Shown: piece after piece, positions 1 through 37,121 of the stretch | Layout of the letters: each line of letters begins with the position of its first letter | Numbering within the stretch: position 1 is the first letter of the stretch | Translations under genes and position numbers: made by a program | The notes under the pieces: generated by a model | Database searches by the model: none | The model's input: the letters and a program-made list of their open reading frames with translations, nothing else | What the model was told of the DNA's origin: nothing | Source of the DNA: Fidelibacterota bacterium | GTDB taxonomy: Bacteria; Fidelibacterota; Fidelibacteria; Fidelibacterales; Fidelibacteraceae | Reading direction: 5' to 3' | DNA: 37,121 bases | Assembly: GCA_030600775.1 (NCBI GenBank) | Contig: JAUVLI010000003.1 | Span: 1 to 37,121 of the forward strand

Positions 1-130
1 GATAATCTGCAATCAGGTGAAAATTGTTATACTCTTTTTGCAAATTAACCCAACTTTCTAATGCTCCAGCATGGTGTCCAATGTGTAATTTTCCGGTCGG
101 CCGCATTCCCGATAATATTCGTTTTGTCAT
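1..130 (-). CDS. trpS: Tryptophanyl-tRNA synthetase, N-terminal fragment (runs off left edge)
   Basis: This is the first 43 codons of a class I aminoacyl-tRNA synthetase that charges tRNA-Trp in the cytoplasm. The reading begins [20 protein letters not shown], which holds the SGxRPTGxLHIGH signature of bacterial TrpS, including the HIGH ATP-binding motif, and continues with a [10 protein letters not shown] stretch typical of the family. The ATG at 130 follows an AGGAAA ribosome site. The KMSKS loop and the C-terminal domain lie outside the window. It sits 49 bp downstream of the NlpC/P60 gene on the same strand and may be co-transcribed with it. TyrS is less likely because the SGxRPTG opening is characteristic of TrpS. 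Confidence 0.93.
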
Positions 131-179
131 TATTCCATTTCCTTTTTTAATATTTATTGTTGTCCATTATGAATACATT

Positions 180-974
180 TTATAATAAATTTTCTATTGA
201 ATAAATTCCTTCTAACATATTCAATAATTTTTCTGAAAAGTCATTATCTTTTTCATTTAAAGAATTAATTTTCATCTCACTTGAAGAATGGATAAAACGA
301 GGCGTCTCTAACGAAAATGCAACATGAACAATATTATTATTTTCGTTTTTGAAGAATAGTAAATCGCCGGGTTTTGCTTCATTTAATTTTACAGGATCGT
401 TTTTCACAATTTTTATTTGTTGACTTGCATCTCGTGGTACTGAAATGTTGAGAATAGAAAAAATCGTTTGAACTAATCCTGAACAATCAATTCCATATTC
501 GGTTTTTCCACCCCATTGATAAGATGTTCCCAAAATACTTTTAGCAATATTAATAATATTTTTACGAATATCGTTTTTTGCAATTGGTTTTTGAGTTAAA
601 TAAGCGATACTTTTATCTGGTAAATAAATTTTAAACAGATCACTGTTTTTTTCAATAATCGGAAATCTAACACTTAATGCGGCATTTGAAATTTTGTTTA
701 TTAATTTTTCATCTGAATATATAGAAGTAAATGGCTGATGAATTGTTAAATATCCCATAGTTTCCAATTGTTTCAATAATTCTTTGTTAGCATCAATTAA
801 AAAGAAATTCTGTGTCCAACCGACATAATCATCCGGTAATTTCAACTTTATCCAATCATCTTTTTTATCTAAAACTTCAACAATTTCCCACATTATTCCT
901 TGAGTTACAACTTGAGATTGGAAAGATGGTTTATCGTAAATATTTGCAAATGTTGTTTTAATTATTTTTTTCAA
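180..974 (-). CDS. NlpC/P60 family cysteine hydrolase with SH3-like N-terminal domains
   Basis: A probable gamma-D-glutamyl-diamino acid endopeptidase acting on peptidoglycan peptides. The C-terminal NlpC/P60 domain shows the catalytic cysteine in YGIDCSGLVQ (C164 in the 264-residue form), the histidine in IVHVAF (H217) and a third polar residue in FIHSS (H229). The first ~135 residues look like two SH3b-type beta domains (VVTQGIMWEIVEVL...WIKLKLPDDYVGW). No signal peptide or membrane segment is visible, so it resembles cytoplasmic YkfC-type murein-peptide recycling enzymes more than secreted wall lytic enzymes. Start choice: the frame is open to a TTG at 1016, and an ATG lies at 986, but a strong GGAGG sits 5 nt before a TTG at 974, so I prefer 974. 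Exact substrate is not determinable. Confidence 0.85.
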   Translation of the reverse strand: MKKIIKTTFANIYDKPSFQSQVVTQGIMWEIVEVLDKKDDWIKLKLPDDYVGWTQNFFLIDANKELLKQLETMGYLTIHQPFTSIYSDEKLINKISNAALSVRFPIIEKNSDLFKIYLPDKSIAYLTQKPIAKNDIRKNIINIAKSILGTSYQWGGKTEYGIDCSGLVQTIFSILNISVPRDASQQIKIVKNDPVKLNEAKPGDLLFFKNENNNIVHVAFSLETPRFIHSSSEMKINSLNEKDNDFSEKLLNMLEGIYSIENLL

Positions 975-1125
975 TGCTTCCTCCATTAGAATATTTTCGT
1001 CTGAATTTATTTTCAATAATAACTTAATAATTTATAAAATATTTTCATTAATTAATATGATTATATAATAAAATTTATTAATTTATTGTTGTTTAATTAA
1101 TGAAATTGTAAGAACAGGAGGGAAA

Positions 1126-2022
1126 ATGTTAATACAGATGATTTTTAATCCGAATTCCGGATATGGTAGAGGTGGAAAAAAATATCCGGAGATTTTAGAA
1201 AAATTAAAAAAAGCCGGACATACGGTAATTCCTCACAGAACTTTATATCGTTTTCATGCATCGGAAATCATTCAACAATTGAATTTATATGAAACGGATG
1301 CGATTCTTTCAGTCGGTGGAGATGGAACAGAATATGAAGTTCTTAACGGAGTTATGAACAATCCAGGAAAGAAAATGCCTCCGATTGGAATTATACCGGT
1401 TGGAACAGGAAATTCATTTGCAAGAGACCTTAATATGTATTCAATGGATGATGGAATTAAGGCCGTATTACAGAGGAAAACAAAACTTGTTGATATTGTA
1501 TCTTTTATAACTAATAATCAAAAGTTTTTTTTTGTTAATAATATGGGATTTGGATTTGTTGCAGATGTTAGTAAAAATGCCGAACCGATAAAGAAAATTG
1601 GACATGCAGCTTATGGAGTAACAGTTGTTACGGAAACTTTAAAAATGAATACTCATAAATTAACTTTAAATATAGATGGAAAGATTTACAAATATGATGA
1701 GGCATTGTTCTGTTACTTTTGTAATTCTATTAGTGTAGCCGGTACTATGTTGATCAGTCCGAATTCTGTAATGGATGATGGCGTTATAGAGATAGTGGTA
1801 TTGGATAAGATTTCCAGAATAGGATTATTAAAGACATTCCCGAAGATATTTAAAGGGACACATATTGGTATTCCAGAAATTACAATTTATCAAGGTAAGC
1901 ATATTACAGCGGAAACCGAGCCGGAAAAATTTTGCAATCCGGAAGGTGAAATTTTTGGTGTTACACCATTAGAATTGGAAATATTACCAAAGACCGCGAG
2001 TTTTTTTTATTTAGAAAAATAG
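1126..2022 (+). CDS. Diacylglycerol kinase family lipid kinase (YegS/DagK-like)
   Basis: A 298-residue cytoplasmic or membrane-associated lipid kinase of the DAGK-catalytic superfamily, which phosphorylates diacylglycerol or a related lipid with ATP. It has the nucleotide-binding opening IFNPNSGYGRGGK, the hallmark GGDGT loop at residues 64-68 and the following PVGTGNSFARDL at about 91-102, with a C-terminal beta-rich domain as in YegS/DgkB. Length matches the family (about 290-310). The ATG at 1126 is preceded by a good AGGAGG site. It is monocistronic by position: divergent from the NlpC gene and ended by a clear hairpin terminator. Lipid specificity cannot be read from the sequence; sphingosine-kinase-like activity is possible. 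Confidence 0.9.
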   Translation: MLIQMIFNPNSGYGRGGKKYPEILEKLKKAGHTVIPHRTLYRFHASEIIQQLNLYETDAILSVGGDGTEYEVLNGVMNNPGKKMPPIGIIPVGTGNSFARDLNMYSMDDGIKAVLQRKTKLVDIVSFITNNQKFFFVNNMGFGFVADVSKNAEPIKKIGHAAYGVTVVTETLKMNTHKLTLNIDGKIYKYDEALFCYFCNSISVAGTMLISPNSVMDDGVIEIVVLDKISRIGLLKTFPKIFKGTHIGIPEITIYQGKHITAETEPEKFCNPEGEIFGVTPLELEILPKTASFFYLEK

Positions 2023-2053
2023 ATATTTTAAAAGAAAATAATAATATGATTAA

Positions 2054-2088
2054 AAAACTTCCGAAAAATATAATCTTTCGGAAGTTTT
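2054..2088. terminator. Bidirectional hairpin terminator between convergent genes
   Basis: A perfect 13-bp inverted repeat (AAAACTTCCGAAA at 2054-2066 against TTTCGGAAGTTTT at 2076-2088) encloses a 9-nt loop. A-rich and T-rich ends give a U tract in both directions. It lies between the convergent lipid kinase gene and spmB-like gene and can end both transcripts. Confidence 0.85.
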
Positions 2089-2139
2089 AAATTTTATGTT
2101 ATAATTCTACCGATTTTTACATAACTATTTTTTTATAAA

Positions 2140-2676
2140 TTAATCAAAAATAATATGACAAATTATAACAGAAGATATTATTCCGGCAAGATCGGCCGTT
2201 AATGCCGCTGGAAGTGCATGTCTTGTTTTTCTGACAGAGATTGATCCGAAATATACTGCGAGAATGTAAAATGTCGTTTCTGTAGAACCCATCATCACCG
2301 AAGCCATTCTACCTATCATAGAATCAGGTCCGTAAGTAGTAACTAAATTTGAAACGATTCCCAAAGCTCCACTACCGGATAGAGGACGCATAAAAGCCAG
2401 TGGTAACAATTCACCGGGCATTCCAATAAAATTAGTAATTGGTGCTAATATCCAAGCTAAAAAATCCATTGCACCTGAACTGCGGAATACACTGATTGCA
2501 AGAAAAATTGCTACTAAAAATGGAATAATTTTGATTGCGACTTCAAATCCTTCTTTGGCGCCTTCTGTAAATACTTCATATACTTTGACTTTTTTAAAAT
2601 ATCCATAAATAGGAATAAAAAGTAAGATCAAAGGAATTGCTAAAACTGAAATGCCATTTATAATATTTTGAAACAT
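2140..2676 (-). CDS. spmB: Spore maturation protein B-like membrane protein (nucleoside-recognition/Gate domain)
   Basis: A 178-residue polytopic inner-membrane protein of the SpmB family. It shows the family pattern FxGAxEGxxxxxxIIPFLVA (here EGAKEGFEVAIKIIPFLVA), a PLAFMRPLSGSGALG segment and GSTETTFYILAVYFG, the conserved stretch of the Gate/nucleoside-recognition domain. The ATG lies 2 nt after the spmA stop and uses a GAGGAG site inside the end of spmA, so the two are translationally coupled. The family is named from Bacillus sporulation but is common in non-spore-formers, where its role is unknown; a small-molecule transport role is inferred from the domain. Confidence 0.88.
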   Translation of the reverse strand: MFQNIINGISVLAIPLILLFIPIYGYFKKVKVYEVFTEGAKEGFEVAIKIIPFLVAIFLAISVFRSSGAMDFLAWILAPITNFIGMPGELLPLAFMRPLSGSGALGIVSNLVTTYGPDSMIGRMASVMMGSTETTFYILAVYFGSISVRKTRHALPAALTADLAGIISSVIICHIIFD

Positions 2677-2678
2677 AA

Positions 2679-3356
2679 TTAATTCTCCTCTATTGTATCA
2701 ACTGTTCCATCAACTTCAGGAAGTTGATATCTCGGTAATTTTTGTAATAATTTTGACATTATTATTGCGACAGTTGTTGAAATTCCTGTTGCAACGATCA
2801 CTGGTCCAATAACTTCTGTTGGATTAGTAGAGTTAGCAGCGGAACGAATTCCTACGATTGTTGCTGGAATTATTGTAACGCTAGAAGTACTCATTGCCAT
2901 ATATGTACACATTGCGTTAGTTGCTGTATCTTTTATTTTGTTCAGTTTTTGCAATTCACCAATTGCTTTTAATCCTAATGGAGTTGCAGCATTTCCAAGC
3001 CCCAACATACTTGCAGCTATTGCCATGATAATTGAACCCATTGCTGGATGATCTGGTGGAACTTCTGGAAAAAGCCACACCATAATTGGTTTCAATCCTT
3101 TTGCAATCACTTGTATTAATCCGGATTTCTCTGCAATTTTCATTATTCCTAACCAAAGTGCCATTATTCCAATTAATCCAAATGCAAGAGTAACTGCGTG
3201 TTTTGCTTCTCCAAAAACGGAATTTGTTATGTCCATCAATGGTGCCCAAGTTGGTTCCATTATCCAGCCAGCAGAGGTGTTCTCAATTCCTAAACAACTG
3301 AATCCTGCGACAATGATACCAACGGAGAGTAGAATCAGCCATACAATATTAATCAT
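2679..3356 (-). CDS. spmA: Spore maturation protein A-like membrane protein (nucleoside-recognition/Gate domain)
   Basis: A 225-residue membrane protein, partner of the downstream SpmB-like protein. Recognisable elements are the N-terminal hydrophobic segment after MINIVW, GLIGIMALWLGIMKIAEKSG, and the conserved NLLGLGNAATPLGLKA-type stretch (here SMLGLGNAATPLGLKAI), followed by an AMSTSSVTIIPATIVG segment. The frame is open for 42 more codons upstream to 3482, but that extension is not hydrophobic in a family-like way, and the ATG at 3356 has an excellent AAGGAG site, so it is taken as the start. With spmB it forms a two-gene operon read away from the TetR cluster. The substrate is unknown. 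Confidence 0.9.
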   Translation of the reverse strand: MINIVWLILLSVGIIVAGFSCLGIENTSAGWIMEPTWAPLMDITNSVFGEAKHAVTLAFGLIGIMALWLGIMKIAEKSGLIQVIAKGLKPIMVWLFPEVPPDHPAMGSIIMAIAASMLGLGNAATPLGLKAIGELQKLNKIKDTATNAMCTYMAMSTSSVTIIPATIVGIRSAANSTNPTEVIGPVIVATGISTTVAIIMSKLLQKLPRYQLPEVDGTVDTIEEN

Positions 3357-3408
3357 TTTAATCTCCTTATTTTTCAAATAAAAATTCCTTAATAAATTAC
3401 AATTTAAA

Positions 3409-3421
3409 TTGGTTTTACCAA
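3409..3421. promoter_or_regulatory. 13-bp palindrome upstream of spmA (possible operator)
   Basis: TTGGT-TTT-ACCAA is a perfect 5-bp-arm inverted repeat about 55 bp upstream of the spmA start. Read on the minus strand it overlaps a TTTG element placed 19 nt before TAATTTAT, a weak match to the Bacteroidota -33/-7 promoter. Short AT-rich palindromes occur by chance, so this is tentative. Confidence 0.25.
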
Positions 3422-3645
3422 AACAGAATTTGTAAAAAATGTTTAAGATTTTACGCATCTTGACTACACTCAGTATAAACAAAGACAGCGAAATTTTAAA
3501 TAATGCAAAGGACGTAAAAAAATATGTTGTAAATAATAAATTTATGAATTTTTAAATCTTCAACTTTGATCTCAATTTTAATTTGAGAAATTTGATAGAT
3601 TTATTGCAATTTTCCGATAAATCCATTTTAGAAAATTAAAAAATA

Positions 3646-3677
3646 TTTGCATTCTTATTTAAAATTTATTAACTTTG
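3646..3677 (+). promoter_or_regulatory. Bacteroidota-type promoter for the TetR-headed operon
   Basis: TTTG at 3646-3649 and TAACTTTG at 3670-3677 are separated by 20 nt. This matches the Bacteroidota housekeeping-sigma consensus TTTG-N19-21-TAnnTTTG at every fixed position. It is placed about 35 bp upstream of the TetR start codon, giving a short leader. Confidence 0.6.
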
Positions 3678-3693
3678 ACCGAACAGTCAGTCA
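3676..3693. promoter_or_regulatory. Probable TetR operator overlapping the promoter
   Basis: TGACCGA (3676-3682), a 4-nt spacer and TCAGTCA (3687-3693) form an inverted repeat matching at 6 of 7 positions. The TGACCG half-site type is common in operators of TetR/AcrR proteins. It begins inside the -7 element and ends about 17 nt before the start codon of the TetR gene, the right place for autorepression. Confidence 0.55.
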
Positions 3694-3710
3694 GATAAAG
3701 GGAGAATATT

Positions 3711-4388
3711 ATGACTCCATTAAAAAAAAGCGAATCGAAACGAAAACGGATACTAAATGCTGCAATGATAATCTTTGCCAAAGAAGGTATCAATAAAGGT
3801 ACAATTGCTTCCATAGCCCAAGAAGCTGAAGTTGGTAAAGGAACAATTTATGAATATTTTAAAAGCAAAGAAGAAATTTTTGAAGAGATGTTGAACGAAT
3901 TTTTTCAGAATATGCTTTTAGATTGGCAGGGATTAAATGATCTTGAGATTCCAACTATCAAAAAATTGGAAAAAATATTTGAATATACTTTTGAATATCT
4001 ATCATTAATTGATGAGCAAAACTTTCATCAATTAATAATTATTATTGAAATAATGCTTTATGCAATGAGAAAAGATCTGTCGAAGTCAACACAAATAGAT
4101 TTAGGAAAAATATTGCGAAAACTTTATAAAATTATTGAACCAATTATAGGAGATGGTATAAAAGAGGGAGTATTAAAAGAAATTGATAAAGAATATTTCA
4201 CTTTTATTTTGTTCAGTTCATTGGATGGTATTGCCTTACATTATTATTTTCAAAGAAATTATATTGATGTGGATAAATTGAAAGCATATTCAATGGAAAT
4301 ATTTTTAAATGGAATATTAAAAAATAAAAGATCAACCAACAAATCAAAAACAACGGGATTTTGGGGAGTTGGTAGTTTACCGAAATAG
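3711..4388 (+). CDS. TetR/AcrR family transcriptional regulator
   Basis: A 225-residue DNA-binding repressor. The N-terminal TetR helix-turn-helix spans about residues 10-57: KRILNAAMIIFAKEGINKGT, then IAQEAEVGKGTIYEYFKSKE, with the typical GTIYEYFxSKEEIF ending. The remainder is a helical ligand-binding and dimerisation domain of ordinary length. It has an ATG after a GGGAG site. It heads the + strand run LolA-like, PLD, barrel and MMPL, with a 29-bp gap to the next gene, so it probably represses that operon and itself through the inverted repeat at 3676-3693. Regulators at this position in HAE3/MMPL clusters commonly sense lipids or hydrophobic compounds; the ligand here is unknown. Confidence 0.92.
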   Translation: MTPLKKSESKRKRILNAAMIIFAKEGINKGTIASIAQEAEVGKGTIYEYFKSKEEIFEEMLNEFFQNMLLDWQGLNDLEIPTIKKLEKIFEYTFEYLSLIDEQNFHQLIIIIEIMLYAMRKDLSKSTQIDLGKILRKLYKIIEPIIGDGIKEGVLKEIDKEYFTFILFSSLDGIALHYYFQRNYIDVDKLKAYSMEIFLNGILKNKRSTNKSKTTGFWGVGSLPK

Positions 4389-4417
4389 TGAATTAATAAA
4401 TAAAAATTGGAGGAAAT

Positions 4418-5158
4418 ATGAAACGGATATTATTTACATTACTTATTTTTTGTAGTGCAATATTTGCCGAACAACCTAATGGAAGTAATTTATTAAACAA
4501 AATGATTAAATTAATGAATCAGAAAAACGTTAAAGCGGTAATGATACAAACAATTCAAACTTCATCAGGAGATAAACGAACTTTTGAATATGATTCTTAT
4601 ATGGGAATGAGTGGTAAAAATTCTTTAATGAGATATAGAAAACCATCACGAGTAAAGGGAAATTCAATATTAATGACAGATCATTCGGATAATATTTGGA
4701 TGTATAATCAACGAACTCGCAGAGTAAGAAAATTAGCTACCCATGCAAAAAAACAAAAATTTGAGGGTTCGGATTTTACTTATGAAGATATGGGATCTGG
4801 TGACAGTTGGAAAAATGATTTTACGCCGAAATATTTAGAAAAAACAAAAGTTGAAAATGAACAATGTTATAAAATCGAATTAAGTAAAAAAAATAAAGAC
4901 ATTTCTTACAGTAAATTAATTTGTTATTTACGAGTCAAAGATTTTTTTCCAATTCAAATTGATTATTATGGTAAAGATGGTGAATTATTAAAAACATTAT
5001 ATATGAAAAATATTGAAAAAGTAGAAAAAATTCTTACTCCGATGAAAATGATAATGAAAAACCATCAAGATAATACACAAACTGTAATGGAATATAAATC
5101 AATAACTTATGATGTAGAATTCAATAAAAGATTTTTTACTGAAAATAATTTAAAATAA
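4418..5158 (+). CDS. Outer membrane lipoprotein-sorting (LolA-like) periplasmic protein
   Basis: A 246-residue exported protein with a signal peptide (MKRILFTLLIFCSAIFA, cleavage expected near residue 17). The mature part fits the LolA-like family usually called outer membrane lipoprotein-sorting protein: KRTFEYDSYMGMSGKNSLMR, then RKPSRVKGNSILM, then NIWMYNQRTRRVRKL and a GSDFTYEDMGSGDSWKNDF block. Such proteins have a half-barrel fold that binds acyl chains and are repeatedly encoded beside MMPL/HAE3 transporters. It has an ATG with a GGAGG site. It probably carries a lipid or lipoprotein through the periplasm for the transporter encoded at 7817. It is not the canonical LolA. Confidence 0.85.
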   Translation: MKRILFTLLIFCSAIFAEQPNGSNLLNKMIKLMNQKNVKAVMIQTIQTSSGDKRTFEYDSYMGMSGKNSLMRYRKPSRVKGNSILMTDHSDNIWMYNQRTRRVRKLATHAKKQKFEGSDFTYEDMGSGDSWKNDFTPKYLEKTKVENEQCYKIELSKKNKDISYSKLICYLRVKDFFPIQIDYYGKDGELLKTLYMKNIEKVEKILTPMKMIMKNHQDNTQTVMEYKSITYDVEFNKRFFTENNLK

Positions 5159-5202
5159 TTTGATTGTTATAAATTAAAGTAATAAAACCAAAGGAATCTC
5201 AA

Positions 5203-6429
5203 ATGAAATCATTTAAAATAACAATATGGATTATCATTTTAATCAAAGTCGTATTTTTTAATGAATTTGCTTTTTCAAAATCAACATATCAATTAGTGGA
5301 AAGCGTCCCAATTGAAACAGACCTTGGTTTAGATGAAACAGAACGAACTTTTGATGTCTGGTTTGAGATGATAAAAAATGCTGAACATTCCATTGAAATT
5401 GAATGTTTTTATGTGTCGGATAAAATTAATGAATCATTAGAAAAAATTTTAACGGAAATTAAAAATTCAGCAAATCGAGGAGTGAAAGTTCGCTTCCTTG
5501 TTGATGCAAAAATGAAAAATACTTATCCGCAACCACTTGACGATTTAAATAAATTAAAAAATATTGAAGTAAAGGCAATTGATTATTTTAACAAAATTGG
5601 CGGAGTTGTACATACAAAATATATACTTGTTGATCGAAAAATATTATTTATTGGCAGTCAAAATTTTGATTGGCGTGCATTAAAACATATTCACGAAGTT
5701 GGTTTCAAAATTAGAAGTGAAAAACTTGCACGGATGTTCGGACTAATTTTTGATTTAGATTGGGAAATTGCATCAAATGATAAAACAGATTCAATAGAAA
5801 AATATTTTAAAAAAAACACTATTCAAATGATTAATTCAAAAAATCCAATCATTTTAGAATCTGGAACTAAAAAACAAATAGAATTATATCCGAGTTTTAG
5901 TCCGAAAAATTTAATTTATTCTGGAATGGATTGGGACGAAGATGAAATTATAAAATTAATTGATCAAGCGGAATCTGAAATATTAATTCAATTGCTTTCT
6001 TATTCGGTTAAGGATAAAAATGGCTTTTATTCCAAATTAGATAATGCTATTCGTTCCGCTTCTATGCGAGGTGTAAATGTGAATATAATTTTATCTGATT
6101 GGAGTACCGGAAAATCAAAATTGCCTTATATTAAAAGTTTAGCAGTAATTCCAAATATTAAAATTCATTTTAGTACAATTCCGGAATGGAGTGGTGGTTT
6201 AATACCTTTTTCTCGTGTTGAACATTGCAAATTCTTAATAGTAGATAAAAAATCCGGTTGGCTTGGAACTTCTAATTGGGCGAAAAATTATTTTTACACG
6301 AGTAGAAATATGGGAATTGTTTTCAAAAGTAATTTCGTGGCTGAAATTATTCATAAGATATTTTATAAAAGTTGGAATAGTAAATATACTTATTTGGTTG
6401 ATATTAATAAAAATTATGAAAAGAGGTAA
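5203..6429 (+). CDS. Exported phospholipase D superfamily protein, PLD3/PLD4-like, two HKD motifs
   Basis: A 408-residue protein with an N-terminal signal or anchor segment (residues 5-25) and two complete HxKx4D motifs: H137-K139-D144, followed by GSQNFDWRALKHIHEVG, and H341-K343-D348, followed by GTSNWAKNYFYTSRNMG. The context of both motifs matches the PLD3/PLD4/poxvirus K4 branch (GSANMDWRSLTQVKELG and GTSNWSGNYF in the animal proteins, from memory), as does IPFSRVEHCKF before the second motif. It is therefore closer to that branch than to cardiolipin synthases. Known members are 5' exonucleases of single-stranded nucleic acid and phospholipid transphosphatidylases. Position between a LolA-like gene and a barrel/MMPL pair favours a phospholipid substrate in the periplasm. 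The next start lies 1 nt after its stop. Confidence 0.88.
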   Translation: MKSFKITIWIIILIKVVFFNEFAFSKSTYQLVESVPIETDLGLDETERTFDVWFEMIKNAEHSIEIECFYVSDKINESLEKILTEIKNSANRGVKVRFLVDAKMKNTYPQPLDDLNKLKNIEVKAIDYFNKIGGVVHTKYILVDRKILFIGSQNFDWRALKHIHEVGFKIRSEKLARMFGLIFDLDWEIASNDKTDSIEKYFKKNTIQMINSKNPIILESGTKKQIELYPSFSPKNLIYSGMDWDEDEIIKLIDQAESEILIQLLSYSVKDKNGFYSKLDNAIRSASMRGVNVNIILSDWSTGKSKLPYIKSLAVIPNIKIHFSTIPEWSGGLIPFSRVEHCKFLIVDKKSGWLGTSNWAKNYFYTSRNMGIVFKSNFVAEIIHKIFYKSWNSKYTYLVDINKNYEKR

Positions 6430-6430
6430 A

Positions 6431-7675
6431 ATGAAATTTAAAAATAAATATATTAAGATAATTTTTCTAACAATATGTATATTTGGTTCAAAAATTTTTG
6501 CAAGTGTAGATATGTTCGGTTATTTTGAATCGGAAGGCGATTATATAATGTTTGAAAACGATGATTATTATTTTGGATATAATAAAATTCGTTTAGATTT
6601 GTTAGGAATTCCGGGCGATAAAGTTGAAGTTGGAGCTAATATTGTCTATAAAAGTTTCAATGGCAAAACGACTTGGAATTTAATGAATTTTATACCGGAA
6701 AAATATAGACCAATAAACCCTCTTTCAAGTTCAACATCTGATAGAATGGCATATTTGCCGATAGAAATGTCAGACACTTTATTATTGGATAATGTCTATT
6801 TACAATTAGAGATGAAAAGATTTAGAATGATATTAGGTCGTCAACAAATTTCATCTGGAGTTGGATATGCATGGAATCCAACGGATATTTTTAATAAAAA
6901 GGATATGATGGATCCGACTTATGAACAGACGGGAGTTGATGCGATTACTATAGAAATTCCAATTGGACTTGGTGGAAATTTTACAGGAATTTTGCAACCG
7001 AAAGACAATTGGAATAATTCAACTAAATATTTAAAATATAAACAGAATATTGGGCAATTTGATATTTCATTAAGTTATGGGCAAAAAAGAAAGGTATTTA
7101 ATTGTTTTAATTATTTCGATTTTACAAATATAGAATATAATTTTATTCAAGATATGTCTGGAGTCAATATTGTTGGTGAGTTTTTTGGAATTGGGTTTTG
7201 GTCAGAACTTGGGATATATAACAATAATTTGAAAGATTCAATTAATTTTTTTAGTACATGTCCAAGTTATTTTTATGAAGATAAAAATTTTAATGAGTTC
7301 GTAATAGGATTAGATTACACTTTTGAAAATTCATTATATGTAATGGGCGAATTTTTTCATACAGATTTTGGTGTCGCAATTGATCAACTTGATTTTACTT
7401 ATTATTTAAATTATTTTCAATCGAATGTTCACGGATTGAGTCAAAATTATTTATTTACAAATGTAATGTATCCAATAAATGGTTTGATTACAATTGGTAT
7501 GTTTAATATTGCAAATTTAGATGATAAAAGTGTAGTTTTCAATCCGCAAATAAAATATTTATTAGGTAATAATTTAGAAATTGCTTTTATTGGAAGTATC
7601 TTTTATGGTGATGAAGATTCGGAATTTGGAACACAGAATTATAATTTTCGATTGAGATTAAAGGCATATTTTTAA
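6431..7675 (+). CDS. Outer-membrane beta-barrel protein (porin-like) of the MMPL operon
   Basis: A 414-residue exported protein with a signal peptide (residues 1-24, ending KIFAS) and a C-terminal phenylalanine (LRLKAYF), as expected of an outer-membrane barrel. Alternating aromatic and polar strands run throughout. The stretch LLLDNVYLQLEMKRFRMILG, then RQQISSGVGYAWNPTDIFN and DPTYEQTGVDAITIE is the typical GRQxxxWGxxxxxNPTD...GVDA signature of porin-like barrels found beside MMPL transporters (DUF1302-like or alginate-export-like). The frame is open upstream to 6263 inside the PLD gene, but the ATG at 6431 follows an AAGAGG site and gives a proper signal peptide, so it is the start. It probably forms the outer-membrane part of the system. 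Confidence 0.8.
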   Translation: MKFKNKYIKIIFLTICIFGSKIFASVDMFGYFESEGDYIMFENDDYYFGYNKIRLDLLGIPGDKVEVGANIVYKSFNGKTTWNLMNFIPEKYRPINPLSSSTSDRMAYLPIEMSDTLLLDNVYLQLEMKRFRMILGRQQISSGVGYAWNPTDIFNKKDMMDPTYEQTGVDAITIEIPIGLGGNFTGILQPKDNWNNSTKYLKYKQNIGQFDISLSYGQKRKVFNCFNYFDFTNIEYNFIQDMSGVNIVGEFFGIGFWSELGIYNNNLKDSINFFSTCPSYFYEDKNFNEFVIGLDYTFENSLYVMGEFFHTDFGVAIDQLDFTYYLNYFQSNVHGLSQNYLFTNVMYPINGLITIGMFNIANLDDKSVVFNPQIKYLLGNNLEIAFIGSIFYGDEDSEFGTQNYNFRLRLKAYF

Positions 7676-7816
7676 TTGGAAATTAGAAATTGGAAATTAA
7701 GAAATTATGAAATTCAAAAGTTCAAAAATTAAGAAATTGGGAAGCCGAAAGCAGAAAGCAGAAAGTAGAAAGAAGGAATTGGAAATTGGAAATTAGGAAA
7801 ATAAAAGGATAAGGAA
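7676..7816 (+). repeat. Purine-rich intergenic region of degenerate GGAAATT/GAAAGCA repeats
   Basis: 141 bp between the barrel gene and the MMPL gene, made almost entirely of imperfect repeats of TTGGAAATTA at both ends and of GAAAGCA/GAAAGTA in the middle (about 7746-7775). The + strand is nearly all purine from 7738 to 7816. A related piece (TTAGAAATTAGAAAT) occurs at about 10759-10774, upstream of the DUF6132-like gene. The units are irregular, so this is neither CRISPR nor a clean microsatellite. There is no coding potential on the + strand. Confidence 0.65.
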
Positions 7817-10588
7817 GTGAGACAAAAATTATTGAGAAAATTAGGATATTTGGTTTCGGAAAAGACATGGCTAATGTTTGGAATAATAATAGTGATTACT
7901 TTGGTATTGGGATTTCTTGCTTCCAAGTTGGAAATGTCAATGAATATGACAAATATATTACCGGAAGGTGATCCAATGGTAAAGGAATTTAATTATATTT
8001 TTAAAGAATTCAACGGAGCTTCTAATGTTTTTATTGTTGTTGAAGGTGAATATGATGATATGATTAATTTTGCTGAGGATATTCCACCGAAGATAAAAAA
8101 CTTGGGAAAATGGATAGAAGAAAATGATAATGGAAAGATTTTAAAACAACATAATCTTGCTAAAGAAAAAGTAAAAGCGGGAAAAATTGAAGCAATTAAT
8201 GGATATTTTTCAAGAGTAGATTTTAAACAACCTGTTGATTTTATTGAAAATCATGGATTGATGTTAATTAAATCTTCTAAGTTAAAAAATATTCAAGACA
8301 TTTTTACCGATCCAAATTTATTACCATTTTTAACTAATTTGAATAATAGTTTAGAAAAGGAATATATTCAATCAGAAGACAAATTATCTACGATGCAAAA
8401 ACAGAGGTCAGCAGTACAGTTTTTAGATGGAATAGAAAGCTTCACAGATTATACGAAAGAAGCAATTTATTCCGATGAATATAATAATTCTCTCGGGAAA
8501 AAAGCCGCAAGGTCAATGGCGATTGGTAATTCTTATATGGTTTCTCCGGATCGATCAATGTTGATAATTATGGCAACTCCGAATTTTAATATTATGGAAA
8601 TGGATTATGTTATGCCGGCAGTAAATGGTTTGGAAAAATTTGTAAAAACTGAGGCAAAAAAATATGATGTGCAGGCAGGACTTACAGGAGGAGTTCCATT
8701 AGCTCGTGATGAAATGGCTTCTGCATCTGAGGATTCAATGTTATTAACCATATTAGCATTAGTCGCCGTTTTAATAATATTTATTGTAACTTTTAGAATG
8801 ATAAGTGCACCGTTTTTTGCATTAATAAATTTAATAATTGGTATAATTTGGGCGATGGGTGTCTCATGGTTTTTGGTGGATTCTTTAAATATGATGACAG
8901 TAATGATGGCGGTTATTTTAATTGGACTGGGGATTGACTTTTCAATTCATATTATTTCTGTTTACACTGAACTTGTAAATAAGGGAACAGCCCCAAAATC
9001 TGCAATAATTGAAACATTAGAAAAAGTCGGAACAGGGATAATTACAGGTGGATTAACAACTTCTACTGCTTTTTTAACTTTAACTATTGCTCGAAGTGCG
9101 GGTTTAAAAGAATTTGGGTTAGTAAATGGAGTTGGTTTAATTGTTATCATGATTGCTACACTTATCATTTTACCGACAATATTAATGATAAGAGAAAAAT
9201 TTCGTTCCAAAATTAATCTAACTTATAAGAAAAATAGAGATATTTCTTATGCGACTGTTGGAAATATAGCTAATTCATTTTTTACAAAATGGAAGATTTC
9301 TTTGATTTCTTTATTGATTATTACATTGGGATTCGGCTATATGATAACAAAAGTTACAATGGATTATAATTACCTGAATATGGAACCAAAGGGTTTGGAA
9401 TCAATAAAACTTAACGATAAAATTATTGATAAATTTAATATGTCAGCTGATATGACAATGATGACAGCTAAATCATTAAATGAAAATTATGAGTTGACAA
9501 AAAAAGCAAAAGAAAAATCTAGTATTAGTTTCGTTGAGTCAATTTCTGATTTTTTACCTATGAAAGAAGAACAATTAAAACGAATGCCAAAATTGAAATT
9601 GATTCAAAATACTATGAAAAATAAATCAATTAAATCGACAATAAATAAAGATGATTGGCAAAAAATTAAATCGGAATTATTTCGGCTTGAAGCAAATATT
9701 ATTGAGATACAAGATATGGCTTTCATGGGTGGACAGGATATGGTTGATAAAAAAGCAACAAGATTAGTTGGTACTCGTGAAGAACCGATGAAGGGAAATT
9801 TAACTTCCTTCATCTCGCGGTTGGAATTTAAAAAAAATGATTTTAAAAAAGCATCATTATTCAATTTAGATTTTGCGAAGGAATATAAGTCGTTGGTGTT
9901 GCACATGTCAAATTCATCACAGATCCAAATTGATGATCTGCCAGAAATTATAAAAGATAAATATATAAGTAAAAATGGAGATAGATATTTATTAACAGTT
10001 TATCCTAAAGGGAATGTATGGGATATAGAGTATCTTGAGATTTTTACAAAAGATGTCTTTGATATAACTCGAAGTGTATCAGGGACTCCTCCAATGTTTT
10101 ACTATTTAATGGAAATTATAGGTAAAGACGGTAGAAGAGCTTCATTATTAACGATTGCAGTTGTATTTTTATTTCTGTGGCTTGATTTTAAGTCATTTAA
10201 AAAGGCATTGATTGCGATGGTTCCGTTATTCATTGGTATAATTTGGATGGTTGGCACAATGGGAATATTTGGCATTCAAATTACTCTACTGAATATAATG
10301 GCAATTCCTTTAATAATTGGAATTGGAATTGATGATGGCGTGCATATTCTTCATCGATATAAGATTGAAGGAGAAGAGAATACTCGTAAAGTTTACAGCT
10401 CAACTGGAAAGGCAATAATAATAACTTCATTGACGACAATGTTATCGTTCGGTTCTTTGGTTTTCGCTATTTATCGTGGATTTGGCAGCATGGGCTTGGC
10501 ATTATTTATTGGAGTTGGAATGTGTTTGCTCGCTACGATTTTAGTATTACCGGCTATTTTGGGAATTGGTTTTAGAAACAAGAAATAA
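7817..10588 (+). CDS. MMPL/RND superfamily transporter (HAE3-type, probable lipid exporter)
   Basis: A 923-residue inner-membrane transporter with the classical duplicated RND layout: a membrane segment at about 17-37, a periplasmic domain at 40-300, five segments at about 305-457, a segment at 493-511, a second periplasmic domain to about 770 and five more segments to 917. Each half has the intramembrane acidic motif of the MMPL family, GLGIDFSIHI (D374) and GIGIDDGVHI (D839/D840), expected to relay protons. It is similar in type to HpnN and other HAE3 proteins that move lipids or hydrophobic molecules. The start is a GTG at 7817 with an AAGGAT/AAGGAA region upstream. It lies 141 bp after the barrel gene, with a repeat-rich spacer between, so co-transcription is likely but not certain. 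Confidence 0.9.
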   Translation: MRQKLLRKLGYLVSEKTWLMFGIIIVITLVLGFLASKLEMSMNMTNILPEGDPMVKEFNYIFKEFNGASNVFIVVEGEYDDMINFAEDIPPKIKNLGKWIEENDNGKILKQHNLAKEKVKAGKIEAINGYFSRVDFKQPVDFIENHGLMLIKSSKLKNIQDIFTDPNLLPFLTNLNNSLEKEYIQSEDKLSTMQKQRSAVQFLDGIESFTDYTKEAIYSDEYNNSLGKKAARSMAIGNSYMVSPDRSMLIIMATPNFNIMEMDYVMPAVNGLEKFVKTEAKKYDVQAGLTGGVPLARDEMASASEDSMLLTILALVAVLIIFIVTFRMISAPFFALINLIIGIIWAMGVSWFLVDSLNMMTVMMAVILIGLGIDFSIHIISVYTELVNKGTAPKSAIIETLEKVGTGIITGGLTTSTAFLTLTIARSAGLKEFGLVNGVGLIVIMIATLIILPTILMIREKFRSKINLTYKKNRDISYATVGNIANSFFTKWKISLISLLIITLGFGYMITKVTMDYNYLNMEPKGLESIKLNDKIIDKFNMSADMTMMTAKSLNENYELTKKAKEKSSISFVESISDFLPMKEEQLKRMPKLKLIQNTMKNKSIKSTINKDDWQKIKSELFRLEANIIEIQDMAFMGGQDMVDKKATRLVGTREEPMKGNLTSFISRLEFKKNDFKKASLFNLDFAKEYKSLVLHMSNSSQIQIDDLPEIIKDKYISKNGDRYLLTVYPKGNVWDIEYLEIFTKDVFDITRSVSGTPPMFYYLMEIIGKDGRRASLLTIAVVFLFLWLDFKSFKKALIAMVPLFIGIIWMVGTMGIFGIQITLLNIMAIPLIIGIGIDDGVHILHRYKIEGEENTRKVYSSTGKAIIITSLTTMLSFGSLVFAIYRGFGSMGLALFIGVGMCLLATILVLPAILGIGFRNKK

Positions 10589-10601
10589 TTTTAGTAACGA
10601 A

Positions 10602-10682
10602 CAAACAAAAACCCTGGTGAAATAATAAAGAAAAAAATATTCCACAGGTCAGGCAAACAAAAACTAACGAAAATAAATAAAG
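10602..10682 (+). repeat. Imperfect direct repeat after the MMPL gene
   Basis: Two related 29-nt segments at 10602-10630 and 10654-10682 both begin CAAACAAAAAC and both end ATAAAG. They lie in the 201-bp non-coding gap before the DUF6132-like gene. Function unknown. Confidence 0.35.
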
Positions 10683-10716
10683 AATTGATTATTAAAATGG
10701 AAGATTAAAAAATTTT

Positions 10717-10745
10717 CCTTTGTGAACCTTGTGGTAAAAACTTTG
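10717..10745 (+). repeat. CTTTGTG-type intergenic repeat unit
   Basis: CCTTTGTGAACCTTGTGG followed by TAAAAACTTTG resembles the degenerate intergenic element of the form CTTTGTG-n-CTTTGTGGT-AAAAA-CTTTG that I recall in several unrelated low-complexity intergenic regions (spirochaetes and FCB bacteria). It is a single unit here, non-coding and of unknown function. Confidence 0.35.
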
Positions 10746-10789
10746 ACATTAAGAATAATTAGAAATTAGAAATAAAAAGTGAGTATAAT

Positions 10790-10993
10790 ATGAAAAAATA
10801 TTTTTCTTTAAGACACATAATATTTATTGTAGTTGGTGGAATTATTGGATTTGTCTATTATCATTTTTGGGGGTGTGCTAATCAAACTTGTCCGATAACT
10901 TCTAATCCATATTTAACGATTTTATATGGAATGGCCTTTGGATATATATTGACACCAAGTAAGAAGAAATCTAAAAATAAAAGCGAAAAGTGA
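10790..10993 (+). CDS. Small membrane protein, DUF6132-like
   Basis: A 67-residue protein with two predicted membrane segments (about 9-24 and 41-55) joined by a conserved-looking loop, YYHFWGCANQTCPITSNPY. The GCxxxxCPITSNP motif with two cysteines (in GCANQTC) is the mark of the DUF6132 family of small FCB membrane proteins, whose function is unknown. The cysteine pair may bind a metal or form a disulphide. It has an ATG, only a weak GTGAG upstream, and stands alone between non-coding spacers. I am fairly sure of the family but can assign no function. Confidence 0.75.
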   Translation: MKKYFSLRHIIFIVVGGIIGFVYYHFWGCANQTCPITSNPYLTILYGMAFGYILTPSKKKSKNKSEK

Positions 10994-11005
10994 ATCCAGC
11001 AAAAT

Positions 11006-11021
11006 ATTCAGCAAGCTGAAT
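11006..11021. promoter_or_regulatory. 16-bp palindrome after the DUF6132-like gene
   Basis: ATTCAGC-AA-GCTGAAT is a perfect inverted repeat with 7-bp arms. It lies 13 bp after the stop of the small membrane protein gene and about 145 bp before the patatin gene. There is no T tract, and the 2-nt spacer is too short for a good terminator loop, so a protein-binding site for the downstream gene is as likely as a terminator. Confidence 0.35.
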
Positions 11022-11165
11022 TTCACGGAGCAAAAAAGTAAAAGATCAGGAAATAATAGTAGTAATATCTTTTTATTAAAACAGAAATATTTTATATTTA
11101 TAATTATGAAAGATTTCGGATTTTTAGTAATATTAATAGTAAATAATTACATTTGAGGTAAATTG

Positions 11166-12152
11166 ATGTTTAAAAATATTCCATTTTATAAAAAGAAGAC
11201 AAAAAGAAAGAAAATGGGAGTCGCTCTCGGAAGTGGTTCTTCAAGAGGATGGGCTCATATTGGTGTTTTGGATGCATTAGATAAAAATGGTATTAAAGTT
11301 GATTATATAACAGGAACGAGTATCGGTTCTTTTGTTGGAGCGATCTATGCAGCAGGCGAATTGAAAAGCTTAAAAAATTTTGCCTCAAAAATGAAATGGA
11401 AAGATGTGCTGAATAATCTTGATTTTACTTTTCCACGATATGGATTTCTAACTTTGGATAAAGTATCCAATATGTTTAATATGCATACAAATATTAAACA
11501 GTTTAGTGAATTGAATATTCCTCTTAAGGTAGTAGCAACTAATTTATTAACCGGAGAGCAAGTCATCATAGATTCTGGTAATATTGTTGATGCGGTTTCT
11601 GCCAGTAGTTCCGTACCGGGAATTGTTGTCCCCTATGTTAGAAATAAAGAGATATTAGTTGATGGTGGTTTAGTGAATCCTGTACCGGTTGATATTGTGA
11701 AGGATATGGGAGCTGATATTGTTATTGCCATTGATTTAAGTAAAGATACTATAAATCATAAATTTAAAAAACAGAAGAAACAATCCAAAGAAAATATCGA
11801 TCAAAAATTATATTCTGAAATATATTTTAAAAATATTGAAAATCCGATAGTGCAAAAATTAACGAAACATTTAACCAAAGCAGAGAAAATAGTTTTTGAA
11901 AAAGTTGGATCATGGAAAAAAACCAAGATTGAATTACCAAATATTTTTGAGACATTTTCTACTTCAATAGATATTATGGAAACTCAAATTGCAAAGGCGA
12001 ATTTCCAAATTTCTAAACCCGATGTAATAATTCGTCCTAAACTTGCCAATTTGAATTTTTTTGACTTTAATCTTGGTAAAAAAGCGATTGATGAGGGATA
12101 TAAACGAACAATGGAAAAAATGGAAGAGATAAAATCATTAATAGATCAATGA
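11166..12152 (+). CDS. Patatin-like phospholipase family protein (RssA-like)
   Basis: A 328-residue serine lipid acyl hydrolase. It carries the oxyanion-hole glycines in ALGSGSSRGWAHIGVL (residues 20-34), the nucleophile in GTSIGS (S52, GxSxG) and the catalytic aspartate in LVDGGLVNPVP (D166, DGG/A), giving the Ser-Asp dyad. No signal peptide is seen; a basic KKKTKRKK stretch precedes the domain, so it is probably a cytoplasmic or membrane-surface enzyme. An in-frame TTG lies one codon upstream at 11163, but the ATG at 11166 is preferred, with GAGGT upstream. The next gene overlaps its stop by 4 nt (ATGA), so the two are translationally coupled. Substrate unknown; phospholipid is expected. 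Confidence 0.9.
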   Translation: MFKNIPFYKKKTKRKKMGVALGSGSSRGWAHIGVLDALDKNGIKVDYITGTSIGSFVGAIYAAGELKSLKNFASKMKWKDVLNNLDFTFPRYGFLTLDKVSNMFNMHTNIKQFSELNIPLKVVATNLLTGEQVIIDSGNIVDAVSASSSVPGIVVPYVRNKEILVDGGLVNPVPVDIVKDMGADIVIAIDLSKDTINHKFKKQKKQSKENIDQKLYSEIYFKNIENPIVQKLTKHLTKAEKIVFEKVGSWKKTKIELPNIFETFSTSIDIMETQIAKANFQISKPDVIIRPKLANLNFFDFNLGKKAIDEGYKRTMEKMEEIKSLIDQ

Positions 12153-13228
12153 AAAATGAACTAAGAAATAAAGTTATTAAAATTATTGGAAAGTGGATAT
12201 TTTTGACATCTTTTATTTTTACTTTTCAATTATTTGCACAAAATGAAATTAGTGAAATAGGTATTATTCATGAAGGTGACGGTGGCGTTGTATTTCCGGG
12301 AATAATGGAAATAAACAAGGGTATTATTGAAAATATTTCTCCATATAATGATTCATTGGATCAAAAACAAACATACGATCATATTACCCCAACATTTTTT
12401 GATTTAAATATCTATGATAGTAGTAAAGTTACTTACTATGATTCTTTGCTTGTACGAAAGGGGATTGTTTATTGTTTGTTAAAAGCGGATAATAGAATAT
12501 ACTTTCACACAATTGCACCGTTTTCAGAAAATAAATTACTGGGGTATTTTTATGAGAATAATAAATCAACTCCGGGTGGATTCCACAATTTATATCACAA
12601 TTTTGAAGATAACCTTGCATTTTCAAAATATTATTTAGATATCAAAAATTTGGATAAATTACCACATAAGGATCAATTATCAGCCGATGATTTCAAAAAA
12701 TTATTTAAAGGTAAATATTCCTTATGGCTACATGATTTCACAAAAGAACAGTTTATTTTATTCTTAAAATTGTTTAAAAAATACGAAATAGAAGTTGTAT
12801 ATTTGCCAAAAAATATTGAGTGGGAAATAACCACATTTGATAATGTAACTGTTATTGTTGATTTACCAAGTATTTTGCGAATTGAGAAAAATGAGAGTTT
12901 AATAACTGACTCTGAAAGTTATTTTGGTTTAAACTTGAATTTATATTATAAAATATTTGAAAAAGAAAAATTGATTAATAATGATTTTTTTGTTAATAAT
13001 CCAATATTAGAAATATTATCTAATGAAGAGTTAATACAATATTGTGCTATTTTCCCATCTCAATTTTTTGGATTAGAAAAGAATGTTGGAATTTTAAGAG
13101 AATCCTATTCAGCTAATTTTGTTGTATTCTCTGGTGATCCATTTGCTGAAAAATCTTTTATTAAAAAAGTTTGTGTCGATGGTATTGAAATATATTCTAA
13201 AAAAGACACAATTACTCAATCGGAATAA
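12149..13228 (+). CDS. Exported degenerate amidohydrolase-like protein (probable pseudoenzyme)
   Basis: A 359-residue protein with a signal peptide (residues 10-31, ending LFAQ). Its ends resemble metal-dependent amidohydrolases of the imidazolonepropionase type: ITPTFFDLNIYDS (79-91) stands where family members have TPGFIDAHTH, and GILRESYSANFVVFSGDPF (314-332), then KKVCVDGIEIY matches the C-terminal GSIxPGKxADLVVxxGDP...VxVxGxxVY strand region. The HxH metal motif is replaced by DLN, and I cannot find the later histidine and aspartate ligands. It is also shorter than the usual 420-450 residues. It is therefore probably catalytically inactive, perhaps a structural or lipid-binding relic. 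It overlaps the patatin gene by 4 nt and ends 5 bp from the convergent anti-sigma gene. Confidence 0.65.
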   Translation: MKNELRNKVIKIIGKWIFLTSFIFTFQLFAQNEISEIGIIHEGDGGVVFPGIMEINKGIIENISPYNDSLDQKQTYDHITPTFFDLNIYDSSKVTYYDSLLVRKGIVYCLLKADNRIYFHTIAPFSENKLLGYFYENNKSTPGGFHNLYHNFEDNLAFSKYYLDIKNLDKLPHKDQLSADDFKKLFKGKYSLWLHDFTKEQFILFLKLFKKYEIEVVYLPKNIEWEITTFDNVTVIVDLPSILRIEKNESLITDSESYFGLNLNLYYKIFEKEKLINNDFFVNNPILEILSNEELIQYCAIFPSQFFGLEKNVGILRESYSANFVVFSGDPFAEKSFIKKVCVDGIEIYSKKDTITQSE

Positions 13229-13233
13229 GACTT

Positions 13234-13785
13234 CTACTTTTCCTTATTGACCATTTTTATCTTATTTTCAAAGTTGTTTCTTTGATCTATATTAGTTTCT
13301 GATGAATCATCATTTTCGGCTTTAACATATTGGGGTTTCTTTTGTAAGTTATTTATGCTATTATTTGCTGGTTGTGATAGTTGAGTTGGATTCAATATAT
13401 TATTTTGAATTTCAGAAGTTGAAATTTTTTGATTTGGCATATTGGGGAAAATAGAGTTGTAAATATAATAAACTCCGAATAATAAAATAATTACAGCAGC
13501 AGCAGTTGATAATGGTTGAGAATATTTATACACAAATTGTTTAAAAATAAACTTTTTCTTTGATTTATGATGTTCAATTTTTTCCATTAACTTTTCGTTA
13601 AAATTGGCTGATGTTTGTAATTTTGGCAACTTGTGAAGTGAATGAAGAATTTGTTTCATATCCTCTAATTTTGCTCGACAATTTGGACATTCGCCTAAAT
13701 GTTTCTCCATTTCACTTTTCATTGAATGTGAAATATTATTACCTAAATAATCTGATATTAAGGTTTCGAATCTATAACAGTTCAT
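13234..13785 (-). CDS. Anti-sigma factor with zinc-finger (ZAS/zf-HC2) domain and one membrane segment
   Basis: A 183-residue inner-membrane protein expected to hold the upstream ECF sigma factor inactive. The N-terminal cytoplasmic anti-sigma domain has C3, H29, C33 and C36 (MEKHLGECPNCRAKL), the Cx(n)Hx3Cx2C pattern of zinc-binding anti-sigma factors. One membrane helix follows at about 91-110 (STAAAVIILLFGVYYIYNS). The periplasmic tail of about 70 residues is rich in Asn, Gln and Ser and has no recognised sensor domain. The start is an ATG, with GGGGGAAG overlapping the sigma stop. The gene ends the long minus-strand cluster. The signal it senses is unknown. Confidence 0.87.
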   Translation of the reverse strand: MNCYRFETLISDYLGNNISHSMKSEMEKHLGECPNCRAKLEDMKQILHSLHKLPKLQTSANFNEKLMEKIEHHKSKKKFIFKQFVYKYSQPLSTAAAVIILLFGVYYIYNSIFPNMPNQKISTSEIQNNILNPTQLSQPANNSINNLQKKPQYVKAENDDSSETNIDQRNNFENKIKMVNKEK

Positions 13786-13802
13786 CTTATAAGCACTTCC
13801 CC

Positions 13803-14381
13803 CTATTTATTTTCATTTTTCAATATTTTTTGTAATTTTAATCTACCTCGATTTATTCTACTTTTAACAGTTCCGATAGATATATCAACTATGTTACTCA
13901 CCTCTTCATAAGAAAGTTCCTGAATATCTCTTAAAATTAATGCAGTTTTAAAAGGTTCATCTAATTTATATATTGCTTTTAAAATATATTTCATTTGATA
14001 TTTTGAATTAATACTATTTTCCGGTACATTTGATTCGGAAGGAATTTCATAATCTTTGTCGTCAAAACCCATATCGGTTATTGAAAATATTTTTCTTCGT
14101 TTTCGTTTTCGTAATTCTGTTTTAGCAAGATTTGCGGCTATTGTGAATATCCAAGTGCTGAATTTGGCTATTTCTCTATACATATCCGCACTGGTATATA
14201 ACTTCAAAAAAGTATCTTGTACAATATCTTCTGCTGATTCTTTAGAATGAACATAGCCAAATATAAAATTTAACAGTCGATCTTTGTATCTATTTACCAA
14301 CTCTAAATAAGCGTGTTCATTACCCTTTTGAAATTGGAAAATTAATTCTTCATCACTGTATTTTTTATTATTATTAATCAA
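13803..14381 (-). CDS. ECF-family RNA polymerase sigma factor
   Basis: A 192-residue sigma-70 family protein with only regions 2 and 4. Region 2 covers about residues 24-95 (YLELVNRYKDRLLNFIFGYV, then ESAEDIVQDTFLKLY and FSTWIFTIAANLAKTELRKR). Region 4 covers about 132-187 (LDEPFKTALILRDIQELSYE, then IGTVKSRINRGRLKLQ), the usual DNA-binding helix-turn-helix. The start is a TTG at 14381, 1 nt after the holA stop, with AGGAA upstream. The anti-sigma gene follows after 17 nt. Co-directionality with porX about 6 kb upstream is notable, because in Porphyromonas PorX works with an ECF sigma factor (SigP); whether this one is the counterpart is unproven. Confidence 0.92.
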   Translation of the reverse strand: MINNNKKYSDEELIFQFQKGNEHAYLELVNRYKDRLLNFIFGYVHSKESAEDIVQDTFLKLYTSADMYREIAKFSTWIFTIAANLAKTELRKRKRRKIFSITDMGFDDKDYEIPSESNVPENSINSKYQMKYILKAIYKLDEPFKTALILRDIQELSYEEVSNIVDISIGTVKSRINRGRLKLQKILKNENK

Positions 14382-14382
14382 A

Positions 14383-15384
14383 TTAATTTTTTCCTATAAT
14401 ATTGTCGATTACTAAAATTATATTATTTAAAGAATCTATTTGACTTGTTTTTATTCTTTTGTCAGCTTCAACAATTGAATTTATACCATTTAACAGCTGT
14501 GCTTTAGAGTAATTTTGTGTATATATTTTCATTTGGTTTAATTGTCTTGTGTTATATACATGTATCATTCTCCCTGTGTAAATATCAGCATTAATTCGTG
14601 GATCTTTTAATACACTTAATCCCCAAATAAAATTATAGAGTGTTATCAACATATAAACATCATTGAATCCTTTGGAAATTAAATTTTCTAAAATAATTAT
14701 TGCTTCTGATTTGTTTCTTTTGCCGATTGCTTCCAACAAATCGTTAATTTTGTTTGTTTTGGAATATCCTGCAATGAAACGAACATCGTCATCGGTTATT
14801 GTTGTTCCATGTTTCAGATAAATTTTAAGTTTGTCCAATTCATTCGACAGATTTGATAAATTTGTCCCAACGATTTTTATTAATTGGTCAATTGCAGAAT
14901 TTGTTATCTTCCTATCATCGTTATTTAGATAATTTTTTATCCAAGTGGGGATTTCATTTTCGAATGGAGATGTTATCATCAGCGTTGTGGACTTCGCTTT
15001 TATGTCTTTTAAAAATTTATTTCTATAATCAATCTCAGATGCAATTAATACAAGAATATTTTCTTTTATTGGTTTTTCTAAATATTTTTTTAATAGTTCC
15101 TTTGATGGGTTCTTAAATTTTTTAATATCATTTAAAATAATTAACTGGGGTTTTTGAAACATTGAAATAGAATAGAGAATGTTTTGTAAATTGGGAGTGT
15201 CCAATTCATTTGCATATTTTATTTCCTTATCAATACCTCCATCTTTATTTTTAAATGAATTAGTTAATATTTCAATAAAATTTTCTTTTAGATAAAAATC
15301 ATCACCAAAAAGAAAATATACAGACATAAATTGTCCAGCTTTAATTTTTTGTAATTCTTCAAAATAATCAGAAAACCAACTCAT
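14383..15384 (-). CDS. holA: DNA polymerase III subunit delta (clamp-loader)
   Basis: A 333-residue clamp-loader subunit that opens the beta sliding clamp. It has the expected N-terminal AAA-like domain (SVYFLFGDDFYLKENFIEIL; NILVLIASEIDYRNKFLKDI) and the delta-specific central and C-terminal helical parts, including LSNLSNELDKLKIY, GYSKTNKINDLLEAIGKRNK and MLITLYNFIWGLSVLK. Length is typical (330-350), and no Walker motif is expected. The ATG has only a weak ribosome site. It is followed after 1 nt by the ECF sigma gene, so replication and sigma genes share a transcript here. The next upstream gene is uppP, 117 bp away, with a candidate promoter between. Confidence 0.88.
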   Translation of the reverse strand: MSWFSDYFEELQKIKAGQFMSVYFLFGDDFYLKENFIEILTNSFKNKDGGIDKEIKYANELDTPNLQNILYSISMFQKPQLIILNDIKKFKNPSKELLKKYLEKPIKENILVLIASEIDYRNKFLKDIKAKSTTLMITSPFENEIPTWIKNYLNNDDRKITNSAIDQLIKIVGTNLSNLSNELDKLKIYLKHGTTITDDDVRFIAGYSKTNKINDLLEAIGKRNKSEAIIILENLISKGFNDVYMLITLYNFIWGLSVLKDPRINADIYTGRMIHVYNTRQLNQMKIYTQNYSKAQLLNGINSIVEADKRIKTSQIDSLNNIILVIDNIIGKN

Positions 15385-15448
15385 AGATGTTTTTGCCCAT
15401 TCATGTATTTTTGAAAATTATATAAAATAATACTAATCATAAATCAAT

Positions 15449-15479
15449 TAAATTTAACAATTTTTAATAACAATTCAAA
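15449..15479 (-). promoter_or_regulatory. Candidate Bacteroidota-type promoter for holA-sigma-anti-sigma
   Basis: On the minus strand TTTG (15479-15476) is followed after 19 nt by TAAATTTA (15456-15449). This matches TTTG-N19-21-TAnnTTTG at all fixed positions but the last. It lies about 65 bp upstream of the holA start in an otherwise empty 117-bp gap. Confidence 0.35.
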
Positions 15480-15501
15480 TTAATTATTGCCTTAATAGAT
15501 A

Positions 15502-16305
15502 TTAGTTAAATGCTAACACGATAAAACCTAATAATACGCAATAATAAGAAAATATATAAAACTTACCTTTTAATAAACTATATAAAATCCATTTGATAGC
15601 ATAATAGCCGGTAATAAAAGCAATGATCGTGCCAAGTAGTATTGGTCTCCAATCAATTGCGGAAACTCCAATAATATTTTTTGTTTCCAAAATCGTTGCT
15701 CCAAAAACAAGTGGTAAAGCTAAGATAAAAGAGAATCTCGCAACCTTTTTTTTATCAATTCCGAGAAATAATCCAGTAGATATTGTGCTCCCACTACGAG
15801 AAATACCGGGAATAATTGCCACTGCTTGAACAAGACCAATTACTATTGATTTCCACAAGTTAAATTTTTTGTTTTTATTTTCCGCCCACTGTGTAAGAAA
15901 CAATACTGTACCTGTAATTATTAAAGCAACGCCAACTGCATTAATATTTTGAAATAAACTTTCGAAAAAATCTTTAAAAAACACACCAACAATTCCCGCT
16001 GGGATCATTGCTATTAGCATATAAATACTCAAAGCGAAATATTCATCATTTTTCATATTTTTACGGTAATTTGTTAATTTCCAAAAATTTTTGAAAAAAG
16101 CAAATAATATTTTTTGTATTTCTTTTCTAAATACAACTAATGCACTTAAAAAAGTTCCAAAATGAAGGAAAACCTCCATAGTAATACCGGGGTACTTAAT
16201 TCCAAATATTTCGCTAACCAGAACTAAATGTCCGGAGCTACTAATTGGTAAAAATTCAGTTAATCCTTGCGTTATTGCTAATAATATTACCTTCAAATAA
16301 TCCAT
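15502..16305 (-). CDS. uppP: Undecaprenyl-diphosphatase
   Basis: A 267-residue polytopic inner-membrane enzyme of the BacA/UppP family that dephosphorylates undecaprenyl diphosphate to recycle the lipid carrier for peptidoglycan and other polymers; it also gives bacitracin tolerance. Both signature regions are intact: QGLTEFLPISSSGHL (residues 13-27, with E17 and H26) and PGISRSGSTIS (166-176, with R170). Length fits the family (about 265-275). The ATG at 16305 has a poor ribosome site. A promoter-like TTGATG-N17-TATAAT lies just upstream, so it may be expressed apart from the preceding gene. Confidence 0.95.
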   Translation of the reverse strand: MDYLKVILLAITQGLTEFLPISSSGHLVLVSEIFGIKYPGITMEVFLHFGTFLSALVVFRKEIQKILFAFFKNFWKLTNYRKNMKNDEYFALSIYMLIAMIPAGIVGVFFKDFFESLFQNINAVGVALIITGTVLFLTQWAENKNKKFNLWKSIVIGLVQAVAIIPGISRSGSTISTGLFLGIDKKKVARFSFILALPLVFGATILETKNIIGVSAIDWRPILLGTIIAFITGYYAIKWILYSLLKGKFYIFSYYCVLLGFIVLAFN

Positions 16306-16359
16306 AAAATATTGATCCTAATGTAGTTAATTGTAAATAATTATTTTCATAGTCGTAGA

Positions 16360-16388
16360 ATTATAGTTAATTTTTTATTGTTCATCAA
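16360..16388 (-). promoter_or_regulatory. Sigma-70-like promoter for uppP
   Basis: On the minus strand TTGATG (16388-16383), a 17-nt spacer and a perfect TATAAT (16365-16360) lie in the 88-bp gap between the PBP-fold gene and uppP, about 55 bp before the uppP start. Spacing is ideal and the -10 exact, though AT-richness raises the chance of a fortuitous match. Confidence 0.45.
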
Positions 16389-16393
16389 TTAAA

Positions 16394-18385
16394 TTATTCT
16401 CTTTTTAAAACGATAATTCTATTATTTTTAAATTGTAAAAAATTCATTGTGGCATTTACTCTTGGTTTTCTAGATGTAAAACTTATTTTTCTAATAGGTC
16501 CGATAAATATATCTAGATCAGATAAAGCATTTTTTATTTCCTCTTTATTGCGATTCCCTGATTCAATCAGATTTAATAGTAAAAGCATCGTATCATAACC
16601 ATAAAGCCCTACTCTTGTTGGTGATTTTCCATTAATTTTCTTATATTCTTCCAACAATTTATCGTTTTCCTTATTTCCTTTTAACCAAAGATGATCGGAT
16701 ACAAAAATTATATTGTTAACATAATTTCCATATTTGTTTAGAATATCAGTATCAAACCAATTTGCATCGCCAAGATATTGGGCATTGAAATTATATTTAG
16801 CTATTTGCGGAGCAACATATTGGATGTCTTCTGGTGGAATTGCAAGATAAATTCCTGTTTTACCGATAATTGATAAAATATTATCATTTTTGGGATTAGA
16901 GCGTATTATATTTTTAATTGAGTCAACAAAATGAAAGTATGTAAATATAGAATCATCGTATGAAAAGTATTTTTCTAAAGAATCAATAGAATTAATATTG
17001 AATATTGAATCTGTTAAGAATAAATCATTTTCTACCATAAAAGACGAATCGTTAATTGTTATAAATAACGAATCCTTTTTTATTATTAATTTTTTTAGAG
17101 AGTCAACCAAAATCGTATCATTACTAACAAAATTATAAGTTAAAGAATCCACTTCTATTATTCTATCAAATTCATATCTGATATCTTTCGGAGTTCCATG
17201 ATACCAAATGTTCTCAATTATTTCCCCTTCCTTTTTTTCTACTGTTTTATTAAAACTATTTATCATTGCACGACCGTATTCATCTCCAGGAGCAATAGTG
17301 ATAAAATCACTTAAATTCAATTCATTAATTGAATAATCCGCAATAGCATATCCTCTTTCATCTTGATCTGGACTTAGCTGAAAAATATATTCCCCCATAT
17401 TCCCTAATCCGTTTTCTGTGGCTGTTGGAGTAAGCATAGGGAGTTTCATAATATTACAAATTGGTGACATTGCAATTGCCGGTTGACTTGATAAAGGACC
17501 GATAACAGCAATACAATTTTTCATTTGACTAAGTTGATATGTGTTTTTTACTGCCTTTTTTATATCACTTTCCGTGTCTAATATTATTAGATTTATTTCT
17601 GTAGAAATTTGATCTTTGTATTTGTTTAGAGCTAATTTAATTCCATCTAATATGTTGTTTCCGGGAATCGAATTTGGGCCGGATAATGGCAAAACCACGC
17701 CAATATTTATTTCATTAGTATTACTATTAATTAAATTTTGTTTAAGATCTTTTAAATATGTTTTACTAAAATAATCAATTTGATCAATTTCTTTTTCGGT
17801 TTTTCTTATTGTTTTTTTTGCCTTTTCGAAATTGCCGTTATTAATAAATTTTTCAATTAATAATAATTTAACAAAGACATACTGATTTTTTGTTTTGGTC
17901 AATGATAATATTCTTTCTAGATCATCTTCGGATAAAAATGCATTGCTAATTTTTTTTATAAATTTTTTAATATCATTAGCAAAATTGAGTTCATCTGTTA
18001 ATGATTCTGCTTCAATTGCCGGTAAAATTGCTGTAATATAACTATTTCTGTTAACAAGTGATTGAGATTTGATGAAATAAATATCTGCCAAATAACGACT
18101 TGTAGGAAAATATTCTCCAAATTTTCTGCTAAGTGTCAATGCCGAATTGTAATTATTTAATTTATATTGACATTTTATTATCATAAATAAAGCTATCGAA
18201 GAATATGGATCATTTTGAATATTATTTAAATTGAATGTTTCTTCCAATTTGGTAAATGCATCATAATAGTTTTTATTTTGATACATTCTTACAGCATCAT
18301 CAATATTCTTTTTTGAAGTGTTGGTTGCGTAAGAGAATGATATAATGGAAAATATTATTGTAATAATTATTGTTACTTTTTTCAT
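16394..18385 (-). CDS. Exported TPR plus periplasmic-binding-fold protein (LpoA/Leu-Ile-Val-binding-like)
   Basis: A 663-residue exported protein (signal peptide 1-20, ending SYA). Residues ~25-220 form a TPR-like helical domain (DAFTKLEETFNLNNI, ALFMIIKCQYKLNNYNSALT). Residues 226-663 form a type 1 periplasmic-binding fold (INIGVVLPLSGPNSIPGNNI; CIAVIGPLSSQPAIAMSPIC; LPMLTPTATENGLGNMGEYI; DFITIAPGDEYGRAMINSF; TRVGLYGYDTM), interrupted at about 412-500 by an insert with eight DS-hydrophobic motifs. The TPR plus PBP order recalls LpoA, the outer-membrane activator of penicillin-binding proteins, and FCB proteins annotated as ABC substrate-binding or PBP activator. No lipobox is seen. No ABC permease lies nearby and uppP follows, so a peptidoglycan role is a reasonable inference; amino-acid binding remains possible. 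Confidence 0.75.
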   Translation of the reverse strand: MKKVTIIITIIFSIISFSYATNTSKKNIDDAVRMYQNKNYYDAFTKLEETFNLNNIQNDPYSSIALFMIIKCQYKLNNYNSALTLSRKFGEYFPTSRYLADIYFIKSQSLVNRNSYITAILPAIEAESLTDELNFANDIKKFIKKISNAFLSEDDLERILSLTKTKNQYVFVKLLLIEKFINNGNFEKAKKTIRKTEKEIDQIDYFSKTYLKDLKQNLINSNTNEINIGVVLPLSGPNSIPGNNILDGIKLALNKYKDQISTEINLIILDTESDIKKAVKNTYQLSQMKNCIAVIGPLSSQPAIAMSPICNIMKLPMLTPTATENGLGNMGEYIFQLSPDQDERGYAIADYSINELNLSDFITIAPGDEYGRAMINSFNKTVEKKEGEIIENIWYHGTPKDIRYEFDRIIEVDSLTYNFVSNDTILVDSLKKLIIKKDSLFITINDSSFMVENDLFLTDSIFNINSIDSLEKYFSYDDSIFTYFHFVDSIKNIIRSNPKNDNILSIIGKTGIYLAIPPEDIQYVAPQIAKYNFNAQYLGDANWFDTDILNKYGNYVNNIIFVSDHLWLKGNKENDKLLEEYKKINGKSPTRVGLYGYDTMLLLLNLIESGNRNKEEIKNALSDLDIFIGPIRKISFTSRKPRVNATMNFLQFKNNRIIVLKRE

Positions 18386-18395
18386 TGTATTCTTT

Positions 18396-19190
18396 TTAAT
18401 TTTCTATGTGTTTATATGAGAGATCAAATTTCTTAATTGTATCAATGTTGTCGTAATCAGTCAAATTAAATTGAATTGGAGTTACGGAAATGTAATTTTC
18501 TTTTACAGCACTTTCATCTTTCAAAAAAGATTCATTAAAAATTAATTTTTCTCCTGTCATCCAATAATATGTGCGATTTTTTGGATCTGTTCGTTTATAC
18601 AATACTTCTTTCCAACGAGTATTTCCTTGTTCAGTGATCTTTACTCCATTAATTTCCGAATGAGTTTTTACATTTGGTACATTAATATTTAATAGTGTTC
18701 CTTTTGGCAATCCTTTTGAAAAAACTTCTTTAACTACCTGTTTAATGAAATGTCCAGCAGGTTTGTAATTTGGTTCTGTATAAGTCCCTAAGCTTATTGC
18801 TATTGAAGGGATTCCCATTATCGTTCCTTCGGCTGCACCTGATACTGTACCGGAATAGAGGACATTATAACCGGTGTTGCTCCCTAAATTAATACCCGAA
18901 ACAATGATGTCAGGTGGATTTTTTAATATTGCACTTACAGCTAATTTTACACAATCAGCAGGTGTTCCTTTTACGGCAACACCAAAAAATTTATCTTTAT
19001 AATAATAGTCAAAAACTGGGAGTGGGTCGTTTAATGTAATTCCATGTCCGGCAGCGCTCTTTTCCTTATCAGGTGCTACTATAGAAATGTTTCCGATATT
19101 TTCCAAAGATTCTTTCAATATTAACAATCCGGGAGCAGCAATGCCATCATCATTAATAAGCAGAATATGTGGCTTTTTGTTTTGTTTCAA
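18396..19190 (-). CDS. surE: 5'/3'-nucleotidase SurE
   Basis: A 264-residue metal-dependent phosphatase acting on nucleoside monophosphates and possibly polyphosphate, linked to stationary-phase survival. Signature residues are all visible: LLINDDGIAAPG (D14, D15), APDKEKSAAGHGITL (S45) and VSGINLGSNTGYNVLYSG (N101), followed by TVSGAAEG. Length is usual (about 250-265). The frame starts with TTG at 19190; there is no ATG before the IND motif, and GGAG lies about 13 nt upstream, so initiation is probably weak or coupled to tsaB, which ends 6 nt before. Confidence 0.95.
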   Translation of the reverse strand: MKQNKKPHILLINDDGIAAPGLLILKESLENIGNISIVAPDKEKSAAGHGITLNDPLPVFDYYYKDKFFGVAVKGTPADCVKLAVSAILKNPPDIIVSGINLGSNTGYNVLYSGTVSGAAEGTIMGIPSIAISLGTYTEPNYKPAGHFIKQVVKEVFSKGLPKGTLLNINVPNVKTHSEINGVKITEQGNTRWKEVLYKRTDPKNRTYYWMTGEKLIFNESFLKDESAVKENYISVTPIQFNLTDYDNIDTIKKFDLSYKHIEN

Positions 19191-19196
19191 AATAAG

Positions 19197-19829
19197 TTAT
19201 TGTCTCCATTTTTTTGGTTTATATTTTTGTCCATAATTTAGTTTTATTTTTCCATAATCAATAGTAGAATATTTTTTTGTTTGATTTAAATAATATTCTC
19301 CTATTATAGACGGTAAAATTGGTGTATATATTGTTTTAATATTATCTATTTTTAAATTTTCTTTATTAGTAAAAATTATATCACAATTAAAATAATTATT
19401 TTCAAATTCATTGATCTCAATGAATTTTATTTTTTTTTCTGTAGGAGTAGCGGTAAAAATATAGTCGCGATATGAATGAAATATAAAAACTGGCAATTTA
19501 TAAATTTTGATTTCCCTAGCTTGATTAGTCATATATGCCATTATCGTGTTGATTGGTGCGATTGGAATTTTATATGGAAATGCCAAACCAATAGCGAAGC
19601 TCATTCCGATTCGTAAACCAGTAAATGAACCGGGACCGTTAGAAATAGCAATTAAATCAATATTTTTAATTTCCAAATTATTATTTTTTAATAAATTTTC
19701 TGTTAATTCAACTAGTTTTTCTGAGTGAATACGAGGTTGATCAAGATAAATTTCATCAACTAATTTTCCATTTTTATGAAAAGCCAAGCCGCAAATTGAC
19801 GAAGATGTTTCAAATGATAAGATATTCAT
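19197..19829 (-). CDS. tsaB: tRNA t6A37 biosynthesis protein TsaB
   Basis: A 210-residue ASKHA-fold protein that partners TsaD and TsaE in making N6-threonylcarbamoyladenosine at position 37 of tRNAs. The beginning MNILSFETSSSICGLAF, with RIHSEKLVELTENLL and the core ISNGPGSFTGLRIGMSFAIG, is diagnostic. The C-terminal third is more divergent, as usual. It lies 22 bp after tsaE and 6 bp before surE on the same strand, so the t6A genes form one unit with porX upstream. TsaD itself is not in the window. Confidence 0.92.
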   Translation of the reverse strand: MNILSFETSSSICGLAFHKNGKLVDEIYLDQPRIHSEKLVELTENLLKNNNLEIKNIDLIAISNGPGSFTGLRIGMSFAIGLAFPYKIPIAPINTIMAYMTNQAREIKIYKLPVFIFHSYRDYIFTATPTEKKIKFIEINEFENNYFNCDIIFTNKENLKIDNIKTIYTPILPSIIGEYYLNQTKKYSTIDYGKIKLNYGQKYKPKKWRQ

Positions 19830-19851
19830 GGGTTTACAATGAAGGCCTTGG

Positions 19852-20343
19852 TTAAATTTTCGATTTAATATTGTTGTTCATTTCTATTTTTAGTATTCTT
19901 TTATTATTACTTTCATTATTATGTTCAAAATTAATAATAATTGTATTCTCAGGCAAGAAATCTAATATTTTTTCTGGCCATTCAATTAGAATTATTCCAT
20001 CAAGATCAAAATATTCTTCAATTCCCAAATTAAGAAGTTCTTTCGTGTTATTTATTCGATAACAATCAATATGAAAAATAGGAATGTCACCGCTATATTC
20101 ATTTATTATAGTGTAAGTAGGACTTGTAACATTTTCAATAACATTAAAATATTTACAGAATCCCTTCGTGAAAGTCGTTTTTCCTGAAGCAAGATCACCT
20201 TTTAATGCTAAAGTGTCACCGGAATGAACTTTGGAAGCAAATTCATAAGCAATATTTTCCGTATCTTTTGAAGAATTAGATACTATTGTTTTAATAATAT
20301 TTTTGTTATTTTTCACATTAATTTGTTTAATATCTGATTTCAT
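19852..20343 (-). CDS. tsaE: tRNA t6A37 biosynthesis ATPase TsaE
   Basis: A 163-residue P-loop ATPase that regenerates the TsaB-TsaD complex in t6A synthesis. It has the Walker A motif GDLASGKTT (residues 49-57), the switch-like SPTYTIINEY (74-83), the HIDCYR strand (91-96) and the EWPEK motif (121-125), all family hallmarks. The N-terminal ~20 residues are extra and Lys/Asn-rich. The start codon overlaps the stop of the porX-like gene by 4 nt (ATGA), indicating translational coupling. The porX-tsaE neighbourhood is familiar from Bacteroidota. Confidence 0.94.
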   Translation of the reverse strand: MKSDIKQINVKNNKNIIKTIVSNSSKDTENIAYEFASKVHSGDTLALKGDLASGKTTFTKGFCKYFNVIENVTSPTYTIINEYSGDIPIFHIDCYRINNTKELLNLGIEEYFDLDGIILIEWPEKILDFLPENTIIINFEHNNESNNKRILKIEMNNNIKSKI

Positions 20344-21905
20344 TTCTTTGGATTTAAAATTGCAACAGGTAAAAGCATTTCATCCATTGAAATTCCACCA
20401 TGTTGGAAAGTACTTTTATATAAGCTCTTATATTTTCTATAATTATTTGGATAAAGGAAAAAATAATTATCTTTTGCAAAGATAAAATTATTTGTTACAC
20501 GTGTAATAGGCAGTTTAAAATCACTTGGATTTTTTACAAGTAAAACGGTTTTATTATCAATTTTAAGATTACGACCTACTTTAAATCTAACATTGTCAGA
20601 TGTTGTTTTGTCTGCTTTTACTATCGTGCCTTCCTCTACATTTGTGCTACCGTGGTCAGTTGTTACAACAATCGTGAATCCAAGTTCGGCTGCTTTATCG
20701 AATATTTTTTTAATATAGGAATGTTTAAACCAATTTTTAACTACACTTCGATAACTTGCTTCATTTGGTATGATCTCTTGTAATATATCCGATTTTGAGC
20801 GTCTATGGGTAAGCATATCAACAAAATTAACCACTATAGCAATCAAATTATTATTATAGTCAGAAAATTTAGAATAAACATGTTTACCGAATTCTGCGTT
20901 GTTGATCTTAATATATTTCATACCATTTTTAATATTTAAATGTGCTTTTTGTAAATATCTATTGAGTAATTGTTTTTCTTTGCTATTCATACTTTCATCA
21001 CTTTCGGGATTTGCATAAATGTCGGGATAAATTTTATTGATCTTATCGGGGAATTCACCTGCGAAAATTGCATTTCTACTATATGGCGTTGCCGTTGGTA
21101 AAATACTTAAATGAGAATATAGTTCAATATCAAAAGTGTCATAGAGCAATGGTTCAATAAACGACCATTGGTCAAATCGCATACAATCAATTACAACAAA
21201 TAAAACTTTTTTATCATTTTCTAAAAGTGGTTTTAAATATGTGTCTAAAATATCAGGTGACATAGGAATATCAGCCTCCCCATCAACCCAATTTTTGTAT
21301 TTATTGAAAACTGCTTTTTGGAATTCCTCATTTGCACTTTGTTTTTGTTCATTTAATATGTTTTGCAAATCATATTGAGGATTATCATCAAATTCCATTT
21401 CCCATTTTATCATTTTCTTATGAATATTTGTCCATTCTTTAAGAGAATTTATTCCAAAGTTTATTTCTTGATTCAATTTTGTAAAATATTGCATATAATT
21501 TTGGGCTTGTGTAGCACGAGTAATGTTACGACTTTCCAAATTTTTTTTCAATGTTAAAAGAATTTGTGATGGATTGATCGGTTTAGTAAGATAATCGGAA
21601 ATTTTTTGTCCGATCGCATTTTCCATTAATGATTCTTCTTCATTTTTTGTAATCATGATAACTGGCAGAGCAGGGCGCAATACCTTGATTTTTTCTAATA
21701 CAGCAAGTCCATTTAAACCATCCATCATTTCATCAAGAAGTACTGCAGAAATATAAGTGCTTTTTATAATTTCTAAAGCATCAACACCATTTGTTGCTGT
21801 TTTCACTTGATAACCCTTTTCTTCTAAAAACATTATATGTGATCTTAAGAGTTCTATCTCGTCATCGACCCATAAAATTATAAATTTATTCTTATTTGGT
21901 TGCAT
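20340..21905 (-). CDS. porX: PorX-type response regulator with PglZ/alkaline-phosphatase-fold effector domain
   Basis: A 521-residue two-domain protein. Residues 7-125 are a CheY-like receiver (LWVDDEIELLRSHIMFLEEK; phosphoacceptor D58 in VLLDEMMDG; T86-K87; K108-P in YLTKPI). After a helical linker, residues ~233-521 form a PglZ domain of the alkaline-phosphatase superfamily with metal-site motifs FVVIDCMRFDQW (D240), LPTATPYSRNAIF (T271) and TTDHGSTN (D417, H418), and a C-terminal QHGGISMDEMLLPV. This is the architecture of PorX, which controls type IX secretion genes in Porphyromonas and Flavobacterium and whose effector domain hydrolyses oligonucleotides. No PorY kinase is in the window. 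It heads the cluster with tsaE and agrees with the T9SS sorting domain at 31863. Confidence 0.92.
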   Translation of the reverse strand: MQPNKNKFIILWVDDEIELLRSHIMFLEEKGYQVKTATNGVDALEIIKSTYISAVLLDEMMDGLNGLAVLEKIKVLRPALPVIMITKNEEESLMENAIGQKISDYLTKPINPSQILLTLKKNLESRNITRATQAQNYMQYFTKLNQEINFGINSLKEWTNIHKKMIKWEMEFDDNPQYDLQNILNEQKQSANEEFQKAVFNKYKNWVDGEADIPMSPDILDTYLKPLLENDKKVLFVVIDCMRFDQWSFIEPLLYDTFDIELYSHLSILPTATPYSRNAIFAGEFPDKINKIYPDIYANPESDESMNSKEKQLLNRYLQKAHLNIKNGMKYIKINNAEFGKHVYSKFSDYNNNLIAIVVNFVDMLTHRRSKSDILQEIIPNEASYRSVVKNWFKHSYIKKIFDKAAELGFTIVVTTDHGSTNVEEGTIVKADKTTSDNVRFKVGRNLKIDNKTVLLVKNPSDFKLPITRVTNNFIFAKDNYFFLYPNNYRKYKSLYKSTFQHGGISMDEMLLPVAILNPKK

Positions 21906-22053
21906 ATTTTACGATTCCCTTTTTCTTTTAAATATCTAGCGAAATATAACAAAAAATGTTCCAAATAATAACATATTTAATTGTTTTTTAAATAATTTAG
22001 GGTTACATTGTATAATTAAATATTGGGAAATATTATTATAAAGAGGTAAAAAA

Positions 22054-22455
22054 ATGACAAATAGTTATTCAAAATGTTTCGCTTGTGGAAAAGATAATTC
22101 TATTGGATTAAAATTAAATTTCAGTTATAGTGAACAATATGCAATTTCAAAATTTAAATTAAGTGAGGAATATTGTGGCTATCCGAATGTTGTTCACGGT
22201 GGGATTATCGGTACAATATTAGATGAAGCAATGGCGAAAATTATTATTCGTAATGAAGATAAAGCCGTAACTCATGGAATGATAACGACTTATAAAAAAC
22301 CAGTTCGTCCTATAACAGAATATGAAGTAAAAAGTAAAATTATTAGCATTCGTCGAAAAATTATAAAATCCAAAGCGACAATTACTGATGAAAATGGGAA
22401 AATATATGCAGAAGCAGAAGCGACTTTTTTTCGATTGAAAAATAAAGAATTCTGA
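22054..22455 (+). CDS. PaaI-family hotdog thioesterase
   Basis: A 133-residue hotdog-fold acyl-CoA thioesterase. The motif VVHGGIIGTILDEAM (residues 46-60) contains the HGG and the following acidic residue of the PaaI/YigI-type active site. The N-terminal YSKCFACGKDNSIGLKL block (C8, C11) is typical of the subgroup with a CxxCG start. The ATG follows an AGAGGT site, and a TATAAT box lies at 22011-22016. It is divergent from porX and 97 bp upstream of the dipeptidase. The acyl substrate is unknown. Confidence 0.87.
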   Translation: MTNSYSKCFACGKDNSIGLKLNFSYSEQYAISKFKLSEEYCGYPNVVHGGIIGTILDEAMAKIIIRNEDKAVTHGMITTYKKPVRPITEYEVKSKIISIRRKIIKSKATITDENGKIYAEAEATFFRLKNKEF

Positions 22456-22552
22456 TTAATAATTTGAAAAAATAATTCAAACATTTTACCAATTAATGAT
22501 AAAAATTATGTAAGTTATAATCGTATATGAATTTGTATTAAAAGGAGTGAGG

Positions 22553-24169
22553 ATGTTAAAAAAAATATTTGTGATATTTTTATTGATGTTCATTGTAAAT
22601 ACCAAATCCAATGCATGTACAAGTGTAATTATTACAAAAGGAGCAACGAAAGATGGATCGGCTATTTGCACTTATATCTGTGATGGCGAATTTCATCCTA
22701 TTTTGAAATATTTTCCCGAAGCTAAACATAATCCAAATGATTCAATTAATATCATTGATTGGTCTGGAAATATTAGAGGGAAAGTTGCACAAGTTTCGCA
22801 TACATATTCTGTAGTAAAGTGGATGAATCAACATCAGTTAGCAATTGGTGAAACGACTTTTGGTGGTAGGGAAGAGTTGCAAAATCCTGACGGATTATTG
22901 CATTATGAAGATCTAATGATATTCGCATTACAGAGAGCAAAAACGGCAAGAGAAGCGATTAAAATTATGATAAATTTAACCGAAGAATATGGTTACCGAG
23001 GTGAAGGTGAAACATTCTCAATTGTTGGGAAAAAGGAAGCTTGGTTGATGGAAATAATTGGAAAAGGACCAGGAGTGAAGGGAGTAATCTGGGTTGCTGT
23101 GAAAGTTCCTGATGGGTATGTTACTTGTCACGCTAATAAAGCGAGAATTGGTGATTTTTCTAAATATTCTAAAGACGAATGTATGTATTCATCTGATATT
23201 AAATCATTCGCAATTGAAAAAAGATATTTTGATTCTGATTCACAGAGCACATTTAGGTTTTGCGATGTTTATTGTCCGCCAACTCCTCAAAATAAAAGAT
23301 ATTCTGCAAGTCGTGTTTGGAGTATTTTCAGAAGAATAGCTCCGTCAAGAAAATTTTCTACCGATTATCATCGTGGAATAAAAGGAGCAAATCCGTATCC
23401 TTTATGGACCAAACCAGATAAAAAACTTTCTGTGGATAATGTAATGGACTTAATGCGAGATCATTATGAAGGAACAAAATTTGATATGACAAAGGGAATT
23501 GATGCAGGGCCTTATGGTACACCAAATCGATGGCGTCCGATAACTTGGGAAAAAGATGGGAATGAATATACTTGGGAACGACCAATTTCAACTCAGCAAA
23601 CCGCATATTCTTTTATTTCGCAAACTCGTTCATTTATGCCTGATGAAATTGGGGGATTATTTTGGTATGGAGTTGACGATACATATTTTACATGTTATAT
23701 TCCTTTGTATGTTGGAATTAATGATATACCGGAATCATTTGCAACAGGTGATTTCCGGAAATTTTCTTGGGATTCTGCTTGGTGGGTTTTCAATTTTGTT
23801 TCTAATTACGCTCATTTAAAATATTCATATATGATGCCGGAAATAATAAAAGTACAATCTCATATTGAAAATATGTTTCTGAATAATCAAGATGCAATTG
23901 AACAAACGGCAAAATTATTGTTGGAAATTAATCATGATCTGGCAATAGAATATTTGACAAACTATTGTGTTGCAAATGGTGAACAAGTTGTAGAAAAATG
24001 GAAAGAACTTGGTGAATATTTAATGACAAAGTATAATGATGGATATGTTAAAGATAACTCTGGTAAAGTGGGAGAAATGGGATATCCGGATAAGTGGATA
24101 GAAAAAGTATTAAAAAGTCGGCCGGAACAATTTAAATTATCCCCCAAAATGAACTTTAAAAACTTTTAA
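22553..24169 (+). CDS. Exported C69-family dipeptidase (Ntn hydrolase)
   Basis: A 538-residue peptidase of family C69. A signal peptide (residues 1-21, ending SNA) leads directly into CTSVIITKGATKDGSA, so processing would expose C22 as the N-terminal nucleophile, the arrangement expected of these Ntn hydrolases. Further family blocks are the QLAIGETTFGGREELQNPDG stretch, ALQRAKTAREAIKIM, GETFSIVGKKEAWLMEIIG and VPDGYVTCHANKARIG. Length is typical for the larger C69 members. The frame extends to a GTG at 22547, but AAAGGAG ends right at that codon, so the ATG at 22553 (6-nt spacing) is the real start. It probably degrades dipeptides in the periplasm or at the surface. The ComF gene follows after 4 nt. 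Confidence 0.92.
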   Translation: MLKKIFVIFLLMFIVNTKSNACTSVIITKGATKDGSAICTYICDGEFHPILKYFPEAKHNPNDSINIIDWSGNIRGKVAQVSHTYSVVKWMNQHQLAIGETTFGGREELQNPDGLLHYEDLMIFALQRAKTAREAIKIMINLTEEYGYRGEGETFSIVGKKEAWLMEIIGKGPGVKGVIWVAVKVPDGYVTCHANKARIGDFSKYSKDECMYSSDIKSFAIEKRYFDSDSQSTFRFCDVYCPPTPQNKRYSASRVWSIFRRIAPSRKFSTDYHRGIKGANPYPLWTKPDKKLSVDNVMDLMRDHYEGTKFDMTKGIDAGPYGTPNRWRPITWEKDGNEYTWERPISTQQTAYSFISQTRSFMPDEIGGLFWYGVDDTYFTCYIPLYVGINDIPESFATGDFRKFSWDSAWWVFNFVSNYAHLKYSYMMPEIIKVQSHIENMFLNNQDAIEQTAKLLLEINHDLAIEYLTNYCVANGEQVVEKWKELGEYLMTKYNDGYVKDNSGKVGEMGYPDKWIEKVLKSRPEQFKLSPKMNFKNF

Positions 24170-24173
24170 CATT

Positions 24174-24902
24174 TTGAAAAAAAATATTTTAAGAAGAATT
24201 ATAAACCCATTAATAGATTGGCTTTTTCCACCGAGATGTTTAATATGTGGAAAAGTTGCTCTTTTTAATAGTTATTTATGTCACGATTGCTTTTTTGATC
24301 TGGAAATATTTGGTAAGGCACCACATTCCTTTGAAGCGGAAAATTCTGTGATAGATGAAGTTTCGTCACTATATAAATTTAATAATGTTATGAAAATATT
24401 GATTCATAATCTCAAATATAATAAATGCGATTATATTGGTACATTTTTAGGTAATCAGATGGGGATTTATTATAAGAATACGAGTTTTAAAGATTATGAT
24501 TGCATAATTCCAATTCCATTACATAGAGTGAAAAAGGATATGAGGACATACAATCAAGCGGAGCAAATTGCAAATGGTATCTCACAGGTTTTTGAAATGC
24601 CGGTAAATATAGGATTATTAAAGAGAAGTGTTTTCACAGAAACGCAAACGAAATTAAATCAAAATGAGCGACAAGAAAACATTAAAGGTGCTTTTAAAAT
24701 AAAAAATAAAAAGGATATTCCCTCATCTGCGATCTTGATTGATGATGTTTTCACTACTGGAGCAACAACATCAGAAGCGGCAAATACATTGAAAGAAGCC
24801 GGTGTAAAAAAAGTCGGAGTATTAACAGCCGCAACACCACTTTTTTCGCGACATTTAAAATTTGTTTTTGAAATGGATGATAGTGAAGATGTGGATTTGT
24901 AA
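24174..24902 (+). CDS. comF: ComF family phosphoribosyltransferase-like protein
   Basis: A 242-residue protein of the ComF/GntX family. The N-terminal zinc ribbon has four cysteines (C22 and C25 in RCLICGK, C36 and C39 in CHDC). The C-terminal type I PRTase domain has the PRPP-binding motif ILIDDVFTTGATT (187-199). Family members act in DNA uptake or transformation, or have poorly defined roles. The start is a TTG at 24174 with no ribosome site; no ATG lies before the zinc ribbon, so translation is probably coupled to the dipeptidase gene, whose stop is 4 nt upstream. Confidence 0.9.
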   Translation: MKKNILRRIINPLIDWLFPPRCLICGKVALFNSYLCHDCFFDLEIFGKAPHSFEAENSVIDEVSSLYKFNNVMKILIHNLKYNKCDYIGTFLGNQMGIYYKNTSFKDYDCIIPIPLHRVKKDMRTYNQAEQIANGISQVFEMPVNIGLLKRSVFTETQTKLNQNERQENIKGAFKIKNKKDIPSSAILIDDVFTTGATTSEAANTLKEAGVKKVGVLTAATPLFSRHLKFVFEMDDSEDVDL

Positions 24903-25007
24903 AAATATTGAGTGTTTTTTTAAATTTTAACTACAAGAGGGAATTTAAAGTAAGTTATAAATTTCTATTCCAAAAGTATATTATAATGTTCATATCTAAA
25001 TTTATTT

Positions 25008-25775
25008 TCAATACAATAATAAGCTCAACATTGAAGCCGTAGCGACTGCAGCATTTAATGATTCCGCCTCACCAATTCGTGGCAAAGATACTCTCTGTAA
25101 ATTGTATTCGTTCCATGAATTAGAAATTCCGCAACTCTCATTTCCAATAACCAAAGCAAAGTTATTTTCCGAATTATAGTTTTTGATATTTTCACCTTGA
25201 TGAACATCTGATAAAAGAATTTTTCTTGAAGTATTTTTACAATCGTTAATTATTTTGTCGTAGGAATTTTCTATTACGAAAGGCAGATGAAAGATTGAAC
25301 CCATTGATGATTGAATGACTTTTGGGTTTTCCGGCTCGACAGTCCCTTCTAATAAAACTAAGCCACCTAATCCAAACCAATGGGCAATTCTAAAGATCGT
25401 TCCGAGATTTCCGGGGTCTTTTATTTTATCCAAAATGAGAATATTGCCTTTCAATTCCGGCAACGGAAAAATCTGTCGATTTGCAATAGCAATTATTCCT
25501 TGAGGTGAAATTTCAGTGCTTATTTTTTTTACATCACTATGATGAATATTGAATAATGGTATCTTTTTTTCTTTTGCTAAATTAAATATTTTATTGATAT
25601 TTTCTTTTTCAATTATAGAAGTAGTGTAATAAATTTCAGTAATATTATAATTAGAATTTATTGCTTCTTCTACTGATAATAAACCGCTGATCAAGAATTG
25701 TTCATTGATTTTTCTATATTTTTTTTGATGTAATGATCTTATTCTTTTTATTGTATTTTTACTTATTTTTTTCAT
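25008..25775 (-). CDS. TrmH/SpoU family RNA 2'-O-methyltransferase
   Basis: A 255-residue SPOUT-class enzyme that methylates ribose in rRNA or tRNA using S-adenosylmethionine. The N-terminal substrate-binding domain (FLISGLLSVEEAINS) is followed by the trefoil-knot motifs: LDKIKDPGNLGTIFRIA (motif 1, N123), LVIGNESCGIS (motif 2) and IGEAESLNAAVATASML (motif 3). The frame opens 8 codons earlier at 25799, overlapping the upstream stop, but the ATG at 25775 has an AAAGGAT site at good spacing. It is the second gene of a pair with the barrel-like protein. The exact target nucleotide cannot be read. Confidence 0.9.
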   Translation of the reverse strand: MKKISKNTIKRIRSLHQKKYRKINEQFLISGLLSVEEAINSNYNITEIYYTTSIIEKENINKIFNLAKEKKIPLFNIHHSDVKKISTEISPQGIIAIANRQIFPLPELKGNILILDKIKDPGNLGTIFRIAHWFGLGGLVLLEGTVEPENPKVIQSSMGSIFHLPFVIENSYDKIINDCKNTSRKILLSDVHQGENIKNYNSENNFALVIGNESCGISNSWNEYNLQRVSLPRIGEAESLNAAVATASMLSLLLY

Positions 25776-25795
25776 ACTATAAATCCTTTTATTTA

Positions 25796-27208
25796 TCAAT
25801 AATAATAATTCATTCCGATTTCAATCATTAATCCGCCGTAGTATTTTTTCTTTCTTTTCTCTGGCTTAGATATAAGTTCTCCACCACTTATTTTTCTTAC
25901 ATATGGGATCATTTGACTACAATTAAAATAAATTTTTATTTTTTCTTTAAAACTATAGTTACTGTGAAGTTTTAAATTAAACAAATTAATATCATATAAA
26001 TAATTTTCGTGTTCGTTTATTGAAGTTAATCCATATTCAAGATTAGCAATATAACTTATATCAACTGATGCTAATGAATGTATATAACCAAATTCAGGAT
26101 TTATTGAAAAGTGTTTATTATTAAAATAAATTCCATATTGAACAATTTGTGTCTTATGGAATATTTGCAAATCAATATTTAACTGATGAGCAATTGGTAA
26201 GAAAAACAAATAACCCAAAACAGGAGTAGTTAATTCTTGTTGCCATTTCAATTTACCTTGACTTGCCCCCAAAAAATAATACTTTTCCCCCGCATTGTTT
26301 TTATAACCAATTTTCCAATTTGTAAATTTAAAATTTCCGTTAGACAAAACATTAATGTCATATAATTCTGGGGAAACAATTTGTTTCCACTTTGGTTCTA
26401 AATTCGTTTCACTATAACCAAAGAAAAACATAATATTTTTTTTTGAAGTAATACCTAATTTTAGTTGAAAAGGATAGAATGTGTTTCCAATTTGAGTATA
26501 TCTTTCTCCATCTAATTTTGGTGAATTTGTATTCAAATGTCTTTCGTCAATTTTTATATCCAAAAAATGAAATTGTAAATTAATAAACGGGTAAAAGTTA
26601 AAAATCTGAGGGGCAGAATAATAAATATTAATAATATTGTTTATTGTTTTAGGATAAAAATTAATTGAGTCTCCAAAAGTTGGTTCTAATAAATTATATA
26701 GATATCTATTGACCGTTGAGTCAGTTTTAGAATGAGGGAATTTATAAATTTTTAACAGGAAATTATTATCAATAGATTTATGTTTATATTTTATTTTTAG
26801 GGAATGTTTGTTTAATTTTGTTTTTAAATATATATCATAATTTTTTGATAAGAAATTAATTGAACCCATAGTGTATTCTGAATTTAAAATATTTTGATAG
26901 GCGGAATAATTAAATTCATAAGAGCATCCAAATTGCAATTTTTTATTTATTATAGGTGAATGGAACTGAATTTTATGAAAATGGATCAAACTTCTATTGT
27001 AAAGTGAGTCCGAAGAATATTCGGTATATAAATAATTTAGATTGCTATTGATTTTAATTTGTTTATCAATAAAAATATTATCTTCTATTTTATCTAATGA
27101 AAATATATTGCGAACGATATCAAATGTATCACAGTTAGCGATATTAATAATCATAAATAGTAATAAAAATATTGATAGATGTTTTATTTTGTGCAAAAGG
27201 ATTTCCAT
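25796..27208 (-). CDS. Exported protein of unknown family, probably an outer-membrane beta-barrel
   Basis: I do not recognise a family. The 470-residue product has an N-terminal hydrophobic signal (about residues 10-27, LSIFLLLFMIINIANCDTF). The rest is almost entirely short alternating strands with many aromatic residues (for example YLFFLPIAHQLNIDLQIFHK and FKEKIKIYFNCSQMIPYV), ending in YYY, which suits a barrel C terminus. A cysteine at the end of the signal (IANC) is a poor lipobox. The ATG has no ribosome site. The long 5' side (27209-27550) shows no clear promoter for it. Compositionally it is Asn-, Ile- and Tyr-rich like its neighbours. It is followed by a TrmH gene with no evident functional link. 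Confidence 0.6.
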   Translation of the reverse strand: MEILLHKIKHLSIFLLLFMIINIANCDTFDIVRNIFSLDKIEDNIFIDKQIKINSNLNYLYTEYSSDSLYNRSLIHFHKIQFHSPIINKKLQFGCSYEFNYSAYQNILNSEYTMGSINFLSKNYDIYLKTKLNKHSLKIKYKHKSIDNNFLLKIYKFPHSKTDSTVNRYLYNLLEPTFGDSINFYPKTINNIINIYYSAPQIFNFYPFINLQFHFLDIKIDERHLNTNSPKLDGERYTQIGNTFYPFQLKLGITSKKNIMFFFGYSETNLEPKWKQIVSPELYDINVLSNGNFKFTNWKIGYKNNAGEKYYFLGASQGKLKWQQELTTPVLGYLFFLPIAHQLNIDLQIFHKTQIVQYGIYFNNKHFSINPEFGYIHSLASVDISYIANLEYGLTSINEHENYLYDINLFNLKLHSNYSFKEKIKIYFNCSQMIPYVRKISGGELISKPEKRKKKYYGGLMIEIGMNYYY

Positions 27209-27260
27209 AATATAATTTTACAAAATATTATTTGAAATCGGAATATTAATAATATAATTC

Positions 27261-27328
27261 TAATAAAAACTCATTTTACGACTAAATACAATAAAAGAGT
27301 TTTATCGTATCAGAAACTATTTCTATTA
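27261..27328. repeat. Repeat copy A, related to 31801-31868
   Basis: Shares with copy B a start TAAnAAAAAC, a hairpin with an AAATnCAATAAA loop side, and a tail (27305-27328) identical at 20 of 24 positions to 31845-31868. Read on the minus strand, similarity begins at the TAG that in copy B is the stop codon of the T9SS-sorted protein. Copy A has no gene ending at it. Confidence 0.6.
27266..27303. terminator. Orphan hairpin terminator upstream of the caspase operon
   Basis: AAAACTC (27266-27272) pairs with GAGTTTT (27297-27303), and TTTT (27274-27277) with AAAA (27293-27296), leaving a 15-nt loop. It ends in T runs in both directions. No gene in either orientation ends here now, so it may insulate the operon or be the relic of a lost gene's 3' end. 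Confidence 0.5.
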
Positions 27329-27429
27329 GACGTGTTAATCAAATTGTTTAAAAAAAATAAATTGCAACTTTTTCTATTTTGAAAAATTTTCGGGGGATGA
27401 AAAGGGTAATTTAATTTTTTAAAAATGTC

Positions 27430-27458
27430 TTGACATTAAAGTAAATATAATTTATCTT
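27430..27458 (+). promoter_or_regulatory. Sigma-70-like promoter of the lipoprotein/caspase operon
   Basis: A perfect TTGACA at 27430-27435, 17 nt, then TATCTT at 27453-27458. This is the classical -35/-10 type rather than the TTTG/TAnnTTTG type seen at 3646. It predicts a leader of about 85 nt before the lipoprotein start. Confidence 0.5.
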
Positions 27459-27550
27459 AATTTATAAAATATGGAGAATGAAAAGGGATATATTGATTTA
27501 TATAAAAATAATTATTTTTACTTTTAAAAATATAACAAGAGGTATGCTTT

Positions 27551-28168
27551 ATGAAAAAACAGGCAATTATTATGTTATCAATCTTTTCAGTGATTTTTTT
27601 GAGTAATTGTACTTCTATGGGTTTTATTCCTCCCAAATACTCTTTGGCAACAGCTGATTATGTAGATAAAACTATCAGTAAAAATACAGAAAAAACAGCT
27701 GGTTATATAGATGAAGCGATCAGTAAAAGTACAGAAAAAACAGCTGATATGGTTATGGAAAAAGCAGAAACCGTAATGGAGAAAAAAATATCAGAGCAAA
27801 AAGAACAGATTCAGAAAATGATCCAGGATATTGCAAGTCAGCAAGAAAACACAAAAAAAGTTCTTGCTTCAATGGAAGATATCACTAAAAAATCACATAC
27901 TATTGATTACCAGTTCCGTAAAATGTTGGAAGATATTCAGAGTTCTAAGCGTGAAACTCAGGATAATATTGATAAAATGTCGGATACTTTAACTGTGAGT
28001 CTGACAAAATTATCTAAACTCATTAATGATAATGTTCAGGCACTGAAAACACAAGATCAAGAGTTTGTCAATATTATTAACCAATTACAAACACAACTTA
28101 ACAGTACACCGGAAAAAACATTAGAAGGTTTACAAAATGCTATTGAAGTTTTTTTAAAAGAAAACTAA
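27551..28168 (+). CDS. Coiled-coil lipoprotein with 15-residue repeats
   Basis: A 205-residue lipoprotein: the signal peptide MKKQAIIMLSIFSVIFLSNC ends in the lipobox-like LSNC (C20). Residues 34-78 hold three 15-residue units, TADYVDKTISKNTEK, TAGYIDEAISKSTEK and a degenerate TADMVMEKAETVMEK. The rest to about 190 is continuous Glu/Lys/Gln-rich helix (SEQKEQIQKMIQDIASQQEN; ETQDNIDKMSDTLTVSLTKL), predicted to be coiled coil. No enzymatic domain is visible and the family is not recognised. It has an ATG with AGAGG about 9 nt upstream. It lies 41 bp before the caspase gene under the same promoter, so it is probably a membrane-anchored partner, scaffold or regulator of that protein. Confidence 0.8.
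   Translation: MKKQAIIMLSIFSVIFLSNCTSMGFIPPKYSLATADYVDKTISKNTEKTAGYIDEAISKSTEKTADMVMEKAETVMEKKISEQKEQIQKMIQDIASQQENTKKVLASMEDITKKSHTIDYQFRKMLEDIQSSKRETQDNIDKMSDTLTVSLTKLSKLINDNVQALKTQDQEFVNIINQLQTQLNSTPEKTLEGLQNAIEVFLKEN
27650..27784 (+). repeat. Three 45-bp tandem repeats inside the lipoprotein gene
   Basis: Units begin ACAGCTG at 27650, 27695 and 27740, exactly 45 bp apart. The first two are very similar (both continue through ATCAGTAAAA and end TACAGAAAAA); the third diverges after its first dozen bases. They encode the 15-residue protein repeats. Confidence 0.8.
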
Positions 28169-28209
28169 TTAGAAGAATTAACATAATATTAATTCTTCAG
28201 GAGTAAAAA

Positions 28210-31200
28210 ATGAATTGTCAATCATTTTTCCAAAAAGTACTTTTTCTTTTATTTTTTATAATAATAATTTACTCAACTGCAGTATGCTTAGCAAACACAA
28301 AACTAAGTGAACCCGATACAACAAAAGGTTTTTTCGATCAGGCAAACAATAAATTCAATAATATGTTTAATGAAACAGTGGAAACTGCTGACTCATCCGT
28401 TGATAAACCTTTTGAAAAGGAAACGAACGAAGATACTGTAGCAGAAGTAACCGATTTACTAGCCATCAAAACAGAAGAAACTACACTTGAAGAAAAGCAG
28501 AAAAAAATAATTGAACTGGTGGAAAAGTTAAATTCTCTTGAAGAAGATATTAACAAAAAAGTAGAAAAGTTAATTAAGACAGAAATAGATGATGGTCCCA
28601 TAAAAGACTTTGAATCTCCGTCACAGTACGAAGAGAGAAAATTAGACAATAAGCATAAAATTGAAGAAATTAAATTGCGATATAACCAGAAATTCACCGA
28701 ACAGAAATTAATGCTTGAAAACAAAATTGAAGCTATCACATCTCAAACTTATAGAGATTCTTTAGAACTTAAACTTGGGAGATACATTAATGCACGAGAA
28801 CGTTTCGTGATCACTGATACAACAACTGGTCAACATGGTAGTTTATATATACTTAGAGACATAGCTCATCAATTTCAGAAAGATTTTGTAAATCTTCAAC
28901 CAGTGGGTGTTTATCAATTATTTAAAGATGGTTGCAAGCGGTTAATTAGTGTTGAAGCAAACTACAAAAATCAAATATATACCTCGCTTTTCGATAGACG
29001 TCTGGAAAAAATAAAAGCTTTAAAAACATTGGATGCTCATGACAGAAACATAAATATAATCTGCTTTAATAGTGATGGAACGAAATTTGCTACAGGAAGT
29101 GATGACAAAACTATAAAAATTTGGGATACCGAAAAACAAACTATAATTTTTGAACTCCCGAAATTTGATACATACATTACTGCACTTTCATTTCATCCAA
29201 GTCAGCAAATTTTAGCCTGTGGAGATAATGATGGAAATTTAATTGTCTGGAACATTGATACTAAGACAGAGATTGTGAGAATTAAAGCCCATGAGGATGG
29301 GATAAATTCCATATCTTATAATTCCGATGGTAGTAAAATTTTAACTGGAAGTAAAGATAAAACAGCCAAAGTATGGAAAGTCCCAAGCATGGAGTTATTA
29401 TATATGCTTGGTGATAATCCCGATGAAATAAAATACGCTTTATTTAATCCGGATGGAGTTAATTTAATTTTAGGTTGTGCCAATGGAATTATTAAAATTT
29501 ACGATCCGTTTAATGGCAATTTAAAGATTACTAAAGATTCCAATACTTTATTTTTAAATGGAATGGCAATCAGCCCGGATGGACAGATCATTGCAACCAG
29601 CGGAATTTATTCAGCAATCTCTTTATGGAATGCGAAAGATTTAACACCTATCATAATGGTAAAAGAGAAACTTTCTTCGGTGATAACTTCATTGTCTTTC
29701 AGTATTCCAAATGGTCAAATCCTGATTGGAAGTACAGATGAGGGAGATATATATTTTTGGAAAACAAATAAAGGGACTTTTATAAAAAAACTTGAAGGTG
29801 CACATAAGAAAAGCATAAAGTCACTGGATATAAATAATGAAGGGAAAATATTAGTAAGCGCTGATGAAGATGGGAAAGTAAAACTGTGGAAACTCACTTA
29901 TGATCGGTTTAGTGAATATGTATCAGAAGGTACTGGTGTTACAGGTACAGGTTTTGGCAGCGGACTTCCGCCAAATTTAGTTATTGATCTACAGTTTTGG
30001 GAACCATCAGGAAACAATATTCTCGACGCTCTTGAAGAAGGTAAATTAATAGTAGAAGTAAAAAATTCAGGTCAAGGTGTTGCTAGAAAATGTGCAATTC
30101 TACTTTCTGGAGATTATCCATCTGGCTTAATAATGAGAAACCGTACAATCATAGGCATAATTAACCCTGGTGAAAAAGTAACTAAAGTAATTCCACTGGT
30201 TGCCGGATATTCCATTCCCGATTATAATATTTCGCTAAGCTGTAAAGTTATAGACGAAGCAACCGGAATTGCTGCAGCATCCATGGATCTCAATTTTGAA
30301 ACAGTAAAATATTTTGTAAAACTTGAAGACGCTGGTTTTCAGATTGAAGATGCCAATAATGACGCTAGAATTGGCCCGGGTGAAGTTGTAACTGTAACAG
30401 TAAGGGTTCAAAATTTAGGAACTAGCACTGCAAAAAATGTCAGGGCAAAAATCCGTATCGGTAAATCAGTAGTATTTACCGAAGATAATAGCAAGAGAGA
30501 GAAAATATATGACTTAGGAAATCTTGAGCCAGGAGAGTACAAAGATAAAATTATTTTTAAGATATGGGCTAATAGTTCTGCCCCTGATACTTTGCCTGTT
30601 TACCTTACTTTATCTGAGCTTTATGATAAGTGGGGCGTTACGGAGATTCCAATTGAGTTGCCTTTTGATAGTCCGGATATTGCAATGAAAACTCTAACTG
30701 TAAAAGGCGACAAGCAATCTGTCGGTGATATGGTTGCCGAAGATTTTTCAATAGATATTGAACGGGATATACCTGAAACTTCAACTAAAAACAATAATGC
30801 GCTAGCTATTGTTTTTGGAATTGAAAAATATAAAAATGTGTCAAATGCTTCTTTCGCAAAACGAGATGCCGCTTTCGTGAAAGAATATTTCAATAAAGTT
30901 CTTGGAATTCCTGAAAATCGAATTTACTATAAAACAGATTCAGATGTCGGGAAAGCTGAATTCGATAAAGTTTTTTCAACGGGTGGATGGTTAGATAAAC
31001 GTGTAAAGGATAAATTAACCGATATTTACATTTATTATTCCGGACATGGTGCTCCTGATTTGAAAAATAAAGTCGCTTATTTAATACCTTATGATGGCGA
31101 TCCAAATTATGCGTCTCAAACTGGATACTGTCTTGATGATCTATATAATAATCTCTCGGAATTAAATGCCAGAAGTGTGAACATTTTTATTGATGCTTGT

Positions 31201-31566
31201 TTTTCCGGAGCAAACCGTGAAAATGATATGTTATTGGCTGATGCTCGTCCTATTTTAATTAAGGCAGATAAGCCGAGTATTAAAGGAAATATGACAGTGT
31301 TTTCTGCTGCTAGTGCAAAACAGATATCATCAGCATGGCCAGATAAAAAACATGGATTATTTACCTATTTTATGTTAAAAGGACTAAAAGGTGATGCTGA
31401 CGCTGACCATAACAACAGTCTGACAATACAGGAATTAGAAAATTATATCAAATCTAATGTATCAGAAACTGCAGGAATGTTAGACCGTGAACAAACCCCT
31501 GATGTCCAAACACATTCACCAACTTCAATTATATCTATTTATAATGGATTTGAAACTGGACAATAA
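28210..31566 (+). CDS. Exported WD40 / CARDB-like / caspase (peptidase C14) multidomain protein
   Basis: An 1118-residue exported protein. Order: hydrophobic signal (10-28), coiled coil (~88-180), a ~190-270 linker domain, seven WD40 blades (273-560; e.g. FATGSDDKTIKIWD, ILTGSKDKTAKVWK, LVSADEDGKVKLWK), a Gly/Thr linker, two CARDB-like Ig domains (~590-700, VEVKNSGQGVARKC; ~705-815, VTVRVQNLGTSTAKNVRAKI), then a caspase-fold C14 domain (~862-1060) with the dyad H946 (IYYSGHGAPD) and C997 (NIFIDACFSG). An EF-hand-like loop (D1064, D1066, N1068, S1070, E1075) follows. Caspase-like bacterial proteases cleave after basic residues and are often Ca2+-dependent; specificity here is unknown. The ATG has AGGAG, and the lipoprotein gene lies 41 bp upstream. 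Its periplasmic or surface location is unusual for WD40-caspase proteins. Confidence 0.9.
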   Translation: MNCQSFFQKVLFLLFFIIIIYSTAVCLANTKLSEPDTTKGFFDQANNKFNNMFNETVETADSSVDKPFEKETNEDTVAEVTDLLAIKTEETTLEEKQKKIIELVEKLNSLEEDINKKVEKLIKTEIDDGPIKDFESPSQYEERKLDNKHKIEEIKLRYNQKFTEQKLMLENKIEAITSQTYRDSLELKLGRYINARERFVITDTTTGQHGSLYILRDIAHQFQKDFVNLQPVGVYQLFKDGCKRLISVEANYKNQIYTSLFDRRLEKIKALKTLDAHDRNINIICFNSDGTKFATGSDDKTIKIWDTEKQTIIFELPKFDTYITALSFHPSQQILACGDNDGNLIVWNIDTKTEIVRIKAHEDGINSISYNSDGSKILTGSKDKTAKVWKVPSMELLYMLGDNPDEIKYALFNPDGVNLILGCANGIIKIYDPFNGNLKITKDSNTLFLNGMAISPDGQIIATSGIYSAISLWNAKDLTPIIMVKEKLSSVITSLSFSIPNGQILIGSTDEGDIYFWKTNKGTFIKKLEGAHKKSIKSLDINNEGKILVSADEDGKVKLWKLTYDRFSEYVSEGTGVTGTGFGSGLPPNLVIDLQFWEPSGNNILDALEEGKLIVEVKNSGQGVARKCAILLSGDYPSGLIMRNRTIIGIINPGEKVTKVIPLVAGYSIPDYNISLSCKVIDEATGIAAASMDLNFETVKYFVKLEDAGFQIEDANNDARIGPGEVVTVTVRVQNLGTSTAKNVRAKIRIGKSVVFTEDNSKREKIYDLGNLEPGEYKDKIIFKIWANSSAPDTLPVYLTLSELYDKWGVTEIPIELPFDSPDIAMKTLTVKGDKQSVGDMVAEDFSIDIERDIPETSTKNNNALAIVFGIEKYKNVSNASFAKRDAAFVKEYFNKVLGIPENRIYYKTDSDVGKAEFDKVFSTGGWLDKRVKDKLTDIYIYYSGHGAPDLKNKVAYLIPYDGDPNYASQTGYCLDDLYNNLSELNARSVNIFIDACFSGANRENDMLLADARPILIKADKPSIKGNMTVFSAASAKQISSAWPDKKHGLFTYFMLKGLKGDADADHNNSLTIQELENYIKSNVSETAGMLDREQTPDVQTHSPTSIISIYNGFETGQ

Positions 31567-31691
31567 GAAATTATAATCAGTTTATTGAAGAAGTCTGTTA
31601 TGAAAATATGGATTATGAAATCTTTTTAGCTGGAATTATGCAAATTGTTTATTCAATATTTACAAATAAAAGATATACAAAAAAATATTAG
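31554..31691 (+). pseudogene. Possible gene remnant after the caspase gene
   Basis: A 45-codon reading frame, overlapping the last codons of the caspase gene in another frame, runs to TAG at 31691. It reads protein-like (for example YNQFIEEVCYENMDYEIFLA followed by GIMQIVYSIFTNKRY) but has no ribosome site; the only ATG is at 31608. It could be the end of a deleted gene, or chance in AT-rich DNA. The family is not recognised. Confidence 0.25.
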
Positions 31692-31800
31692 TTATTTTTG
31701 GTAATTGTAAAATATATTGCCAAATAATGTTATTATCAATTATGAAAATAGCTTGAAATTATAAAATACTGTTCTTTAAATAAACTCATTAATTTGATCC

Positions 31801-31868
31801 TAACAAAAACCCCCTTATTATCAAATGCAATAAAGGGGTTTTTGTCGTATTCTAAACTATTTCTATTT
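31801..31868. repeat. Repeat copy B, related to 27261-27328
   Basis: Contains the terminator hairpin and the tail TCGTATTCTAAACTATTTCT and a few more bases, shared with copy A at 20 of 24 tail positions. It overlaps the stop codon of the T9SS-sorted gene. Copies A and B bracket the lipoprotein/caspase operon in the same orientation. Confidence 0.6.
31805..31843. terminator. Bidirectional terminator between caspase operon and T9SS-sorted gene
   Basis: AAAAACCCC (31805-31813) pairs with GGGGTTTTT (31835-31843). After a C/A mismatch, TTATT (31815-31819) pairs with AATAA (31829-31833) around a 9-nt loop. U tracts are present in both directions. It serves the minus-strand gene ending at 31863 and can stop read-through from the caspase operon. 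Confidence 0.88.
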
Positions 31869-34355
31869 CAGTAGAGTCATTTTTACAAAATTATTTTCAT
31901 TATTGTATGAAATTCGAGCGATATAAACACCGGAACTAAAATTAGCGGCATTCCAAACATAAGTATGTTTTCCTGCAGATAATTTTTTATTACCGAGATC
32001 TGCAACCAATTGTCCAAGGATGTTGTATATTCTAATTTCAACTTTTTTTGCTTCGGGAATGTCAAATGTAATTGTGGTAGATGGATTGAATGGATTCGGA
32101 TAATTTGAATATAATTTGAATTCTTTTGGCTTTACAATATTATTTTCAACACCCACATATCGATCTGGAAATAAGCCTCCTAATGTGCTATCTGTTCCCA
32201 TTATATAACCTTTCCACATTTGAAGAAAATTATCTGGTGGATTATCGAACCACGCAGATAAATCAATTCTTTCACCAGTTTCTGGATCTGAGAATGTTGC
32301 ACCGGGGGAGTTAAAATCTTCTTTGATCGTTTCTACATTTGAAGCAAGTTCTTGAGTGAAATTAATTACATCTGCTGAATCCAAGTCAAAATCAGATGCA
32401 AATGGGGCAAATGCCTCTCCTAACATCTCTACAGAATCTGTAAATGCTGAAAATCCAACTAACCATTCAGCAAGGTTAGTACCAAATTCAGTGAATTTAT
32501 CTTTTCCATATTGTTTAAGCATTAAGAAGTTTGGATTAGCTTTTTCCAAAGCAGCAATTAACAATGTATCGTTAACTTTTGTTTCTTTCCATTCGTTATA
32601 AATTTCTCCTTCTGCCCAAGTAGAGTCCCATTGTTCAGTTTCTGAATTATAGTAATATTCCCAATATTGGTAGTAACTTGTATCATAAATTGTTTCTATA
32701 TAAATTGCTTCTTTAAAGTCAATTTCATTAGGGTCAAGATATAGATCAAACATTCTGTTAAGCTCTGTATCAAGGGAATCAAATCCATCAGCCATAAAAG
32801 TAAAAAATTCTTGTGCTTTTGTAGTTCCTTCGATAATATTTTTACATACTTCTTGAGTCAAATAGATTGGAACAATATCATCCTGTCCTTTTACTAAATT
32901 GTCTTGAGGTGAACATTCCTTACCACCTTTAAGTAGTATAACAAAAACATCCTCGGTATCAACATTAGCGATATAGTTGAGATGATGGTTAATATATGCA
33001 CATTCATCAGAATAATCAAATTTTGACCAATCGAAGTGGAACAATAAACTATCAATATTTGCATTATCACAATAGCTAAAAATTTTACTTGCATCTTTAG
33101 AAAAATTATCTACCGTTTGCAAATATTTAATAACAGCTAATCCCGCATGTGGGTCTCCATCATTTGGATTTCCAATAATGGGAGCATTTAGTAAAGCGAA
33201 ATAATCAATATATTTAGATGGTAAATATGTGTATTTTACCCAATTGTATTCTTCGACATTAATTATCATATCTTTATTGATCTTAGCGATAATATCCGAT
33301 GGTAAGCCGGTAGGAAAAATGTTTCCAAATGTATAAGTAGCTGGAACCGCTTCAAAATAATAATCAAGAAAAACATCTGGTAATCCAAAAGGAGCATTTT
33401 CAATTATACCAACCGGACGAAATGTTTTTCCTTCGCCATGATCAAGAGGATATTCTTTTCCTTTTAGTATTAAATTAACAGAATCAATAGCAGCTTGAAC
33501 GGAATCAATATAATCAACAGAAATATCTAATGATGAAAATGGCTGATTTGTACCTACGGCTTTTAAGGTATCTAAAGCAACTTGCAATTCTTCAAGTGCT
33601 ACAATAAACGAATCAATTGCAGGTTGTGTGTTGCCACTCCCGATTTCACCTAATGAATCTAAAATATCAATTCCGGCACTAATTGAATTACCAAAACTTT
33701 CGAAATGTTCAGGTAATGTAAACATTCTGTTAAAAGCAGTACGCGAAAATTCATAGGTAGTATCAAGATCATTTCCAAATCCCGATAATTCTAATAAAAA
33801 GACAAAATCATTTTCATTTGAAAATAGAGAATCCATATTTGTTGCAAATTGTCCCATATTTGTATCAAGTGAATCTTCATAGAATGCGAATAATGAATCA
33901 AGTTCATCAGCAAAATCATAAGTATCATCTGCAAAATTATCGATATTGTCTTTTGTAAGTTGAAAATCACCTGATTTAAAATATACGGCAAGATTATGGA
34001 CAAAATCCTCAGCATGAATTACATTACGAAAAATGTTTATTAAAGTTGAATCTAAACCTTCACTAAAATATTCTGCCTCTGTTTTAAAGTTATTGAAAGA
34101 TGATTCGGTTTGGACAAATAACGTGTCAACAAAATATTCAGAATGAGCGAGTCCCAAAAATGCCAATCCAAAATACCCCTTATTTACAACAGTAGAATCC
34201 ACATCTAAAATCCAATCATTAAAGACGCTGTCTCTTTCAGCATAATAGTCTTTTACATTTTGATCCACATCTTTGTAAATAATCAAATCGGATATGGGTG
34301 GTGGTGCAAAAAGAAAACTTACACTGACCAAAAACAATAACACTAACTTCTTCAT
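31863..34355 (-). CDS. Large secreted protein with type IX secretion sorting domain, function unknown
   Basis: An 830-residue protein with a signal peptide (MKKLVLLFLVSVSFLFAPPP) and, at about 742-830, a type A T9SS C-terminal sorting domain: SNYPNPFNPSTTITFDIP, VEIRIYNILGQLVADLG, AGKHTYVWNAANFSSGVYIA and a final VKMTLLK. The middle ~700 residues show no family I recognise: acidic, rich in Asp, Phe and Leu, with repeated DSL/FDSLF patterns suggesting long helices (FADDTYDFADELDSLFAFYE; AIDSFIVALEELQVALDTLK), and few cysteines. After export through the outer membrane the domain is normally removed and the protein anchored or released. The ATG follows GAGGAG. It is convergent with the caspase operon and shares its terminator. 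Confidence 0.85.
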   Translation of the reverse strand: MKKLVLLFLVSVSFLFAPPPISDLIIYKDVDQNVKDYYAERDSVFNDWILDVDSTVVNKGYFGLAFLGLAHSEYFVDTLFVQTESSFNNFKTEAEYFSEGLDSTLINIFRNVIHAEDFVHNLAVYFKSGDFQLTKDNIDNFADDTYDFADELDSLFAFYEDSLDTNMGQFATNMDSLFSNENDFVFLLELSGFGNDLDTTYEFSRTAFNRMFTLPEHFESFGNSISAGIDILDSLGEIGSGNTQPAIDSFIVALEELQVALDTLKAVGTNQPFSSLDISVDYIDSVQAAIDSVNLILKGKEYPLDHGEGKTFRPVGIIENAPFGLPDVFLDYYFEAVPATYTFGNIFPTGLPSDIIAKINKDMIINVEEYNWVKYTYLPSKYIDYFALLNAPIIGNPNDGDPHAGLAVIKYLQTVDNFSKDASKIFSYCDNANIDSLLFHFDWSKFDYSDECAYINHHLNYIANVDTEDVFVILLKGGKECSPQDNLVKGQDDIVPIYLTQEVCKNIIEGTTKAQEFFTFMADGFDSLDTELNRMFDLYLDPNEIDFKEAIYIETIYDTSYYQYWEYYYNSETEQWDSTWAEGEIYNEWKETKVNDTLLIAALEKANPNFLMLKQYGKDKFTEFGTNLAEWLVGFSAFTDSVEMLGEAFAPFASDFDLDSADVINFTQELASNVETIKEDFNSPGATFSDPETGERIDLSAWFDNPPDNFLQMWKGYIMGTDSTLGGLFPDRYVGVENNIVKPKEFKLYSNYPNPFNPSTTITFDIPEAKKVEIRIYNILGQLVADLGNKKLSAGKHTYVWNAANFSSGVYIARISYNNENNFVKMTLLK

Positions 34356-34536
34356 TTTAACTTCTCCTCTTTTTATTATATTATTACAAATAATTTTTAA
34401 TTAATATAATATAATTTAATTTAAAAAACCTATGATAAATATCACAAAATTAGTTTTTTTCCATTTTGCATAAAATATTGCCGTAATTTCTATTAAATAT
34501 CTAAACAATTATTAAAAAAAAATAACAAATCTGTAT

Positions 34537-34565
34537 TTGTATAAGCAAATATTTTGCTATATATT
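34537..34565 (+). promoter_or_regulatory. Promoter with palindrome in its spacer, upstream of oligopeptidase B
   Basis: TTGTAT (34537-34542), 17 nt, TATATT (34560-34565). The spacer contains AGCAAA-TAT-TTTGCT (34544-34558), a perfect 6-bp-arm inverted repeat where a repressor would block polymerase. It lies about 40 bp before the start codon. Confidence 0.4.
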
Positions 34566-34606
34566 ATCATAGTTGATGTAAAATAATTTATGAAGGAGTA
34601 ATTAAA

Positions 34607-36730
34607 ATGAGACGAACGATGCAATTTTTTATTGGTTTATTAGGGTTACTATTTATTGTTACAAGTTGTGAAAAATTAAAGGAATCAAAAATAATACCAT
34701 CAAAAGCGAAAAAAATTAAAAAGGAACTTACAACTCATAATGATACGAGAATTGATAATTATTATTGGTTGAGAGATAGAGAAGATCCAAAAGTAATCAA
34801 ATATTTGGAAAATGAAAATGAATATTCCGATGCAGTTATGAAGGATACAAAAAAATTACAAACAAAACTTTATGATGAAATGGTAAATAGGATCAAGCAA
34901 GAGGATGAATCCGTACCCTATAAATTTAACGGATATTACTATTATACAAGATTCGAAAAAGGAAATGAGCATCCGATTTATTGTCGTAAAAAGGGAAGTT
35001 TAGAGAGTAAAGAAGAAATTTTATTAAATGAAAATGAAATGGCGAAAGGATTTTCCTACTTCCATATTGCTGATTTTAGTGTAAGTCCGGATAATAAAAT
35101 TATTGCTTATTCGGTTGACACATTGAGTAGAAGAAAATATACGATAAAATTCATAAATTTAGAGATGGGAAAATTGCTAAAAGATAATATCCCAAACACT
35201 TCAGGAAATATTGTTTGGGCAAATGACAATAAAACAATTTTTTATAATGTAAAAGATGAATCACTTCGTCCATACAAAACAGTAAAACACATTTTAAGAA
35301 CAGATGTGAAAAATGACAAAACAGTTTATGAAGAAAAAGACAATACATTTTATCATACGGTTTCAAAAAGCAAATCACAAAAATATATACTGTTTTGTTC
35401 GGAATCTACTTTATTCACTGAATATCATATTTTAGATGCAAACACTCCTAATGGGAAGTTAAAAATAATCCAGCCGAGACAAAAAGATCTTGAATACAAT
35501 GTCGATCATATTGGTAAATATTTTTATATCAGGACAAACAAAGATGCAAAGAATTTTAAAATTGTTAGAACAGAAATTGAACATTTATCACAAGAATATT
35601 GGGTAGATGTAATTCCAGCTCGGGAAGATATTTTGATAAGTGATTTTGAAATATTTAATAATTATTTAGTTGTAAAAGAATTCAAAAATGCTTTGCCTTT
35701 TATAAAAATATTGGATTTTGTAAATGATAAAAAATATACTATCGATATTAAAGAACCGGCTTATACTTTGTGGATTTCAACTAATCCTGAAGGCGATTCG
35801 GATATTTTAAGATACGGATACGAATCTATGACGACTCCAAGTTCTATCTATGATTTTAATATGGTTACTAAAGAGAAAAAATTAATGAAAGAGGAAGAAG
35901 TGCTTGGTGATTTTGATAAAAATAATTATCAAACAGAACGGTTGTTTGCTACTGCTTGTGATTGTACAAAAGTTCCAATTTCAATTGTCTATAGAAAAGG
36001 ATTGAAGAAAAATGGAAAAGCACCATTGTTGATTTATGGATATGGATCCTACGGAAATAATATGCCGGCGTATTTTAGTACGGTTCGTTTAAGTCTGTTG
36101 AACAGAGGATTTGTTTATGCAATCGCTCATATTCGAGGTGGTCAAGAAATGGGAAGAAAATGGTATGAAGATGGAAAATTATTAAAAAAGAAGAATACTT
36201 TCTATGATTTTATTGATTGTACGAAATATTTAGTGAAAGAAAAATATGCATCTCCTGAAAAGGTTTTTGCAATGGGTGGAAGTGCCGGTGGTTTACTTAT
36301 GGGAGCGATTTCAAATATGGCACCTGATCTATATACTGGAATCATCGCTCAAGTTCCTTTCGTAGATGTTGTAACAACTATGCTTGATGAGAGTATTCCA
36401 CTGACAACCGGTGAATATGATGAATGGGGAAATCCGAATGTTAAGAAATATTATGATTATATGTTATCTTATTCTCCTTATGATAATGTTGAAGCGAAAG
36501 AATATCCCAATATGCTGATCACGACTGGATTACATGATTCACAAGTTCAGTATTGGGAATCGGCAAAATGGGTGGCAAAATTACGGGATTTGAAAACAGA
36601 TGATAAATTATTATTAATAAAAATTAATATGGATTATGGGCATGGTGGAGCTTCAGGTAGATTTGAAGTTTATAAAGAATATGCACTTGAATATGCGTTT
36701 ATTTTTAAGATATTAAATATTAAAAAATGA
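34607..36730 (+). CDS. Oligopeptidase B-like S9 serine peptidase, lipoprotein-anchored
   Basis: A 707-residue prolyl-oligopeptidase family enzyme. The N-terminal beta-propeller gating domain (about 40-440) starts with the oligopeptidase B pattern RIDNYYWLRDREDPKVIKYL. The alpha/beta-hydrolase domain has HIRGGQEMGRKWYEDGK, the nucleophile in MGGSAGGLLMG (S559), D644 in TTGLHDSQV and H679 in DYGHGGASGRF. The PtrB-type GEYDEWGNPN motif, which includes a primed-site acidic patch, suggests cleavage after basic residues. Unlike cytoplasmic PtrB, the start MRRTMQFFIGLLGLLFIVTS followed by C21 is a lipoprotein signal, so it is probably anchored in the envelope. It has an ATG with GGAG. It stands alone behind its own candidate promoter. 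Confidence 0.92.
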   Translation: MRRTMQFFIGLLGLLFIVTSCEKLKESKIIPSKAKKIKKELTTHNDTRIDNYYWLRDREDPKVIKYLENENEYSDAVMKDTKKLQTKLYDEMVNRIKQEDESVPYKFNGYYYYTRFEKGNEHPIYCRKKGSLESKEEILLNENEMAKGFSYFHIADFSVSPDNKIIAYSVDTLSRRKYTIKFINLEMGKLLKDNIPNTSGNIVWANDNKTIFYNVKDESLRPYKTVKHILRTDVKNDKTVYEEKDNTFYHTVSKSKSQKYILFCSESTLFTEYHILDANTPNGKLKIIQPRQKDLEYNVDHIGKYFYIRTNKDAKNFKIVRTEIEHLSQEYWVDVIPAREDILISDFEIFNNYLVVKEFKNALPFIKILDFVNDKKYTIDIKEPAYTLWISTNPEGDSDILRYGYESMTTPSSIYDFNMVTKEKKLMKEEEVLGDFDKNNYQTERLFATACDCTKVPISIVYRKGLKKNGKAPLLIYGYGSYGNNMPAYFSTVRLSLLNRGFVYAIAHIRGGQEMGRKWYEDGKLLKKKNTFYDFIDCTKYLVKEKYASPEKVFAMGGSAGGLLMGAISNMAPDLYTGIIAQVPFVDVVTTMLDESIPLTTGEYDEWGNPNVKKYYDYMLSYSPYDNVEAKEYPNMLITTGLHDSQVQYWESAKWVAKLRDLKTDDKLLLIKINMDYGHGGASGRFEVYKEYALEYAFIFKILNIKK

Positions 36731-36797
36731 ATATCCAGTACCTTTTGATCTGGAGATCTATACATTGCAGGCAATTATATTTAAAAAGGAGGAAATT

Positions 36798-37121
36798 ATG
36801 TCAAAATTCAATTTTTCGTTTATTATTACGCTTTTTTGTTTAAGCGTGGTAACGACAACTTACGCCCAATTACCGCAAACATTTACCAATACAGCACGTA
36901 ACATACATTATGGTTATGCCGAGGGCGTAGCAGTGGGTTCAGACGGCACTGTTTTTCTTGCCAATGGCAGTGACGGTTTGCGTGCATACAGCTATAACGG
37001 AACATCTTTCACCAACACCGCACACATTAATGACGGTGGTTATGCCTGGGGTGTAGCAGTGGGTTCAGACGGCACTGTTTTTCTCGCCAATAGCTATGGT
37101 TTGCGTGCATACAGCTATGAC
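36798..37121 (+). CDS. Exported beta-propeller repeat protein, N-terminal part (runs off right edge)
   Basis: The first 108 codons of a secreted protein. A signal peptide (MSKFNFSFIITLFCLSVVTT then YAQ, cleavage near residue 23) is followed by two units of a 42-residue repeat: FTNTA at 29 and 71, EGVAVGSDGTVFLANGSDG at 42 and its near-copy WGVAVGSDGTVFLANSYG at 84, each ending GLRAYSY. Such repeats build beta-propellers (LVIVD- or NHL-like). A strong AAGGAGG site lies 6 nt before the ATG, and a small palindrome (ATTGC-AG-GCAAT, 36764-36775) just ahead of it. G+C is about 50% here against about 30% in flanking genes, and the repeats are nearly identical in DNA, suggesting recent expansion or transfer. 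A T9SS tail would be expected beyond the edge. Confidence 0.8.
   Translation, partial: MSKFNFSFIITLFCLSVVTTTYAQLPQTFTNTARNIHYGYAEGVAVGSDGTVFLANGSDGLRAYSYNGTSFTNTAHINDGGYAWGVAVGSDGTVFLANSYGLRAYSYD

Follow-up and report, generated by a model that had tools for sequence, protein, structure and literature searches.

A lipoprotein gene and a gene for an exported caspase-like protein form a conserved unit in certain marine Marinimicrobia (Neomarinimicrobiota), and this unit has moved between families as one block. In each of the 8 genomes whose N-domain/WD40/CARDB/caspase gene can be read, the lipoprotein gene lies directly upstream of it, on the same strand and 13-44 bp away. According to sequence comparisons, the caspase domain of the lineage studied here was evidently swapped in from relatives that lack WD40 repeats (the WD40-less type). 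The best explanation, held with slightly less than even confidence, would be a periplasmic calcium-dependent Arg/Lys protease that is held by an outer-membrane rod and serves envelope surveillance or protein turnover.

Locus and gene layout

The window (the whole analysed stretch of 37,121 nucleotides) belongs to a 1.87-Mb Marinimicrobia genome in 161 contigs. The nearest named protein relatives come from Marinimicrobia bacterium TCS52 (82% protein identity) and a Neomarinimicrobiota MAG (77%), and a single scan for close relatives that reached outside the phylum returned two matches, both from Marinimicrobia. The locus contains the following features.

27430..27458, + strand: promoter-like hexamers TTGACA-17-TATCTT (10 of 12 consensus match, unproven)
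27551..28168, + strand: lipoprotein of coiled-coil type, 205 aa, lipobox LSNC, Cys20 at 27608-27610 (ORF, family alignment, AlphaFold helix)
28210..31566, + strand: exported N-domain/WD40/CARDB/caspase protein, 1118 aa (ORF, domain search, relatives alignment)
31804..31846, no strand given: terminator-like hairpin flanked by runs of A and T, in the gap that separates the caspase gene from a convergent 830-aa gene (read from the sequence; not listed by the motif scan)

Both ORFs lie where they were originally predicted, on the + strand and 41 bp apart. Their NG86 dN/dS values of about 0.12-0.19 indicate purifying selection, so both are real genes. As for the promoter that they were said to share, consensus hexamers do stand upstream of the lipoprotein gene, but such matches are not clearly above the background of this AT-rich DNA (39 vs 24.9, sd 5.3, in shuffles).

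The convergent neighbour (31863-34355) carries a T9SS-type C-terminal sorting domain (E 1.5e-11) and, besides it, only a weak overlapping FlgD_ig match. The same genome encodes 2 further caspases on contig C144, a 761-aa WD40/N-domain/caspase protein, whose gene is followed by the sole DUF4384 lipoprotein gene of the genome, and a 359-aa caspase.

C144, 9927-12212, 12258-13130 and 14973-16052: further caspase-neighbourhood genes of the window genome (locus L068)

Conservation of the pairing

In a survey of 245 genomes of the phylum, the lipoprotein family is credibly present in 38 (41 below threshold, three marginal) and the N-domain of the caspase protein in 33. The 8 pairs are spread over 3 families with otherwise different surroundings; one of their caspase genes (G019) runs off the contig within the caspase domain. 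A DUF4384-type gene directly follows the caspase gene in 5 of the 8 loci (two scanned, the rest by sequence resemblance) and is absent at the window and G002 loci.

The lipoprotein also occurs without a caspase partner in about 30 genomes, which implies a function of its own, and the neighbours at the 22 solo loci inspected are unrelated. No lipoprotein gene adjoins the WD40-less caspase relatives, nor the WD40-bearing gene of G099, which is apparently broken over two contig ends. Since all readable loci of the WD40 clade are paired, the WD40-less relatives are unpaired and solo lipoproteins exist, the partnership is evidently tied to one architecture, not to the whole caspase family. Thus, co-occurrence, proposed earlier as a check, is seen at every readable locus of the WD40-bearing clade of the window but not across the wide family, and the predicted pairing holds for caspase genes of the window architecture without being obligatory for the lipoprotein.

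The original prediction that exported caspase and lipoprotein form a unit is supported by the readable loci, by the block transfer described below and by a degenerate lipoprotein in G012. This genome belongs to the family of the window and has no caspase of this kind; its related lipoprotein gene has ATA at the expected start and Phe in place of the lipid Cys, and clusters in the tree with G019's paired lipoprotein (92/99). The relic, a single case, fits a loss of the anchor's use once the caspase was gone. Paired lipoproteins form one clade in the best tree, but with a support of just 51/71 this grouping was not accepted.

Transfer between families

G091 and the window genome belong to different families. 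G091 has a 4880-bp block (7016-11895) that contains the lipoprotein, caspase and DUF4384 genes and nothing else, at a site where its congeners G044 and G071 have about 48 bp; the flanks are 93-95% identical to both. Compared with the window, its caspase protein and lipoprotein are 77% and 74% identical, respectively, vs 36-42% and 28-36% for the other members of G091's own family. A mis-binned contig is ruled out by a neighbouring gene that is 96-98% identical to those of G044 and G071. No transposase gene is found among the ORFs at the block, and its ends show no clear target duplication. The more distant G068 is also empty at this site. Loss in both congeners instead of gain in G091 is possible; transfer is needed in either case because of the across-family similarity of the pair.

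It is improbable that the two are mere genomic neighbours, i.e., envelope genes brought together by chance or shared regulation. Such a reading would agree with a lipoprotein family that is wider than the pair and mostly solo, and with a yield of 8 pairs in 3 families from 245 genomes searched. However, the linkage persists across these families in otherwise different surroundings, and G091 acquired the whole block.

Lipoprotein

The lipoprotein has the following parts.

27649..27738, + strand: 45-bp (15-aa) unit in two tandem copies, 87% identical, where the rod begins (single copy in G002 and G091)
27677..28105, + strand: single predicted helix, residues 43-185 (AlphaFold; periodicity)
28109..28162, + strand: conserved C-terminal motif P-x-x-T-L-x-x-L-x-x-A-I, residues 187-204 (family alignment)

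The lipobox Cys is present in 15 of 16 aligned family members, G012 being the one without it. AlphaFold predicts one helix of 143 residues, most of it with pLDDT above 90, and then a short helix; at 1.5 A per residue the rod would be ~21 nm long if straight. A fold search with this model returned no match. The periodicity is heptad-like (3.54, p 0.005). A trimeric right-handed coil built on the 15-aa repeat was also considered and is not supported, the dominant periodicity being 3.52-3.59, near the heptad value, in nearly all members. The description as a repeat lipoprotein is correct for the window, where the 45-bp repeat is real, but does not extend to the single-copy proteins of G002 and G091.

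A near-invariant motif follows the lipid Cys (family consensus C-S-S-M-x-F-I-P...L-A-T-x-D-Y-V). The distance from this start motif to the C-terminal one is 127-154 residues in paired copies; in solo copies it is 103 in several families, and it is 120 in another. In many solo lipoproteins (L082-L101), drawn from several families, the motifs are exactly 103 residues apart, as might be expected from selection on rod length.

Caspase protein

The caspase protein consists of the following parts.

28210..28287, + strand: signal peptide without lipobox, AVC before Leu27 (sequence; relatives' N-termini hydrophobic)
28477..29001, + strand: N-terminal domain, residues 90-264, partly coiled coil (relatives)
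29002..29934, + strand: seven-bladed WD40 propeller, residues 265-575 (domain search and sequence reading)
29959..30654, + strand: tandem Ig-like (CARDB-type) domains, residues 584-815 (Pfam, TIGR03900, EF-hand-like motif positions)
30001-30036 and 30349-30384, + strand: EF-hand-like loops in the Ig region (sequence motif)
30790..31542, + strand: caspase (C14) domain, apparently of foreign descent, H946 at 31045-31047 and C997 at 31198-31200 (Pfam, relatives alignment)
31399-31434, + strand: EF-hand-like loop in the caspase domain (sequence motif)

The predicted signal peptide is confirmed as a hydrophobic N-terminal signal without lipobox, and such signals are present in nearly all relatives. 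Searches of Pfam and PDB with the N-terminal domain (about 175 residues) gave no match. Coiled-coil periodicity is detected at residues 82-128 (p 0.014) and absent at 136-195 (p 0.68); of the long coiled coils attributed to both proteins, the one in the lipoprotein stands, but the caspase protein has at best one of ~45 residues. The seven-bladed propeller agrees with the prediction, with a WD40 match at residues 270-573 and seven blades readable in the sequence. The AlphaFold model of the whole 1118-aa chain, built on a 3-row alignment, reached a mean pLDDT of 37, too low for fold claims or a fold search.

Loci L121-L131, mostly in family f22 genomes, encode N-domain proteins of about 360-400 aa, mostly with lipoprotein-like N-termini, directly downstream of an exported gene whose product resembles the FGE-sulfatase-like protein of L066 at its N-terminus. 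By these occurrences, the N-domain looks like a part shared among several envelope systems.

Regarding the two CARDB domains originally reported, Pfam recognises the second Ig-like domain (CARDB, E 1.3e-6) but not the first. In favour of the first are a calcium-type motif at the corresponding position and the match to TIGR03900, which covers both domains. The tandem region matches the centre of this model, built for MXAN_5808-family serine peptidases, with E 4e-11, and the WD40-less protein of L057 matches it with E 2e-18, both below the model's whole-protein cut-off. These matches suggest an Ig module common to different exported proteases. The protein has three 12-residue EF-hand-like loops (residues 598-609, with Glu first, 714-725 and 1064-1075), the last of which is kept in most relatives.

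The caspase domain matches Peptidase_C14 at residues 865-1105 (E 2.4e-12, or 1.2e-13 with the C-terminal part alone), and its PF00656 score of 47.5 bits is above the curated cut-off of 21.4. The catalytic dyad was rightly described as intact: H946 and C997 are invariant across 13 aligned relatives, as are D886 and D995. Among solved structures the best sequence match of the domain is MALT1, a weak one (E 0.001). In the profile alignment H946 and C997 fall on its dyad, and D886 and D995 on two MALT1 Asp positions, which presumably form its S1 pocket. These two residues give the domain the acidic S1 residues of the C14B type. Family C14B members cleave after basic residues (PMC6426788). Arg/Lys specificity and calcium binding or dependence are therefore reasonable predictions.

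Predicted location

In Bacteroidetes, lipoproteins are exported to the surface by K-(D/E)2 or a similar acidic signal right after the Cys (PMC5080379). The window lipoprotein continues from its lipobox as CTSMGFIPPK, with no Asp at +2 and nothing like this acidic (LES) signal. By the sorting rules of other bacteria, not validated in Marinimicrobia, this suggests an outer-membrane lipoprotein that faces the periplasm. As for the caspase protein, no T9SS cargo domain (PF18962) appears among the matches shown, and the chain ends with the caspase domain.

The sorting signals would thus favour the periplasm over the surface location proposed originally, which they fail to support. A surface version, with both proteins exposed and processing proteins of neighbours or surroundings, is quite improbable. 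It draws on calcium-type loops and CARDB domains being common on exported proteins and on the WD40-less relatives, whose neighbours are hypervariable exported (DGR) proteins that probably bind partners outside. Against it stand the missing acidic signal (cf. PMC5080379) and the missing T9SS tail.

A cytosolic conflict or suicide protein like the NACHT-WD40-caspase proteins, with the signal peptide misread, is highly improbable. No domain is combined with bacterial caspases more often than WD40 (PMC3501461), and a PADLOC search for anti-phage defence systems gave a weak caspase model match (E 2e-8) together with WD40-region and generic coiled-coil matches; it found, however, no full gene set. 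N-terminal signals in nearly all relatives, the exported-type CARDB domains and calcium loops and the lipoprotein partner argue against this location, as does the lack of an NTPase and of recognisable defence-gene neighbours.

Exchange of the caspase domain

Over residues 90-835 the window protein is more similar to WD40-bearing relatives, but its caspase domain shares 58-69% identity with the WD40-less type vs 32-42% with the distant WD40-bearing ones; the switch in identity lies at about 835-860. A clade uniting the WD40 architecture is rejected on the caspase domain (p-AU 1.7e-51), and the opposite grouping on the N-domain plus CARDB region (p-AU 7e-4), with log-likelihood gaps of 145 and 36, respectively; since the groups were named after the identities had been seen, these p values are formally weakened. 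Since the exchange concerned the caspase domain, the lipoprotein partnership follows the N-terminal part and not the catalytic domain.

This exchange also bears on the lipoprotein being the protease's substrate or inhibitor, with the rod either cut near its anchor or blocking the active site until a signal arrives. It is common for protease genes to be accompanied by a gene for a dedicated inhibitor or substrate, Lys and Arg abound in the rod, and tight linkage and joint transfer would fit equally well. However, a conserved solo lipoprotein in about 30 caspase-free genomes is odd for a dedicated inhibitor, and in the window lineage the partnership outlasted the exchange of the caspase domain for a distant subtype. 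This explanation is judged unlikely.

Proposed mechanism

In the preferred explanation, a tethered periplasmic protease, the two genes would be the first two of an envelope unit made up of the lipoprotein and the caspase, with a DUF4384 protein as a further member in other genomes. The lipoprotein would be anchored in the outer membrane, face the periplasm and form a long helical rod. The caspase protein would be exported to the periplasm and bound to or positioned by the rod via its N-terminal helical domain; this physical contact is conjecture, as is the biological role. The WD40 propeller may select protein partners, which the caspase, once its calcium sites are filled, would cut after Arg/Lys.

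A broader proposal, considered rather unlikely, is a transferable cassette whose lipoprotein rod spans the periplasm and holds an exported WD40 sensor-protease in position; the protease domain would be exchangeable, some subtypes being teamed with retroelement-diversified exported binders. It would represent an extracytoplasmic recognition-and-proteolysis system made from the same parts as cytosolic death-signalling proteins.

Discussion of bacterial caspase relatives has mostly centred on cytosolic roles in signalling or death. If a conserved and horizontally transferred unit puts a caspase into the envelope together with its own rod lipoprotein, the fold would have a different use there. The unit also offers material for tests: an N-terminal domain that had no name before, a lipoprotein family of fixed rod length and a natural swap that parts the partnership from the catalytic domain.

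Comparison with known systems

Full-text literature searches, with subscription papers outside their scope, returned no paper on the window architecture or the Marinimicrobia pair. In the MALT1 paracaspase the His, the Cys and the two Asp positions taken as the S1 pocket align with the window caspase; it differs in being a cytosolic human signalling protein whose other domains are unrelated. Lpp-type outer-membrane lipoproteins likewise have an N-terminal lipid anchor and one long helix. In comparison, the window rod is far longer (143 predicted helical residues), no sequence match turned up, and the protein has an unusual ATxDYV start motif and a C-terminal PxxTLxxLxxAI. With 205 aa, a C-terminus ...KEN and no LPP match in Pfam, it does not fit the Braun lipoprotein, a short trimeric helix joined to peptidoglycan through a C-terminal Lys.

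The WD40-less N-domain/CARDB/caspase proteins encoded beside DGRs in Marinimicrobia (G054, G097, G089 and G209) share the N-domain, the CARDB region and the closely related caspase domain. They differ in having no WD40 and no lipoprotein gene and in adjoining a DGR reverse transcriptase. Their exported caspase genes lie just downstream of it at L057, L058 and L067 (G054, G089), L060 (G097) and L136 (G209). At L057, L058 and L067 a variable/template repeat pair of 121-125 bp differs almost only at template adenines (20/20, 27/29 and 18/18, respectively), a pattern that marks these as true diversity-generating retroelements beside exported caspases.

WD40-bearing, possibly exported bacterial caspases are already known in general, and in many bacterial metacaspases/orthocaspases a helix at the N-terminus could represent a signal peptide (PMC3501461). 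Those with WD40 (family C14; PMC3501461) share the C14 fold, the His-Cys dyad and the WD40 fusion with the window protein. Unlike them, the window protein has the order N-domain, WD40, two CARDB-type domains and caspase, is exported, and forms a fixed unit with a rod lipoprotein.
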